64,000 nucleotides of DNA from contig NZ_JALLPO010000017.1 in NCBI RefSeq assembly GCF_023276435.1, forward strand, positions 1-64,000. Direction: 5' to 3'. The position numbers and the translations under genes were made by a program. Source of the DNA: Sphaerisporangium perillae (lineage in GTDB: Bacteria; Actinomycetota; Actinomycetes; Streptosporangiales; Streptosporangiaceae). The number at the start of each line of letters is the position of its first letter. Within the stretch, counting starts at the first letter, position 1. The notes under the pieces were generated by a model that made no database searches, had not been told where the DNA came from, and worked only from the letters and a program-made list of their open reading frames with translations. Positions 1 through 64,000 of this stretch are shown one piece after another.

Positions 1-348
1 GCCTTCATCACCAAACTGCCGCACTGGTATCTGCGCATGGCGTTTCGTGCCGGCTTCCGCGGGCCGGCCTGGCAGCGAATGCGGCCCCTTCTGGGTGCCT
101 GTCTGGCCGAGCACGAGCAGCTCGCAGCCCAACAGGGCCGGCTCCCCGAGTTCGCGGACGTCACCGCCCCGGTGCTGCTCCTGGTGGGCGGCCGCTCGTC
201 GCGCGAGCACCAGGAGGGGTTCGCCGCGCACCGCGACACCCTTCCCCACGCCACACTCGAAACCATGGACGGGCTCAACCATTTGAGCCCATCGGAGCGG
301 AAATCAGGCCCGGTTGTGGCCGAGCGGGCTCTGGCGTTCTTCCTGTGA
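1..348 (+). CDS. Alpha/beta hydrolase, C-terminal part (cut by window start)
   Basis: The reading frame is open from the first base and ends with TGA at 346-348, so about 115 C-terminal residues are present and the start lies outside. The segment VLLLVGGRSS is the usual beta-strand before the acidic residue in alpha/beta hydrolases. The later GLNHLSP carries the likely catalytic His near the C-terminus, and the chain ends in a hydrophobic helix (ALAFFL) as in the family. The nucleophile elbow (GxSxG) is not in the window, so activity cannot be judged and the substrate is unknown. It lies upstream of an orphan histidine kinase, separated by 382 bases. Confidence 0.7.
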   Translation, partial: AFITKLPHWYLRMAFRAGFRGPAWQRMRPLLGACLAEHEQLAAQQGRLPEFADVTAPVLLLVGGRSSREHQEGFAAHRDTLPHATLETMDGLNHLSPSERKSGPVVAERALAFFL

Positions 349-730
349 TGGTTCAGCCAAGCAATCTCGTGATTGTTCCGGAGTCGGCGTTGCCCCCGAC
401 GAAACCCCCTGGTCCGTCGCACGGACTAGACAGCTAGACACGCGAGCCCGCCTGGTCGGCCCGTCCTTCCCTCCACACCCGCCTCCGGCAAGGGAACGGT
501 GTGATCCTTGATGTGGAGGGAACCTCGCGTACCCAGCGTGGACCGAGAGGCTGACAGGGTTCTCTTTTCTTAAAGGTTCCAGTCTGGGTGTAACGCCCTC
601 CCCGATATGCGACATATAGTCGTAAAGTGGACATAGATCGACTACTTGGAGACCAAGCCCGGCGGCCCGTCCGAGGAGCGCTGGCCCTGCTGGCAGCCGC
701 GAAGCTAGTGGGTATCGAGGTGAAGCGCGG
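349..730. other. Intergenic region before the orphan histidine kinase
   Basis: There is no convincing gene in these 382 bases. The sequence is visibly less GC-rich than the flanks around 555-640 (runs such as TTCTTTTCTTAAAGG and CATATAGTCG), so a promoter for the downstream kinase is likely here. No good -35/-10 pair at normal spacing could be picked. GAGG at 717-720 is the ribosome binding site of the next gene. Confidence 0.4.
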
Positions 731-1951
731 GTGACTGACTCAGCAGTCGACTACGGGGCGGTGTTCAAGGCCCTCGTGGCCCCATTGCTGGTACTGACGC
801 CGGCCTTCGTCATCGTGGCGGCCAGTGACTCCTATCTGAAGGCGACCGGGCGAGGCCAGGCGGACCTGCTCGGCCGGAGGATTTTCACTGTCTTCCCCCG
901 CAATCCAAACGCCCCCGATGATCTTGACGCGCAGGGGCGGGAGGGTCTGCGTGCTTCGCTGGAACGGGTTGTCGCCACCGGCGAGCGGGACGTCATGGCC
1001 ATGCAAAGGTACGACGTCGAGGCCACCGGCAGACCGGGCGAGTTCGAGGAGCGGTACTGGAACGTGACCAACTCGCCCGTCCTCGGCCCGGACGGTGAAG
1101 TGGAACTGATCATTCACCGTACAGAGGAAGTCACTGACTTCGTCCAGCAGCTCGGGCGGTCCGGCGAACGCGGCGTCACGGGGACGCGGGCGGAGCTGGA
1201 GGCGACGAGAACCGACGTCTACGTTCGCGCACGCGAGCTCCTGGACGTCAACGAGCGACTCAAGCTGACCACGTCGGGGCTTCGAGAGGCCATCGAACGG
1301 CAGCGGCGGTTTGTCTTCGACGCCTCCCACGACCTGCGCAACCCGATCACCGGGCTGCTGACCGAACTGGAGGTCGCGCTCTCAGAATCCGGCACCGACC
1401 TGCACCCGGTCCTGCGCAAATCGCTGCGAGATGCCGAGCGACTCAACGACATTGTCGCCGATCTGCTCGAACTCGCCCGCCTGGACACCGCGACGCCCGC
1501 CACCGCCGAACCGGTCGACCTGGCCCACCTCGTGATGGACGAACTGGAACGCCGCGCTCTGACCACCACCGTCCGTACCCATCTCGATGAGCAGGTGGTG
1601 GTGCACGCCTCCCGGATCCGGCTGGCCCGGCTCCTGGGCAATCTGCTGGCCAACGCCGAACGGCACACCACTACCAAGATCGAGATCCTCGTCACCACCG
1701 ACCCCCCCAATGCGGTCCTTGAAATCATTGACGACGGACCCGGCATTGCCCCAGCTGACCGCGAAAGAGTCTTCGAACGCCTCTGCCGCCTGGACGATGC
1801 CCGTCGCCAGGACCCCGGAGGCTCCGGGCTCGGTCTGCCCATCGCCCGGGAGATCGCGCAGGGCTACGGCGGTCACCTGTACGCCGCCGACCACCCCACC
1901 GGCGCCCGTTTCGTTCTCCGCCTCCCGCTCGCCGCCTCTAGGATCTGTTGA
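731..1951 (+). CDS. PAS-domain sensor histidine kinase (soluble, orphan)
   Basis: This 406-residue protein has a PAS-like sensor domain at about residues 15-135 and a predicted helical linker at 145-190. The HisKA phosphoacceptor helix contains DASHDLRNP with His200. The HATPase_c domain shows the N box (LLGNLLANAERH), the G1 box (DDGPGIAP) and the G2 box (GGSGLGL). No transmembrane segment or signal peptide is visible, so it should sense an intracellular cue. The GTG start has GAGG ten bases upstream. No response regulator is adjacent, so its partner is elsewhere. Directly after the stop codon, in the same frame, lies an integrase remnant, so the gene borders an old integration scar and its last residues may have been altered by it. 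Confidence 0.85.
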   Translation: MTDSAVDYGAVFKALVAPLLVLTPAFVIVAASDSYLKATGRGQADLLGRRIFTVFPRNPNAPDDLDAQGREGLRASLERVVATGERDVMAMQRYDVEATGRPGEFEERYWNVTNSPVLGPDGEVELIIHRTEEVTDFVQQLGRSGERGVTGTRAELEATRTDVYVRARELLDVNERLKLTTSGLREAIERQRRFVFDASHDLRNPITGLLTELEVALSESGTDLHPVLRKSLRDAERLNDIVADLLELARLDTATPATAEPVDLAHLVMDELERRALTTTVRTHLDEQVVVHASRIRLARLLGNLLANAERHTTTKIEILVTTDPPNAVLEIIDDGPGIAPADRERVFERLCRLDDARRQDPGGSGLGLPIAREIAQGYGGHLYAADHPTGARFVLRLPLAASRIC

Positions 1952-2128
1952 GCGAAGGTGGATCTTGGCGACGTCGTGGCTGAGCGGCTGGGGCACGAGA
2001 ACGCCAACCTCGTTCTGTCGACCTATGGGCACCTGATGCCAGACTCGGAGGAACGCACCCGTCGAGCGGTGGACGACGCTTGGTCGTGTGCCCCGGATGT
2101 GCCCCATGATGAGGACCCAAACGCATGA
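1952..2128 (+). pseudogene. Tyrosine recombinase (phage-type integrase) C-terminal remnant
   Basis: Translation in the frame of the upstream kinase, just after its stop, gives about 58 residues ending at TGA 2126-2128. It contains ERLGHENANLVLSTYGHLMP. This is the end of a tyrosine recombinase: the LGH box followed by the nucleophile Tyr in TYGHLMP, then the charged tail usual for actinobacterial integrases. The N-terminal and core domains with the two Arg boxes are missing. It is best read as the decayed edge of an integrated element that ended beside ychF. A short independent protein from GTG 1958 is possible but could not catalyse recombination alone. Confidence 0.75.
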
Positions 2129-2148
2129 GCAGGGGGAACAGGGCAGAT

Positions 2149-3225
<1,077 letters not shown>

Positions 3226-3307
3226 GTTCGCCGAGTTTACGGTGCCCCGGCCGCGGCACTGACACCCACTGGGCCGAGGGGACTGGAATCATGCGGAGGT
3301 GGACGTC

Positions 3308-4834
3308 ATGGCACTCGCCTTCCAACTGGCCGTGGGGCTGGCCGCCGGGCTCGTCATCGGCTTCGCCCTCGGGCGGTCCCGGGCGGGCGCCCGGACGGCC
3401 GCCGCCGAGAGCAGGGTCGCGCTGGCCGAGGCCCGTGCCGAGGCGGCCGAGGAGAAGGTCGCCTACGTCGAGGAGCAGATGACCCAGCGGTTCCAGTCGC
3501 TGTCCAACCGGGCTCTGGACGTCAACAACCTGCGCTTTCTGGAGCTGGCCGAGAGCCGGTTCGCCGCCTCGCGCGCCGACGCGGCGGGCGACCTGGAACA
3601 GCGCAGGCAGGCCGTCGAGAACCTCGTCGCCCCGCTGAGGGAGACCCTCGCCAAGGTCCAGGAGCAGCTTCGCGAGAGCGAGACCGGCCATCGCGTCGCG
3701 CAGGCCGAGCTCGGCAAGCAGATGGAGTTCGTACGCCAGAGCTCCGAGCAGCTCAAGACGCAGACGAGCGCCCTGGTGCGGGCCCTGCGGCGCCCGGAGG
3801 CGCGCGGGCGGTGGGGAGAGCTGCAGCTCCGCAGGGTCGCCGAGATCGCGGGCATGTCGAGGTTCTGCGACTTCGACGAGCAGGCCGGCGCCGCCACCGC
3901 CGACGGGACGCTGCGGCCCGACATGGTGGTGCGCCTGGCGGGCGGCAAGAACATCATCGTCGACTCCAAGGTCTCGCTCGCGGCCTATCTCGAGGCCGCC
4001 GAGGCGGGTGAGGAGGGCGCGCAGGAGGTGCGTCTGGACGCCCACGCCCGCCACATGCGCGACCACGTCGACAGGCTGGCCTCCAAGGCGTACTGGCAGG
4101 CGTTCAGCCCCGCGCCCGAGTTCGTCGTGCTCTTCATCCCCGGGGAGGCCTTCCTCGCCCCCGCGCTCGAGCGCGATCCCGGACTGCTCGAGCACGCCAT
4201 GCGCAAACGCGTCCACATTGCGACCCCGACGACGCTGATCACCATGCTCCGCACCGCGCAGTACGCCTGGCAGCAGGAAGCGCTGAGCGAGAACGCCCGC
4301 GCGGTGTTCGACCTCGGCAAGGAGCTGTACGAGCGGCTCGGCGCCATGGGCCGCAACGTCGACGCGGTCGGCAAGGCGCTGAGCCGGGCCGTCGTCGCCT
4401 ACAACAAGACCGTCGGCTCGCTGGAGAGCCGCGTCCTTGTGACCGCGCGCAAGCTGAACGACCTCGGGGTGATCGACGAGGCCCTCCCCCAGCCCGAACT
4501 GGTCGAGGAGCTGCCGAGACGGCCCTCCATGCCCGAACTGGTCGGCGACGGCACCGAACCGGGGGACGTCTTCGACGCCGCCGGGCGGACCACCCGCGGC
4601 GATCACGGCGAACCCGCCGGATGGGCCGCCTCCGGCGATGACGGCGAACCCGCCGCCGGCGATGAGCACGACGACGCCGGCGGCGATGGAGATGCCGCCG
4701 AGGAGCGGGATGCCGGTGAGGCGGGCTTCCTGGCGCCGGAGGAGGCAGAGACCCCGCAACCGGCTGGTGAAGAGACGGCAAGCCCGTACCCGGCCCCTCG
4801 CGTGAACGGTAAGTTGACGCGAGACTTGTCGTAG
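3308..4834 (+). CDS. rmuC: DNA recombination protein RmuC homologue
   Basis: RmuC proteins limit recombination between inverted repeats and are thought to act in DNA metabolism. The protein starts with a hydrophobic N-terminal anchor (LAVGLAAGLVIGFALG), then an Ala/Glu/Arg-rich coiled coil to about residue 140. The RmuC core follows, with GRWGELQLRRV, MVVRLAGGKNIIVDSKV and a nuclease-like fold. The C-terminal 90 residues are Asp/Gly/Glu-rich and probably disordered. I chose ATG 3308 because GGAGG at 3295-3299 lies at correct distance; the GTG at 3299 overlaps that site. The product is 508 residues. It is divergent from ychF. Confidence 0.88.
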   Translation: MALAFQLAVGLAAGLVIGFALGRSRAGARTAAAESRVALAEARAEAAEEKVAYVEEQMTQRFQSLSNRALDVNNLRFLELAESRFAASRADAAGDLEQRRQAVENLVAPLRETLAKVQEQLRESETGHRVAQAELGKQMEFVRQSSEQLKTQTSALVRALRRPEARGRWGELQLRRVAEIAGMSRFCDFDEQAGAATADGTLRPDMVVRLAGGKNIIVDSKVSLAAYLEAAEAGEEGAQEVRLDAHARHMRDHVDRLASKAYWQAFSPAPEFVVLFIPGEAFLAPALERDPGLLEHAMRKRVHIATPTTLITMLRTAQYAWQQEALSENARAVFDLGKELYERLGAMGRNVDAVGKALSRAVVAYNKTVGSLESRVLVTARKLNDLGVIDEALPQPELVEELPRRPSMPELVGDGTEPGDVFDAAGRTTRGDHGEPAGWAASGDDGEPAAGDEHDDAGGDGDAAEERDAGEAGFLAPEEAETPQPAGEETASPYPAPRVNGKLTRDLS

Positions 4835-4876
4835 GGCCGGGACGGCCCCGAGGCCGCGGGCCCGGAGGAGGCGACG

Positions 4877-5434
4877 GTGGTGACACAGGACCGAGCGCGA
4901 TCGGGGGTCAGGCTGACCGCCCGGGGCGCCGTCGCGCTCATTTTCGCGATCACGCTCGCCTCCAGGCCCACCGGGTCGATGATGATCATCGGGCTGGTCT
5001 TCTGCGCCGCCTGCCTCGCCGCCGTCCTGCTCGTCCAGCCGCGCGACCTGCTGTCCCTGGTCGTCACACCGCCGCTGATCTTCTTCGTCGCCAGCCTGAT
5101 CAGCGCCGTGTTCGGCACGTTCGGCGCGCCGTCGGTGGTCCAGGCGCTCGGCCTCGGCCTGTTCACCGGGCTGTCGGCGGCCGCGCCCTGGCTGTTCGGC
5201 GGCTCGGCGCTCGTGCTCGCCGTCGCCTGGTTCCGCGGCCTGCCCGCGGGCGTCAGCGAGCTGCGGGCGGAACTTCGCGCCGGCCGGGCCCTGGCGAACG
5301 CCGGAGTGCCGGGCCCGCGGCCGGGCCGGTCGGCGGCCGGGCCGCGCTCAGGGGACGAACCGGCCTTCGCCCCTGAGCCGGAGGGCTACTTCGAGCCCCG
5401 CGTGTACGGGTCTCCGCGCGAGCCGAAGGACTGA
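4877..5434 (+). CDS. DUF6542 membrane protein
   Basis: This 185-residue protein has three or four hydrophobic segments: about residues 14-30, 33-55, 60-80 and 95-120. A hydrophilic, probably cytoplasmic Pro/Arg/Gly tail follows. It resembles the actinobacterial DUF6542 family, usually found beside ychF and ispH (Rv1111c in M. tuberculosis, from memory). Function is unknown. The GTG start lies six bases after GGAGGAG. It follows rmuC by 42 bases and ends eight bases before the next gene, so the three are probably co-transcribed. Confidence 0.75.
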   Translation: MVTQDRARSGVRLTARGAVALIFAITLASRPTGSMMIIGLVFCAACLAAVLLVQPRDLLSLVVTPPLIFFVASLISAVFGTFGAPSVVQALGLGLFTGLSAAAPWLFGGSALVLAVAWFRGLPAGVSELRAELRAGRALANAGVPGPRPGRSAAGPRSGDEPAFAPEPEGYFEPRVYGSPREPKD

Positions 5435-5442
5435 CCTGCTCC

Positions 5443-6036
5443 ATGCCCGCCCGCCTACCCGTGCGCGAGGCCCAGGAGGCCCCTGCGCCACGCGTGGCGG
5501 CGGGCGGGGTCATCGTCGTCGACGGGCCCTCAGGGTCCGGCAAGACGACCCTGGGGCGCGCGCTCGCGGCCGAGCTGGACGCGACCCTGGTCCACATGGA
5601 CGACCTGTACCCCGGCTGGGACGGGCTGCGCGGCGGCGCCGAGCGGCTCGTCGAGTGGATCCTGCGTCCGCTCGCCGGAGACCGGCCCGCCCGCTGGAGG
5701 CGTTACGACTGGACGCTGGCGGCGTACGCGGAGTGGCACGAGGTGCCGCGGACGCGGCCGCTGGTGGTCGAGGGCGCCGGAGCCGGAGCAGCGGCCGCCG
5801 GGCCGTACATCTCGCTGCTGATCTGGATGGAGGCGCCGCTCGCCGTACGCCGGGCGAGGGCGCTGGAGCGGGACGGCGACACCTACCGGCCGCACTGGGA
5901 ACGGTGGGCCCGCCAGGAGGGGGCCTACTTCGCCGCCGACCGCGTGCGCGACCGCGCCGACCTCGTCATCGACACCACCGAGGAGCAGGACGCGCTAGCG
6001 GTCGTCCTCGAGGCCGGACAAGCGCGCAACCGGTGA
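5443..6036 (+). CDS. P-loop nucleoside/uridine kinase-like protein
   Basis: This 197-residue protein is a small P-loop kinase. The Walker A is GPSGSGKTT at residues 28-36, and a DDLYPGW segment follows beta-2, as in uridine kinase-like proteins where the Asp contacts substrate. Later come LVVEGAGAG, LLIWMEAP and a basic RRARALERDGD lid. It may phosphorylate a nucleoside or a related small substrate, but the substrate cannot be told from sequence. The ATG lies eight bases after the DUF6542 stop with only a weak ribosome site, suggesting translational coupling. It is convergent with ispH. Confidence 0.75.
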   Translation: MPARLPVREAQEAPAPRVAAGGVIVVDGPSGSGKTTLGRALAAELDATLVHMDDLYPGWDGLRGGAERLVEWILRPLAGDRPARWRRYDWTLAAYAEWHEVPRTRPLVVEGAGAGAAAAGPYISLLIWMEAPLAVRRARALERDGDTYRPHWERWARQEGAYFAADRVRDRADLVIDTTEEQDALAVVLEAGQARNR

Positions 6037-6089
6037 GCCGGCACGCGCCGGCGAGTGTGCGTCCGAGTGCGTCAGCGGGCGCGAGCGGG

Positions 6090-7061
6090 TCAGCGGGCGG
6101 CGGCGCGGAGGTCGCGGCGCAGCTCGTGGGGCAGGGCGAAGCGCACGCTCTCGGCCACCGACTCGACCTCCTGGACGTCGCCGAAGCCCCGCTCGGCGAG
6201 GTGCGCCAGCACGCCCTCGACCAGTTCCTCGGGCACCGACGCGCCACTGGTGACGCCGACCGTGGTGACGCCGTCGAGCCACTCGTCCTGGATGAAGGAG
6301 GCGTTGTCCACCAGGTAGGAGGCGTCGGCCCCGGCGTCCATGGCGACCTCGACGAGGCGCTTGGAGTTGGAGGAGTTGGTGGAACCCACGACGATGACGA
6401 GCTGCGCCTCGTGGGCGATCTCCTTCACCGCGATCTGGCGGTTCTGCGTGGCGTAGCAGATGTCGTCGCTCGGCGGGTCGATGAGCTTGGGGAAGCGCTC
6501 CCGGAGCCGGGCGACCGTCTCGTTCGTCTCGTCCACCGACAGCGTGGTCTGGGAGAGCCAGACGAGCCGCTCGGGGTCGCGCACCTGGACGCGGTCGACG
6601 CCCTCGACGCCGTCGACGAGCTGGATGTGCCGGGGGGCCTCGCCCGCGGTGCCCTCGACCTCCTCGTGGCCCTCGTGGCCGATGAGCAGGATGTCGTAGT
6701 CGCTCGCGGCGAAACGCTTGGCCTCGTTGTGCACCTTGGTGACCAGCGGGCAGGTGGCGTCGATGGTCTTCAGGGACCGCTGGGCGGCCTGGTCGTGGAC
6801 GACGGGGGCCACGCCGTGGGCGGAGAAGACGACGATCGCGTCCTCGGGCACCTCGTCGGTCTCGTCCACGAAGATCGCGCCACGCTCCTCGAGCGTCTTG
6901 ACCACATGGGTGTTGTGGACGATCTGCTTGCGGACGTAGATGGGGGCGCCGTACAGCTCCAGAGCCTTCTCCACCGCCTGAACTGCGCGGTCGACCCCCG
7001 CGCAGTAACCGCGCGGCTTGGCCACCAGGACACGACGGGTCGCAGAGGTCTCCGAAGTCAT
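6090..7061 (-). CDS. ispH: 4-hydroxy-3-methylbut-2-enyl diphosphate reductase IspH
   Basis: This 323-residue protein is the last enzyme of the MEP isoprenoid pathway, reducing HMBPP to IPP and DMAPP with a [4Fe-4S] cluster. The three cluster cysteines are Cys20 (GYCAGV), Cys104 (DATCPLV) and Cys202 (CYATQNRQ). HNTHVV and SAHG carry the conserved His residues, and GSTNSSNS the substrate-binding Ser/Asn. Length and all motifs are intact. The ATG start is conserved in position. It sits between the kinase-like gene and the lipid-droplet-associated protein gene, in the arrangement recalled for Rv1110. Confidence 0.97.
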
Positions 7062-7246
7062 GCGTTCATGCTATGCGCTCCGGATTCCTCGGTGGCCATG
7101 GGCTTGGGTTCCGGCGTCACGCACCCTTTATCTGCTTTCCTATGCTTGAGGGCGTGTGCGACGGCCCTGTCCGTCCGCCCCTTGACCTCATGCGGCACAG
7201 TCTGGTCAGACTGGTCGTCCAATATCAGACCCTCTAGGGAGCCGGC

Positions 7247-8206
7247 ATGTCACTGACCGACATCGTCCGCACCATAGCCAAAAACGTCCGACAGACCGTC
7301 TCCGACCCCAAAGAGCTGAAGGAAAAGGCCAAGGACCTTCCTCTCAACGTTCTGCAGACCGCGCTCACCGGAGTCGGCCAGGCCCTCATGCTGACCGACC
7401 GCATCAGAACCGGCATCAAGCGGCTGGTGACCGACGAGGACAAGGCGGCCTACGAGCCGCCGGCGCCCGCGGCCACGGCGGCCCCGCAGGTCGCCAAGGA
7501 AGAGCGGGAGGAGAAGCCCGCCAGGCGCGAGCCCGTCATCTTCGCTCCCCGTCCCAGCGCACCCGTGGAGGGCCAGAACGGAGCCGCGCCGAAGGCCGAG
7601 CCCGCCGCCACCGCGCCTCCGGCGCCACCGGTGAAGCCGGCTCCCGCCGAGGCGAAGCCGGTCGCCACCGAGCCCGCGAAGCCCGCGACCCGGACGGCCG
7701 AGCCGGCGAAGCCGGCCGCCGAACCCGCGAAGCCCGCGACCGCCGAGCCGGCCGCCGCCACCGCGCAGCCCGCCGCCGAGACCGAGACGGCTGCCGAGAT
7801 CGCCGAGCCGGTGAAGCCCGCCACCAGGGCCCCGAGGTCCCGGACGAGCACGGCGACGCCGAAGGCCAAGGCCGCCCCGGCCGCCGCAAAGGCGGAGAAG
7901 GCCGCGCCGAAGCCGAGGACGCGCAAGCCGAAGGCCGAGGAGGGCAAACTCGCCGACGCCGCCGTCGCCGGCACCGTCGCGCCGTCCGAGGCCGCCGTCT
8001 CCTCGCCGGCCGGCACGACCTCGACGCTCGCCGAGCCGATGCCCGGGTATTCCGAGCTCACCATGGCCTCGCTCCGCGCCCGGCTCCGCGGCAAGTCCGC
8101 CGACCAGATCCGCTCGCTGCTGGAGTACGAGAGGAAGACCACCGCCAGGGACGACATCGTCCAGATGTACGCCAAGCGCCTCGCCAAGCTCGAAGAGGCG
8201 GGATAG
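7247..8206 (+). CDS. Lipid droplet-associated protein-like, Ala/Pro/Lys-rich
   Basis: This 319-residue protein has two short conserved ends separated by a low-complexity middle. Residues 1-65 form amphipathic helices (SLTDIVRTIAKNVRQ, then LPLNVLQTALTGVGQAL) that could lie on a lipid surface. Residues 70-265 are almost entirely Ala, Pro, Lys, Glu and Thr with many EPAKPA-type units. The C-terminal 55 residues (SLRARLRGKSADQIRSLLEYE) form a helical domain. The position between ispH and xseA matches Rv1109c, called a lipid droplet-associated protein. No enzymatic motif is present. The ATG has AGGGAG six bases upstream. Confidence 0.7.
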   Translation: MSLTDIVRTIAKNVRQTVSDPKELKEKAKDLPLNVLQTALTGVGQALMLTDRIRTGIKRLVTDEDKAAYEPPAPAATAAPQVAKEEREEKPARREPVIFAPRPSAPVEGQNGAAPKAEPAATAPPAPPVKPAPAEAKPVATEPAKPATRTAEPAKPAAEPAKPATAEPAAATAQPAAETETAAEIAEPVKPATRAPRSRTSTATPKAKAAPAAAKAEKAAPKPRTRKPKAEEGKLADAAVAGTVAPSEAAVSSPAGTTSTLAEPMPGYSELTMASLRARLRGKSADQIRSLLEYERKTTARDDIVQMYAKRLAKLEEAG

Positions 8207-8232
8207 GCCGGGATGGTTTGTAGGCTGCCCGC

Positions 8233-9444
8233 ATGACGGCCAAGACCTCACCTGAGCAGCCACTGCCCATCCGCTCGGTGCTCCAGATGGTGGCGCAGTG
8301 GATCGGCAAGCTCGGCACCGTCTGGGCCGAGGGGCAGATCACCGAGCTGTCCTCCCGCGGCGGCACGGTGTTCCTGACCTTGCGCGATCCCGTCGCCAAC
8401 GTGTCGGCGCGCGTCACCTGCCCGCGCAACGTCTACGAGGCCACCGTTCCCCGGCCCGTGGACGGCGCGAGGGTCGTCGTGCTGGTCAAGCCCGACTTCT
8501 GGGTCAACAGGGGCTCGTTCGCGTTCACCGCCCTGGAGATCCGGCCGGTGGGCATCGGCGAGCTGCTGGCCCGGCTCGAGCGGCTGCGTCAGATCATCGT
8601 GGCCGAGGGCCTGGCCAACGCCGAGCGCAAGCGCCGGCTGCCCTTCCTGCCGGGCACGATCGGCCTGGTCTGCGGACGCGACTCGGCGGCCGAGCGCGAC
8701 GTGCTGGAGAACGCCCGCCGCCGCTGGCCGGCCGTGCGCTTCAAGGTCGAGACGGTGGCCGTCCAGGGTCCCTACGCCGTGGGCGAGGTCACCGAGGCGC
8801 TGCGCAAGTTCGACCTCGACCGCGAGATCGACGTGATCATCATCGCCCGGGGCGGCGGCTCCCTGGAGGACCTGCTGCCGTTCTCCGACGAGTCGCTGGT
8901 ACGCGCCGTCTCGTCCTGCCGCACGCCCGTGGTCAGCGCCATCGGCCACGAGCAGGACAACCCGTTGATCGACCTGGTCGCCGACGTCCGCGCCTCCACG
9001 CCGACCGACGCCGCCAAGAAGGTCGTCCCCGATGTCGGCGAGCAGCTGACCCTGGTCCGCCAGCTCCGCGACCGTGGGCGGCGCGTGGTGGTCGGCCGGC
9101 TCGACCGCGAGCTGTCCTGGGTGGCCGCCGTGCGCTCCCGTCCCTCCCTGTCCGATCCCGTGCGGGAGGTCGAGCGCCGGGCCGAGCAGGTCGACGGCCT
9201 CCGCGACCGTGCGCGCCGCTGCCTGACCTCCTCCCTCGACCGGGCGGAGGACTCCCTGGAACACCTTCGCGCCCGCCTCGTCGCCCTCTCCCCCGCGGCG
9301 ACGCTCGAGCGGGGATACGCCATCGTGCAGTTCCCCTCCGGCGAGGTCGTGCGCCGTGCGGCGGGCCTCGGCCCCGGCGAGGAGCTGAGCATCCGGTTCC
9401 CCGACGACCGGGTCGAGGTCACCGTGGCGAAGCCGTCCACCTGA
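8233..9444 (+). CDS. xseA: Exodeoxyribonuclease VII large subunit
   Basis: This 403-residue protein is the catalytic subunit of exonuclease VII, which degrades single-stranded DNA to oligonucleotides with XseB. Residues about 10-105 form the OB-fold ([13 protein letters not shown]). The nuclease core follows with [10 protein letters not shown] and the family signature [15 protein letters not shown], then [17 protein letters not shown] long helical arm begins around residue 265. Its small subunit lies 36 bases downstream. Start ATG 8233 follows the previous gene by 26 bases. Confidence 0.96.
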
Positions 9445-9480
9445 GGGCCATCACTCCCCGGCTGCCCGTAGGGTGGTTCC

Positions 9481-9720
9481 GTGGCTGAGGAGAAAGATGG
9501 GACGCCGTCGTACGAGCAGGCCCGCGAGGAGCTGTCCGAGGTCGTCCGGCGTCTCGAGGCAGGCGGCCTGACCCTCGAGCAGTCGATCGAGCTGTGGGAG
9601 CGCGGCGAGAAGCTCGCCGCCATCTGCGAGGAGTGGCTCCAGGGAGCGCGGGTCAGACTCGCCGCCGCCATGGCCCAGCGTGAAGACCCCGGCCCCACCC
9701 CGGAGGCCGCCCCCTTCTAG
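9481..9720 (+). CDS. xseB: Exodeoxyribonuclease VII small subunit
   Basis: This 79-residue helical protein is the usual size for XseB and binds the arm of the large subunit. The family motif is present: SYEQAREELSEVVRRLE, then GGLTLEQSIELWERGEKL. The GTG start is preceded by a purine-rich stretch (TAGGGTGG). It is directly downstream of xseA and almost certainly in the same transcript. The C-terminal Pro-rich residues are unremarkable. Confidence 0.95.
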   Translation: MAEEKDGTPSYEQAREELSEVVRRLEAGGLTLEQSIELWERGEKLAAICEEWLQGARVRLAAAMAQREDPGPTPEAAPF

Positions 9721-9805
9721 CCGCGGCCGCCCCGGCACACAGACGGTCCGTTCTCTCGGAGTGGTGGCCGAGGCGCCGGCTCAGGCTGCGGAGGTCGCGC
9801 CCGGC

Positions 9806-10363
9806 TCAGCCGGTGGAGGTCGCGCTCGGCTCAGGGGTGGTAGTGACCTTGGGCTGGGGCTTCAGAGAGGCTGCGAGCTGGGTCAGCTCGTCCCAGTCGG
9901 CCAGGCCGGTGACCACGACGGTCACGCCGGGCTCTATGCGCACCAGCGAGCGCTGGTTCTTGTCCGAGCGGAAACGCTCTTCCCAGGTCTCGCCGTTGAT
10001 CTGCCGGCTTCCGGTCGCCTTGTCGGTGTTGGCGAGGCGCGAGGCGAACGTCTGCCCCGGCTCGTCGCTCTGGGCGAGGAGGGCGTGGGAGCGCTTGGCC
10101 GTCGCGAACCCCAGCCGCCAGGTGACGTGCCCCTTCTGGTCGACCTCTGAGCTGTTGGGCACCCAGCGGGCGGGCACCGGATCGGGCACCCGGACCTCGT
10201 AGGGCGCGACGCGACGCAGGTTGGCGAGGGTGATCGTGTAGTCGACCCTCGGTATGTGCTCGGTGCGGCTCTGCGGCGCGATGAGCAGGAAGATGCCCAC
10301 GATCGCCAGGCAGAACAGCACGGCGAACGCGTACCCGTAGAAGCCTTGGGTGAACCGGTGCAC
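9806..10363 (-). CDS. DUF4245 membrane-anchored protein
   Basis: About 185 residues: an N-terminal transmembrane segment ([20 protein letters not shown], about residues 11-30) followed by a domain expected outside the membrane. This resembles DUF4245, found next to glpX or xseB in actinobacteria (Rv1100, from memory). Visible features are [37 protein letters not shown] and [19 protein letters not shown]. The function is unknown. The GTG at 10363 is chosen because longer versions would run into the TetR gene upstream and lack family similarity; it has no strong ribosome site. The last residues are Thr/Pro/Ser-rich. Confidence 0.72.
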
Positions 10364-10424
10364 AACCAGGGAGAATACCGGCCGGGCGGACGGCCTGGGA
10401 CGCGGTCCCGATCTTCGTGGCCGG

Positions 10425-11021
10425 CTAAGGCAGCGGGATCCGCTCGATGATGGCCAGGACGTCCTCGCTGAGCCTTCTCGCGGCGGCCACATCGTCCGAG
10501 AGCGCCACCTCGGACACGGCGGCGGCCAGCGCGCCGGTCACGACCACGACCAGGGCTCCCTTGTCGTCCTCGAAGAGTGCCGCGTTGCGCCGCGCCCACT
10601 GGCGCATGCGGTCACGCATGATCACCTCGAAGCCGGGAGGGCCGTCTCCCCGCAGGAACAGGGCGGCGAGCTCCCGCTCGTCGAAGCAGCCTTCGAGGTA
10701 GGCGCGGGCGCCGGCGATGAACAGCCGCATCGGGTCGGACTCGCCCTCGCCGCGGACCGCCTGGACGGCATGCTTGGTGCGCTGCGTCTGGCGGCTCTGG
10801 AACTCCTCGAAGAGGGTGAGGTACAGGTCGGCCTTGCCGGAGAAGTGGTGGTAGAGGCTGCCGACGCTTGCGCCCGCGCGGGAGACGACGTCGGTGACCC
10901 CGGCCTCGGCGAAGCCGCGTGTGACGAAGATCTCCCTGGCGGCCTCCAGGAGGGCGCCGCGCGTGGCGGCACCACGCTCCGAGGTGCGCACAGTCACCGG
11001 TCGTTCCGTGTCGCTGCTCAT
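10425..11021 (-). CDS. TetR family transcriptional regulator
   Basis: This 198-residue TetR repressor has a helix-turn-helix near residues 25-60 ([19 protein letters not shown], then [18 protein letters not shown]). The ligand-binding domain shows no recognisable specificity. ATG 11021 is preferred; a TTG fourteen codons upstream would add an atypical basic extension. It is divergent from glpX with 144 bases between them, so it could control glpX, itself, or the DUF4245 gene 61 bases downstream. No clear palindromic operator was spotted in the shared intergenic region. Confidence 0.88.
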
Positions 11022-11165
11022 GCAGGCGACAGTATCCCTCCGTCGGCCGCCGAAGGGGGACAACTACGATCGTTGCCATCGGCTGGATTAGAAGGTGGGG
11101 AGCCTGGTAGGTCCAGTACAGGGCGTCCCGCTCGCCGTTCGCACAACTTAGAGGGGCTTGTCACC

Positions 11166-12200
11166 ATGTCGGAGCAGACGTCTGTACCGCCCGCGCTGGC
11201 CACCGAGGAGCGCGCGCCCGATCGCAACCTGGCCCTGGAACTCGTCCGCGTCACCGAGGCGGCCGCGATGGCCGCGGCCCGCTGGGTGGGCAGGGGTGAC
11301 AAGAACGGCGCGGACGGCGCGGCGGTCAACGCCATGCGCCAGCTGATCAACACGGTCTCCATGGACGGCTGCGTGGTGATCGGCGAGGGCGAGAAGGACA
11401 ACGCCCCCATGCTGTACAACGGCGAAAGCGTGGGAGACGGCAGCGGCGCCCAGTGCGACGTGGCCGTCGACCCGATCGACGGCACCCGGCTGACCGCGCT
11501 CGGCATGCCGAACGCGATCTCTGTCATCGCGGTGAGCCCGCGCGGGTCGATGTACGACCCATCTGCGGTCTTCTACATGGACAAGCTGGTCACCGGCCCG
11601 GAGGCCGCGGACGCCGTCGACATCGACGCCCCGGTGGCCGCGAACATCGACGCCGTCGCCCGGGCCAAGGGATGCTCGCCGTCCGACGTCATGGTGGTCC
11701 TCCTCGACCGGCCCCGCCACGAGCGGCTCGCCAAGGAGATCCGCGACACGGGCGCGCGCATCAAGTTCATCACCGACGGCGACGTCGCCGGCGCGATCAT
11801 GGCGGCTCGCCGGGACACCGGCGTCGACCTGATGCTCGGCATCGGCGGCACCCCCGAGGGCATCATCGCGGCGTGCGCGCTGAAGTGCCTCGGCGGCGTG
11901 ATCCAGGGCAAGCTGTGGCCGCGCGACGAGGATGAGCGCCGCCGGGCCCTGGACGCCGGGCATGACCTCAACCGCATCCTCACCACCGACGACCTGGTCA
12001 CCTCCGACGATGTCTTCTTCGCCGCCTCGGGCATCACCGACGGCGAGCTGATGGGCGGCGTCCGCTATCGCGGGGGCGTCGCGGTGACCCATTCCCTGGT
12101 CATGCGCGGCAGGTCCGGCACGGTGCGCAAGGTGGAGAGCGAGCACCAGCTGTGGAAGCTCCGGGCGTACAGCGCCATCAACTTCGACACCGCCACCTGA
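11166..12200 (+). CDS. glpX: Class II fructose-1,6-bisphosphatase GlpX
   Basis: This 344-residue class II FBPase hydrolyses fructose-1,6-bisphosphate in gluconeogenesis, the only FBPase type in many actinobacteria. Metal-binding motifs are visible: [23 protein letters not shown] and [18 protein letters not shown] 11166 has GAGGGG nine bases upstream and gives the standard N-terminus; the open frame further upstream only shadows the TetR gene. With pckA at 42.5-44.3 kb, the window holds two key gluconeogenic enzymes. Confidence 0.96.
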
Positions 12201-12221
12201 CCGGGCAGCGGAGGACGTGGA

Positions 12222-12286
12222 CCGGTGAACGACGCGGACTGTGAGCGACGCGGGCCGGTGAACGACGCGGACTGTGAGCGACGCGG
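12222..12286. repeat. 33-bp tandem duplication downstream of glpX
   Basis: The unit beginning CCGGTGAACGACGCGGACTG is present twice (12222-12254 and 12255-12286) and the copies are identical over 32 bases. The period of 33 keeps a forward frame open, but the predicted peptide has no recognisable features. It is best seen as a recent tandem duplication in the spacer between glpX and the convergent DUF1707 gene. Confidence 0.85.
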
Positions 12287-12351
12287 CAGCCGGTCGAGGA
12301 CGGGCCCTGTGAGGGGCGGAGCCGGTGAGGGGACGGAGTCGGTGAGGGTGG

Positions 12352-13047
12352 TCAGGGCTTGCGGCGCCGGGCCCAGCCGCGCCTCGGCGGCTTCGGGGAC
12401 TTGGCCACGACGTTGCCCATCATGATCATGCCGGTGATCTCGATCACGGGCGCGTCGGGCGGGGCCGCCGCCACCGGCACCTGGTTCTTCTTCCCGGCCA
12501 GCACCGCGGACGCGGGCATGATCACGCGCACGCCCTCTGGGACGATCAGCGTCAGCGTCGCCCCGACCACGGTCGCCTGCACCGTGATGTGGCTGCTCTG
12601 CAGCAGTGCCTCGCGCAGATCGAGCGTGACGCCGCTGCCGACCGCCGTGACCGAGTACCGCGACGGCACCACCCAGCGTCCGTCGCGCTGCTCGGAGCGG
12701 AACAGCGCCATCACCGGCCGCCCGTCGGCCCGCAACGGCTGGAGGTGCTCGGGCAGCAGGTCGGTGGTGAGAGCGGCCAGTTCGCCCAAGGTGCGGGCGC
12801 CATAGACTCGTTCGACCCGCTCTTCGTGCTCGGCCAGGGTCAGCCTGCCGTCCGCGACGGCGTCGCGCAGCACGGCGACCACGCGTTCACGGTCGTCGTC
12901 GGAGGCCCTCAGATCCTGCGGCGCGGGCCCCTCACCGCTCTGTTGCCCCTGGAGAATGCCGGACAGGAACTGCCGCAGCACAGGAGCCCCTTGCTGCTGC
13001 CAGCGGTTGTTCCAACGGTCATAACGCGCTCCGCGTTCGGCTTCCAC
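12352..13047 (-). CDS. DUF1707 (SHOCT-like) and LiaF-like domain protein
   Basis: This 231-residue protein has no signal peptide. Residues about 45-100 match the DUF1707 pattern: LRASDDDRERVVAVLRDAVADG, then LTLAEHEERVERVYGARTLGELAALTTDLL (shown here in two parts). This helical module occurs in many actinobacterial envelope-stress proteins. Residues 125-205 form repeated beta-strands (VTLDLREALL, ITVQATVVGATLTLIVPEG) like the LiaF / cell-wall-active antibiotic response domain. The C-terminus is basic. A role in envelope sensing is plausible but only by family. It is convergent with glpX. Confidence 0.78.
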   Translation of the reverse strand: MEAERGARYDRWNNRWQQQGAPVLRQFLSGILQGQQSGEGPAPQDLRASDDDRERVVAVLRDAVADGRLTLAEHEERVERVYGARTLGELAALTTDLLPEHLQPLRADGRPVMALFRSEQRDGRWVVPSRYSVTAVGSGVTLDLREALLQSSHITVQATVVGATLTLIVPEGVRVIMPASAVLAGKKNQVPVAAAPPDAPVIEITGMIMMGNVVAKSPKPPRRGWARRRKP

Positions 13048-13238
13048 GTCTCGACACTAACCTCCGCGGGACCCCCGGACCTACCCCTGTCACCAGGACC
13101 TGGCACAACACCACCACTTACGAAACACATCGGGACGGGAGATCGGTCAGAATCATTCTCTCGGCCCTGTTCCGGCCGCCTCGCTCCATTGGAGGCCGCC
13201 GCGATGACCGCCGGCCAGCGTACGAAGGAGCCCACACC

Positions 13239-13640
13239 GTGAATCACCGGGACGACGCCGCGTTCTGGGCTTGCCCACACGGGCATGACGCCCGCCACGG
13301 CTGTGTCGCCTGCTACGAGGAGTCGGCCGATCCCGATCTGGCGGCGCCCCTCTGGGAGGTCGCCGTGTGGTTCACCTCCCGCCGGCCGATCCCGATCAAG
13401 GCGCTGAAGGACGTCCACCGGCACGGGCGCCGCTTCCTGCTGGACAAGCTCTCCGCTCCCTACATCTACCTGCTGACCGGCCAGGCCCGCGTCGAGCAAG
13501 GCGTTCAGGCCGTCGCGGGGCTGGTCGGCTTCCTCGTCCACAACCGGCACGTGGTGGACGACTTCGCCGTCCAGGAGACCCGGGCCGTCCAGCTCTCGCC
13601 GTCCCCGGACACGCCCAGCGCCGACCGGGTCTGGCCCTGA
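13239..13640 (+). CDS. Hypothetical protein with Cys/His-rich N-terminus
   Basis: I do not recognise this 133-residue family. The GTG start is well supported by GAAGGAG eight bases upstream. Residues 11-25 read ACPHGHDARHGCVAC, a Cys/His cluster that could bind zinc. The rest is mixed helix and strand without a transmembrane segment, ending in a Pro/Ser-rich tail. It stands alone between DUF1707 and an ABC transporter operon transcribed in the same direction. Confidence 0.65.
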   Translation: MNHRDDAAFWACPHGHDARHGCVACYEESADPDLAAPLWEVAVWFTSRRPIPIKALKDVHRHGRRFLLDKLSAPYIYLLTGQARVEQGVQAVAGLVGFLVHNRHVVDDFAVQETRAVQLSPSPDTPSADRVWP

Positions 13641-13796
13641 CCCCCGCCCCGGCCCAGGAGGGGGACAGGGACCCGTAGGCGGGCGTGGAGGGGCAGGTCA
13701 AGCGGAGGACGGAGGCCGTGAAGAGGCGAGGACGCGCGGGGGCCGGGGGCGGAAAACCCTTGGAGAAGTGTCGGTGCCGTTTCCTATCGTGGTCAC

Positions 13797-14753
13797 GTGG
13801 CCACTTCACGTATCGCCTCCAGAGACAGCCTCGTCCTCGACCACACCACGAGCGCGATCTCGCTCAAGGGCGTGGTGAAGCGCTATGGCGACATCTCGGC
13901 GGTCGACGGTCTCGATCTGGAGGTGCCCCACGGCATCTGCCTGGGCCTCCTCGGCCCGAACGGAGCGGGCAAGAGCACGACGATGCGGCTGCTGACGGCC
14001 CAGTCACGGGCGGACGAAGGCGAGATCACCGTTCTCGGGCATCCGCTGCCCCGCGCGTCCAAGAGGGCCCGGGCGCTCATGGGCGTCGTCCCCCAGCAGG
14101 ACAACCTCGACGAGGAGCTGACGGCCCGGCAGAACCTCGAGGTGTTCGCCCATCTCTACCGCGTGGCGAAGGCCGACCGCCCTGCCGCGGTCGATCGGGC
14201 TCTGGGGGTGGCGCAGCTGACCGACCGGGCCGACACCAAGGCCGACGACCTCTCCGGCGGCATGCGACGCCGGCTGCTCATCGCCCGGGGCCTGGTCCAT
14301 CGTCCCCGCCTCGTGCTGCTGGACGAGCCCACCGTGGGGCTCGACCCGCAGGTCCGGCAGGAGCTCTGGTCGCTCGTCGCCGCTCTGCGCGCCGAGGGGG
14401 TGACCACGCTCATGTCCACCCACTACATCGAAGAGGCCGAGCGGCTGGCCGACGAGTGCGCCCTGATGTCCCACGGCCGGGTGGTGGCACGCGGCACGCC
14501 GGCGGCGCTGATCGCCGAGCACGCGGGAGCCCAGGTCGACGAGCACTACGGGCCGCCTGAACGGCTCGCCGAGGTGGAGCGCCTGGCGAGGAAGGCCGGG
14601 CTGACGACCCGGCGCACCGGCCCGTCGGTCTCGATCCTCGCCGCCGAGCGGCAGCCGGTGTCCCTGCGACTCGACCTCGGCCCGGCCGGCGTCCGCCGCG
14701 CCGCCAGCCTGGAGGACGTCTTCGTCACCCTGACCGGCGAGAGCGTCGAATGA
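13797..14753 (+). CDS. ABC transporter ATP-binding protein (NodI/DrrA type)
   Basis: This 318-residue nucleotide-binding subunit belongs to an ABC-2 type exporter. Walker A is GPNGAGKST, the Q-loop region GVVPQQDNL, the signature DLSGGMRRRL, and Walker B LVLLDEPTVGLD, followed by the H-loop His in STHY. The C-terminal 80 residues (EDVFVTLTGESVE at the end) form the accessory domain of the NodI/DrrA group. The GTG start gives a short leader before the domain. The permease gene begins 51 bases after the stop. The substrate cannot be deduced. Confidence 0.92.
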   Translation: MATSRIASRDSLVLDHTTSAISLKGVVKRYGDISAVDGLDLEVPHGICLGLLGPNGAGKSTTMRLLTAQSRADEGEITVLGHPLPRASKRARALMGVVPQQDNLDEELTARQNLEVFAHLYRVAKADRPAAVDRALGVAQLTDRADTKADDLSGGMRRRLLIARGLVHRPRLVLLDEPTVGLDPQVRQELWSLVAALRAEGVTTLMSTHYIEEAERLADECALMSHGRVVARGTPAALIAEHAGAQVDEHYGPPERLAEVERLARKAGLTTRRTGPSVSILAAERQPVSLRLDLGPAGVRRAASLEDVFVTLTGESVE

Positions 14754-14804
14754 CCCCGTCCCGCCTCCGCACCGATGGCCGGTTCTTCTGACTGGAGGTT
14801 TGTG

Positions 14805-15608
14805 ATGTCCGCGAGTTCGAGCGGCCCGCAGGAGGCGACCCTGCGGTGGTTCGAGTGGGCTCCTGTGCGCGGGGTGTGGCGGCGCGAGATGGCGCTCTAC
14901 CGGCGTTACTGGCCATCCACCTCCTTCGCCTCGCTCGTCGAGCCGACGATCTACCTGCTCGCGTTCGGCTTCGGTTTCGGCTCGGTGATCGGCGCGGCCT
15001 ACGGCTACAACTACCGGGACTTCGTGGCGACCGGCGTGGTGGCCACCTCCGTGCTGTTCATCAGCGCCTTCGGTTCCATGTTCGGCACCTTCATCCGCCG
15101 CACCTTCCAGCACACCTACGACGCGGTGCTGGCCGCGCCGGTCGACGTTCACGAGCTGGTGACCGCCGAGGCGTCGTGGCTCGCCGTCAAGGCCGGGGTG
15201 TACGGCTGCGCCCCCGTGATCGTCGGCATGGCCTTCGGCCTCTCGCCCAGTCCGGGCATGCTGCTGGTGCCGTTCGTCGCGTTCCTCGCCGGGCTGGCGT
15301 TCGCGCTGTTCGGCATCTGGGTGTCGGCCATCGTTCCGTCGATCAACACCTTCGACTACGTCATCAGCGGCGTGCTGGCGCCGATGTTCCTGGTCGCCGG
15401 CACCTTCTTCCCCGTGGACCAGTTACCGTCCTTCGCCGCGGCCGCGGCGAGGGTCAACCCGCTGTACCACTGCGTCGAGCTGGTCAGGGATGCCGTCTTC
15501 AGCGACCTCGGCCTCCACGACCTCGTCCACGTGGGCGTCCTGCTGCTGTTCGCCGCCCTGATGTGGTCCCTCGCCGTCTGGAAGATGACCGCCCGCCTGA
15601 TCGACTGA
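14805..15608 (+). CDS. ABC-2 type transporter permease
   Basis: This 267-residue integral membrane protein has about six hydrophobic segments, including VEPTIYLLAFGFGFGSVI, FLAGLAFALFGIWVSAIV and VLAPMFLVAGTFFPVDQLP. The last one is the conserved ABC-2 membrane signature region. ATG 14805 is chosen because GGAGG lies six bases upstream; the ATG at 14775 lacks a ribosome site. It forms a two-gene exporter with the preceding ATPase, similar in plan to NodIJ or DrrAB, with drug or lipid/glycan export the usual roles. Confidence 0.9.
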   Translation: MSASSSGPQEATLRWFEWAPVRGVWRREMALYRRYWPSTSFASLVEPTIYLLAFGFGFGSVIGAAYGYNYRDFVATGVVATSVLFISAFGSMFGTFIRRTFQHTYDAVLAAPVDVHELVTAEASWLAVKAGVYGCAPVIVGMAFGLSPSPGMLLVPFVAFLAGLAFALFGIWVSAIVPSINTFDYVISGVLAPMFLVAGTFFPVDQLPSFAAAAARVNPLYHCVELVRDAVFSDLGLHDLVHVGVLLLFAALMWSLAVWKMTARLID

Positions 15609-15950
15609 GATGGTGTGAAACGGCGCCCACACCTGCTTAATGCGTCGTCGTCTGCGGCACGCACCTGAAGCACCTGCGGGAACACCAGCCCGTGCGACGA
15701 CACGACACACGCGTCTTCCTCTCACTGGACCAGCGCGGTGTCCGGCGAGCGACCTGGCGGCGCTCGCAGGTCATGGGTCCGCTCGTACGGTTCGGTCGCC
15801 TTGTGAGGCTTACGGAGGAAGCCTCGGACGTGGTACGACGGGATTCGCCCGGGTGGCCATCACGGTCGCCGGGGGCATTGACCGGCGTGGGGCGCGACCG
15901 TAACCTGTCGCAAACCTGAGATCGCCTCATGTTCCCTCCCGGAGGCCGCA
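15609..15950. other. Intergenic region between ABC exporter and MFS gene
   Basis: No gene is supported in these 342 bases. A stem with arms GAGGCTT (15805-15811) and AAGCCTC (15819-15825) has a loop containing GGAGG; it could end the exporter transcript or act on a leader, but no uridine tract follows. CGGAGG at 15939-15945 is the ribosome binding site of the MFS gene. Confidence 0.4.
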
Positions 15951-17234
15951 GTGCCCACCCCCCGTGACCGGCGTGCGCGCCTTGCCACATTCGCCGTGTT
16001 CTTCGTGCAGGGCTTGACCTTCGCCACCTTGCTCACCCAGGTGGCGGCGCTCCAGAAGAAGCATGGGCTGAGCGACGGCGAGCTGTCGATCCTGCTGCTC
16101 GTGGTCCCGGTGATCGCCGGTGCCGGCAGCGTGCTCGCCGGTGAGATCGCCAAGCGGTACGGCAGCCGTTGGGTGCTCCGCGTCGCGCAGCCCTTCGCGG
16201 GGCTGGCCGTGGTGCTCGCCGGGCTCGCCGGAAACGTGCCGCAACTCGTCGGGGCCAACGTGCTGTTCGGCCTGTGCCTCGGCGCGGTGGACGCGGGCAT
16301 GAACATGCAGGCCGTCACGGTCGAGCGAAGGTACGGCCGGGCCGTCCTCACCGGTTTCCACGCCCTGTGGAGCGCGGCCGCGGTCATCGGCGCCGTGTGG
16401 GCCTCGGCGGCCGGAGGCATGGGGCTGGACCTGCCGGCCACCTTCGCCGTCGCCATGGTGGCGGGGGTGGCCATCGCGGTGGTCGCCGGTCCGACCCTGT
16501 GCTCGGCCGAGGAGGAGCACGCGGACCCCGCAGCGGGCGCCGTGCCCGCGAGCGAGCACGCCGCCACCACGGCGGACGCCGTACTCGGCAGGGAATCCGC
16601 CACGGCCGCGGGAGACGGCCGAGAAACCGCCGCGGCGGGGAGCGGGGCCGCCAAGGCACGCTTCCCGTGGCGGCCGATCTTGCCGTTGTGCCTGGCGATG
16701 GCGTTCCTCTACGTCGGAGACGCGTCGATCTCCAACTTCGGGTCCGTCTACATGGACAAGATCATGCACGCGACGGCCGCCGTCGTCCCTCTGGCGCTCG
16801 GGGCCTACCAGGCGACCACGTTCCTGGTCAGGATCGGCGGCGACCTCGCCGTCCGCAAGTACGGGCCCGCGGCGATCGTGCGCGCGGGCGGCGCGCTGGC
16901 CGCGCTGGGCTTCGCCGGGATCGTCGCCGCGCCGAACGAGCCCCTCGCGATCGTGGCCTTCGGCATCACCGGGGTGGGCCTGTCGGTGGTGGCCCCGCAG
17001 TCGTTCTCGGCCGCTGGACGGCTCGACCCGGCCGGTACGGGCGTCGCCATCGCGCGGGTCAACATGTTCAACTATGTCGGCTTCATCGTGGGCGCCGCCC
17101 TGGTGGGCGGCATCGCGGACGCCGCGAACTACCAGGTGGCCTTCGCGGCGCCCCTCGTGCTCGCGGCGGCCATCGTCCTGCTGGCCCGCGGTTTCCAGCC
17201 CAAGGTCCGCACGGTGGCGCTCGAGCCGAGATGA
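15951..17234 (+). CDS. MFS transporter
   Basis: This 427-residue major facilitator has about twelve predicted membrane helices in two halves. They are separated by a hydrophilic Ala/Glu/Thr-rich loop (about residues 185-240). The first helix is FAVFFVQGLTFATLLTQVAA. The later half includes FNYVGFIVGAALVGGIADA, and the acidic/basic pair between helices 2 and 3 (EIAKRYGSR) matches the family's loop. It resembles the sugar/inner-membrane MFS group; the substrate is unknown. The GTG start has CGGAGG at normal distance. It stands alone and converges on the methyltransferase gene. Confidence 0.88.
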   Translation: MPTPRDRRARLATFAVFFVQGLTFATLLTQVAALQKKHGLSDGELSILLLVVPVIAGAGSVLAGEIAKRYGSRWVLRVAQPFAGLAVVLAGLAGNVPQLVGANVLFGLCLGAVDAGMNMQAVTVERRYGRAVLTGFHALWSAAAVIGAVWASAAGGMGLDLPATFAVAMVAGVAIAVVAGPTLCSAEEEHADPAAGAVPASEHAATTADAVLGRESATAAGDGRETAAAGSGAAKARFPWRPILPLCLAMAFLYVGDASISNFGSVYMDKIMHATAAVVPLALGAYQATTFLVRIGGDLAVRKYGPAAIVRAGGALAALGFAGIVAAPNEPLAIVAFGITGVGLSVVAPQSFSAAGRLDPAGTGVAIARVNMFNYVGFIVGAALVGGIADAANYQVAFAAPLVLAAAIVLLARGFQPKVRTVALEPR

Positions 17235-17325
17235 GCCCGGCCCGCCCGGCCGGGCGCGCTCTCAAGGTGACCAGCGCGCCCGCAAGGTCGCCGGCACGTG
17301 TTCAGGCGACCACCGTGACGAGCGG

Positions 17326-18135
17326 TCAGCGGATCAGCCCGACCCCGCTGAAGCCGTCGACGCCGGGGAGCACGGGGAGTTTGGGCTGGTCCTCCTCCGG
17401 ACGCCAGTCGTCGGTGGAGACCAGGCCGGGCTCCACGACCTCGAATCCGTCGAAGAAGCGCAGGATCTCCGCTCGCGACCGGGGCGTCGCGGAGCCCGCC
17501 GAGGTCCGGGCGTAGAGCTCCCGGCCTTCGCGCAACCGGTCCTCGTCGAGATCTCCGAAGGAGAGGTGGCTGATCGCCATGCCGCTTCCCGGGGCGAGCC
17601 GGTCGCGCAGCGTCGTGACGATGCTCTGGGCGACGTCGTTCTCGGGGATGAAGTGCAGCACGGCCAGCATGAGCAGGCCCACCGGCCGATCGAAGTCGAT
17701 GACCTTGCAGACCTCGGGGTCCGCGAGGATCGCACCGGGGTCCCGCAGGTCGCCGCCGACGACGATGGTCTGCGGGTTGTCCGCCAGCAGCGCGCGTCCA
17801 TGGGCGAGCACGATGGGGTCGTTGTCGACGTAGACGACGCGGGACTCGGGCGCCACGGCCAGCGCCACCTGGTGCACGTTCTCCTGGGTGGGCAGGCCGG
17901 CTCCGATGTCGAGGAACTGGCGCACCCCGTTGTCGGCCAGGAAGCGCACTGCTCGGCGCAGGAAGCGCCGGTTGGCCTGGACGCCCTCCTTGACGTTGGG
18001 CGTGAGCTCGATCACCTTCTCCGCCGCCGCCCGGTCCGAGGCGAAGTTGTCCTTGCCCCCGAGGAGGTAGTCGTAGATCCGGGCCACGCTGGGAATGGTC
18101 GGATCGACCCCGTGCGGCGCTTGCTCCGTGCTCAT
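17326..18135 (-). CDS. SAM-dependent methyltransferase (DUF574 type)
   Basis: This 269-residue protein is of the S-adenosyl methyltransferase family common in multiple copies in filamentous actinomycetes (PF04672). It starts with the typical PSVARIYDYLLGGKDNFASD. The SAM-binding loop is FLDIGAGLPTQENVH, then VVYVDNDPIVLAHG and RPVGLLMLAVLHFIPE. The methyl acceptor is unknown for the family. The ATG start gives a standard N-terminus. A paired repeat 50-80 bases upstream may be its operator. It is transcribed in the same direction as the inositol operon but separated from it by an AT-richer gap. Confidence 0.9.
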   Translation of the reverse strand: MSTEQAPHGVDPTIPSVARIYDYLLGGKDNFASDRAAAEKVIELTPNVKEGVQANRRFLRRAVRFLADNGVRQFLDIGAGLPTQENVHQVALAVAPESRVVYVDNDPIVLAHGRALLADNPQTIVVGGDLRDPGAILADPEVCKVIDFDRPVGLLMLAVLHFIPENDVAQSIVTTLRDRLAPGSGMAISHLSFGDLDEDRLREGRELYARTSAGSATPRSRAEILRFFDGFEVVEPGLVSTDDWRPEEDQPKLPVLPGVDGFSGVGLIR

Positions 18136-18184
18136 CGTGCCTGTCCCTCGGTTCGAGCTTTTGATCTTAAGCTAGCCGATGAGT

Positions 18185-18217
18185 CCGGAATTTCGGCGTA
18201 TTAGGCCGGATATTCGG
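18185..18217. promoter_or_regulatory. Paired near-palindromic 12-mers upstream of the methyltransferase gene
   Basis: CCGGAATTTCGG (18185-18196) and CCGGATATTCGG (18206-18217) are near-palindromes whose starts are 21 bases apart, two turns of the helix. They lie 50-82 bases upstream of the methyltransferase start, in a locally AT-rich stretch that also holds TAAGAT on the minus strand. A regulator binding cooperatively to one DNA face is a reasonable guess; the protein is unknown. Confidence 0.45.
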
Positions 18218-18221
18218 AGAT

Positions 18222-20059
<1,838 letters not shown>

Positions 20060-20063
<4 letters not shown>

Positions 20064-20989
20064 GCCTGGGTCTCCCTCGTACCGTTCGCGGAGGATTCCG
20101 GGGATGCCGGGGTCGCCGGGGATGCCGGCGACGCGGTGAGTGACGTGGACGGCGCGCCGGCGGCGGCCGAGGTCATCGGGACGCGGGGGTCCACGGCCTG
20201 GCCGTCCCAGCTGGACCGGATCCAGGCGTGCCGGGGGTCGTCGCAGAAGGCCATGGACCGCTCCTCGGCCGGCCCGGCGAGCACGTTCAGGTAGTACAGG
20301 TCGTAGCCGGGCGCGGCCATCGAGGGGCCGTGGTAGCCGTGCGGCACCAGCACGACGTCACCGCAGCTCACCTCGGCGAGCACGTCGATGGGCCTGCCCG
20401 GCGAGCCGTACACCCGCTGGTAGCCGGGGCCGCCCTCGAAGTAGTAGATCTCCTCCAGGACGGCCTCGCCGTCGCCGGGCGTGTCGTGCTTGTGCGGCGG
20501 GTAGGACGACCAGTTGCCCTCGGGGGTGAGCACCTCGACGGCGACGAGCTTGTCGCAGTCGAAGGCGCCGGGCGCGCAGAAGTTGTTGACCTGGCGGCTG
20601 GCCTGCCCGGCCCCGCGCACCTCCACCGGCACCTGCTCGGCCGGGCCGTACCGGACCGGGAGCCGCCGGGTGGCGCGGGCGGACGGCAGGGCGAACCGCC
20701 CCTCGCCGCTGACCCGCACCGTGGCGCCGATGGGCACGTACGCGAAGTCGGAGACGCCTTCGAACACCGACGGGCGGCCGTGGAGCTCGAGGCGCGTCCC
20801 GTCGCACTCGACGACGCAGGCGCCCGACAGCGGGAGGACGAGCATCTCCTCCGCACCGGTGGCGAACTCGACGGTCTCCCCGGAGAGGTTGAGGGTGCGC
20901 AACCCGGCGTAGGTCCATCCGGCGAGCTCCGGCGAGACGCGTACCGCCCAGGGGGCCTCGGCGGTCGAGCCCGCCGGGATGTAGGACAT
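20060..20989 (-). CDS. iolB: 5-deoxy-glucuronate isomerase IolB
   Basis: This 309-residue bicupin isomerises 5-deoxy-glucuronate to DKG, the step after IolD. The second cupin is clear: NWSSYPPHKHD and EEIYYFEGG hold the metal ligands, followed by VVLVPHGYHGPSMAAPGYDLYYLN (described here as a motif block near residues 215-240). The last 35 residues are a low-complexity Ala/Ser/Pro/Thr tail (SPASPATPASP) absent from typical IolB. The start overlaps the preceding stop (TGATG) and the end overlaps iolD (ATGA), so all are translationally coupled. Confidence 0.94.
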
Positions 20990-21870
20990 CAGGACACCTC
21001 CAGCAGCCCGGCGGCGGTGTCGACGGCCGCCGCCACGTCGTCGTCAGGAGGGTAGAGGAGCGCGCGGCCGACCATGAGCCCTCGCACGCCGGGCAGCCGC
21101 AGCGCCTTGGCCCACGAGCTGTACACCTCGTCGGGCGCCGCGGTGGGGTCGCCGCCGAGCAGCAGGGTGGGGAGGGTGGTGGACTCCATGACCCGTTCCA
21201 TCTCGGCGATCACGGGGATCTTCAGCCAGGTGTGCGCCGAGGTCGCGCCCAGCGCCTGTCCGACCTGGATGGCGTGGATCATGCCCTCCGGGGACAGGTC
21301 GTGGTGCACGACGCCCTCGTCGCGGTGGGACCAGAACGGTTCCACCATCGCGACCAGGCCCTGTGTGGCGAGGCTGGTGACCGCCCGGGCGCAGGACTCC
21401 AGCGTGGCCGCCGTCTCGGCCGAACGCAGGCCGATGCGGCAGAGCATCTTGCCCCCGTCGAGCCGCATCCGGACGATCGACTCGGTGTCGTAGGCGGTGA
21501 AGCGGTCGTCGAACTCGAACGCGGTGCCGTGGAGCCCGCCGCGGTTCATCGACCCGATCACGACCTTGCCGTGGAGGGCGCCGAGCAGCAGCAGGTCCTC
21601 CACGATGTCGGGCGTGGCGAGCAGCCCGTCGACGCCGGGCCGGGCCAGCGCAACGCACAGCCGGTCGAGCAGGTCGATGCGATTGGCCATGGCCATCGGC
21701 CGTCCTCGCACGCCGAGCGCGCCCCTGGCGGTGTGGTCGGCCGCGATGATCAGCAACTGCTCGCGGTCGCCGAGCAGCGGCCTGCGGCGGCGTTCCGCCG
21801 CGGCCTGTGCGATCTTCTCCGGATACCTGGCGCGGTATTCCGCCAGTCTCCTGCGGTCCTCGTCAAGCAT
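20989..21870 (-). CDS. Cgl0159-like (beta/alpha)8-barrel protein, aldolase-like
   Basis: This 293-residue TIM-barrel protein resembles the Cgl0159 family found in actinobacterial inositol clusters, distantly related to class I aldolases. Visible features are LLIIAADHTARGALG near residue 40, VVIGSMNRGG, GGKMLCRIGL, HTWLKIPVIAEMERVM with a likely catalytic Lys, and LLLGGDPTA. It may cleave the phosphorylated DKG product (the IolJ step), which would fill the gap left by the absence of a recognisable iolJ; that is inference. It overlaps iolC by eight bases and iolB by one. Confidence 0.8.
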   Translation of the reverse strand: MLDEDRRRLAEYRARYPEKIAQAAAERRRRPLLGDREQLLIIAADHTARGALGVRGRPMAMANRIDLLDRLCVALARPGVDGLLATPDIVEDLLLLGALHGKVVIGSMNRGGLHGTAFEFDDRFTAYDTESIVRMRLDGGKMLCRIGLRSAETAATLESCARAVTSLATQGLVAMVEPFWSHRDEGVVHHDLSPEGMIHAIQVGQALGATSAHTWLKIPVIAEMERVMESTTLPTLLLGGDPTAAPDEVYSSWAKALRLPGVRGLMVGRALLYPPDDDVAAAVDTAAGLLEVS

Positions 21871-22807
21871 TGGCTTCCCCCGAGAGCACGGCCTCGACCT
21901 CCTTGACTGTGGGCATGGCCGGGGCGCAGGCGAGCCGCCCGGCCACGATGGCGCCGGCCGCGTTGGCGAACCGCAGCGTCTGTTCCAGGTCGCGCCCGGC
22001 GAGCAGGCCGTCGCACAGCGCGCCGCCGAACGCGTCGCCGGCGCCGAGTCCGTTCACCACCTCGACGGGCACGGGCGGGACCTCCACCGTCTCCTCGGCC
22101 GTCATGCCGAGCACGCCGCCGGAGCCTTGCTTCACCACCGCGAGCCGGACGCCGAGGTCGAGCAGCGCCCTGGCGGCCTGCCGCGGCTCGCGCGTGCCGG
22201 TGGCCACCTCGCACTCGTCGAGGTTGCCGACGGCCACGGTGACGTGCCGCAGGGCCTTGCGTACCCATTCTCCCGCCGCCTGCGCCGAGTCCCAGAACAT
22301 GGGGCGGTAGTCGAGGTCGAGGACGGTCAGCGGCGCCCGCCCGCGTGCCTCCCAGGCGGCGAAGTGGGCGCTCCTGGACGGCTCCTGCGACAGCCCGGTG
22401 ACCGTCGCCCAGAACAGGCCCGCGTCCCTGATCGCCTCGAGATCCAGCTCGTCCGGGCGGATCTCCAGGTCCGGCGCCTTGGGAAAGCGGTAGAAGTACA
22501 GCGGGAAGTCCTCCGGCGGGCGGATCTCGCAGAACGTCACCGGGGTCGGCAGGCCCTCGACCTCGGTCACGTAGCGGTCGTCCACGCCGTAGGAGCGCAG
22601 CGCGTCGTGGATGAACGCGCCGAACGGGTCGGCTCCGGTGCGGGTGATCACAGCGGCGTCGCGGCCGAGCTTGGCGGCGGCGACGGCGACGTTGGTCGCG
22701 CTGCCGCCGAGGTACTTGCCGAAGGTCTCCACCTCGCGCAGGGAGACGCCGACCTGGAGAGGATAGATGTCGACGCCCACCCTGCCGATCGTGAGCACCT
22801 CGGTCAT
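21863..22807 (-). CDS. iolC: 5-dehydro-2-deoxygluconokinase IolC
   Basis: This 314-residue PfkB-family carbohydrate kinase phosphorylates DKG. The N-terminal GG pair sits in KYLGGSATNVAVAAAKLG, and the C-terminal PfkB signature NGLGAGDAFGGALCDGLL holds the catalytic Asp. The beginning (TIGRVGVDIYPLQ) is characteristic of IolC. ATG 22807 overlaps the iolE stop as ATGA. The protein lacks the C-terminal aldolase-like fusion seen in some IolC homologues; here the separate barrel gene downstream could supply that function. Confidence 0.95.
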   Translation of the reverse strand: MTEVLTIGRVGVDIYPLQVGVSLREVETFGKYLGGSATNVAVAAAKLGRDAAVITRTGADPFGAFIHDALRSYGVDDRYVTEVEGLPTPVTFCEIRPPEDFPLYFYRFPKAPDLEIRPDELDLEAIRDAGLFWATVTGLSQEPSRSAHFAAWEARGRAPLTVLDLDYRPMFWDSAQAAGEWVRKALRHVTVAVGNLDECEVATGTREPRQAARALLDLGVRLAVVKQGSGGVLGMTAEETVEVPPVPVEVVNGLGAGDAFGGALCDGLLAGRDLEQTLRFANAAGAIVAGRLACAPAMPTVKEVEAVLSGEANA

Positions 22808-23739
22808 GAGAGCGCCGCGAGGTAGGCGAGGCTCTCGCGGACCGAGGCCTTGGGACCCTCGCCCTCCGGCGGGTCCCCGTCGAGCACGACGTCCTGTTCC
22901 ATGACGTACCAGCCCTGGTAGCCGGCCTCGCCGAGCCGCGCGACGATGCCCGCCACGTCGACGTCGCCCCGGCCGAGGGGCCGGTAGACGCCGGCGCGCA
23001 CGGCGTCGGTGTAGGTCAGCTTTCCGGCGCGTACCTGCTCGGCGAGCGTGGCGTCCACGTCCTTGAGGTGCACGTGTGCGACCCTGGCTGCTGCCCTGGA
23101 CACCAGGTCGAGCGGGTCGGTGCCCCCGATGAGTAGGTGGCCGGTGTCCAGGCAGAGCGGCATGGCCGATCCGTCGAGCACCCGCTCCACCTCGTCGCGC
23201 GTCTCGATCATGGTGCCGACGTGCGGGTGGAGCGTGACGGAACGGCCGAACGACCCGGCCTCCTCGATCAGCCGCCCGAGGTTGCCCAGCAGCGCCGCCC
23301 AGCCTTCGGCGTCGAGCACGGAGCGCTCGTCGTAGCCGTCGGCACCGGTCGCCGCGGCGAGCACGACCGTCTCCACGTCGCCCTCGGCGAAGGAGCGGAA
23401 CGTGGCCCGCGCCTCGGGCACCGGGTCGTACGCGGGATCGTGCAGCACCACCGGGACGAACCCCCCGATGGCCCGCAGCCCGTACTGGTCGAGCAGCGCG
23501 CGGCGGTGTTCGGGGGACGGCGGGAGGAACCCGTCGGGGCCCAGTTCGGTGGCGGTGAGGCCGATCTCGCGCATCTCGCCGAGGACGCGGTCCCTGTCGA
23601 GCTGGTGACCCCAGCCCGGCACCTCGCACACGCCCCAGGAGATCGGCGCGCCGGCGATCCGCGGCGGGACGCCCGCCCCGCCCGCGCCGCCCGCGCCACC
23701 CGTGCCGGCCCGTCCGGTGACGTCCGAAGGCCCGTTCAC
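22804..23739 (-). CDS. iolE: Inosose dehydratase IolE (TIM-barrel)
   Basis: This 311-residue xylose-isomerase-like TIM barrel is best assigned as 2-keto-myo-inositol dehydratase. It starts with a Gly/Ala-rich leader (residues 10-25), then IAGAPISWGVCEVPGWG, typical of IolE. Metal-binding residues lie in VTLHPHVGTMIE, LCLDTGHLLIGG, VAHVHLKDVD and GWYVMEQD. GTG 23739 overlaps the iolG stop as GTGA. The frame is open far upstream, but that part only shadows iolG. Confidence 0.9.
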   Translation of the reverse strand: MNGPSDVTGRAGTGGAGGAGGAGVPPRIAGAPISWGVCEVPGWGHQLDRDRVLGEMREIGLTATELGPDGFLPPSPEHRRALLDQYGLRAIGGFVPVVLHDPAYDPVPEARATFRSFAEGDVETVVLAAATGADGYDERSVLDAEGWAALLGNLGRLIEEAGSFGRSVTLHPHVGTMIETRDEVERVLDGSAMPLCLDTGHLLIGGTDPLDLVSRAAARVAHVHLKDVDATLAEQVRAGKLTYTDAVRAGVYRPLGRGDVDVAGIVARLGEAGYQGWYVMEQDVVLDGDPPEGEGPKASVRESLAYLAALS

Positions 23740-24719
23740 GCCGCCACCTCCGCGACCCGCACGGGACGACCGTCGCGGCGGGACAGCTCGGCCGCCTCGG
23801 CGACGCGCAGGGCGGCCAGGGCGTCGTGGACGCTGCACAGGCTGGGCCCGCCGTCGCGCACGCAGGCCAGGAAGGCGTCGATCTCGTCGACGTAGGCGGC
23901 CTCGAAGCGGGCTCCGAAGTCCGGCCATGGCTCGCCGCCGGGGAAGGCGACGCCGGGCTCGGCGGAGGTGAGGGGGACGCGCTCGTCGAGCCCCACGGCG
24001 AAAGTGCGCCGGGTGCCGGCCAGTTCCATCCGCACGTCGTAGCCGGCGCCGTTGTAGCGGGACCCCTGCATCGTCACCAGGGTGCCGTCGTCCAGGGTCA
24101 GCAGCGCGGCGCTGGTGTCCACGTCGCCGGCCTCGGCGAAGAACGCGGCGCCCCGGTTGGCGCCGGTGGCGTAGACGGACTCGACCTCGCGGCCGGTGAC
24201 CCAGCGCAGAATGTCGAAGTCGTGGATGTGGCAGTCGCGGTAGATGCCGCCAGAAAGCGGGATGTAGTCGGCGGCGGGCGGCCGGGGGTCGGCCGTCAGC
24301 ATGTGCACGCGATGCAGGTCGCCGACTTCGCCGTTCTTCAGCGCGCGGCGCGCGGCGGCGTACCCCGCGTCGAAGCGCCGCTGGAAGCCGATGTGGACGA
24401 GCGTGCCGCCGCGGTCGGCGGCCTCGACGACCCGCGCGGTCTCCTCGATGCCGGGCGCGACCGGTTTCTCGCAGAACACGGGGATGCCGGCCTCGCAGGC
24501 CCGCAGGATCAGCTCCGCGTGGGTGGACGTGGGTGTGGCCACGATCACGGCGTCGGCCCGGAAGGCGTCTCCGACCAGCGCGCCGACCCGGCCGGCCACC
24601 TCCTTGGCCCGGACCTCGTCGGCGTCCGACACGATCAGCTCGCCTACCTCGGGATGGGCGGCGAGCGTCGTCGCGTGGAACGCTCCGATGCGGCCAAGAC
24701 CCAACAGACCCACACGCAT
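23736..24719 (-). CDS. iolG: Inositol 2-dehydrogenase IolG
   Basis: This 327-residue GFO/IDH/MocA oxidoreductase performs the first step, oxidising myo-inositol to 2-keto-myo-inositol with NAD. The Rossmann fold begins VGLLGLGRIGAFHA at residue 3; PVFCEKPVAP carries the conserved EKP; GGIYRDCHIHDFDILRWVTG carries the catalytic Asp and His. ATG 24719 has GGAGG a few bases upstream; a TTG six codons earlier is less likely. It is the first gene of the iol operon, with promoter and operator candidates 40-85 bases upstream. Confidence 0.93.
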   Translation of the reverse strand: MRVGLLGLGRIGAFHATTLAAHPEVGELIVSDADEVRAKEVAGRVGALVGDAFRADAVIVATPTSTHAELILRACEAGIPVFCEKPVAPGIEETARVVEAADRGGTLVHIGFQRRFDAGYAAARRALKNGEVGDLHRVHMLTADPRPPAADYIPLSGGIYRDCHIHDFDILRWVTGREVESVYATGANRGAAFFAEAGDVDTSAALLTLDDGTLVTMQGSRYNGAGYDVRMELAGTRRTFAVGLDERVPLTSAEPGVAFPGGEPWPDFGARFEAAYVDEIDAFLACVRDGGPSLCSVHDALAALRVAEAAELSRRDGRPVRVAEVAA

Positions 24720-24760
24720 ACTGCCTCCGCGGCTCAATCAGCTCATGACACCCGTCCCCA

Positions 24761-24789
24761 GTTCTAAGTACCAGAATGCCGAGAGTCAA
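24761..24789 (-). promoter_or_regulatory. Promoter of the iol operon
   Basis: On the minus strand TTGACT (24784-24789) is separated by exactly 17 bases from TAGAAC (24761-24766), a good housekeeping sigma promoter. Transcription would begin about 35 bases before the iolG ATG. An inverted repeat overlaps the -35 element. Confidence 0.65.
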
Positions 24790-24803
24790 GACTTTGTCCT
24801 GAC
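24785..24803. promoter_or_regulatory. Candidate operator of the iol operon
   Basis: GTCAAGACTTTGTCCTGAC is an inverted repeat with 8-base arms (seven of eight matching) around TTT. It overlaps the -35 hexamer of the iol promoter, where a bound repressor would block polymerase. Inositol operons are commonly repressed by a GntR- or LacI-type regulator; none is encoded in this window. Confidence 0.55.
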
Positions 24804-24869
24804 ATTCAGACGAACTATCGTCGTGGCGGCGATCGGCGCGAGCGGGCCGCCACCGGCCCTTCCATGGAC

Positions 24870-24904
24870 GAGCCCGGCATCCGCGCAAGGGGATGGCCGG
24901 GCTC
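24870..24904 (-). terminator. Stem-loop after the small membrane protein gene
   Basis: GAGCCCGGC-ATCC (24870-24882) can pair with GGATGGCCGGGCTC (24891-24904) with one bulged base and an eight-base loop. It lies 18 bases beyond the stop of the minus-strand membrane protein gene and before the iol promoter. There is no T tract, as is common for GC-rich actinobacteria. Confidence 0.5.
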
Positions 24905-24921
24905 GCGGGCCGCGGCCGGTG

Positions 24922-25224
24922 TCACCACCAGCGCGCCCGTCCTGGCATGGCGTGCTTCTCCTGGTGGGTGCCGGCGGGCCGGAGGTCGTCCCCGGCCAGT
25001 TCCCGGCCGGTCCACTCCGGGTGCTCGCCGCCTCGTTCCTCGGCCGGCGGCGCTGTGACCTGGCGTCGGCCTTGGTGCCGGCGCTCCCAGTCGTCGGGGC
25101 TCACGGGCCATTGGACGGGCTCGCGCCTGATGCCGCGGAGCACGATGGTGACGAGCCCGACCCCGAGGATGGCAGCGACCACTATCACGCCGAAGATGAC
25201 CACCACAATGTAGCCCGGATCCAT
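24922..25224 (-). CDS. Small single-pass membrane protein
   Basis: This 100-residue protein has one membrane span near the N-terminus (YIVVVIFGVIVVAAILGVGLV, broadly residues 5-30), then RGIRREPVQWPVSPDDWERR and a charged tail. No family was recognised. ATG 25224 is preferred because GGGGGGAA precedes it; upstream in-frame starts have no ribosome site. It is divergent from the class I fumarase gene. Confidence 0.6.
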   Translation of the reverse strand: MDPGYIVVVIFGVIVVAAILGVGLVTIVLRGIRREPVQWPVSPDDWERRHQGRRQVTAPPAEERGGEHPEWTGRELAGDDLRPAGTHQEKHAMPGRARWW

Positions 25225-25430
25225 GATTCCCCCCGATCTCGGACACGCGCGTACGTCCATTATCGAACGCGTATACACAGGGCTTCGACCTGCGCGCACC
25301 CCGTGGAGGCCACGGCACGCCCATGATTGCGCCAACACCGCGCAACCCCGCGTCAGCGACGGGCCGGCGCGAGCCGTACCCTGCAACAGGACGGCGGCGA
25401 GCGCGCCACGAAAACGGAGGAGCAGAGGCG

Positions 25431-27086
25431 ATGCCCGAGTTCGACTACACCGACCTTCTCCCGATGGGGCCGGATGAGACGGAGTACCGTCTGGTCACGG
25501 CGGAGGGGGTGCGGAAGGTCGAGGCGGCGGGCCGCACGTTCCTCGAAGTGGATCCCGAGGCGCTCCGGCTGCTGACCAAGACGGCGGTGCACGACATCTC
25601 CCACTACCTGCGGTCATCGCACCTCGCCCAGCTCCGCAAGATCATCGATGATCCGGAGTCCAGCGGCAACGACAGGTTCGTGGCCCTCGACCTGCTCAAG
25701 AACGCGAGCATCTCGGCCGGCGGCGTGCTGCCCATGTGCCAGGACACCGGCACCGCCATCGTGATGGGCAAGCGCGGCCGCCACGTGCTCACCGACGGCG
25801 CCGACGCCGAGCACATCTCGCGCGGCGTGTACGACGCCTACACCGAACTGAACCTGCGCTACTCGCAGATGGCCCCGCTGACCATGTGGGACGAGAAGAA
25901 CACCGGCAGCAACCTCCCGGCCCAGATCGAGCTGTACGCCGAGGACCCGCACGGCCACCCCGACGAGTACAAGTTCCTGTTCATGGCCAAGGGCGGGGGA
26001 AGCGCCAACAAGTCGTTCCTCTACCAGGAGACCAAGGCCGTCCTGAACGAGAAGCGGATGCTCCAGTTCCTGGAGGAGAAGATCCGCTCGCTCGGCACGG
26101 CCGCCTGCCCGCCGTACCACCTGGCGGTCGTCGTGGGCGGGACCAGCGCCGAGTTCGCGCTGAAGACCGCCAAGTACGCCTCCGCCCGCTACCTCGACGC
26201 GATCCCGGCCGAGGGCTCGGCCTCCGGCCACGGCTTCCGCGACCTGGAGATGGAGAAGAAGGTCTTCGAGCTGACCCAGAAGCTCGGCATCGGCGCCCAG
26301 TTCGGCGGCAAGTACTTCTGCCACGACGTGCGGGTGATCCGCCTACCCCGGCACGGCGCCTCGTGCCCGGTGGCCATCGCCGTCTCCTGCAGCGCCGACC
26401 GGCAGGCCCTCGCCAAGATCACTCCCGAGGGCGTCTTCCTGGAGAAGCTGGAGACCGACCCGGCCCGCTTCCTGCCCGAGACCACCGACGAGCACCTGTC
26501 GGACGACGTGGTCTCCATCGACCTCAACCGGCCCATGAGCGAGATCCTCGCCGAGCTCACGCGCTACCCGGTCAAGACCCGGCTGTCCCTCACCGGCCCG
26601 CTGGTCGTCGCCAGGGACATCGCGCACGCCAAGATCGCCGAACGGCTCGACGCGGGCGAGGAGATGCCGCAGTACCTCAAGGACCACGCCGTCTACTACG
26701 CCGGACCGGCCAAGACGCCCGAGGGCTACGCCTCCGGGTCCTTCGGCCCGACGACGGCCGGCCGCATGGACTCCTACGTCGAGCGCTTCCAGGCGGCGGG
26801 CGGGTCCCTGATCATGCTGGCCAAGGGCAACCGGTCCAAGCAGGTCACCGAGGCGTGCCAGAAGCACGGCGGCTTCTACCTCGGCTCCATCGGCGGCCCG
26901 GCCGCCCGGCTCGCCCAGGACTGCATCAAGAAGGTCGAGGTCCTGGAATATCCGGAGCTCGGCATGGAGGCCGTCTGGAAGATCGAGGTCGAGGACTTCC
27001 CCGCCTTCGTCGTGGTCGACGACAAGGGCGACGACTTCTTCCAGGACACCAGTGGTCCCGTGCTCACCATCGGTCGCCGAATCTGA
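25431..27086 (+). CDS. Class I (iron-sulfur) fumarate hydratase
   Basis: This 551-residue single-chain class I fumarase interconverts fumarate and malate with an oxygen-labile [4Fe-4S] cluster. The cysteines at 103 (MCQDTGT), 226 (AACPPY) and 320 (VSCSAD) match the spacing of E. coli FumA. N- and C-terminal halves correspond to the alpha and beta parts of two-subunit fumarases. ATG 25431 has GGAGGAG upstream. A class II fumarase lies 3.7 kb downstream, so the organism can swap between iron-dependent and iron-free enzymes. Confidence 0.95.
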
Positions 27087-27119
27087 CATTCTGACCGAAG
27101 ATCTCAACAGAGAATCGGC

Positions 27120-28466
27120 ATGGCCTCTACAGGCGGCGATGAACAAATCGGTAAGCTGCCACCCATGCGCGCGCCAGCCGGATACGAGCTAGCCTCGCGA
27201 TACCGGCTTGTCGAGCCGGTGGGACGTGGCGGCATGGGCACTGTGTGGCGCGCCCACGACGACCTCCTCGACCGTGACGTGGCTGTCAAGGAGGTCCGGC
27301 TCCCGCTCGTCCTCGACGAGGAGCTGCGCGCCGAGCTGTGCGCGCGGACCGAGCGCGAGGCCAGAGCGACCGCCATGGTCGCCCACCCCTCGGTGATCAC
27401 GGTCTTCGACGTCGTGACCGAGGACGACCGTCCCTGGATCGTCATGGAGCTCGTCCACGCGCGCTCGCTCGAGGAGCTGATCAAGCAGCACGGGCCACTA
27501 CCCCCGCGCCGCGTGGCCGAGATCGGCCGCCAGGTGCTCGGGGCGCTGCGCGCCGTCCACGCCAAGGGCATCCTGCACCGCGACGTCAAGCCCAGCAACG
27601 TCCTGGTGACCGAGGACCGCGCGGTGCTGACCGACTTCGGGCTGGCCGCGCTCGAAGGCGACGCGTCGATCACCCAGGCCGGCATCGTCCTCGGCTCGGC
27701 CGGTTACATCGCGCCCGAGCGCGTCCTCGGCGACCGGGCCAGCCCGTCGGGCGACCTGTGGTCGCTCGGCGCGACCCTGTACACGGCCGTCGAGGGCCGC
27801 GGCCTGCACGGCCGCCGCACCGCCGCCGCCGCGCTGGCGGCCCTCACCAGCGGGGAGCCGATCCCCATGGAGCGCGCCGGGCCGCTCGCCCCGATCTTGC
27901 GCGGCCTGCTGCAGATCGACCCGGACACGCGACTGGACGGCATGCGCGCCTCGCTCATGCTCGCGCGCGTCGCCGCGGGAGGCTCGGCCGAGGAGCCGCT
28001 CGGCGGCCCCGCCCATCGCACGGCCCGCCCGCAGGCGACGGCCACGACGGCCGGACCGCGCGGCAACGGGAACGGGAACCGTAACGGCGACCGGAACGGC
28101 AACGGGAACGGCGCGCCCGCGGGGTCGCGCAGCGCCGCGAGCGGCATGCCGACGGGCTCGCGCACCGCCGGCGACGCCACGTCGCCCTCGCCGTCCCCGC
28201 GCAGGGCGTCCCATCGGGGGCAGCACCGCGCCGACGCCCGGTTCGACCGCGCGGTCTACGTGCCCGCGGACACCCCCGACCCGGTGCCCGCGTCCCGCAC
28301 GGCCCGCAGGTCCGCCGAAGGGCTGCACCGCAAGCCGGAGAGCCCCACGCCCGGGCGCCGCAGGGCTCCGGCAAATCCGGAGACCAGCCCGGTGATCCGG
28401 CAACTGTCCGACATCATGCGCATGGTCCTGCCTCGTCGCTTCTGGCCGAGAAATATGCGCAAGTGA
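27120..28466 (+). CDS. Serine/threonine protein kinase (cytosolic, PknB-like)
   Basis: This 448-residue Hanks-type kinase has a catalytic domain at about residues 28-290: glycine loop GRGGMGTV, ATP-binding Lys57 in VAVKEV, catalytic HRD at 153-155 (ILHRDVKPSN), DFG at 172-174 and an APE-like IAPER. No membrane segment follows, unlike the neighbouring kinase. The tail (300-448) is disordered, with an Asn-Gly repeat near residues 315-330, many Ser/Pro/Arg, and a basic end (MVLPRRFWPRNMRK) that might touch membrane. It starts 33 bases after the fumarase stop. ATG 27165 is an alternative start. Confidence 0.9.
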   Translation: MASTGGDEQIGKLPPMRAPAGYELASRYRLVEPVGRGGMGTVWRAHDDLLDRDVAVKEVRLPLVLDEELRAELCARTEREARATAMVAHPSVITVFDVVTEDDRPWIVMELVHARSLEELIKQHGPLPPRRVAEIGRQVLGALRAVHAKGILHRDVKPSNVLVTEDRAVLTDFGLAALEGDASITQAGIVLGSAGYIAPERVLGDRASPSGDLWSLGATLYTAVEGRGLHGRRTAAAALAALTSGEPIPMERAGPLAPILRGLLQIDPDTRLDGMRASLMLARVAAGGSAEEPLGGPAHRTARPQATATTAGPRGNGNGNRNGDRNGNGNGAPAGSRSAASGMPTGSRTAGDATSPSPSPRRASHRGQHRADARFDRAVYVPADTPDPVPASRTARRSAEGLHRKPESPTPGRRRAPANPETSPVIRQLSDIMRMVLPRRFWPRNMRK

Positions 28467-28508
28467 GGCGAAAGCAATTCTCAAGTCACTATCGCTATCT
28501 TCTTACAC

Positions 28509-30794
28509 ATGCCCGAACAGCAGAAGCGGCTGCTCGCCGACAGATACGAGCTGATCGCTCCCCTCGGCCGGGGGACGATGGGCACGGTCTGGCGAGCTCA
28601 CGACCGCCTCCTCGGCCGTGACGTCGCCGTCAAGGAGATCCGCCAGGATTCGGGGCTGAGCAAGGAGCAGCGCGCCGAGCTGCGAGAACGCATGATCCGC
28701 GAGGGACGGAACGCCGCCAAGATCGCACATCCGTCGGTGGCGACGGTGCACGACGCCATCCTGGTCGAAGGCAGCCCGTGGATCGTCATGGAGCTGGTCG
28801 AGGCCAGGTCCCTGGAGCAGGTGATCGACGAGGAGGGCCCGCTGCCGCCCCGGCTCGTCGCCGAGATCGGGCTCGACCTGCTCGGCGCGCTCGGCGCCGC
28901 CCACGAGCAGGGCGTCCTGCACCGCGACGTCAAACCCGGCAACGTGCTGCTCACCGACACCGGCCGGGTCGTCCTCACCGACTTCGGCATCGCCAAGTCC
29001 GAGGGCGACAGCAACATCACCAAGACGGGCATGGTCATCGGCTCCCCCGGCTACACGGCCCCCGAGCGGGCTCGCGGAGACCACACCGGCCCGGAGTCGG
29101 ACCTGTGGTCGCTGGGCGCCACGCTGTACTTCGCGGTCGAAGGGCGGCCCGCGTACGAGCGCGCCTCGGTCAGCGAGACGCTGGCGGCGTTGATGACCGA
29201 GCGGGCCGACCCGGCGACGCAGGCGGGACCGCTGCGCCCGGTGCTGGAAGGCCTGCTGGAGAAGGACTACACCAAGCGGCTCACGTACGACGGGGCTCTG
29301 AGCATGCTCCGCAAGATCGCCAAGACGTCCGCGGCCTTGTCCCCCGCGGCCAAGGCCCCCCAGCCGGCCAAGCCGGTCAAGCCGGTCAAGCCGACGACGC
29401 CGGCCGAGGCGGCCGGTCCGGCGCAGGGGGCCGCGCAAGATCGGGCCACCGCGCAGGTCGCCGACACCGACCAGACGATGATGGTCATCCGGCCCAAGGG
29501 CGGCCTGCGCATCCCCGGCGTCGACTCGCCCCCGGTCCCGGCAGGCGGCACGTCCGAGCCCGCCGCCGGCGGCAAGCCCGGCAGCGGCGCAGGAGGCGCG
29601 TCCGGGCCCTCCTCCCGGCGTACCGCCGCCGCACCGCCGGCCTCGGCCGCCGCCTCCGCCCGGCCACCGGGGGACGTGGAGGTCGACGAGGACGGCGATG
29701 CGACCATGGTGGGACGGCTCGCGCCGATCCCGGCCGCCATGCCCGAACCGCCGCCCTCCGCCCCGCGCCCGTCCGCGCCCCACCCGTCCTCACGGCGCCC
29801 ATCCGGTCCCCCGTCCCGCCCCGGCCCTCCGCCGAGGCCGGGTCAGGGCTCGGGAAACGGCACGGGCCCCGTCCCGCACCGGGTCTCGCCCGCCCGGCCC
29901 CCACAGGCCGCGGTGGCCGCGCCGCCACGGCCCGCCCCTGGAACGATCTCGCCGCAGGCGGCGCCGTACGCGGGCGGCGGCGAGGCCACCGAGGTGGAGC
30001 CCGGCACGCCCGAGACCGGGCTCGGCACCGACCTGTTCGCCTTCCAGGGCACCGCGCCCCCAAGGGGCAACAGCCCGGTCGGGATGATCATCCTGGTCGT
30101 GATCGCCCTGCTCGGGCTCGCCACCATCGTCATGCTCGTCGCCTCCGCGCTCTCGGACGGCGGCCCGGCCACCCGCGCCACCGGGGCGAAGGCGGCGGCC
30201 GGAACACAGCCGGGCGGGACCACCGCGACCGGTGCCGACGCCAGCACGACGATCGGATCCGGCGGCACCACCCTCAGGGGCGACACGTCGCCCGGAACCA
30301 GCGGGGACGTCGCCCCCGCGCCGGCGCCCGGCCTGCGCCGCCATACCGACAAGACCGGCTTCGTCATCGACGTCCCTGCGAAGCTCAGCGCGGTCGCCAA
30401 GGGCGCCGGTGTCGGCTTCAGCGCCGCGGGCGACCCCCGTACGATGCGGGTCAGCCGGTCGGACAAGGGCAGCGCCGATGTGCTGAACTCGGCGAAAGCG
30501 GCCGAGACCCGGGCCCTCGCCGCCGGCACCTACCCCGGGTACAAGCGCATCCGCATCGGCGCGACCCGCCCGGCGCCGTACACGGGGACGGACGTCGCGG
30601 ACTGGGAGTTCCGCTACACCTCAACGACGGGGCCGGTCCGCGTGTTCTCGCGCTGGGTGTCGGTGCCCGGCGGCCCGCTCTACGCGATCTACTGGTCGGC
30701 GCCCGAGGCGCGCTGGCAGGCGCAGCGCGCCCAACTCGGCACCGTCCTGTCCTCATTCCGCCCCGCCCGCAAGAGCACATCCGGCGGCTCGTAG
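28509..30794 (+). CDS. Transmembrane serine/threonine protein kinase
   Basis: This 761-residue receptor-like kinase has a kinase domain at residues 12-275: glycine loop GRGTMGTV, Lys42, HRD 138-140, DFG 158-160 and an activation loop with T171 and T173 (NITKTGM), likely phosphorylation sites. A Pro/Ala-rich juxtamembrane linker (285-520) leads to one membrane span near 525-549 (IILVVIALLGLATIVMLVASAL, as a stretch). The outer part has a Thr/Gly-rich stalk and a folded C-terminal domain of about 135 residues with no PASTA repeat. Its ligand is unknown. It follows the first kinase by 42 bases. Confidence 0.9.
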   Translation: MPEQQKRLLADRYELIAPLGRGTMGTVWRAHDRLLGRDVAVKEIRQDSGLSKEQRAELRERMIREGRNAAKIAHPSVATVHDAILVEGSPWIVMELVEARSLEQVIDEEGPLPPRLVAEIGLDLLGALGAAHEQGVLHRDVKPGNVLLTDTGRVVLTDFGIAKSEGDSNITKTGMVIGSPGYTAPERARGDHTGPESDLWSLGATLYFAVEGRPAYERASVSETLAALMTERADPATQAGPLRPVLEGLLEKDYTKRLTYDGALSMLRKIAKTSAALSPAAKAPQPAKPVKPVKPTTPAEAAGPAQGAAQDRATAQVADTDQTMMVIRPKGGLRIPGVDSPPVPAGGTSEPAAGGKPGSGAGGASGPSSRRTAAAPPASAAASARPPGDVEVDEDGDATMVGRLAPIPAAMPEPPPSAPRPSAPHPSSRRPSGPPSRPGPPPRPGQGSGNGTGPVPHRVSPARPPQAAVAAPPRPAPGTISPQAAPYAGGGEATEVEPGTPETGLGTDLFAFQGTAPPRGNSPVGMIILVVIALLGLATIVMLVASALSDGGPATRATGAKAAAGTQPGGTTATGADASTTIGSGGTTLRGDTSPGTSGDVAPAPAPGLRRHTDKTGFVIDVPAKLSAVAKGAGVGFSAAGDPRTMRVSRSDKGSADVLNSAKAAETRALAAGTYPGYKRIRIGATRPAPYTGTDVADWEFRYTSTTGPVRVFSRWVSVPGGPLYAIYWSAPEARWQAQRAQLGTVLSSFRPARKSTSGGS

Positions 30795-30809
30795 GGCAAG
30801 ACTGGAGTC

Positions 30810-32216
30810 ATGGAGGATTTCCGGATCGAACATGACTCGATGGGTGAAGTACGCGTCCCCGCGGCCGCCAAGTGGCGGGCGCAGACGCAACGGGCGGTGG
30901 AGAACTTCCCGATATCGGGGCGCGGCCTCGAACCGGCCCACATCGCGGCACTCGGGCTGATCAAGGCCGTGGCCGCCGAGGTGAACGGCGAGCTGGGCGT
31001 CCTCGACGCCGAGATGGCGGAGGTGATCTCCGAGGCCGCGACCGACGTGGCCGAGGGAGAGTGGAACGACGAGTTCCCGATCGACGTCTTCCAGACCGGC
31101 TCGGGCACCTCGTCCAACATGAACGCCAACGAGGTGATCGCCACGCTCGCCGAGAAGCGCCTCGGCCGCCCGGTGCATCCCAACGACCACGTCAACGCCT
31201 CCCAGTCGTCCAACGACGTGTTCCCGACGTCCATCCACGTGGCCGCCATGGTGGACGTGGTCTACGAGCTGATCCCGGCGCTGGACCATCTGGCCATCGC
31301 GCTGCGCCAGAAGTCCGTCCGGTTCGAGAAGACGGTCAAGGCCGGGCGTACCCACCTGATGGACGCCACGCCTGTGACGCTCGGCCAGGAGTTCGGCGGG
31401 TACGCCACCCAGATCGAGAACGGCATCGCGCGGCTCCGCTCGACGCTGCCCCGCGTCGCGGAGCTGCCCCTCGGCGGGACGGCGGTGGGCACGGGCATCA
31501 ACACCCCGCCCGGCTTCGCGCAGAAGGTCGTGGAGAAGCTCAGGGAGGCCACCGAGCTGCCGTTCCTCGAAGCGCGCGACCACTTCGAGGCCCAGGGCGC
31601 CCGCGACGCGCTCGTCGAGCTGTCCGGGCAGCTCCGCGTGATCGCCGTGTCGATCAACAAGATCGCGAATGACCTGCGCTGGATGGGATCCGGGCCCAGG
31701 GCGGGGCTGGGCGAGATCAACCTTCCGGACCTCCAGCCCGGCTCCTCGATCATGCCGGGGAAGGTCAACCCTGTCGTCCCCGAGGCGGCCTGCATGGTGG
31801 CGGCTCAGGTGATCGGGAACGACGCGGCCGTCACGTTCGCGGGCGCGTCGGGGAACTTCGAGCTCAACGTGATGATGCCGGTCATCGCACGCAACGTGCT
31901 GGAGTCGATCAGGCTGCTGAGCAGCGTCTCGCGGCTGCTCGCCGACCGGTGCGTCCACCGGATCACCGCCAACGCCGACCGGCTGCGCGAGTACGCCGAG
32001 TCCTCACCGTCCGTCGTCACCCCGCTCAACCGCCACCTGGGGTACGAGGAGGCCGCGAGCATCGCCAAGCAGGCGCTCAAGGAGCGCAAGACCATCAAGC
32101 AGGTCGTGATCGAACGCGGCCACGTCGCCGCCGGCAAGCTGACCGAGGCCCAACTCGACGCGGCCCTCGACGTCCTCGCCATGACCCGCCCGCCCCAAGC
32201 CACCAAGCAGGAATAG
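30810..32216 (+). CDS. fumC: Class II fumarate hydratase FumC
   Basis: This 468-residue class II fumarase is iron-independent and a tetramer in the family. Motifs: [32 protein letters not shown], and the superfamily signature [11 protein letters not shown] containing the catalytic Ser loop. ATG 30810 begins 15 bases after the transmembrane kinase stop, implying co-transcription with it. Conserved in this block (Rv1098c, from memory). Confidence 0.96.
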
Positions 32217-32576
32217 CCACGAAACCGCCTGCGCGGTGTCCACGAAAGTCGGCCGAGTTGCTCGACGTACGGCGGCGCCGCTCCCGCCACACCACGTCTC
32301 GCCGACCCGGCGCCGGCCATCCCAGCACCACACCCGGGAGAAGCGAGGACCACGAAGGTCGCCGCGCGACGTCCCTGCGGGCGGGAAAGTCGCCGCAGGA
32401 ACGGGCATGTCGCCGCGAGACCGGGGACGTCCCTGCGGGAGCGGGAACGTCCTTGCGGGGGCGGGGAAGTCGCTGCGGGGGCGGGGATTGTCGGGGGTGG
32501 TCGGTAGGGTCCTGGGGGTGGTGGGGGCCGGGGTGTCTGGCCGTCGCTTCAGTCGGCCGGCACGAAGGATCCCCCC
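32217..32576. other. Intergenic region carrying a degenerate repeat array
   Basis: These 360 bases between fumC and the winged-helix gene hold no convincing gene. The second half is a G-rich array of 20-base units (32371-32488), followed by further G-rich sequence up to 32545. The forward G strand could form quadruplex-like structures. No clear promoter was found. Confidence 0.5.
32371..32488. repeat. Six-copy 20-bp degenerate tandem repeat
   Basis: Six head-to-tail units begin at 32371, 32389, 32409, 32429, 32449 and 32469. The best version is GTCGCTGCGGGGGCGGGGAA; the first is two bases shorter and the others are 20 bases with scattered substitutions. There are no unique spacers, so it is not a CRISPR. 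A partial unit (GTCGCCGCGCGAC) precedes it. Confidence 0.8.
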
Positions 32577-33674
32577 ATGACGCAGCTGAGCAGCAGAGCG
32601 GTCAATCGCGCCACGCTCGCGCGCCAGATGCTGCTCGAGCGCGCCTCGATCTCCGTCCCGGAGGCGATAGAGCGCCTTGTCGGCATGCAGGCCCAGGCGC
32701 CCTTCCCGCCGTACACAGGGCTGTGGACGCGGCTGGCCGATTTCCGGCCCGACGATCTCGCCAAGCCGCTCATCGACCGCGGCGTCGTGCGCGTCGTCCT
32801 GATGCGCAGCACGGTCCACCTGGTCACCGCCGCGGACTGCCTGGCCCTCAGGCCGGTCGTCCAGCCGATGCTGGAGCGCGCCCTGCGGGGCTCCTACGGC
32901 AAGCAGCTGGAGGGGCTCGACCTCGAGGCCGTCGCCGCGTTCGCCCGCGAGCTCGTCGAGGAGAAGCCGCGCGGCACCACCGAGCTGGCCCGGCTGCTGC
33001 TCGGCCGATGGCCCGACCGGGACCGCTCGGCGCTCGGCAACACGGCCCGCACATTGCTCCCGCTCGTCCAGGTGCCGCCCCGGGCGGTCTGGGGAAAGAG
33101 CGGCCACCCGACGGTCACCACGGCCGATTCCTGGCTTGATCGTCCTCTGGCGACCGAGACCGCGCCCGACGCGATGGTCCTGCGCTACTTCGGCGCGTTC
33201 GGCCCGGCGACCGTCGGCGACGCGCAGAAATGGTCGGGTCTGACCCGCCTCCAGGAGGTCGTCGACCGGCTGGGCCCGAAGCTGCGGGTGTTCCGCGACG
33301 AGCGCGGCGCGGAACTGTACGACCTGCCCGACGCGCCGCGTCCCGATCCCGGCACTCCGGCGCCCGTGCGGTTCCTGCCCGAGTTCGACAACCTGCTGCT
33401 GTCCTACGTGGACGGCGGCCGGGTCCTGGCACGCGAGCACCGGCCGGCCCTGTTCACCGTCAACGGCATCATCCGCTCGGCCGTGCTGGTCGACGGGGTC
33501 GCGCAGGCCGTCTGGAAGATCACGCGAGCGAAGCGGGCGGCACGGCTGGTGGTCGAGCCGTTGACCCCGCTCTCGCCCGGGCAGCGGTCCGCGATCGAGG
33601 ACGAGGGCGCCCGGCTCCTCGCCTTCGCGGCCGCCGACGCCGGCACCCACGACATCGAGTTCTCAGCGCCCTAG
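32577..33674 (+). CDS. Winged-helix DNA-binding protein, AlkZ-like DNA glycosylase family
   Basis: This 365-residue protein resembles the HTH_42/AlkZ superfamily. The N-terminal part contains ERLVGMQAQAPFPPYTGLW; Q38-A-Q40 matches the QxQ motif that is catalytic in AlkZ and relatives, which unhook DNA crosslinks or excise bulky lesions. Further family blocks are VVRVVLMRSTVHLVTAADC, PVRFLPEFDNLLLSY and a C-terminal VVEPLTPLS. Whether this member is a glycosylase is inference. It stands alone after the repeat array; the ATG is preceded by the weak AAGGATCC. Confidence 0.78.
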   Translation: MTQLSSRAVNRATLARQMLLERASISVPEAIERLVGMQAQAPFPPYTGLWTRLADFRPDDLAKPLIDRGVVRVVLMRSTVHLVTAADCLALRPVVQPMLERALRGSYGKQLEGLDLEAVAAFARELVEEKPRGTTELARLLLGRWPDRDRSALGNTARTLLPLVQVPPRAVWGKSGHPTVTTADSWLDRPLATETAPDAMVLRYFGAFGPATVGDAQKWSGLTRLQEVVDRLGPKLRVFRDERGAELYDLPDAPRPDPGTPAPVRFLPEFDNLLLSYVDGGRVLAREHRPALFTVNGIIRSAVLVDGVAQAVWKITRAKRAARLVVEPLTPLSPGQRSAIEDEGARLLAFAAADAGTHDIEFSAP

Positions 33675-33836
33675 TGTGCGTTGTCCACGCACCTTCACCG
33701 GGGCGGCCTTCCTTTCCGTCCGCCTCTCCGTCCGCTGTGGTGGTCGGGCGTTCGGCGCCGCGACGGCGAGAAGCGGTACGGCGGTGCCGGCGCCGCCGTA
33801 CGGCGGCCGGCCCGGCGGGCGTTCGCGGACACCGCC

Positions 33837-35837
33837 TCAGCTGGAGGGGGCCGAGGGCAGGTAGCGCTCCTGGATGGCGTGGGCCAGGCGCAGGAGGTGC
33901 CGGCCGCCGGGGAGGTGGGTCGCCACTCTGGCCAGCACCGAGCGTTTGGGCGACAGGGTGCCCGGCTCTCCCCCGGCCTCGACCCGCACCCGGCCTCCCC
34001 TGCCCATCTCCAGGACGAACCGCAGGTCGGCCTCCTTCTCACTCACGCGCAGGCGCGGCACCCAGATGCCGGGGCCGATGTGCCCGTCGCCGGCGAACCG
34101 GCGTACCGGCACCTTGGCGACGAGCTGCCCCGGGAAGCGGCCCGGCACGCCCGGTTCGACGAGCGCGGGCACCGAGACGACCCGGCCCCGGTTGGCGAGG
34201 TGGCGCAGCACCAGCTCCGCGGGAGGGCCGCCGCTCGGCGGGACGTACGGGACGGGCAGCACGACGAGGACGCTGCCGTCCCGGTGGGTGACCGACGCTC
34301 CGGGCGAGACCAGCACGATCGACTCGGCGAAGGACCGCGGCTCCACGCACACGCTCAGCTCGCGCTGCTCCGACCAGCAGGGGATGATGAGCTTGCGCGG
34401 CTCGCCGGCGAGCACGCCGACGCAGCTGAGCTGGGCGCCGCGGTGTCCGGCGACGCGCGCGCGGGCGTGGTGGGCGCCGCTGTGCATGCGCACGTGCACC
34501 TCCCACTCGCCTGGGCGAAGGGGACGGGCGAGCCCGGCCGTGCTCACGTCCAGCCGTGCCCGCCCGACGGCCCACAGGCGCACCGTGTCGCCTTCCTGCG
34601 ACCGGCACACCTCGCCCGACACCGGGATGAAGAAGATCAGCCCGTAGTCCGCGTGCCGGACGTAGACCTCCATCCGGGCCCGGTCCACCGCCTCGGTCAC
34701 GTCGGTGACCCGCGACGGCAGGACGAGACCGTCCAGCGGCGGGTTCCACAGGAGCCGGTCGCCTTCCGCCTTGAAGGTGATGGGCGCCCCGCCGGCGTCG
34801 ACGATCTCCACGGCGAGGTCCAGCAGGAGGATTCCGTCCTCCCAGCGCACGTCACGGAGCTCCGCACGCAGGGAGATGCCCCTGGAAGCCTCGCTGAGGG
34901 CCACCAGGCGCCCGAGTTCGCCGGATCTGACCAGAACCGCCCGGGCGCGTAGATGGACCGGCAGATGAGCGTCCAGCTCTTCGGGGAACCGTTCGCGGAT
35001 CAGGTGGCGCATGGCGGCGTAGAGCGCCGCGCGCTGGTCCGCGCGGGCGGACAGCAGGGGGCGCCCGCCGAGCAGGCGGAGCACGCCCGTGCGGAACCAG
35101 TGGGCGTACAGGCGCTCCCGCTGCTCGCCGGGGTCGCAGTGGGCGTCGATGGTGTCGAGGATGAGGCGGATGCCGTCGGCGTGCGCGCGCGGATCCACCG
35201 GGCGGTCGGGCTCGGGGCCCACGTGGCAGCAGATCTGGTCGGCGAGGACCGCGATGACCTTGGCGGTGAGGTAGGCCTTGACGACGAACGCCTGCTCCGA
35301 CAGCTCGGGTTCGATGTCGGCGAAGCGGATCTCGCGGGAGTCCAGGAAGGCCCGGCGGAACAGTTTGTGCGCCGTGGGCACGCCGAGCAGGCGGTCCCCG
35401 AACACGTCGGCGCGTTCCCGGTTGCGGGCGAAGGCCCTCGGCGGCGGGCTGTCGCCGTGGACGAGCCGGCCGATGAGCACGTCGGCGTCGGTCTCCACGG
35501 CCGTGCGGTACATCGCCTCCAGCGCCACCCGCTCGAGGCGGTCGCGCTGGCCGAGCAGGTACACGTACTCGCCGCGCGCCACGGCCAGGCCCACGTTGCG
35601 TCCGCGCGCGGGCGAGCCGGTGTGCTCCAGGTGCAGGACCCTGATGTTGGGCCGTACTGCGGCGACGGCGTCGAGGCGTTCTCGCGTGCCGTCCCCCGAC
35701 CTGTCGTCCGCGAAGATCACTTCGTACTCGTCCGACGGCATCGTCTGCTCCAGCAGCGAACGTACGCACGCGTCGAACGCGTCATCGTCCGGGCCTGGCT
35801 CCGCTACCGGCACCACCACGCTGACCTTCACACCCAT
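33837..35837 (-). CDS. GT2-fold glycosyltransferase with long C-terminal region
   Basis: This 666-residue protein has an N-terminal GT-A domain (about 1-230): VSVVVPVAEPG, EVIFADDRSGDGT and GRNVGLAVARGEYVYLLGQRDRLE. The place where GT2 enzymes normally have a metal-binding DxD reads GQRD, so sugar-nucleotide binding may differ or be lost. The remaining 430 residues form a helical segment then beta-rich repeats (for example ILLLDLAVEIVDAGGAP), like the C-terminal parts of actinobacterial teichoic-acid or cell-wall glycosyltransferases. No membrane span is evident. It stands alone between the winged-helix gene and the transglycosylase. Confidence 0.75.
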   Translation of the reverse strand: MGVKVSVVVPVAEPGPDDDAFDACVRSLLEQTMPSDEYEVIFADDRSGDGTRERLDAVAAVRPNIRVLHLEHTGSPARGRNVGLAVARGEYVYLLGQRDRLERVALEAMYRTAVETDADVLIGRLVHGDSPPPRAFARNRERADVFGDRLLGVPTAHKLFRRAFLDSREIRFADIEPELSEQAFVVKAYLTAKVIAVLADQICCHVGPEPDRPVDPRAHADGIRLILDTIDAHCDPGEQRERLYAHWFRTGVLRLLGGRPLLSARADQRAALYAAMRHLIRERFPEELDAHLPVHLRARAVLVRSGELGRLVALSEASRGISLRAELRDVRWEDGILLLDLAVEIVDAGGAPITFKAEGDRLLWNPPLDGLVLPSRVTDVTEAVDRARMEVYVRHADYGLIFFIPVSGEVCRSQEGDTVRLWAVGRARLDVSTAGLARPLRPGEWEVHVRMHSGAHHARARVAGHRGAQLSCVGVLAGEPRKLIIPCWSEQRELSVCVEPRSFAESIVLVSPGASVTHRDGSVLVVLPVPYVPPSGGPPAELVLRHLANRGRVVSVPALVEPGVPGRFPGQLVAKVPVRRFAGDGHIGPGIWVPRLRVSEKEADLRFVLEMGRGGRVRVEAGGEPGTLSPKRSVLARVATHLPGGRHLLRLAHAIQERYLPSAPSS

Positions 35838-35965
35838 AGGGCCAGCGTGGCTGTGGGGACCGCCGCGGCGCCGCCAGGCTTGCCGAAACCTCGAACAACC
35901 CTGACTAAGAGTTCGCGCGGATCATTACCGTTCTGGACCGTACGGCCGGTGGGAAGGCGAGACGG

Positions 35966-36703
35966 TCAGTACCAGCCCACCGACTGGGAGTGCGCCCACG
36001 CGCCGCACGGCGACTTGTAGCGGGCCGCGATGTAGCCGAGGCCCCACTCGATCTGGGTGGCGGCGTTGACCTGCCAGTCGCCGCCGGCGCTGGCCATCTT
36101 GCTGCCGGGCAGCGCCTGGGGGATGCCGTAGGCGCCGCTGCTGCGGTTCATGGCCCGCTCGTTCCAGTGGCTTTCCCGGTCCCAGAGCTTCTCCAGGCAG
36201 CCCCACTCGCCGCTCCAGCCGCGCGCGGCGGCCATCTTCTGGCCGAGCGCCTTGTTGCTGCCGGGGTTGGGCTTGGATCCGGGCGGGAACGCCTGCGGGT
36301 TGAAGCCGCCGCCGCCGGGCGCCTGCTTGACGATCTTCACGCGGTCCCAGTCGGGGGCCGACTTGGTGCGGGCGGCCTTGATGTCGTGCGCCCGCTGGGC
36401 CTGGGCGGCGACGGCCTTCAGCGCGTCGGCCTCGGGGTCGGCGGCGAAGGGGTCGCTCATGCGGGTGAGCTCGTTGAGCGTCAGCGGGGTGGCCGGGGTC
36501 TCGGCGTTCTCCCGCATGGTGTTGACCGTGAAGACGCCGAGCGCCGCGACGACGGCGACGGAGAGGCCGACGACCAAGAGGCGCTTGGGGGTCAGCCACG
36601 ACGCCCGCGAGGGCCGCTGACTGGCGCGGCCACGTGGCGGCGCGGCGTCGTACGCGCCGTCCCGCCTGCTTTGCCTGTCTCGTAACTGCTGACCTGAGCT
36701 CAC
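35966..36703 (-). CDS. Secreted/membrane-anchored lytic transglycosylase-like protein
   Basis: This 245-residue protein has a basic cytoplasmic start, one membrane anchor or signal (LLVVGLSVAVVAALGVF, residues 45-62), a linker, and a C-terminal SLT/lysozyme-like domain. The domain has CLEKLWDRESHWNERAMN with the probable catalytic Glu, SSGAYGIPQALPG, and a second Cys (SPCGAW) that could pair with the first. It should cut peptidoglycan glycan strands. The GTG start is supported by the N-terminal layout. A perfect Crp-type palindrome lies about 110 bases upstream. Confidence 0.87.
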   Translation of the reverse strand: MSSGQQLRDRQSRRDGAYDAAPPRGRASQRPSRASWLTPKRLLVVGLSVAVVAALGVFTVNTMRENAETPATPLTLNELTRMSDPFAADPEADALKAVAAQAQRAHDIKAARTKSAPDWDRVKIVKQAPGGGGFNPQAFPPGSKPNPGSNKALGQKMAAARGWSGEWGCLEKLWDRESHWNERAMNRSSGAYGIPQALPGSKMASAGGDWQVNAATQIEWGLGYIAARYKSPCGAWAHSQSVGWY

Positions 36704-36811
36704 GGCCTATGAGCTTGCCGTGAAACAGGGGGTGGTTCGCAACCCAAACGTGGAAGTTATTTGACGGTTACATGACCTAACCGGCGAGTAACGTGCGGTT
36801 TCCTGGCTGGA

Positions 36812-36827
36812 TGTGACTTTCGTCACA
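36812..36827. promoter_or_regulatory. Crp-type binding site
   Basis: TGTGACTTTCGTCACA is a perfect palindrome matching the TGTGA-N6-TCACA consensus of Crp family regulators. It is 109-124 bases upstream of the transglycosylase start. In M. tuberculosis Crp regulates rpfA, another cell-wall hydrolase gene, so the link is plausible. Confidence 0.65.
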
Positions 36828-37030
36828 CCGACCGCACCGGCTCCGCCCTCCGGACCCCCGGACCGGAGGGCGGCGGAGCGGCGAACCGCCCTTTGCGGTA
36901 CATCCGCGGAAGCCCCGCCGGCGGCACGCCCGCTGCGGAGGCATAGGCCTTCGCCGGACGGCATGGCCGGCTGAACGGGCACGGACGCCCTCAGCGTGCC
37001 TGCCTACTGTCGGGTTTCCGTGGGTGCCAG

Positions 37031-37046
37031 GTCACAGTTCTGTGAC
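37031..37046. promoter_or_regulatory. Palindrome upstream of the response regulator
   Basis: GTCACAGTTCTGTGAC has perfect 7-base arms around TT. Its centre is about 46 bases before the response regulator start at 37085, where an activator could replace a missing -35 element next to CATAAT. Autoregulation by the encoded regulator is one possibility. Confidence 0.5.
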
Positions 37047-37084
37047 ACAGAAGGGGATAACGGACTATCAGCCATAATGTGCGG

Positions 37085-37759
37085 GTGGCCGGCATCCTCC
37101 TCGTCGAAGACGATCCCTCCGTGCGGACGGGCCTCGAGCTGGCGCTCACGCGGCAGGGGCACTCCGTCACCGCCTACGCGACCGGCGAAGAGGCCCTCGA
37201 CCATGTGCGCGCCCGCCGGCCCGAGATCGTCATCCTCGACGTCATGCTGCCCGGAATCGACGGCGTCGAGGTGTGCCGCCGCATCCGCAGGCTCGACTCC
37301 CTGCCGATCATCCTGCTCACCGCACGCGGGGACGACCTGGACATGGTGGTCGGCCTGGAGGCGGGAGCGGACGACTACGTGGTCAAGCCGGTGGAGCCGC
37401 GCGTGCTCGACGCGCGCATCCGGGCCGTCCTGCGCCGCCTGGAGTCGGCCTCCGCCGACCGCATCAGCTTCGGCGACCTGGTGGTCGATCGGGGCGCGCT
37501 GAAGGTGACCCTCGCCAACCGTGAGATCCACCTCACCCCCACCGAGCTGCGGCTGCTGCTGGAACTGGTCCGCCATCCCGGGCAGGTCCTCAACCGCCGC
37601 TACCTGCTGCGCGCGGTCTGGGACCACAACCACGTCGCGGACTCCCGCCTCGTGGACGCCTGCGTGCAGCGGATCCGCGCCAAGATCGAGCCGGTGCCGG
37701 CCGAGCCGGTGTTCATCCACACGGTCCGCGGCTTCGGCTACCGCTTCAGCCCGCCGTGA
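37085..37759 (+). CDS. OmpR-family response regulator
   Basis: This 224-residue regulator has a receiver domain with phospho-acceptor Asp52 (VILDVMLPG), the acidic pair near the start (VEDD), the switch Thr (LLTARGDD) and Lys (VVKPVEP). A winged-helix output follows (LTPTELRLLLELVRHPGQVL, then TVRGFGYRF). GTG 37085 is chosen because CATAAT ends seven bases before it, suggesting a leaderless message; GTG 37079 is an alternative. It overlaps the sensor kinase gene by four bases (GTGA). The receiver-kinase-lipoprotein trio recalls the CseB/CseC/CseA envelope stress system, by analogy only. Confidence 0.9.
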   Translation: MAGILLVEDDPSVRTGLELALTRQGHSVTAYATGEEALDHVRARRPEIVILDVMLPGIDGVEVCRRIRRLDSLPIILLTARGDDLDMVVGLEAGADDYVVKPVEPRVLDARIRAVLRRLESASADRISFGDLVVDRGALKVTLANREIHLTPTELRLLLELVRHPGQVLNRRYLLRAVWDHNHVADSRLVDACVQRIRAKIEPVPAEPVFIHTVRGFGYRFSPP

Positions 37760-39195
37760 ACCTCGGCCGCCGCCGTCCCACCGGGCTGCGCGGCCGGCTG
37801 GTCATCACCTTCGTCCTGGTCGCGGTGACCGCGTCGGCCCTGGTCGCCGGCATCGGCTACCAACTCGTCCGCCGGGCGCTGCTGGACCGCGTGGAGACCG
37901 GCGCCGTCGTCGACGTCCGCGACGTCCTCCAGCGGATCTCGCTGCCGATCGGCACCAGCGACCTGCTGTGGCCCACGGACGCGGTCGTCACAGAAAGCGA
38001 CCTCAACACCTTGGCCGAGTCCCTCGGCGGACCCGACCGCCAGGTGATCCTCCGGTACGGGGAACAGGAACGGCTCAGCACCGGCACGACGTTCGGGCTC
38101 GACGACGTCCCCGCGGACCTGCGCAAGCAGGCCTCGGGACGCATGGTCCGCCAGCGGATGCTGATCCGGGACGAGCCCTGGCTGCTGATCGGCACCCAGG
38201 TCCACCGGCTGACCCGCACGGGGGCGGTCCGGCCGACCGGCATGACGATCTTCGTATTCGTCTCGCTCAAGGAGGAGGACGGCGTCCTCGCCCGGCTGCG
38301 CACCGCCCTGGCGCAGGCCTCGGGGATCACGCTGGCCATCGCGCTCACCGTCGCGCTGGTCTCCGCGCGGAGCGTCCTGCTGCCGGTGCGCAGGCTCGGC
38401 GACGCCGCCCGCGCCCTCGGCGCCGGGCACCTGGACACCCGCCTGCCCGTGCACGGCCGCGACGAGCTGGCGGGGCTGACCGCGACGTTCAACGACACCG
38501 CCTCCGCCCTGGAGCAGACCGTGTCGGAGCTGCGCGCCCTGGAGGCCATGTCCCGGAGGTTCGTGGCGGACGTCTCCCACGAGCTGCGCACGCCCCTCAC
38601 GGCGATGACCGCCGTGACCGACATGCTCACCGAGGAGGCCGAACACCTGCCCCCGGACGCCGGCAAGGCGGTCGAACTGGTGGTCCGCGAGATCAACCGG
38701 CTGCGGATCCTGGTGGAGAACCTCATCGAGGCGAGCAGGCTGGATTCCGGCGCCGCCGTGCTGACCCGGGAGAACGTCGACGTCGGCGTGGCCCTGGCCG
38801 ACTGCCTGGAGATCAGGGGCTGGACGGGCCGCGTGCGCCTGGACGTGCCGCGCGGCCTGTCGTTCTCCCTGGATCCCCGGCGCTTCGACGTGATCGTCGC
38901 CAACCTGATGGGCAACGCGCTGCACCACGGCGCGCCGCCGGTGACCGTGACCGCGCGCATCCTGCGCAGCGGCCTGGAGGTGAACGTGCGCGACCGGGGC
39001 AAGGGCATCCCCCTGCACGCGCTCCCCCACGTCTTCGAGCGCTTCTACAAGGTCGGCGCCGGGCGCGCGCGCAGCGAGGGCAGCGGGCTCGGGCTGGCCA
39101 TCGCCAAGGCCAACGCCGAGCTGCACGGCGGCACGATCAGGGGCGAGCTGTGCGACCCGGGGACGCGGTTCACGGTATGGATCCCGCACCCATGA
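37756..39195 (+). CDS. Sensor histidine kinase (membrane)
   Basis: This 479-residue kinase has an N-terminal span (LVITFVLVAVTASALVAGIGY), an extracytoplasmic domain of about 135 residues, a second span near 190-210 (ITLAIALTVALVSA) and a HAMP region (LLPVRRLGDAARALGAG). The HisKA box VADVSHELRTP holds His275, and the HATPase has NLMGNALHHG, DRGKGIP and GSGLGLAIAKA. It is the partner of the regulator just upstream, with GTGA overlap, and its stop overlaps the lipoprotein ATG. Confidence 0.92.
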   Translation: MNLGRRRPTGLRGRLVITFVLVAVTASALVAGIGYQLVRRALLDRVETGAVVDVRDVLQRISLPIGTSDLLWPTDAVVTESDLNTLAESLGGPDRQVILRYGEQERLSTGTTFGLDDVPADLRKQASGRMVRQRMLIRDEPWLLIGTQVHRLTRTGAVRPTGMTIFVFVSLKEEDGVLARLRTALAQASGITLAIALTVALVSARSVLLPVRRLGDAARALGAGHLDTRLPVHGRDELAGLTATFNDTASALEQTVSELRALEAMSRRFVADVSHELRTPLTAMTAVTDMLTEEAEHLPPDAGKAVELVVREINRLRILVENLIEASRLDSGAAVLTRENVDVGVALADCLEIRGWTGRVRLDVPRGLSFSLDPRRFDVIVANLMGNALHHGAPPVTVTARILRSGLEVNVRDRGKGIPLHALPHVFERFYKVGAGRARSEGSGLGLAIAKANAELHGGTIRGELCDPGTRFTVWIPHP

Positions 39196-39749
39196 CCCGC
39201 CGGATCTCCCGCCTCGCCGTAACGGCCGTGGTCCTCGCCCTGGCCGGGACGGCGGCGTGCGGTGTCGACGCGACGGGTGTGGTCGACGCCGGTGCCGCGC
39301 CGGTGATCAGCGCCCGGGGCTCGGTCGCGAACGTCTACCTGCTCCGTAGCGGGCGCCTCACGTCCAAGCAGGTCGCCACGGCCTCCGACGCCGCCGCGGA
39401 CGTCATCGGCGCGCTCTTCGAGGTGAGCAAGCGGTCCGGCGACGGCTTCGGGTCCGCCCTCAGCGGCTTCCGGCTGGAGCAGAGCGTGCTCGGGCGGTAC
39501 GGGGTGGACAGCGGCGTGCGCAACGATCCCGAGAACCCCGTGGGCCTGCGGCTGCACGTCATCGTGAACGGGCCGGGGCGGCTCGGCAGGACGGCGATGG
39601 CCCAGATCACCTGCACAGCGCGGCTGCGCGAGGAGATCTGGGCCGTGAAGATCACTCAGACCACGGCCAAAGGGCCGCTGGCGCTGGGTGAGCACACCTG
39701 CCGCGAGTACCACGACCTGGCGGCCCCCACCGTCAACCTGCCCCCGTGA
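39192..39749 (+). CDS. Lipoprotein co-encoded with a two-component system
   Basis: This 185-residue protein starts with a basic n-region, a hydrophobic core (LAVTAVVLALAG) and a lipobox-like TAAC with Cys23, so it should be lipid-anchored outside. The mature part has a SGRLTSKQVATASDAAADVI helix and a C-terminal strand-rich region with two more Cys. The family was not recognised. Its ATG overlaps the sensor kinase stop (ATGA), which suggests it works with the sensor, perhaps as a modulator as CseA does for CseC; that is inference. Confidence 0.75.
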   Translation: MTRRISRLAVTAVVLALAGTAACGVDATGVVDAGAAPVISARGSVANVYLLRSGRLTSKQVATASDAAADVIGALFEVSKRSGDGFGSALSGFRLEQSVLGRYGVDSGVRNDPENPVGLRLHVIVNGPGRLGRTAMAQITCTARLREEIWAVKITQTTAKGPLALGEHTCREYHDLAAPTVNLPP

Positions 39750-39849
39750 GGCGGCCCCCACCGCCGACCTGCCCGCCGTGAACCCGGCCGCCTGACCGGG
39801 TGCCTCGGTGGGCCCGTCTCCGTGGACGCCGCCGTAGCGGCCGCGGGGG

Positions 39850-41184
39850 TCAGACCGTGATGTCCTCCAGCATCTCGGTCACCAGGGCCGCGATCGGCGA
39901 GCGCTCGGAGCGGGTCAGCGTGACGTGGGCGAACAGCGGATGCCCCTTGAGCTTCTCGACCACGGCCACCACGCCGTCGTGCCGGCCCACCCTGAGGTTG
40001 TCGCGCTGGGCGATGTCGTGGGTGAGCACCACGCGCGAGTTGGCGCCGATGCGGGACAGCACGGTGAGCAGGACGCCTCGCTCCAGCGACTGCGCCTCGT
40101 CCACGATGACGAACGCGTCGTGCAGGGACCGCCCGCGGATGTGCGTGAGCGGCAGCACCTCGAGCATGCCCCGGTCGAGGACCTCCTCGATCACCTCGGG
40201 TGTGGTGACGGCGCCGAGGGTGTCGTACACCGCCTGCCCCCACGGGCCCATCTTCTCGTTCTCCGAACCGGGCAGGTAGCCGAGCTCCTGCCCGCCGACC
40301 GCGTACAGCGGGCGGAAGACGATGACCTTGCGGTGCTGGCGGCGCTCCAGGACGGCCTCCAGGCCCGCGCACAGGGCGAGGGCGGACTTCCCCGTGCCCG
40401 CCCGGCCGCCGAGCGAGACGATGCCCACCTCGGGGTCCATGAGCAGGTCCAGGGCGATGCGCTGCTCGGCGGAGCGGCCGTGCAGGCCGAACACCTCGCG
40501 GTCGCCGCGCACGAGCCGCACGGACTTGTCGGGAAGCACCCGCCCGAGCGCCGAGCCCCGGCTGGACAGCAGCCGCAGCCCGGTGTGGGCGGGAAGCTCG
40601 CGCGCGTCCTCCAGGTCGAGGTTGCCGTTCTCGAAGAGCTGCTCGACGTCCTCGGTGGTCACCTGCAGCTCGGCCATGCCGGTCCAGCCCGACTCCACCA
40701 CCAGGTCGGCGCGGTATTCCTCCGCGGCGAGCCCGATGGAGGCGGCCTTGACCCGCATCGGCAGGTCCTTGGACACCAGCACCACGTCGCAGCCTTCAGC
40801 GGCGAGCGATCGGGCGACGGTGAGGATGCGGGTGTCGTTGTCGCCCAGCCGGAAGCCGGCGGGCAGGATCGCGGGGTCGCTGTGGTTGAGCTCGACTCTG
40901 ATCGTGCCCTCTCCAATGGGCATCGGCTCGTCCAGCCTGCCGTACTGCACACGTAGGTCGTCCAGGAACCGAAGCGCCTTACGGGCGAAGTACCCCAGCT
41001 CAGGGTGGTGCCGCTTGGCTTCCAGCTCGGTGATGACGACGATCGGTAGGACGACTTCGTGCTCGGCGAAGCGGCTCATCGCCGCAGGGTCGGCCAGGAG
41101 GACAGAGGTGTCCACTATGTAGGTACGCCTGGACGGCGTCGGGCTACTGGAGGTAGTGGACGGGTTGCTCGAGGACACTGCCAC
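39850..41184 (-). CDS. phoH2: PhoH2-type protein: PIN domain plus PhoH ATPase
   Basis: This 444-residue protein joins an N-terminal PIN ribonuclease domain ([13 protein letters not shown] near residue 21, [22 protein letters not shown] with acidic metal ligands) to a C-terminal PhoH ATPase (Walker [12 protein letters not shown], Walker [11 protein letters not shown]). PhoH2 proteins of mycobacteria are ATP-dependent RNA helicase/RNases. The GTG start has GGGGGAGAA upstream. Conserved in this block (Rv1095, from memory), here on the opposite strand to fumC. Confidence 0.93.
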
Positions 41185-41429
41185 GCGTTCTCCCCCGGGC
41201 GCCAGGAGTAAGCGCCCTGCCTATGAGGTGGTGAGCGGACCGGGCCCGGTCATGCGCCCCCACCTGCGCGAGGCGACGCCGGATCCCGGCCCCCCTCGTC
41301 AAAAGGCGACGCAAGGGCGGACCCTCTCCCGAAGTAGGCCGTATGGACTGCCTACTCCCTACGGTACGTCGTGGACGCCCCCTACCCAACAGCTCGACCA
41401 GGGCTGATAGGGGGTGTTCACGGGGTGTT

Positions 41430-42191
41430 TCAGTTTCCGTACCGCCGGTGCCGCGCGGCGTACGACCGCAGCGCCCGCAAGAAATCGACCCTGCGGAAGT
41501 CAGGCCAGTAGGCCTCGCAGAAGTAGAACTCGGAGTGGGCGCTCTGCCAGAGCAGGAATCCGGAGAGTCGCTGCTCTCCCGAGGTGCGGATGAGAAGATC
41601 CGGGTCGGGGAGGCCGCGCGTGTAGAGATGCTCCGCGATGTGCTCCACATCGAGGACCTCGACGAGCTCCTCGATGCTCGCGCCCTTGCTGGCGTGCTCC
41701 TGGAGGAGGGAGCGCACCGCATCAGCGATCTCACGTCTTCCTCCATACCCAACTGCAACGTTCACAATCAGCCCAGGACGGCGTGATGTTGCTTCTTTCG
41801 CATCTTTGAGGATTCGGGCCGTTCGATCGGGCAAAAGGTCCAGCGCACCCATGGGGTTCACCCGCCACCCGCCGGCGACCAGGCCCTGGACCGTGTCTTC
41901 GATGATCTCCATGAGCGCGTCGAGCTCTTCTTTGGGGCGGGTGAGGTTGTCGCTCGAGAGCAGCCACACCGTGACGAACTCCACGCCGGCCTCGCGGCAC
42001 CACACGAGCAGCTCGGAGATCTTGTCGGCGCCCTTCTGGTGGCCGCGGCTGACGTCGCGCAGCCCCATGGCCCTGGCCCAGCGACGGTTCCCGTCGACGA
42101 TGACGCCCACGTGGCGGGGTATCTGGTCGGCGGACAGCTTCGTCTCGAGACGGCGCTCGTACAGCCGGTACACGAGATCGCGCACGCCCAT
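41430..42191 (-). CDS. uppS: Short-chain cis-prenyltransferase (UppS family)
   Basis: This 253-residue cis-prenyl synthase uses IPP to extend allylic diphosphates. HVGVIVDGNRRWA contains catalytic Asp33, SRGHQKGADK the substrate region, and RTSGEQRLSGFLLWQSAHSE the IPP-binding motif. The protein resembles Rv1086-type Z-farnesyl diphosphate synthases by neighbourhood (from memory) rather than being clearly the long-chain enzyme; chain length cannot be told from sequence. ATG 42191 has GGGAGG five bases upstream. It would use the IPP/DMAPP made by IspH, encoded in the same block. Confidence 0.92.
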   Translation of the reverse strand: MGVRDLVYRLYERRLETKLSADQIPRHVGVIVDGNRRWARAMGLRDVSRGHQKGADKISELLVWCREAGVEFVTVWLLSSDNLTRPKEELDALMEIIEDTVQGLVAGGWRVNPMGALDLLPDRTARILKDAKEATSRRPGLIVNVAVGYGGRREIADAVRSLLQEHASKGASIEELVEVLDVEHIAEHLYTRGLPDPDLLIRTSGEQRLSGFLLWQSAHSEFYFCEAYWPDFRRVDFLRALRSYAARHRRYGN

Positions 42192-42317
42192 GGAGACCTC
42201 CCCTTCGCCGCCCGTCCGCTGTCGGGACGTTGACAACACGCAATTATCACGTGCCCGGACGCCTGCCCGCCCCCCGCTTCGGTTGCTGTTGCGTCCCGGA
42301 ACGGGGTCGCCCCGGCT

Positions 42318-42349
42318 CCGTACCGGGACGAAGCCTCGTCCCGGTACGG
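42318..42349 (-). terminator. Perfect 14-bp hairpin after pckA
   Basis: CCGTACCGGGACGA (42318-42331), loop AGCC, then TCGTCCCGGTACGG (42336-42349) pairs perfectly. It lies about 120 bases beyond the pckA stop (minus strand) and 127 bases before uppS. Direct partial copies of the arm occur at 42291-42303 and 42361-42373. Termination of pckA is the simplest role. Confidence 0.6.
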
Positions 42350-42471
42350 GAAACGAGCGACGTCCCGGTACGGAACGAACGGCCGGAGAATGCTGTGCGT
42401 CGAACGGGAACGCGGACCGGCCCGGGCGGCCGGAGGACATCCGTCCTGCCCGGGCGGTGCACCGGGGATGC

Positions 42472-44274
<1,803 letters not shown>

Positions 44275-44333
44275 GGGGCCGGCTCCTTACTCTCAGGCCA
44301 AACATCATTAACGACAAACCGCGCCGGATCCAA

Positions 44334-44348
44334 TTGGCATAGACCAGT
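44334..44348. promoter_or_regulatory. DasR/GntR-type operator candidate, pckA-proximal
   Basis: TTGGCATAGACCAGT contains TGGCATAGACCA, two mismatches from the DasR core TGGTCTAGACCA. It is 60-74 bases upstream of the pckA GTG, within reach of its promoter. Confidence 0.5.
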
Positions 44349-44581
44349 CAATGAAAGGAGAGCCCAAGAACTCCTCAAAAGAGAAGATCCGTCTCCCTCA
44401 TTTCGATGCTGTTTCATGCCTGTGAATTCGACGCGCCGCCGTGGCCCCTGTCCACTGCCCGTCCGTACGACGTCACGGCAGGCAGGGACCGCGAAGGTTC
44501 GTGGGAGTTTACCCACCCTTGGCCAAGATAAAAGAACCCGTTCCCGGCCGGCGGACCGCCCCTCCGCCGGCGCCGAGAAAC

Positions 44582-44638
44582 ATTGGTATAGGCCAATCCG
44601 AATGGTCTAGGCCTGTTGACGAATTGGTTCAGTCCAAT
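44582..44638. promoter_or_regulatory. Three clustered DasR/GntR-type operator candidates
   Basis: ATTGGTATAGGCCAAT (44582-44597), AATGGTCTAGGCCTGT (44601-44616) and ATTGGTTCAGTCCAAT (44623-44638) share the TGG-N6-CCA pattern of HutC/DasR-type GntR regulators. Centres are 19 and 22 bases apart. The last site abuts the stop codon of the next gene. Confidence 0.5.
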
Positions 44639-45160
44639 CTACGCATTGACGTCGGGGCCCGCCGAACGCACCCGATCGACGTGCTGGAGGGCATCTCGCA
44701 GGTCAGCGAGCCAGGTGTCGGTGTGGCTGCCCACCAGCCGCACGCACCACGCGAGCGCGTCGCTGCGGCTGCGCGCGACACCCGCCGCGACCAGCGTGTC
44801 GAGCACGCGCCGCTCCTGCTGACGCAGCCGCGTCATGACGGGGATGGAAAGCGTGGTGAACATCACTGTCTCCCCCTCGCAGGAGACGCCCCAGGACACC
44901 TTGCGGCGGAAGCGGTGCTCGGCCTCGCGGGCGATCTCGATGCGCCGCTCGCGGGTCTCCTCCCTGAAGCGCTGGATGTGCCCGTCGAGCAGGGCCGCCC
45001 GCTCGGCTCCGGACGCCGACTCGGCGGCGGCAGGCACGGGAAGCGTGCCGATCACCGCGATCTCCTCGCGGTCGAGGACGAACTCCTGCTCCCCGGAGAA
45101 CCACTCCTCGGGCAGGCGCCCGGTGAACCATGACGTGATCACTGATTCATCTGTTTCCAT
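44639..45160 (-). CDS. Hypothetical protein, possible DNA-binding autoregulator
   Basis: This 173-residue protein was not assigned to a named family. It starts SWFTGRLPEEWFSGEQEFVLDREEIAVIG, a beta-rich block at residues 10-38 (given here as a region, not a full motif). A helical middle rich in Arg/Glu follows. The C-terminal part is RLRQQERRVLDTLVAAG and ARSRSDALAWCVRLV, resembling a ribbon-helix-helix-like helix pair. A palindrome overlaps its -10 element, which would fit self-repression. ATG 45160 appears to be leaderless. Confidence 0.6.
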   Translation of the reverse strand: METDESVITSWFTGRLPEEWFSGEQEFVLDREEIAVIGTLPVPAAAESASGAERAALLDGHIQRFREETRERRIEIAREAEHRFRRKVSWGVSCEGETVMFTTLSIPVMTRLRQQERRVLDTLVAAGVARSRSDALAWCVRLVGSHTDTWLADLRDALQHVDRVRSAGPDVNA

Positions 45161-45195
45161 GTAATGAAGATTACACCCATACCTCCGGACCTCAA
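45161..45195 (-). promoter_or_regulatory. Leaderless promoter with overlapping palindrome
   Basis: On the minus strand TTGAGG (45190-45195), a 16-base spacer and TAATCT (45168-45173) end seven bases before the ATG, so the transcript would start at or next to the start codon. GTAATGAAGATTAC (45161-45174) is an inverted repeat with perfect 5-base arms covering the -10 element. Confidence 0.55.
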
Positions 45196-45338
45196 AGAGG
45201 CAGTTATTGACACTTGCTCGTTTCCTTCGGCGTCGCCACCGCGGCGGCCGTAGCCGAGCAGCCCGTCAGGCCGGCCGAGGTCACATCGAGCCCTCGTGGG
45301 GCGAGACCGTAACCCCGTCGTCAAGCGAGAATTGGAAG

Positions 45339-45950
45339 ATGAGCTCACCTGCCCGCACCGAGCAGCACCGTCACGGTCTTCGCGAGCGCAAGAAGGCCAG
45401 AACCCGGCGGAGCATCCAGGAACACGCCATGCGGCTGTTCGTCGAGCAGGGCTACGACAACACCACGATCGAGCAGATCGCCGAGGCGGCGGAGGTCTCG
45501 CCCAGCACGTTCTTCCGCTACTTCCCCACCAAGGAAGACGTGGTCATCCAGGACGACTACGACCCCATGATCGCCTCGGCCTTCCTCGCGCAGCCCGCCT
45601 CGCTCACCCCGCTCGCCGCGATGCGCGCGGCGGTACGCCAGGTCTTCGCCGAGGTGTTCCCCGAGGACGAGGAGACGATCCTCCGGCGCATCCAGCTGGT
45701 CTGGTCGATCCCCTCTCTCCGCGCCCGGCAGGTGGACGGCCAGATCGACACCATCGCCATGCTCAGGCGCGCCATCGCCGAACGCTCCGGCCGACCCGCC
45801 GACGACTTCCGGGTGCACGTCCTCGCGGGCGCCGTCGTGGGCGCCTGGGTCGCCGCCATCGAACGCTGGGTCGAGTCCGACGGACAGGAGCCCCTCGTCG
45901 GCCTCATGGACCGTGTCCTGGTCCTCCTCGAAGAGGGCCTGCCTCTCTGA
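45339..45950 (+). CDS. TetR family transcriptional regulator
   Basis: This 203-residue TetR regulator has its helix-turn-helix at about residues 20-65: ARTRRSIQEHAMRLF, DNTTIEQIAEAAEVSPSTFFRYF and PTKEDVV. The C-terminal domain (MftR/TetR_17-like, with RRIQLVWSIPSLRARQ) has no identified ligand. ATG 45339 has GGAAG close by; frames upstream add unrelated sequence. It is divergent from the hypothetical regulator and ends ten bases from a convergent membrane protein gene. Confidence 0.88.
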   Translation: MSSPARTEQHRHGLRERKKARTRRSIQEHAMRLFVEQGYDNTTIEQIAEAAEVSPSTFFRYFPTKEDVVIQDDYDPMIASAFLAQPASLTPLAAMRAAVRQVFAEVFPEDEETILRRIQLVWSIPSLRARQVDGQIDTIAMLRRAIAERSGRPADDFRVHVLAGAVVGAWVAAIERWVESDGQEPLVGLMDRVLVLLEEGLPL

Positions 45951-45959
45951 CCCGCGGTC

Positions 45960-46319
45960 TCACCGGGAAGTCGTCATGATCGAGATGACCATGACGACGA
46001 TCATCAGCAATCCTACGAGGACCGCCGCGACGCGTACTTTCGCGAGGTCGGCGTCGTCCTTGTCGCGCCCGACCTTCTGAGCGCTCTCCCTCAACATCAC
46101 GCCGCTCATCAAGACGGCGGCGACCACGGCCGTCCACAGCGCCCCTTTAGCGCTCGGCCCGCCGTGGTCGTCGGCCAGCAGAAAGAAGTACACGAATTCG
46201 GCGATGGCAAGCCCGGCGACACCTAGAAGCACCCACCGCGCCCAGCGTCCTCCGGGCAAGATCACCTCACTGGCGATGAAAAGTGCACGGCGATCCCGCT
46301 CACTACGTGGTCGGGTCAT
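45960..46319 (-). CDS. Small three-span membrane protein
   Basis: This 119-residue protein has three hydrophobic segments: about residues 28-48 (WVLLGVAGLAIAEFVYFFLL), 58-75 and 97-115 (VAAVLVGLLMIVVMVISIM). A charged loop (RESAQKVGRDKDDADLAKV) lies between the last two. The family is not recognised. Its ATG is immediately next to a 30-base tandem repeat, so repeats form its 5' region. It is convergent with the TetR gene. Confidence 0.65.
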   Translation of the reverse strand: MTRPRSERDRRALFIASEVILPGGRWARWVLLGVAGLAIAEFVYFFLLADDHGGPSAKGALWTAVVAAVLMSGVMLRESAQKVGRDKDDADLAKVRVAAVLVGLLMIVVMVISIMTTSR

Positions 46320-46771
46320 CGTGGTCCGGTCACATCATGGTCGGGTCAACGTGGTCCGGTCACATCATGGTCGGGTCAACGTGGTCCGGTCACATCATGG
46401 TCGGGTCAACGTGGTCCGGATCATCGTGGCCGCATCACCTCGTTGTACGGAAGACGATTTCACGCCTCGCGAAGGTTCCCGGAAGGGGGCTCGCGTCCGC
46501 TCCGGCCCGCGGGGACGGCGCAAACCTGTATTCGGCAATGCCCAGCATGCACGTGGGGTGGTCGTTGTGGTGCGCGTATGCCGTGTGGTGCGCGCTGCGG
46601 GCCTCCCATCCGCGATCGGCGTTGCTGTCGTGGATCTTTCCGCTGGGTATGGTGACAGTCGTGCTCATCACGGGGAACCACTACGTGCTCGACATCGCCG
46701 GAAGCACCGTGTTGCTGGGCGTCTCCATCGCTGTACGGCGGATAGTCGCTCTTGGACTGTTCCGCGGCTGA
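46283..46771 (+). pseudogene. PAP2-superfamily phosphatase remnant
   Basis: The frame from 46283 encodes 162 residues. Its last 83 (46523-46771) match the C-terminal half of PAP2/inositol-phosphorylceramide-synthase-like enzymes: NLYSAMPSMHVGWS (the PSxxxxH region) and TGNHYVLDIAG (NHxxxD). The first conserved motif (KxxxxxxRP) and the early membrane spans are absent. The N-terminal part is made of GHIMVGSTWS units from the 30-bp repeat and overlaps the opposite membrane protein gene. A truncated, probably non-functional gene is the best reading; a short real protein is less likely. Confidence 0.6.
46321..46419. repeat. 30-bp perfect tandem repeat, 3.3 copies
   Basis: Units at 46321-46350, 46351-46380 and 46381-46410 are identical; a nine-base partial unit follows. 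Each begins GTGGTCCGGTCACATCATGG. There are no spacers. Because 30 is a multiple of three, the plus frame encodes a repeated decapeptide. The array lies directly upstream of the minus-strand membrane protein start. Confidence 0.92.
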
Positions 46772-46976
46772 ATGCTCCTGTTCACGACCCGGGTCTTAGG
46801 CTCCGGTCAAAGGCGCCGGGTACACCCGGAAAGGTGTTGACGCCCCCGTCGACTCGCCCGTGCTCCTTCCGGCCGACACGCTCGCGCGCCATCCCGTCGA
46901 CAATTCGTGACAGCTCACCCAGCGCGACTGCCCTACCGTGTTTCCTCCCCAGGGCTGAAGCCCGGGGTCTCCACGC
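46772..46976. other. Intergenic region with an IS200/IS605-like end
   Basis: No gene is supported. The right end (46937-46978) contains TTTCCTCCCC followed by AGGGCTGAAGCCCGGGGTCT. This resembles the right-end hairpin and tail of IS200/IS605-type (TnpB) elements in actinobacteria, by memory. It ends exactly at the 3' end of the RiPP maturation gene. Confidence 0.4.
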
Positions 46977-46978
46977 TC
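46937..46978. mobile_element. Possible IS200/IS605 right-end scar
   Basis: CCCC (46947-46950), A, GGGCT, GA, AGCCC, GGGG (46964-46967) folds into a nine-pair hairpin with one bulge, preceded by TTTCCT and followed by TCTCCACGC. No tnpA or tnpB reading frame is nearby, so at most a scar or a solo end is present. Similarity is from memory and needs a database comparison. Confidence 0.35.
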
Positions 46979-48059
46979 AAGGGCGATTCGATGAGCCGGT
47001 GCGGTCGGTGGTGCCCCAGAACCACTCGATCTTGGCCGTGCTCCTGCGCCGCTCGATCCACTCGGCGAAGAGCCGCCGCTCGATCTGGTCCCGCACGGGC
47101 CCGTCGAGGACGGCGGGCACGATGGCCAGCACCTTGAACAGCACGGGGCCGTCCCCGGTCTCGACCGGCCCGACGACCGTGCCGGGAGCCGCCCCGAACA
47201 CCCGCTCGGCCGCCTCCGGGCTCAGCTCACCTCGCCGTAGCGTCACGAACAGCGGCCCCGGCAGGGCCTCGCCCTTCGCGAACGCCCGCTCGGCCGCTCC
47301 CAGGAAGGCGCCGGGAGGCGTCGCTTGCGCAGGTTCCGGTTCGGTGAGCTCGGGGACGAGCCGGTCGGCGTCGGTGAGGGTGAGCTGGACGACGCGGGCG
47401 ATGTCGAGTTCGGGGCCGTGTTCGGCGAACCACTCCTCGACGTGCCCGGCGGCGACCCGGGTGCGCAGCCGGGCCACCGACGCCTCGGCGATGACCAGTT
47501 CCTCCAGCTCCGCATGGGTGATGCGGTTGCGGTCCATCCAGGTCCGGGTCGCCTCGGCGGTCAGCAGGCCGCGGGCCCGGCGGAAGGCGTTCATCGCCTC
47601 CTGCAGCTCCGCGTCGGTGAACCGCTCCGGCGCCTCCTCCAGCACCTCACGGACCAGGCTGTCGGTGACGAGCCGGTCGGCCACCCTGGACTCGTCCCAG
47701 ATGAAGTCCAGGCAGGCGATGGCCCTGGCGACCGGGGTGTCGACGCCGTTGACCCGCAGCAGCAGGTGCTCGGCGGCCCTGTGCACGCCCCGCAGCGGCC
47801 AAGGCAGGGCCGTGCCGGGGCACCAGGACAGGGAGACGGTGGAGCCGGCCTGGTCCTTGACGAGCAGGGCGTGGTGCAGCGATCCGTCGTACTCCTCCCG
47901 CTGCCTGATCAGGCGTGCCCGCACCTGCGGGTGATCAGCGCGGAAGGCGTCCAGGTCGCGTTCCGCCGTGCCGCCGCTGAGCAGGCGGACCGCGTCGGCC
48001 AGCACCTGCCCGTCCGTCATCGTGGGGACCGCGTCGGCCGGCACCTGCCCGTCCGTCAT
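46977..48059 (-). CDS. PpiC-related peptide maturation system protein
   Basis: This 360-residue protein resembles the peptide maturation family with a PpiC-like C-terminus found beside ATP-grasp RiPP ligases (I recall TIGR04500; unverified). The N-terminal half is unlike known enzymes (HHALLVKDQAGSTVSLSWCPG, ACLDFIWDESRVADRLV). The C-terminal half from about residue 240 shows the parvulin-like pattern: GELSPEAAERVFGAAPGTVVGPVE, then GPVLFKVLAIVPAVLD. Its ATG overlaps the ATP-grasp stop (ATGA). The first 13 residues are duplicated, giving a second in-frame ATG at 48020. The 3' end touches an IS605-like scar. Confidence 0.75.
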   Translation of the reverse strand: MTDGQVPADAVPTMTDGQVLADAVRLLSGGTAERDLDAFRADHPQVRARLIRQREEYDGSLHHALLVKDQAGSTVSLSWCPGTALPWPLRGVHRAAEHLLLRVNGVDTPVARAIACLDFIWDESRVADRLVTDSLVREVLEEAPERFTDAELQEAMNAFRRARGLLTAEATRTWMDRNRITHAELEELVIAEASVARLRTRVAAGHVEEWFAEHGPELDIARVVQLTLTDADRLVPELTEPEPAQATPPGAFLGAAERAFAKGEALPGPLFVTLRRGELSPEAAERVFGAAPGTVVGPVETGDGPVLFKVLAIVPAVLDGPVRDQIERRLFAEWIERRRSTAKIEWFWGTTDRTGSSNRP

Positions 48060-48061
48060 CG
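47987..48061. repeat. 36-bp direct duplication at the maturation gene start
   Basis: Copies at 47987-48022 and 48026-48061 match at 35 of 36 bases, with a period of 39. Each includes the ATG and MTDGQV coding sequence, so the protein begins MTDGQVPADAVPT followed by MTDGQVLADAVRL. A recent duplication is likely. Confidence 0.85.
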
Positions 48062-49030
48062 CTTCTTCCCCTCCATGAGAAGGTCGCCGACCGCCGCGCT
48101 GATGGGCAGGCCGGTCGCCGCCTCGATCCACAGGAACTGCCCGTTCGGGTTGATCTCCAGGAAGACGTACCGGCCGTCGGGGGTGAGGATCAGGTCGATC
48201 GCCCCGTAGGTGAGCCCGAGCGATTCGACCAGGGCCACGCAGCGCGCGGACGTCTCGCCGGGCAGGTCGTGCTCCATGATCGGTGTGGCGCCGGGGTCGT
48301 AGTGCCGCCAGTCGTACTTGGTGTGGTTGCTCACCTGCGAGTGGATCTCCGCCGCGAAGACCCGCGTCCCGGCGACCGTCACCCGGATCTCGACCCGCTT
48401 GGGCACGTAGGCCTGCGCGATGACCGGGCAGAAGCGCAGCGCGCCGGCGTAGCCCACATCGGCGGTGGACACCGGGGCGGCGAACCGGCCGAACCGCTCG
48501 TCCGTGCCTTCGGGCTGGTTGCCGTGGACCGGCTTGGTGATCACGCGTCCCTCGTGCCGGTCATAGAAGTCCAGGAACGTCTCGGGGTCGGTCGTCACGA
48601 GCGTCGCGGGAAGCTCGAAGCCCAGCCGCCGGGCCTGTTCAAGCTGGTACGGCTTGCGCCCGGCGCGGTCGATGACGGGCCTGGACGCGGGGACCGCGAG
48701 GCAGTCGAGGCTGTCCCACAGGCTCTCGGAGACGACGCGGCACTCCTCTTCGACGTACGCGGCGTAGGGCCGGGACGCGATCTCCGGGTGCGCGACGGGA
48801 TTCATGGGGCGCCGGTACCAGAACGCGGTCACCTCGTCGAGGGCCACCCGGCGGCCGCCGCCGTGGAGCACCCTGCGCGCCGGCCCGGTCTCCGGGTGGG
48901 CGATCTCCAGGGTGGCCTGGGTGGGATAGGCGGCCGGGTCGAAGACGACGACGTCCGCTCCGCCAGCCGACAGGAGGTCGACGACCTGTTCGGCGTGCTC
49001 GTCGCCGTCACAGGTCAGAACGAGAATCAT
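48056..49030 (-). CDS. ATP-grasp peptide ligase (MvdD-like RiPP maturase)
   Basis: This 324-residue ATP-grasp enzyme resembles the MvdC/MvdD and SAV_5884-type families that form ester or amide crosslinks in ribosomal peptides. Features: an N-terminal pre-ATP-grasp domain (LVLTCDGDEHAEQVVDLL, AFWYRRP), the ATP-binding Lys in VITKPVHGNQ, VIAQAYVPKRVEIRVTV, GAIDLILTPDG and the metal-binding FLEINPNGQF. ATG 49030 has GGGGGAG eight bases upstream. The precursor gene is 119 bases upstream and the maturation protein overlaps its end. Confidence 0.88.
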   Translation of the reverse strand: MILVLTCDGDEHAEQVVDLLSAGGADVVVFDPAAYPTQATLEIAHPETGPARRVLHGGGRRVALDEVTAFWYRRPMNPVAHPEIASRPYAAYVEEECRVVSESLWDSLDCLAVPASRPVIDRAGRKPYQLEQARRLGFELPATLVTTDPETFLDFYDRHEGRVITKPVHGNQPEGTDERFGRFAAPVSTADVGYAGALRFCPVIAQAYVPKRVEIRVTVAGTRVFAAEIHSQVSNHTKYDWRHYDPGATPIMEHDLPGETSARCVALVESLGLTYGAIDLILTPDGRYVFLEINPNGQFLWIEAATGLPISAAVGDLLMEGKKR

Positions 49031-49115
49031 CGGCGAGCTCCCCCGGTCTCCGCTGCTCTCTGACTCGATCGGCCGGGAGGAGGGAGCTTGCCGGCTCCCC
49101 GGTCCCCCCGGGGAC

Positions 49116-49142
49116 GGGGGCGCGGCGACGGGCCGCGCCCCC
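49116..49142 (-). terminator. Attenuator-like hairpin between precursor and ATP-grasp genes
   Basis: GGGGGCGCGGC (49116-49126), a five-base loop and GCCGCGCCCCC (49132-49142) form an 11-bp perfect stem, seven bases after the precursor stop codon. Partial termination here would make more precursor than enzyme message. Two weaker GC stems lie between it and the ATP-grasp start. Confidence 0.65.
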
Positions 49143-49149
49143 TGCCACC

Positions 49150-49299
49150 TCAGTTCGAGTCGCCCGAGGTGTGGGTGTGGCCACCGTGGATGACGATGAC
49201 CTGGCTCTTGGCGCCGCCGCTGACCTGCAGAAGCTGGCTCTCGTCGAGCTCGGCGCCCAGCGCCGCGATGTCGTTGAGTGAGGTACGCGTCTTGCTCAT
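49150..49299 (-). CDS. RiPP precursor peptide, 49 aa (graspetide candidate)
   Basis: This 49-residue peptide has a leader MSKTRTSLNDIAALGAELDE and a double-glycine motif at 28-29 (LLQVSGG), the usual leader end in many RiPPs. The proposed core is residues 30-49: AKSQVIVIHGGHTHTSGDSN. It has hydroxyl donors (S32, T42, T44, S45, S48) and one acidic acceptor (D47), as needed for an ATP-grasp ester ring. A second GG at 39-40 could be an alternative cleavage site. ATG 49299 follows GGTGGA; a longer frame upstream has no ribosome site. No export or C39 peptidase gene is adjacent. Confidence 0.75.
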   Translation of the reverse strand: MSKTRTSLNDIAALGAELDESQLLQVSGGAKSQVIVIHGGHTHTSGDSN

Positions 49300-49500
49300 G
49301 GCAATCCACCCGTCTGTCGTTCGTACGGAACACCCGATGTGTCCCGTTCCCCGGAAGAAATTAAGCGGGTGGCACACTCAGGAGCGTCCCTCGCGCGGAT
49401 GATCGCCGATCACCCGTCAGGCGGACGGATCCGAACTCGAGCGGACGTCTCGCCCCGATCAGTAGGTGTCAGGCCGGACGAAGCCGGCCGAGCGGGTGGG

Positions 49501-50877
49501 TCAGCGGACGCGGGCGGCCACCCAGGGGCTCACGCGGACGACTCCGGCGAGGTTCTTGGTGTAGACCGGGGCGATCTTGACGACGTCGCCGGTGTGGGGG
49601 GCGTGCAGCATCTTGCCGTCGCCCCAGTAGATGGCCACGTGCGAGATGTACCCGGGGTTGGTCGGGTCGTTGCGCCAGAACAGCAGGTCTCCGGGCTGTG
49701 CCTGGGCGAGGGGGATCTGCGGCCCGGTCACCCACTGCTGGTGGGTCACCCGGGGCATGCGCACCCCTGCCTGGGCGAACGCCCACTGCACGAGCCCCGA
49801 GCAGTCGAAGGTGTCCGGCCCCTCGGCGCCCCAGACGTACGGCCGGCCGAGCTTGCCGACCGCGGCCGTCAGGGCCACCCGCATCTGGTCCTGCGACATG
49901 AAGGAGCTGACCGGCCAGTTGGTGCGCGCCTTGGCCGGAGGGGTGAGGACGGGGTTGATCAGGGCGACCTGGCTGCCCTTCGGCAGCACCTTGAGCAGCT
50001 GGAGGCGGAGCCGGGTCGAGTCGGCGCCGGGCGCGCTGACGACGAGCGCGTTGTGCTCGGGGATGCCCAGCGACTTGGCGACGTCCCGGGACACCACGGC
50101 GTTGATCATGCCCATGCCCATGGTGGCGTACGCGCCGACGCGGAGCTTCCTGCCGCCCCCGTTGACGGTGGAGCCGAGCGCCACCCCGCCGTCGTTGCCG
50201 AGGATGAACGAGACGGCGACGTCGCCCGCCGCGACGCTGTTCCACAGGACGTCGGAGCGGGCGGTGGCGCGCGGGGTGTACGCGCGGAACGTGGAGGGGT
50301 TCACACCCATGGTCTGCACGCGTTTGCCGTCCATCATCACGTCGGCGGCGTCCACGACCTCGACCGCCTTGACCCCCTTGCGCGCCTTGACCCTGTGGAC
50401 GGCCGCCGCGGACAGCGGGCGGGGCGCGACGACGAACAGCTGGGGCTTGCGCAGCTCGGCCAGCGGCGTGACCTGCGTGGTGGTGGAGGCGAGCGGCGGG
50501 TCGGCGGCGCGGGCCGCCACGAGATCACGAGCCGCGAGATCGCGCGTGGACGCCAGGTCGCGCGCCTCGACGTACCCCGACTCGCGCTTGGCCGCGGCGT
50601 GCTGCGACGCTGCGACCGCCCGCGGATCGCGCTTGCCGAGTTCTCCGATGACCATCAGGTCGGCGGCCAGGACCGCGACGAGCCCGGCGGCGATGACCGG
50701 CACGGCGTGGCGCGGCAGCCGCGCCCGCGTGCGGCGGCGGCGCGGGACCCGGGGCCGGTAGCTCAGGTCCTCGCGGGCCTCCGCGAGCGCGCCGCTCAGG
50801 TAGCCGCGGGCGGAGCTCACGCTGCGGGTGAGGCTCTCTCGGACGACGGTCGAGCCACGCGGTCGCCGATCGAGCAC
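49501..50877 (-). CDS. NlpC/P60 family cell-wall hydrolase
   Basis: This 458-residue protein has a basic N-terminus, one membrane anchor (VPVIAAGLVAVLAADLMVIG), an extracytoplasmic region of about 250 residues and a C-terminal NlpC/P60 domain. The catalytic Cys is in DTFDCSGLVQWAF and the His in GYISHVAIYWGDGKMLHAPH. It should cleave peptidoglycan stem peptides. GTG 50877 is preferred because AAGGGGTGGA precedes it; ATG 50916 has no ribosome site. It is upstream of the RiPP cassette on the same strand with about 200 bases between, but is probably a separate cell-wall gene. Confidence 0.9.
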   Translation of the reverse strand: MLDRRPRGSTVVRESLTRSVSSARGYLSGALAEAREDLSYRPRVPRRRRTRARLPRHAVPVIAAGLVAVLAADLMVIGELGKRDPRAVAASQHAAAKRESGYVEARDLASTRDLAARDLVAARAADPPLASTTTQVTPLAELRKPQLFVVAPRPLSAAAVHRVKARKGVKAVEVVDAADVMMDGKRVQTMGVNPSTFRAYTPRATARSDVLWNSVAAGDVAVSFILGNDGGVALGSTVNGGGRKLRVGAYATMGMGMINAVVSRDVAKSLGIPEHNALVVSAPGADSTRLRLQLLKVLPKGSQVALINPVLTPPAKARTNWPVSSFMSQDQMRVALTAAVGKLGRPYVWGAEGPDTFDCSGLVQWAFAQAGVRMPRVTHQQWVTGPQIPLAQAQPGDLLFWRNDPTNPGYISHVAIYWGDGKMLHAPHTGDVVKIAPVYTKNLAGVVRVSPWVAARVR

Positions 50878-51061
50878 GTTCCACCCCTTCTCGCGCTGAT
50901 TTTCACGGTCGAGCATCGCCGATGCATCAACGAGGGTGCCGCATGCCCGCTGGATACGTCCAGGCGTGCACCGGAACGTGCGGGCGTATGTCGTCCCCGT
51001 CCATGCCTGATTGTCCCGAAGTCGGCGCCGGATGTCCGGTGATTGGCCCACAATCAGCCGA

Positions 51062-51090
51062 GATCCGCCGGAGTCGTACTCCGGCGGATC
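51062..51090 (-). terminator. Hairpin downstream of greA
   Basis: GATCCGCCGGAGT (51062-51074) and ACTCCGGCGGATC (51078-51090) pair over 13 bases with a CGT loop. It is 52 bases beyond the greA stop on the minus strand and ahead of the NlpC/P60 gene. This is a strong terminator stem without a T tract. Confidence 0.7.
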
Positions 51091-51142
51091 ATGTCACGGG
51101 CTCTGGACGCGCCCGTCGACCGGGCGGGATCGGCCGCCGGGC

Positions 51143-51643
51143 TCAGTTGCCGATGTACGGCACGGCCTCGAGGATCTCCACGGTGTTCTGCCTGCCGTTG
51201 GGCAGCGTATAGGTGGCCCTCTCGCCGATCTTCTTGCCGTTGATCGCGGCGCCGAGCGGGGAGCGGGGCGAGTAGACGTCGATCGGGGCGCCGCTCTCCT
51301 CGCGGGAGGCCAGCAGGAAGGTGACCTCGTCCTCGTCGCCGTCGAACCGGATGGTCACGGTCATGCCGGGGCCGACCACGCCCTCGGCGCGGGGGGCCTC
51401 GCCCACTCTCGCCTGATCGAGGAGCTGGCGGAGCTGGAGGATGCGGCCCTCCATCTTCCCCTGCTCCTCCTTGGCGGCGTGGTATCCGCCGTTCTCCTTG
51501 AGGTCGCCTTCTTCGCGGGCGGCTTCGATCTTCTTGGCGATGTCGACGCGCCCGGGCCCCGAGAGATACTCAAACTCCGCCCTCAGGCGGTCGTACGCCT
51601 CCTGGGTCAGCCAGGTGACGTTCTCTTCGCGGGAGTCGACCAC
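51143..51643 (-). CDS. greA: Transcription elongation factor GreA
   Basis: This 166-residue protein rescues backtracked RNA polymerase by stimulating transcript cleavage. The N-terminal coiled coil ends in the family motif DLKENGGYHAAKEEQG with the acidic tip, and the C-terminal domain has SPLGAAINGKKIGE. The GTG start is backed by AAGGAG. It precedes a terminator-like hairpin and follows the DUF4307 gene, as in the recalled Rv1080c-Rv1081c pair. Confidence 0.96.
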   Translation of the reverse strand: MVDSREENVTWLTQEAYDRLRAEFEYLSGPGRVDIAKKIEAAREEGDLKENGGYHAAKEEQGKMEGRILQLRQLLDQARVGEAPRAEGVVGPGMTVTIRFDGDEDEVTFLLASREESGAPIDVYSPRSPLGAAINGKKIGERATYTLPNGRQNTVEILEAVPYIGN

Positions 51644-51732
51644 GGGTTCTCCTTGCGTACTCGTGAGAGCTGCGAGCGTCCGAATTCCGGGAGACTAACA
51701 AATTAACCCGGCCGGACGCTTTCCCAAAAGTC

Positions 51733-52170
51733 TCATTGTACGAGATAGCAGTACTGGACGTGGCCCGAAGTGGCGCGAGCGCTGGTGTGCAGCCGCTCCG
51801 TCAGCCGGACGTCGGACTCTCCTCGGGGGAGGGTGACGTCGCGGGTGCCGACCTCGACATGCTCGACGTCGGTGGCCCGCAGCCTGCACACCGCCGCCTG
51901 GTCGGCGGGCTTGTGCGCTTGGAAGGTTACCGTGACCAAGCTCGGATCGACGACTTCGAAAGAGATCACTTCCGTGAGCACGTCCGGATTTCCCCTCGCG
52001 GCCATCATGACGTAGCCCCAGCCACCCATGGCGAACGCGATAAAGATCCCGATGACGACGAAGGCAATCGATCGTCCGGTGCGCCCGGAAGTGGTGGGAC
52101 GCTCCGGGAAAGAGTCTGGGGTCCCTAGGATCGGCCCGTCCACGTGCGGACCGACGACTCTATCGGTCAT
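51733..52170 (-). CDS. DUF4307 membrane protein
   Basis: This 145-residue protein has one membrane span (IAFVVIGIFIAFAMGGWGYV, residues 34-54) and a predicted outer domain with VTVTFQAHKPADQAAVCRLRA (a 21-residue region near position 80) and a paired Cys near the C-terminus (HVQYCYLV). It resembles DUF4307, conserved between greA and mca in actinobacteria. Function is unknown. It is divergent from mca with 133 bases between. Confidence 0.8.
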   Translation of the reverse strand: MTDRVVGPHVDGPILGTPDSFPERPTTSGRTGRSIAFVVIGIFIAFAMGGWGYVMMAARGNPDVLTEVISFEVVDPSLVTVTFQAHKPADQAAVCRLRATDVEHVEVGTRDVTLPRGESDVRLTERLHTSARATSGHVQYCYLVQ

Positions 52171-52303
52171 GGTGGAATCTCCCAGCGGTCCCTCGTCGTT
52201 GCACGAGACAATTGTCCCCTGCGGAGGCTCCGCTCTACGCGCCGCCCCCAGAGAAAATAGCCTCTCTGGGGTACCGGCCTGGACACTTGAGGAGAACCGA
52301 GCC

Positions 52304-53188
52304 GTGAGTGCACCACTGAGGTTGATGGCCGTTCACGCCCATCCCGACGACGAGTCGAGCAAGGGCGCGGCCACGATGGCCCGCTATGCGGCCGCGGGCG
52401 CTGAAGTGCTGGTTTGCACATGTACAGGTGGCGAACGCGGCTCGATCTTGAATCCCAAGATGGAGCGGCCGGACATCCTTGAGAACATCACCGAGGTGCG
52501 CCGCCAGGAGATGGAGCGAGCCAGGGAGATCCTGGGCGTCCAGCAGAGCTTCCTCGGCTTCGTCGACTCGGGGCTGCCCGACGACGAGAGCGAGCCGCTG
52601 CCTGAGGGATGTTTCGCGCTGCAGCCGCTGGAGGTGGCCACCGCCCCCCTTGTCGCGGCCGTACGGGCGTTCAGGCCGCATGTGATCTTGACCTATGACG
52701 ACGACGGCGGCTACCCCCACCCCGACCACATCATGACGAACAAGGTGTCGGTGGAGGCCTTCGAGGCGGCGGGCGATCCGGACCGCTATGTCGGCCTCGG
52801 TGAGCCGTGGCAGCCGCTCAAGCTCTACTACCACATGGGCTTCACCCGGGCGCGGTTCGAGGCGCTCCACGACGCCATGAACGACCGCGGCATGGGCTCG
52901 CCGTACGGCGACTGGATCGCCCGCTGGGAGGACCGCCCCCAGAAGTGGGAGGTCACCACCCGGGTGCCCTGCGGCGACTACTTCGAGACCCGCGACCTGG
53001 CGCTGCTCGCCCACGCGACCCAGGTCGACCCCGACGGCTTCTGGTTCGTCTGCCCCCGCGAGCTGCAGGAGGAGATCTGGCCGACCGAGGACTACCACCT
53101 GGCCCGGTCGCTGGTCGACACCGAGCTGCCGGAGGACGACCTGTTCGCCGGCATCCACGCGGGTGAGGTGTCACACGCCAACCGCTGA
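52304..53188 (+). CDS. mca: Mycothiol S-conjugate amidase Mca
   Basis: This 294-residue zinc amidase cleaves mycothiol conjugates so that toxic electrophiles leave as mercapturates. The LmbE/PIG-L fold is shown by VHAHPDDESS (His13, Asp16) and GYPHPDHIMT (His142), the zinc ligands. CTCTGGERG is also conserved. GTG 52304 is selected because GAGGAGAA precedes it; upstream in-frame sequence overlaps the divergent promoter region. Its presence implies the mycothiol pathway. Confidence 0.95.
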   Translation: MSAPLRLMAVHAHPDDESSKGAATMARYAAAGAEVLVCTCTGGERGSILNPKMERPDILENITEVRRQEMERAREILGVQQSFLGFVDSGLPDDESEPLPEGCFALQPLEVATAPLVAAVRAFRPHVILTYDDDGGYPHPDHIMTNKVSVEAFEAAGDPDRYVGLGEPWQPLKLYYHMGFTRARFEALHDAMNDRGMGSPYGDWIARWEDRPQKWEVTTRVPCGDYFETRDLALLAHATQVDPDGFWFVCPRELQEEIWPTEDYHLARSLVDTELPEDDLFAGIHAGEVSHANR

Positions 53189-53222
53189 CAGGGGTGAGGC
53201 CCCCAGGTGGGAGACTTGACGC

Positions 53223-53465
53223 GTGACTGATTTCACCGCACACGCCGCCGCCACCACGCTGGGGGCCGCCGCTCCGGCCACTCCGGTCGGTCCCGGTCTC
53301 CTCGGCTTCCTCGTCGTGGCCGCGATCGGCGTCGCGCTGTACTTCCTGGTGAAGTCGATGAACCGGCAGATGTCCAAGATCGAGGTCCCGCACGAGGCCG
53401 ATCTGGACAAGCCCGGGCACGCCGAGACGCCAGGATCCACGCCGCGGGCCGACGGCTCCCACTGA
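53223..53465 (+). CDS. Small membrane protein downstream of mca
   Basis: This 80-residue protein has one membrane span (LLGFLVVAAIGVALYFLV, about residues 27-44) and a short acidic tail. Its position just after mca matches the small protein Rv1083 recalled for mycobacteria and similar genes in Streptomyces. Function is unknown. The GTG start lies 34 bases after the mca stop, so it is probably co-transcribed. Confidence 0.7.
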   Translation: MTDFTAHAAATTLGAAAPATPVGPGLLGFLVVAAIGVALYFLVKSMNRQMSKIEVPHEADLDKPGHAETPGSTPRADGSH

Positions 53466-53559
53466 ACGACGGATCCCGCCGGCCTGGCCGATCCCGGCCG
53501 GCGAGTCCCACTGATCACCATGCCCGGCTGACCGCCGCGCGCCGCGAAAGGATGCTCGC

Positions 53560-53874
53560 TTGAACGACACGGTCGAGGTGGCCGACAACCCCGGCGCGGA
53601 CCGCTACGAGATCACGGTGGGCGGCCGGCTCGCCGGCTTCGCCGAGTACCGCAGGCGGCCGGGACGGATCGTCTTCACCCACACCGAGGTGGGCGACGAG
53701 TTCGAGGGCCAGGGCCTGGGGAGCCGCCTGATCGGCGACGCGCTCGACGCGGCGCGCGCCGCGGGCGTGTCGGTCGTGCCCGTCTGCCCCTTCGTCGCGC
53801 GCTACATCGAGCGCCACCCCGAGTACGGCGACCTGGTCGCGAAGCCGTCCGGCTCGGCGGAGCACACGCACTAA
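53560..53874 (+). CDS. GNAT-type N-acetyltransferase (YidJ/Gtf-like)
   Basis: This 104-residue protein fits the small GCN5-related acetyltransferase family: GRLAGFAEYRRRPGRIVFTHTEV, then the acetyl-CoA loop FEGQGLGSRLIGDALD, and PVCPFVARYIERHPEY. The substrate is unknown. TTG at 53560 is the likely start because AAAGG is eight bases upstream; an ATG at 53552 reads straight into a stop. Its last codons are duplicated beyond the stop (next feature). It follows the small membrane protein by 95 bases. Confidence 0.82.
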   Translation: MNDTVEVADNPGADRYEITVGGRLAGFAEYRRRPGRIVFTHTEVGDEFEGQGLGSRLIGDALDAARAAGVSVVPVCPFVARYIERHPEYGDLVAKPSGSAEHTH

Positions 53875-53897
53875 GACTCGGCGGAGCACACGCACTA
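53853..53897. repeat. Duplicated gene end, 21-bp copies with 24-bp period
   Basis: CTCGGCGGAGCACACGCACTA occurs at 53853-53873 and 53877-53897. The first copy ends the acetyltransferase (SAEHTH, TAA) and the second recreates the same ending after it with TAG. This looks like a recent slippage duplication. Confidence 0.9.
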
Positions 53898-53988
53898 GTC
53901 TAGGAGCGGAGGCCGGCGAGAGCCGGGCGTCCCGAAGCCGAGGTCAGACAGGCGGAGAGCCGGGACCGGCCGGAGGGCCGGGCCGGGC

Positions 53989-55134
53989 TCACTCGGGCGA
54001 CCACGCCCGTTCCAGGGACTTCGGCAGGCCCCACCAGCCGAGCGGGGTGAGGATGTCCTTCTCGTCCACGATGCCGAGCTCCTGCCACAGTGGCGTCACG
54101 GACGTGAACAGCGTCTCGGTGGTCTCCAGGTCCTCGGGGTCGTCCATGTCGACGTCGATGTCCGTGGACTCGGCGACCAGCCGCGCGATGCGCTCCGGCG
54201 ACGCCAGCACTCCGGGGCCGCGCCGGGCCAGCGCCGCCACGGTGGCGAGCCAGTCGGCGTGGTGGATGGTGCAGAGGGCGGCGAGCGCCGCGTCCTCCTG
54301 GCTGAGCTCGCCTTCGAGGTCCCAGAACTGGTGCTCGTCGTCCTCCTGCAGGTCGGAGACGGGCGAGGCGACCCCGGCCGCGACCGTGAGCCACAGTTCG
54401 GTGTCGTTCTCGGGCAGCGGCCCGCCGTCGAGCCCGGCGCAGGCCCGCAGCACGTTTCCCGGGTAGCCGGGCTGTGACAGCAGCGCGCGGAGCCGGTGGG
54501 CCGCGGCCTCGAGGTCGGCCGAGGGCAGGGTCGGCTCGGGCAGGTCGGCGAGGACGCGGTGCAGCTCGCCGAGCGCGAACGCCTCCTCCTCGTCCCAGGA
54601 GGCGAACAGTTCCTCGTCCAGCTCGTCGCTGACCACGACGATCGGGACGCGGCCGTCGGGCAGGGCGGTGGCGAGCCAGCGGTCCTGGATGCGCTCGTAG
54701 ACGTCGCGGGCCTCCGCGTCGCCGGCCGCGAGCCGGTCGGGGTCGATCTCGCCGGCGGCGACCTGTTCCTCCAGGTGGGCCACGAGCCGGTCGTACAGCT
54801 CCGAGGCCACGGGGCCGCGCTCGTCCTCCTCGGGCCAGACGAAGTAGGCGCGGGTGATCAGGATCGGCTCGGTGCCGGTCGCCTCGAGCCACCGCTGGAC
54901 GTCACCGACCGTCGCCACGCCGTTCTCGATGCCGGCGAGGGCGGCCTTCGCGGATTCCCAGAACGCGACCGACAGGGGATTGCCCGCCGCCATCATCGCG
55001 CGGCGAAGATCGGGGATGGCCACCAGTGCCTGGCCGCTGGGGACGGCGAGCAGCGCCCGGGCGACGTCCCGCCGGGTCAGGCGAGCCGGGGGCCTACCTG
55101 CGTGTTCGCTGACGAAGTCCAGATCCACTGTCAC
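53989..55134 (-). CDS. Large acidic hypothetical protein
   Basis: This 381-residue acidic protein was not recognised. Visible features: an N-terminal RLTRRDVARALLAVPSGQALV, a helix-rich middle with many Glu and Asp (AYFVWPEEDERGPVASELYDRL), DDEHQFWDLEGELSQEDAAL, and the C-terminal LTPLGWWGLPKSLERAWSPE. There is no signal peptide or membrane span. GTG 55134 is chosen because the upstream frame has no similarity to a coding start; it lacks a clear ribosome site. It is convergent with the GNAT gene. Confidence 0.6.
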   Translation of the reverse strand: MTVDLDFVSEHAGRPPARLTRRDVARALLAVPSGQALVAIPDLRRAMMAAGNPLSVAFWESAKAALAGIENGVATVGDVQRWLEATGTEPILITRAYFVWPEEDERGPVASELYDRLVAHLEEQVAAGEIDPDRLAAGDAEARDVYERIQDRWLATALPDGRVPIVVVSDELDEELFASWDEEEAFALGELHRVLADLPEPTLPSADLEAAAHRLRALLSQPGYPGNVLRACAGLDGGPLPENDTELWLTVAAGVASPVSDLQEDDEHQFWDLEGELSQEDAALAALCTIHHADWLATVAALARRGPGVLASPERIARLVAESTDIDVDMDDPEDLETTETLFTSVTPLWQELGIVDEKDILTPLGWWGLPKSLERAWSPE

Positions 55135-55242
55135 GTCCCGTGAGCCTACGCCCCTGCGCGGAATGGCGACAGCATGACGATCCCGGGCACACGGCGACCG
55201 GCGGCGGCCGGGATCCATCAACCGGACGATGAGCCACATAAG

Positions 55243-55256
55243 GGGACGAAAGTCCC
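55243..55256. promoter_or_regulatory. Candidate DevR/DosR box
   Basis: GGGACGAAAGTCCC matches the DevR (DosR) core GGGACTWWAGTCCC at all but one position. It lies 67-80 bases upstream of the His/Met-rich protein start, a usual distance for an activator. DevR controls hypoxia genes in mycobacteria, including a P-type ATPase. Confidence 0.55.
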
Positions 55257-55322
55257 TAGTAACGGTCACTGGACTGGGCAAAGGGTGAATAGAGGAGATT
55301 GCTTCCGACCCGAGGAGGGGCC

Positions 55323-55910
55323 ATGACCGTGAGCCAGACGTCGCGAGAGAGCCGTGGCACACCATCGACGTCCGCTTCCGACGGCGATCTCATCCACCTG
55401 GACACTCCTGTCGTCAGCCTCCACGTCCACCGCCCTCACATGCCGAAGATGCCTCGCATGCTGGGCATGCGCCGCATGTCGCGCGAGCCGACCCCTCGGG
55501 GCCAGGAGATGAACCGCGCGGTGGAGACGGCCAGGACGTTCCTCCCGCCGCCGGACCGCCTCGCGTACTACAGCGGGCTCACCCTGCTCGCGGCCTTCGG
55601 GCTGGTGGAGTGGCCGATCGCGGCCGCGATCGGAGCCGGGACCGTCATCGCGACACGGGCCTGCTCCCGGCAGCAGCCCTCCATGGGGGCCGCCGAGCCC
55701 ACCACGAGGCCGTCGTCGCGGGCCCGGACCACCACGCCGACGACCACCGAACCGACTGCGCGGCCGACCACACGGACGCGAGCCCGGACGACCACCCCTT
55801 CCGCCCGTGCCACCCGGGCGACCACCGCCACGCCGCGGACGTCCAGGACGGCCACCCGGTCCGCCACTCGCACAGGAACCGCAACGACCAAGCCAGCAAG
55901 TGAGACGTAG
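55323..55910 (+). CDS. His/Met-rich membrane protein with Thr/Arg-rich tail
   Basis: This 195-residue protein was not assigned to a family. Residues 33-52 hold a His/Met cluster (SLHVHRPHMPKMPRMLGMRR) that could bind a soft metal. One or two membrane helices lie at about 84-112 (LTLLAAFGLVEWPIAAAIGAG, in part), and residues 120-195 are a low-complexity Thr/Arg/Pro/Ala tail. ATG 55323 has GAGGAGG upstream. A P-type ATPase follows on the same strand, so a partner role in metal handling is possible but not shown. Confidence 0.6.
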   Translation: MTVSQTSRESRGTPSTSASDGDLIHLDTPVVSLHVHRPHMPKMPRMLGMRRMSREPTPRGQEMNRAVETARTFLPPPDRLAYYSGLTLLAAFGLVEWPIAAAIGAGTVIATRACSRQQPSMGAAEPTTRPSSRARTTTPTTTEPTARPTTRTRARTTTPSARATRATTATPRTSRTATRSATRTGTATTKPASET

Positions 55911-55950
55911 AGGGTTCAACTCCCTGACCTGGGCATACTTAGGGTCGAAT

Positions 55951-55979
55951 GATCAGGTCGCCTGCCAGGCAGCCTGATC
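55951..55979. promoter_or_regulatory. Intercistronic hairpin before the P-type ATPase
   Basis: GATCAGG, TC, GCCTG, C, CAGGC, AG, CCTGATC forms a 12-pair stem with a two-base internal loop. It lies between the His/Met-rich gene and the ATPase ribosome site at 56002-56007. It could attenuate or stabilise the message. Confidence 0.5.
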
Positions 55980-56010
55980 GGCGTGTCTGCTCGGGGTCCC
56001 TGGAGGCGTT

Positions 56011-59000
56011 GTGTCCCTGCTTCGTGAGCTCAGGGGTTCGGTCGGAATGCTGGCCTCGCTGCTGCCGGAGACGGTCCGCGGAATGCTGCCCCTCCCTCGG
56101 GGGCTCCACGACTGCCCGGGCGGCATCACCGTCGAACTGCGCCACGTCGGCGGCCCGGGCACGGACCGTGAGGCACGGATTCTCGAAGAGCGCCTGTGCG
56201 AGATCGGCGGGGCCGGCCGGGCGGAGGTCAACGGGGCCCTCGGCTTCGTCTTCGTCGCCTGTGACCGCGAGAACGTCGACGTCGGCAAGCTCGTGTCGCT
56301 GGTCGAGGAGTACGACGTCATCGAGCAGGGCGAAGGCGGGGGTCGCACCGGCCGCCACGCGGTGGAACACCGCGCACGGGCGGTCGTCGAGCTGGGGGCC
56401 GGACTCCTCGGCGTCGGCGCGACCCTGGTCGGCCAGGTGACCCACGTCGCCCGGGTACCCTCCGCGCTGCCCGCCCTCCTCCAACTGGTGGAGGCCACCC
56501 CACGGCTCCGGCACGAGCTGGAGCGCCGGGTCGGGAAGCCGGCCACCGACGTGGTGTTCGCCTCCACGCGCTTCGCCGCCCAGACGCTCGCGTTGCGTCC
56601 TTTCGGGCTCTTCATCGACTCGCTGTCGGCGGCCGGCCGCCTGGCCGAGGCCATGGCGAGCCGGAAGGCATGGACGGCGAGAGAGGAGGAGTTCGCCACC
56701 GAGAAGGACGCCTACCGCTACATCAGGTCCGCCATCAGCCCGCGTCCCGTCCCCATGCCGTACGGCCCGATCGAGCGCTACGCGGACGGGCTCAGCGCCG
56801 GCGCCCTGGCCTCCTACGGCGTGACCTCGCTCATCACCCGGGACCAGGAGCGGGCGCTCTCGATGCTGATCGCCCAGACGCCCAAGGCGGCCAGGCTCGG
56901 CCGTGACGCCTTCGTCAGCGCGGTCGGGCGCGCGATGGCGCGGCGCGGCGGCCTCGTCCTGGACCGGGACGCGATGCGCGGCATGGACCGCGTCGACACG
57001 GTGGTCTTCGACGCCGAGACGCTGGCGATGCCCTCCTGGACCGTTCACGAGGTGATCGCGCTCGCGTCCGGCTGCGGCGTGGACGCCGACGAACTGCACG
57101 CCCGCGTCTACACGCTGCTGGAGAGCGCGGACGCGACCGTACGGCGCGAGCAGGGCGACTGGGCGGCCGAACCGGCGGCGCAGGCCCCGGCGCGGGCGCC
57201 GGGCTGGCAGGAGAAGGGAGTCCTGCCGGTCTCCGTCACCTACCGGGGCGAGATGGTCGCCGTGGTCGGCATGGTGCGTGAGCCGCATCCCTACGCCGAG
57301 GCGCTCATCGGCGCCGCCCGCGCCTCCTGCCAGGTCGTCATCGCCGGAACCGACGCCGACGCCGGGCTGGCGTCGCAGCTGGGCGTCGAGCGGCTCGTCG
57401 AGGGAGGCGACCGGCTGGCCGCCTCCGTGCGGAAGCTGCAGGTGCAAGGTCACGGTGTCGCCCTGGTGACGCGGCGGTCGTACGGCGGGCTGGGCGAGGC
57501 CGACCTCGGCATCGGCGTGCTCACCCCGCCGGGACGCCCACCGTGGGACGCGGACGTGATCGGAGGGCCGGAGGTGGCGCACCTGCTGCTGCGGTCGCTG
57601 GCCGTGGCCAGGACCGCGAGCGGCCGCAGCGTGAAGGTCACCGCCGCCGGAGCCGCCCTCGGGAGCACGCTGGCCGTTCTCTCGCCCGCCGCGGGCTCCG
57701 TGCCCCGCGTACAGCTCGTCAGCGACTGCACCTCGCTCGCCTCGTTCGCGGTGGGTGTCTGGTCCAGCCGGGACCTCGGCCGGATCGCGCTGCCCCTGCG
57801 CGTGGACCGCACTCCCTGGCACGCCCTGCCCGCGTCGGACGTCCTGACCCGGGTGTCCTCGACCCCGGCCGGACTCAGCGAGGCCGAGGCCGCCCGCCGC
57901 AGGAGCGCGCCGCGCCGGGAGGAGGCTGCCAAGCCCCCGTCGCTGCTGCGCGCGACCGCCGAGGAGCTCGCCAACCCCCTGACCCCGGTGCTGGCCGGCG
58001 CCGCCGCGCTGTCGGCCGCCGTGGGCTCGGCGCTGGACGCCGTGCTGATCGCCGGGGTGCTGGGCGTGAACGGGCTGATCGGCGGGGCGCAGCGGACCAA
58101 CGCCGACCGGGCGCTGACGCGGCTGGCCGACGCCACCGCCATCCCCGTACGGCTGCGCCGCCCGCATGGGGCCGTGGACGCCACCGCCGACGACCTGGTG
58201 CGGGGGGACGTCATCGAGCTGCGGGCGGGCGACGCGGTGCCCGCCGACTGCCGGGTGATCAAGACGCGCGGCCTGGAGGTGGACGAGGCGCCGCTCACCG
58301 GTGAGTCGCAGCTGGTCACCAAGTCGGTGGCCCCCACCGCGGCGCTGGCCGTGGCCGACCGCAGCTCCATGGTGTACGCGGGCACGACGGTCGCGGCGGG
58401 CTCCTGCCTGGCCGTGGTGGTGTCCACGGGCACGGCCACGGAGGCGGGCCGTACGGCGGAGCTGGGAGACAGGGAGGCGCCGCCCACCGGTGTGGAGCTG
58501 CGGCTCCGGTCCCTGAGCCGCCAGATCATGCCGGTGGCCTTCGGCTCGGGCGTCCTTTTGATGGTGACCAACCTGCTGCGCCGCTCCCCGCTGGCCGCCG
58601 CCGTGGCCCCCGCGGTGAGCCTCGCCGTGGCCGCCGTCCCCGAGGGACTGCCGTTCATCGCCACCGTCGCCGAGCTGGCGGCGGCCCGGCGGCTGTCGAC
58701 CCGCGAGACGCTGGTCCGCAACCCGTCGACGATCGAGGCGCTCGGGCGGGTGGACGTCCTGTGCTTCGACAAGACCGGAACCCTCACCGAGGGGCACATC
58801 AGCCTGCGCCGGATCTCCGACGGCAGCGTGGAGCATCCCGTCGAGGACCTGCCGCAGGACTTCCGGCGGATCCTGGCGGCCGCGCTGCGAGCGGGCCCCC
58901 CGTTCAACGGCGAGCGGGTCGTGGCGCACCTCACCGACCGCGCGGTGGTGGAGGGGGCCAAGAAGGCCGACGTAGAGCCCTCGGAGGGCTTGGACGCCTG

Positions 59001-60378
59001 GCAGCGGATCGACGAGCTGCCGTTCGAGCCGGCGCGGGGCTACCACGCCGTCCTCGGCACCACCGCCCCCGAGGGAGGCTCCCACCTGCTCAGCGTGAAG
59101 GGGGCTCCGGAGGTGGTGCTGACGCGCTGCACCACACTGCTCAGCGACGGCGAGGTGCTGCCCATGGACGAGGAGGCGGTGCACTCGCTCGCCAAGGAGG
59201 TCGACCGGCTCGCCCAGCAGGGTTATCGCGTGCTCGCCGTGGCCGAGCGCGCCGCCTCCAGCCGCCGCGACCTGGACGAGTCACGCATCGGCGAGCTGCG
59301 CTTCCTCGGGTTCCTCGGCCTGGCCGACCCGGTGCGGCCGGCGGCGGCGCGCAGCGTCGACCGGCTGGTGCGCGCGGGCGTCCGGGTCGTCATGCTCACC
59401 GGCGACCATCCGAGCACCGCCGAGGCCATCGCCGCCGAGCTGAACGTCCTCGACGGCCTGCGGATCATGACCGGGCCGGAGCTGGACCGCACCGACGACG
59501 CCGCGCTCGCCGAGGTGCTGCCGGAGGTGTCGGTCTTCGCCCGGGTCACGCCCGCGCACAAGGCGCGGATCGTCGCCGGCCTGCAGACGGCGGGCAAGGT
59601 GGTGGCGGTGACCGGTGACGGCGCCAACGACGCGCCGGCGATCCGGCTGGCCGACGTGGGCGTGGCGCTCGGCTCGCGTGCCACCGCGGCCGCTCGCGCC
59701 GCCGCCGATGTGGTGGTCACCGACGACCGCATCGAGACGATCGTGGAGGCGATCGTCGAGGGGCGGGCCATGTGGAGCTCGGTCCGCGACTCGCTCGGCA
59801 TCCTGCTCGGCGGCAACCTCGGCGAGATCGCCTTCACGGTGGGGTCGAACCTGATCGCCGGCCGTAACACCTTGAACGCCCGGCAGCTCCTGCTGGTCAA
59901 CCTGCTCACCGACATGCTGCCGGCCATGGCCATCGCCATCCGGCCGCCGAGCGCGACGAGCCCGGAGCGGCTGCTGATGGAGGGTCCCGAGGCGTCGCTC
60001 GGCGCCGCGCTGACCCGCGACATCTACTGGCGGGCCGCCACCACCGCGGCGGCGGCCTGCGTCGCGTGGGTGCTCGGGCGCGCCACCGGCACGGCGGCCA
60101 GGGCCGACACCGTCGGTCTGATCGGCCTGGTGTCGGCCCAGCTGGTGCAGACCCTCGCGGTCGGCGGCAGTGACCGCACGGTCATGCTCGCCGCCACGGC
60201 CTCGCTGGCGTGCCTGGTCGTGGCCGTCTCGACCCCCGGGGTCAGCCGGATCTTCGGCTGCCGGCCGGTCGGTCCCGTGGGATGGGCCATCGGGCTGGGG
60301 AGCGGCACCGCCGCCGGGCTGGCGAGCCGGCTGATCAGTCCGCCCCCGAACGGGGACGGTCACCAAATGTTCACCTGA
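56011..60378 (+). CDS. CtpI-like giant P-type ATPase with a degenerate second ATPase half
   Basis: This 1455-residue protein resembles mycobacterial CtpI. The C-terminal 850 residues are a complete P-type ATPase: TGES at 763-766, PEGLP at 877-881 (the metal-binding Pro motif of P2-like pumps), phosphorylated Asp920 in FDKTGTLTEG, and TGDGANDAP with D1203 and D1207. The N-terminal 600 residues contain a second, degenerate phosphorylation-domain copy: VVFDAETL at 334 replaces DKTGT, followed by VVGMVREPHPYAEAL and IAGTDADAGLASQLG. The transported ion is unknown. GTG 56011 follows GGAGG. Confidence 0.9.
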   Translation: MSLLRELRGSVGMLASLLPETVRGMLPLPRGLHDCPGGITVELRHVGGPGTDREARILEERLCEIGGAGRAEVNGALGFVFVACDRENVDVGKLVSLVEEYDVIEQGEGGGRTGRHAVEHRARAVVELGAGLLGVGATLVGQVTHVARVPSALPALLQLVEATPRLRHELERRVGKPATDVVFASTRFAAQTLALRPFGLFIDSLSAAGRLAEAMASRKAWTAREEEFATEKDAYRYIRSAISPRPVPMPYGPIERYADGLSAGALASYGVTSLITRDQERALSMLIAQTPKAARLGRDAFVSAVGRAMARRGGLVLDRDAMRGMDRVDTVVFDAETLAMPSWTVHEVIALASGCGVDADELHARVYTLLESADATVRREQGDWAAEPAAQAPARAPGWQEKGVLPVSVTYRGEMVAVVGMVREPHPYAEALIGAARASCQVVIAGTDADAGLASQLGVERLVEGGDRLAASVRKLQVQGHGVALVTRRSYGGLGEADLGIGVLTPPGRPPWDADVIGGPEVAHLLLRSLAVARTASGRSVKVTAAGAALGSTLAVLSPAAGSVPRVQLVSDCTSLASFAVGVWSSRDLGRIALPLRVDRTPWHALPASDVLTRVSSTPAGLSEAEAARRRSAPRREEAAKPPSLLRATAEELANPLTPVLAGAAALSAAVGSALDAVLIAGVLGVNGLIGGAQRTNADRALTRLADATAIPVRLRRPHGAVDATADDLVRGDVIELRAGDAVPADCRVIKTRGLEVDEAPLTGESQLVTKSVAPTAALAVADRSSMVYAGTTVAAGSCLAVVVSTGTATEAGRTAELGDREAPPTGVELRLRSLSRQIMPVAFGSGVLLMVTNLLRRSPLAAAVAPAVSLAVAAVPEGLPFIATVAELAAARRLSTRETLVRNPSTIEALGRVDVLCFDKTGTLTEGHISLRRISDGSVEHPVEDLPQDFRRILAAALRAGPPFNGERVVAHLTDRAVVEGAKKADVEPSEGLDAWQRIDELPFEPARGYHAVLGTTAPEGGSHLLSVKGAPEVVLTRCTTLLSDGEVLPMDEEAVHSLAKEVDRLAQQGYRVLAVAERAASSRRDLDESRIGELRFLGFLGLADPVRPAAARSVDRLVRAGVRVVMLTGDHPSTAEAIAAELNVLDGLRIMTGPELDRTDDAALAEVLPEVSVFARVTPAHKARIVAGLQTAGKVVAVTGDGANDAPAIRLADVGVALGSRATAAARAAADVVVTDDRIETIVEAIVEGRAMWSSVRDSLGILLGGNLGEIAFTVGSNLIAGRNTLNARQLLLVNLLTDMLPAMAIAIRPPSATSPERLLMEGPEASLGAALTRDIYWRAATTAAAACVAWVLGRATGTAARADTVGLIGLVSAQLVQTLAVGGSDRTVMLAATASLACLVVAVSTPGVSRIFGCRPVGPVGWAIGLGSGTAAGLASRLISPPPNGDGHQMFT

Positions 60379-60406
60379 CAGTAACCTGTAATGGGACAAC
60401 TAGCTC

Positions 60407-60428
60407 CATACATGCCTAATCATGTATG
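60407..60428. promoter_or_regulatory. Perfect 22-bp palindrome before a small ORF
   Basis: CATACATG (60407-60414), CCTAAT, CATGTATG (60421-60428) has perfect 8-base arms. It is AT-rich against a GC-rich background and sits 32 bases before the small-peptide start, so an operator is likelier than a terminator. Confidence 0.55.
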
Positions 60429-60459
60429 AAGCAGTCAAACCCCTACTGTGAGGTTTCCG

Positions 60460-60573
60460 GTGTCCAACTTCTTTGCGTCTGTGCTCGCCAAGGCGGCTGT
60501 GATTCTCGTCGAGGCCCTGGTCCTGCGCCTCGTTCAGATCTGGGTGGAGCGGGCCGTTCCCCAGGCCGCCTGA
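60460..60573 (+). CDS. Small hydrophobic peptide, 37 aa
   Basis: The GTG at 60460 has TGAGGT five bases upstream and opens a 37-residue peptide ending at TGA 60571-60573. The sequence is an amphipathic or membrane helix (ASVLAKAAVILVEALVLRLV) followed by WVERAVPQAA. The family is not recognised. It sits between the P-type ATPase and the RibD-like pair with a palindrome upstream. Good ribosome spacing and a hydrophobic composition support it. Confidence 0.5.
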   Translation: MSNFFASVLAKAAVILVEALVLRLVQIWVERAVPQAA

Positions 60574-60671
60574 ACCATCCGGGTCCGCTCGCGCTCCGGC
60601 GCGGGCGGAGGCCGACCGAACTCGGCGCTCGGACGTCGCGGGGTCCATGATTGAACCCATGGAGGTCCTCG

Positions 60672-61361
60672 GTGCCTGAGCGCCCCTATGTCCTGCTGTC
60701 GGTCGCGACGTCGATCGACGGCTTCATTGACGATCTCTCAGACAGGCCGCTGGCCCTGTCCAACGAGGCCGACTTCGACCGCGTGGACGAAGTGCGCGCC
60801 GGCTGCGACGCCATCCTGGTCGGCGCCGGCACCATCCGCGCGGACGATCCCCGTCTCCTCGTCCGCTCGCCCGCCCGCCGGGCCGGGCGGGTGCGGCGCG
60901 GGCTCACCGAGACGCCGGTCAAGGTCACGCTGACCGGCCACGGCGACCTGGACCCCGCGCTGCGCTTCTTCTCACTGGGCGACGTCGAGAAGATCATCTA
61001 CGCGGCGGGCCCCTCCGCCGAGACGGCGCGCAAAGCCCTCTCGGGAGTGGCCACCGTCGTCGACGCGGGCGATCCGCTCGACCTTCCCGGTGTGCTCGCC
61101 GACCTTTCCGCTCGCGGCGTACGGCGGCTGATGGTCGAGGGCGGCACCGCGGTCCACACGCTCTTCCTGACCTCGGGGCTCGTCGACGAGATCCACCTGG
61201 TCATCGCCCCGTTCTTCGTCGGCGACTCCTCCGCTCCCCGGTTCGTCGGCGACGGCGCGTTCCCCTCTGGCCCGGCCGCGCCGATGCGCCTGGCCGAGGC
61301 GCGCCCGATCGGCGACGTGGTCCTGCTGCGCTACCTGCCCGGGGAGGCCTCCGATGGATGA
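60672..61361 (+). CDS. RibD C-terminal (dihydrofolate reductase-like) protein
   Basis: This 229-residue NADPH-dependent reductase belongs to the RibD C-terminal superfamily. Motifs: YVLLSVATSIDGFIDD, CDAILVGAGTIRADDP (the substrate loop), VKVTLTG and RRLMVEGGTAVHTLFL. In the riboflavin pathway RibD couples deaminase and reductase; here the deaminase is the next gene, overlapping by eight bases. GTG 60672 has GGAGG six bases upstream. Whether it serves riboflavin or another pyrimidine-like pathway is unclear. Confidence 0.88.
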   Translation: MPERPYVLLSVATSIDGFIDDLSDRPLALSNEADFDRVDEVRAGCDAILVGAGTIRADDPRLLVRSPARRAGRVRRGLTETPVKVTLTGHGDLDPALRFFSLGDVEKIIYAAGPSAETARKALSGVATVVDAGDPLDLPGVLADLSARGVRRLMVEGGTAVHTLFLTSGLVDEIHLVIAPFFVGDSSAPRFVGDGAFPSGPAAPMRLAEARPIGDVVLLRYLPGEASDG

Positions 61362-61794
61362 CCTGCGATGGCTGGGCGAGACCATCGAGCTCTCGCGCCG
61401 CTGCCCGGTCTCCGCCACCGCGTTCGCCGTCGGAGCCGTCGTCGTCGCCGGTGACGGCACCGTCCTGGCCACCGGCTACTCCCGCGAGGGCGACCCGCAC
61501 GACCACGCGGAGGAGGCCGCCCTGGCCAAGATCGCCCGCGACGACCCCCGGCTGGCCTCGGCGACCGTCTACAGCTCGCTCGAACCGTGCACCACCCGCG
61601 CGTCCCGCCCCCGCGGCTGCACCGAGCTGATCATCGCCGCCGGCGTTCCCCGCGTCGTGTTCGCCTGGCGCGAGCCGGACCTGTTCGTCGACTGCACCGG
61701 CGCCGAGACCCTGCGCGAGGCGGGCGTCGAGGTGGTCGAGATCCCCGCCCTCGGCGCCGCCGTCCGAGAGGTCAACGCCCACCTGTTCGCCTGA
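61354..61794 (+). CDS. Zinc-dependent deaminase (RibD N-terminal/dCMP deaminase-like)
   Basis: This 146-residue cytidine-deaminase-fold protein has the zinc and catalytic motifs HAEEAAL (His51, Glu53) and SLEPCTTRASRPRGC (Cys79, Cys89). It resembles the deaminase half of RibD. It overlaps the reductase gene by eight bases, so the two products likely work together, with domain order reversed compared with fused RibD. The ATG is within the upstream gene. Confidence 0.88.
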   Translation: MDDLRWLGETIELSRRCPVSATAFAVGAVVVAGDGTVLATGYSREGDPHDHAEEAALAKIARDDPRLASATVYSSLEPCTTRASRPRGCTELIIAAGVPRVVFAWREPDLFVDCTGAETLREAGVEVVEIPALGAAVREVNAHLFA

Positions 61795-61927
61795 GAGCGC
61801 TACCAGGGGACCACCGGGTACCAGCCGTAGCCGAACATCGCGCACGGCCGACGCTGCCGTACGCGCCCGTTAAGCTGCATGGCGAGCCATTCGCGGCGCA
61901 ACAGGTCATCAGAGGGAGAGGCACAGG

Positions 61928-62020
61928 ATGTACAAGGAGTTCGCAGTCGAGGCCGTGATGTGGCTGATCCCCGTCGTCGTGCTGCTCGGCATCGCCTTGC
62001 TGGTCACCGGGACCGCCTGA
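61928..62020 (+). CDS. Small single-pass membrane peptide, 30 aa
   Basis: ATG 61928 opens a 30-residue peptide: MYKEFAVEAVM then one hydrophobic helix (WLIPVVVLLGIALLVTG). A purine-rich GAGGGAGAGG precedes it. It is not in a recognised family. It is convergent with the sensor kinase gene. Confidence 0.45.
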   Translation: MYKEFAVEAVMWLIPVVVLLGIALLVTGTA

Positions 62021-62041
62021 GGCCGCAGGGGCCTCGTGCCG

Positions 62042-63454
62042 CTACGCGGCGGGGAGGAGCACCCGGAACACCGTGCGGCCGGGGCGGGACTCCACGTCCA
62101 CGGTGCCGCCGTGCGCGCCGACCACGGCCTTGACGATGGCGAGCCCGAGGCCGCTGCCGCCCGAGGCGCGTGAGCGGGCCTTGTCGGCGCGGACGAACCG
62201 CTCGAACAGCTCTTCCCTGAGCTCTTCGGGGATCCCCGGTCCGTCGTCGGACACGGTGAGCTCCGCCTTGCCGGGGCCGGGGTCCCGGACCGAGACGGTG
62301 ACCGTGGTCCCCGGCGGGGTGTGCGCGCGGGCGTTGCTCAGCAGGTTGGCGACGACCTGGTGGATCCGGTCCGCATCGCCGATCATCGTGACCGGCTCCT
62401 CCGGGAGCTCCAGCCGCCAGTGATGGGCGGGAGCGGAGACGCGCGCGTCTCCGGTCGCGTCGATCACCACGCGGGTCAGGTCCACCTGGTCGCGGGCGAG
62501 CGGCCTGCCCGCGTCCAGCCGGGCGAGCAGCAGCAGGTCCTCGACGAGCTTGCCCATGCGCGACGACTCGGCCTCGATCCGCTCCAGGGCGTGCCGCACC
62601 TCCTCCGGCACCTCGCCGGGGTTGCGCCGGGCCAGCTCGACATGGGCGCGGACGGTGGCGAGGGGGGTGCGCAGCTCGTGGCTGGCGTCCGCGGCGAAGG
62701 TCCGCATCCGCTGCTCGCTGGCGTGGCGCTGGGCGAGGGCTTCGCCCACATGGCCCAGCATGCGGTTGAACGCGGCACCTACCTGGCCGACCTCGGTGCG
62801 CGGGTCCTCGTCCGGCACGCGGTCGGGCAGCGCCACCTCCCCGCTGGCGAGCGGCAGCGTGCTGACCCGCCGGGCCGTGGCCGCCACCCGTTCCAAGGAT
62901 CGCAGCGACAGCCGCACGCCGATCGCGCCGGCCACCCCGGTGACGAGCATCACCACGGCGAACATCACGATCTCGGCGAGTTGGAGCCGGTGCACCGTGG
63001 TGTTGACGCCTTCCATCGGGAGCCCGTTGATCAGGACGTCGCCGTCCTGTCCGTCGATCGCCATGACGCGGTAGTCGTCCAGCGTCGGCAGCTCCACGCT
63101 GTGTGCGCGCCCGTCCACCGGTATGCCCGCCAGGACGGCCGCGTCGCCGGCGGCCAGGTTGCGGCCTGTGCTGTTCGAAGCCACCACGGCGGCGTCCGTC
63201 ACCCGGCCGTTCAGGACGCGCGCGCCCAGGGTGCCGGGAGACTGCCCCCGGCTGTCGCCGTACTCGCCGTTCTCCACCCTGTGCTCCAGGCTGGCGGCGA
63301 ACTTCCCGACCGTCATGGACAGTTGCTGGTCCAGCCGGCCGACCATGAAGCCTTCCAGCGCGATGGAGGTGGCCACGCCGATCGCGGCGAAGGCGAGCGC
63401 GAGCAGGACCAGGACGCCGGCGACCAGCCGGGCGCGGAGCGTGTACGGTCTCAT
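62042..63454 (-). CDS. Sensor histidine kinase (membrane)
   Basis: This 470-residue kinase has an N-terminal span (LVAGVLVLLALAFAAIGVAT), an extracytoplasmic domain of about 125 residues, a second span at about 160-182 (IVMFAVVMLVTGVAGAIGV), a HAMP-like stretch and the HisKA box ADASHELRTP with His259. The HATPase shows NLLSNARAHTP, DDGPGIPEE and GGSGLGLAIVKAV. ATG 63454 overlaps the response regulator stop (ATGA). It is a typical TcrY/MprB-like sensor by layout; the signal is unknown. Confidence 0.92.
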   Translation of the reverse strand: MRPYTLRARLVAGVLVLLALAFAAIGVATSIALEGFMVGRLDQQLSMTVGKFAASLEHRVENGEYGDSRGQSPGTLGARVLNGRVTDAAVVASNSTGRNLAAGDAAVLAGIPVDGRAHSVELPTLDDYRVMAIDGQDGDVLINGLPMEGVNTTVHRLQLAEIVMFAVVMLVTGVAGAIGVRLSLRSLERVAATARRVSTLPLASGEVALPDRVPDEDPRTEVGQVGAAFNRMLGHVGEALAQRHASEQRMRTFAADASHELRTPLATVRAHVELARRNPGEVPEEVRHALERIEAESSRMGKLVEDLLLLARLDAGRPLARDQVDLTRVVIDATGDARVSAPAHHWRLELPEEPVTMIGDADRIHQVVANLLSNARAHTPPGTTVTVSVRDPGPGKAELTVSDDGPGIPEELREELFERFVRADKARSRASGGSGLGLAIVKAVVGAHGGTVDVESRPGRTVFRVLLPAA

Positions 63455-64000
63455 GGCTTGAGGACGTATCCCACGCCGCGCACGGTGTGGATCAGCGGCG
63501 GACGCCCCGCGTCGATCTTCTTGCGCAGGTAGCTGATGTACAGCTCGACGACGTGGGCCTGGCCGCCGAAGTCGTAGGACCAGACCCGGTCGAGGATCTG
63601 CGTCTTGCTCACCACCCTGCGCGGGTTGCGCATGAGGAAGCGCAGCAACTCGAACTCCGTCGGTGTGAGCTCCACCAGCTCGCCGCCCCGCGTCACCTCC
63701 CGCGCGTCCTCGTCCATCACCAGGTCGCCCACGATCAGCCGGTCGCCCTCCGCGGTCCGTGCCACGCCGGCGCGACGCAGCAGGCCGCGCAGCCGGGCCA
63801 GGACCTCCTCCAGGCTGAACGGCTTGGTCACGTAGTCGTCCCCGCCCGCGGTGATCCCGGCGATCCGGTCCTCCACGGCGTCCCTCGCCGTCAGGAAGAG
63901 CACGCATATGTGCGGCGCCTCGGCGCGCAGGCGGCGCAGCACCTCGATGCCGTTGATGTCGGGCAGCATGACGTCGAGCACCACCGCGTCGGGGCGGAAC
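63451..64000 (-). CDS. OmpR-family response regulator (N-terminus cut by window end)
   Basis: The last 183 residues are present; about 45 N-terminal residues lie beyond the window. The phospho-Asp is in VVLDVMLPDINGIEV, followed by LFLTARDA and YVTKPFSLEE (switch Thr and Lys). The winged-helix output has LTPTEFELLRFLMRNP and TVRGVGYVLKP. It pairs with the sensor kinase encoded just downstream, overlapping by four bases. Confidence 0.93.
   Translation of the reverse strand, partial: FRPDAVVLDVMLPDINGIEVLRRLRAEAPHICVLFLTARDAVEDRIAGITAGGDDYVTKPFSLEEVLARLRGLLRRAGVARTAEGDRLIVGDLVMDEDAREVTRGGELVELTPTEFELLRFLMRNPRRVVSKTQILDRVWSYDFGGQAHVVELYISYLRKKIDAGRPPLIHTVRGVGYVLKP

Follow-up and report, generated by a model that had tools for sequence, protein, structure and literature searches.

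What does a bacterium make with a unit of three genes that encode a 49-residue peptide, a peptide-modifying ligase and a PpiC-related protein, and has a system of this kind been met before? The unit occupies positions 46977-49299 of a 64,000-nucleotide stretch of the Sphaerisporangium perillae genome (the window). A preliminary description of this DNA had read it as a compact cassette on the minus strand, in which a precursor with a double-Gly leader is followed by an ATP-grasp ligase with the FLEINPNGQF motif and by a PpiC-related protein coupled to the ligase by an ATGA overlap. This interpretation as a whole is partly supported by our analysis. The open reading frames of the window form a single minus-strand unit of the genes A, B and C with exactly these features (Table 1), and the cassette is real; the kind of graspetide system to which it belongs, with a partner protein beside the ligase, is already known, and what is new is a variant with a one-acid, proline-free and His-rich core.

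Table 1. The cassette and associated features, in window coordinates.
Feature	Position	Strand	Description
Gene A	49150..49299	-	49-aa precursor; ATG at 49299, stop at 49150; conserved in 16 loci
Gene A leader	49213-49299	-	Terminates in Gly-Gly (...LLQVSGG)
Gene A predicted core	49153-49212	-	20 aa, AKSQVIVIHGGHTHTSGDSN
GC-rich hairpin	49116..49142	-	11-bp perfect stem, 5-nt loop; stems in 16 type-I loci
Gene B	48056..49030	-	324-aa MvdD-like ATP-grasp macrocyclase (graspetide synthetase); profile matches, model, fold comparison
Gene C	46977..48059	-	360-aa TIGR04500 partner; profile matches and model
Tandem duplication	47987..48061	-	39-bp unit, 1.9 copies; gene C 5' end
TetR-type gene	45207-45950		Downstream of the cassette

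The comparison of genomes that the preliminary description had proposed found A, B and C together and in this order in 16/16 loci that carry the window's form of the precursor, which we call type I. These loci come from 16 distinct genomes, that of the window included, in the genera Sphaerisporangium, Streptosporangium, Microtetraspora and Nonomuraea; the named carriers are Sphaerisporangium fuscum, Streptosporangium canum, S. minutum and S. carneum, Microtetraspora malaysiensis and M. glauca, and Nonomuraea jabiensis, N. wenchangensis, N. glycinis, N. spiralis and N. cavernae. The four-base spacing of the B/C overlap is found in nine of the 12 type-I loci compared, one of which is the window's. 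Because the precursor recurs with B and C in 16 genomes and has a pN/pS of 0.27 over 47 aligned codons, the occurrence of precursor, ligase and partner beside one another is not a matter of chance. The leader part of the precursor has a pN/pS of 0.18 and the core one of 0.56, a value that is rough and partly inflated, since synonymous divergence is lower in the core (0.17 vs 0.36).

TIGR04500 genes are spread far more widely than type-I precursors. Matches occur in 92 of 297 genomes of the window's family, 68 of them above the cut-off, and the window's genome holds two; across the class, 15 of 394 genomes reach E 1e-40 or better, G386 being the only one of these outside the family. An ATP-grasp ligase adjoins the TIGR04500 gene in all 31 loci inspected (L001-L031). 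Of the 297 family genomes, 12 carry the type-I precursor itself (E 2.3e-20 or better); a further 18 give matches of 1.5e-5 or worse that span the leader and extend into the core only in part, if at all. By genus, it is present in 2/11 genomes of the window's own genus, 8/54 of that of N. cavernae, 4/16 of that of S. canum and 1/4 of that of M. glauca.

The ligase can be placed by sequence and by fold. Gene B exceeds the cut-off of the Pfam family PF21068 (ATPgraspMvdD; 45.9 bits, cut-off 27), and its best NCBIfam match is TIGR04187, at 229.6 bits and thus below the cut-off of 350. The FLEINPNGQF motif begins at residue 290, and the E-x-R and E-x-N motifs are kept in 14/14 type-I rows. The nine solved structures closest to the B model (mcc9358c42a4c, pLDDT 90.4) are all graspetide macrocyclases, and B has its fold and conserved motifs in common with MdnC, MdnB, AMdnB, PruB, CdnC and PsnB. 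A non-peptide ATP-grasp enzyme, which the preliminary description had named among the outcomes that would refute its reading, can be set aside, as the scores of RimK, LysX and glutathione synthetase are much lower than those of the graspetide ligases. B stands among the side-chain macrocyclases, and the type-I ligases form one clade with full support (100/100, 14 rows).

The same description held that neither the PpiC-like partner nor the core matched a characterised product. The partner does have a precedent, since in the biosynthesis of rosaritide, a group 21 graspetide from Micromonospora rosaria (mirABCD), the TIGR04500 protein MirC serves the TIGR04187 ligase MirB in a cluster that also encodes a C39 peptidase-exporter (PCAT), MirD (PMC13097080, March 2026). 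The paper states that MirA with MirB alone undergoes no mass shift, that MirB and MirC together install three macrolactones, and that the two proteins copurify, MirC being an obligatory partner of MirB. It also presents rosaritide as the first characterised graspetide whose ligase needs a second protein. TIGR04500 had already been listed among graspetide-associated families in 2022 (PMC8939145), and rosaritide is the one characterised example of such partner dependence that we found.

As regards the core, the claim that it matches no characterised product stands for the literature text searched. The type-I core has the nearly fixed consensus [A/V][K/R]SQVI[V/T/E]I[H/C][G/N][G/N]H[T/S]HTSGDS(N) over 16 loci. 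Twelve of its 20 positions are invariant in 14 tabulated precursors (S3, Q4, V5, I6, I8, H12, H14, T15, S16, G17, D18 and S19) and all 12 are retained by two further ones (L146 and L149), so that Ser3 and Asp18 are common to 16/16 cores. Position 7 is Glu in some precursors, leaving Asp18 as the one invariant acid; position 9 is His except in two loci with Cys (L035 and L036), position 13 is Thr or Ser, and position 20 is Asn, which L044 lacks. Other conserved hydroxyls of the core lie at residue 13, Thr15, Ser16 and Ser19, and the C-terminal carboxylate could also serve. The general arrangement of the class, a precursor with a leader and with donor and acceptor residues next to its ligase, is found in 16/16 loci. 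Precursor A matches TIGR04497 (GRASP_targ_2, 'putative ATP-grasp target RiPP') over leader residues 6-31 only, at 24.6 bits and so below the whole-protein cut-off of 32; its leader clearly resembles those of the members. Text searches of the literature for HTHTSGD/HSHTSGD, TIGR04497 and GRASP_targ_2 gave no precedent; the core may well be among the graspetides, over 20,000 in number, predicted in the supplement of PMC13097080.

To place this core beside that of rosaritide, we let the precursor of G386, a genome of another family in the same class, stand in for that of M. rosaria. Its locus has A-B-C and a PCAT-like ORF, with gene order and a homologous leader as in the window, and its core, LPRNGAGSSKTIDDIPGGGRPDTDTDFD (for a start codon of our choosing), carries Ser8, Ser9, Thr11, Asp13, Asp14, Ile15, Pro16, Arg20, Pro21, Asp22, Asp24 and Asp26 in agreement with the published rosaritide numbering; because of this fit we take it to be a rosaritide homologue. 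Its B and C are 48% and 34% identical to those of the window, and its ligase, too, falls below the TIGR04187 cut-off (236.1 bits). In an alignment of nine precursors (four of type I, four of a 'type IV' and that of G386), the type-I residues Ser3 and Asp18 fall on Ser9 and Asp26 of the rosaritide-like core, the pair that forms one of the three rosaritide rings and is joined by an NOE according to PMC13097080. The core alignment is short and gapped, making the donor Ser3 less sure than the acceptor Asp18; its last ten residues, free of gaps, place His14 on Asp22 and Ser16 on Asp24.

The cassette shares with rosaritide a precursor, a TIGR04187-type ligase and a TIGR04500 partner, the last beside the ligase in 16/16 type-I loci. 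It differs in its proline-free core, in having one invariant acid in place of three ring acids, with His and Ser at two of the acceptor positions, and in the lack of an adjacent PCAT in the window. The core with three donors and three Asp acceptors, to which type I does not conform, is that of rosaritide itself and not a consensus of group 21. Also related are the type IV precursors of TIGR04497 (for example L095, RKFEWSSHVITPDGSVDAKDLDF, which passes the TIGR04497 cut-off that type I fails to reach). Their leader is as in type I, two of the four aligned share its S-[HQ]-V-[IM] core start, and the ligases are 58-61% identical. Several donors and acids are retained in type IV, whereas type I keeps, of the aligned pairs, only Ser3 and Asp18 and has gained [H/C]xxHxH. 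The window's version is a distinct sub-clade of the TIGR04187 and TIGR04500 systems.

Gene C matches TIGR04500 ('putative peptide maturation system protein') at 374.3 bits, far above the cut-off of 180, and Rotamase_2 in part (33.0 bits, cut-off 27), in keeping with the PpiC relationship first noted. It comprises an N-terminal domain of unsure kinship, a SurA-like chaperone part and a parvulin-like domain at about residues 215-316, the last present by sequence and by fold. The fold matches of its model (mb74755009002, pLDDT 85.5) are filled by chaperone and parvulin parts and are loose when the entire protein is compared (best Foldseek TM-scores 0.33/0.44, rmsd 11.9). The active site of parvulins has two histidines. 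In the window's C, residues 217-319 include no His, and in residues 220-228 no alignment column has three His in 38 rows or two in the 13 type-I rows; residue 305, which may correspond to the other parvulin site, is His in 7/13 type-I rows and Pro in the window. On the model, C would be a SurA/parvulin-like protein with an eroded active site. Compared with the periplasmic parvulin-domain chaperones SurA, PEB4 and Cj1289, it belongs to an actinomycete, where it is linked to a biosynthetic ligase; it carries an additional N-terminal part and, in the window's copy, lacks the parvulin histidines. The 39-bp duplication gives this copy an N-terminal extension of about 13 residues and two possible ATG starts; in 11 other type-I loci the match starts at query residue 13 or 14 or, in a single case, at residue 5. 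Prolyl-isomerase action of C on the core is ruled out, as none of the 16 type-I cores contains a proline, nor does any part of the window's precursor, and such action is therefore not the reason why the partner is kept. Partners of this family may act as chaperone, isomerase or substrate presenter, and the type-I clade offers a near-minimal natural test.

These results suggest a model in which the locus is, probably, a partner-dependent graspetide cassette making a monocyclic peptide. By analogy with MirB and MirC, a complex of B and C would bind the leader of A, and B would phosphorylate the Asp18 side chain of the core at the expense of ATP. The Ser3 hydroxyl would then attack the activated Asp18, closing a 16-residue macrolactone with the loss of one water, and C may stabilize B and present the substrate as a chaperone, with no part played by prolyl isomerization. 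A C39 peptidase-ABC exporter would cleave after the Gly-Gly motif and export the ring; in this genome it would have to act in trans. We predict Ser3-Asp18 as the sole ring, the outermost ring pair retained, because the pair aligns with Ser9-Asp26 and the other acceptor positions are occupied by His and Ser. With one invariant side-chain acceptor, a single water loss is expected, which a mass spectrometer can read.

A graspetide with another ring, or with two, would use residue 13, Thr15 or Ser19 as donor or the C-terminal carboxylate as second acceptor. The constancy of residue 13 as Thr or Ser and the invariance of Thr15, Ser16 and Ser19 speak for this reading, which we nevertheless consider unlikely: the homologous donor-acceptor pair Ser3/Asp18 is retained, closure from Thr15, Ser16 or Ser19, at most three residues from Asp18, would be unlikely, acceptors are described as Asp/Glu in PMC13097080, and the C-terminus is not fixed, the L044 core ending without the last Asn. 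B might instead activate Asp18 for a reaction that closes no side-chain ring, joining it to an amine, to a further peptide or, with an aspartimide as the result, to a backbone amide; the conserved His and Cys residues would then make the product what it is. A lone invariant acid would suit such chemistry, and 12 fixed positions in 20 (14 precursors) exceed the needs of a ring; the position of B among the side-chain macrocyclases argues against it, as does, for the aspartimide, the lack of a PIMT-kind methyltransferase in the five neighbouring frames searched with Pfam, and we hold it to be very unlikely.

The cassette could also be in decay, as what is left of a rosaritide-like cluster after the loss of two acceptors and of the exporter. 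In keeping with decay, 6/16 loci have no PCAT beside C, the parvulin-site histidine is missing in 6/13 type-I rows (the window's among them), C matches in two pieces in L043, and the window's C carries the duplication. Yet the reduced core is common to 16 genomes of several genera whose ligases form the single clade described above, and in the window all three frames are open, the precursor pN/pS is low and the ATP-grasp motifs are kept, which makes decay highly improbable. In the monocyclic graspetide that we prefer, a three-ring scaffold would seemingly have been cut down to a single ring and have acquired a fixed His-rich stretch, a change that points to a specific function. One proposal, which we regard as doubtful and rather unlikely, is a secreted ring-shaped binder of copper or zinc, in which two acceptor acids have been traded away for a [His/Cys]9-x2-His12-x-His14 site inside the Ser3-Asp18 ring. 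The ligase tree separates the two Cys9 loci and places each next to relatives with His9, and each switch between His9 (CAC) and Cys9 (TGC) takes two base changes; His12 and His14 are constant. A word search of the literature returned no paper on a graspetide that binds metal through histidines. To our knowledge, no metal-binding graspetide of such a kind has been described.

The preliminary description had also stated that no protease, exporter or regulator lies next to the cassette. For the protease and exporter this is correct: no C39 peptidase or exporter adjoins it in the window, and the genome yielded just two C39 domains, both on contigs other than the window's, in an exporter beside the second TIGR04500 cluster (C51) and in one standing alone (C1). 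In 10/16 type-I loci the C match and a PCAT match are 197-824 nt apart, and the sampled stretches of the window, L042, L034, L039, L044 and L060 contain none. Among the type-I genomes of the family set, all five that lack a local PCAT possess a further TIGR04500 locus near which a PCAT lies; of the seven with a local PCAT, three possess a further TIGR04500 locus, which is partial in one case (12 genomes; Fisher p 0.08, falling to 0.03 when the partial locus is left out). These small numbers give no more than a hint of exporter sharing in trans.

The hairpin between A and B starts seven bases past the precursor stop in the window, and the 96-nt stretch around it has a z of -2.8. A script found a perfect stem of at least 9 bp with a loop of at most 10 in 13/16 type-I loci; in the remaining three the stem was read from the alignment, with a longer loop in L042, a G-U pair in L034 and one mismatch in L035. 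Pairing reaches 98.0% of 148 cells in 15 distinct rows and falls to 46-68% when the columns are slid by one to three. Support from covariation is thin, with double-sided changes in 2/10 pairs; because the columns hardly vary, shuffled alignments pair highly as well (mean 96.6%, with 29/500 reaching 98.0%). No T-run follows the hairpin, no sigma-70-like promoter or T-run terminator was found in 46700-49600, a search that may miss actinobacterial promoters, and 44000-52000 holds no Rfam element at the gathering threshold. The hairpin is likely an attenuation, processing or mRNA-stability element favouring the precursor over the enzymes, and probably raises the yield of precursor above that of enzyme by capping or slowing the transcript.

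As to a regulator, a TetR-type gene does lie downstream. It is present at the site in 7/9 same-genus genomes that lack the cassette, and for this reason it probably does not belong to the unit; as a candidate regulator of the pathway it was rejected on the same count. No tRNA marks the insertion site in the window, and in two cassette-free genomes of the genus (L130 and L134) no TetR match occurs within the stretch taken. In S. fuscum (G197) the cassette sits at the same site as in the window, flanked by an NlpC/P60 gene and the TetR gene. Six of the nine cassette-free genomes of the genus have these two genes immediately next to each other, and in another (L135) they are separated by 4.4 kb of other sequence. 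The cassette was either gained at the NlpC/P60-TetR site or lost from the other genomes of the genus.

The genome of S. perillae carries a second TIGR04500 graspetide cluster (L046), which encodes two precursors in tandem, with the cores RWSVSWTIGGKPAEWVNN and RMHVSWYTGGKPSEWEGTNN, and has a PCAT of its own. The KPxEW type is found again in further genomes, in several of which each core holds only one acid. Precursor arrays are also seen in the DPPG-type clusters (L047, L138, L139 and L140), where three or four differing tandem precursors are followed by one ligase, and these arrays constitute a natural combinatorial set. In two Myxococcota loci a TIGR04187-like ligase (47%) adjoins a TIGR04500-like protein (37-38%), which in L063 scores 242 bits against TIGR04500 and accompanies a Cys-rich precursor core, RLAVQDLACTCPNTCGPCGPDDH; judged by sequence, this pairing extends the range of predicted partner-type graspetides past Actinomycetota.

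Features discussed, with their coordinates
Feature	Locus	Position	Strand	Remark
Ligase B	L046 (G000:C51)	10971-11936	minus	TIGR04500 graspetide cluster
TIGR04187-like ligase (B)	L063; L062	10001-10969		Myxococcota: Myxococcaceae MAG; Hyalangium
C39 peptidase-exporter	L050	6854-9064 (G000:C1:134857-137061)	minus	
Gene C	L043	9301-10707	minus	two-piece match
Tandem repeat and truncated PAP2_3 open frame	window	46283-46771		repeats 46306-46419

The C39 peptidase-exporter on C1 stands alone among housekeeping genes. Copies 77-78% identical to it occur in G108, G162 and G191; since a search of these three genomes for TIGR04500 gave no match, the exporter there may have another peptide as its cargo.

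In the type-I locus of Nonomuraea glycinis (L043) the match to gene C is split into two segments, query 14-313 and query 318-355, with about 420 bases between them, so the gene may be interrupted there. Between the window's cassette and the TetR gene lie 3.7 copies of a 30-bp repeat (98% match), which continues into a PAP2_3 open frame truncated to profile positions 113-189 of 190; in the S. fuscum type-I locus the gap from gene C to the TetR gene is only some 10-20 bases.
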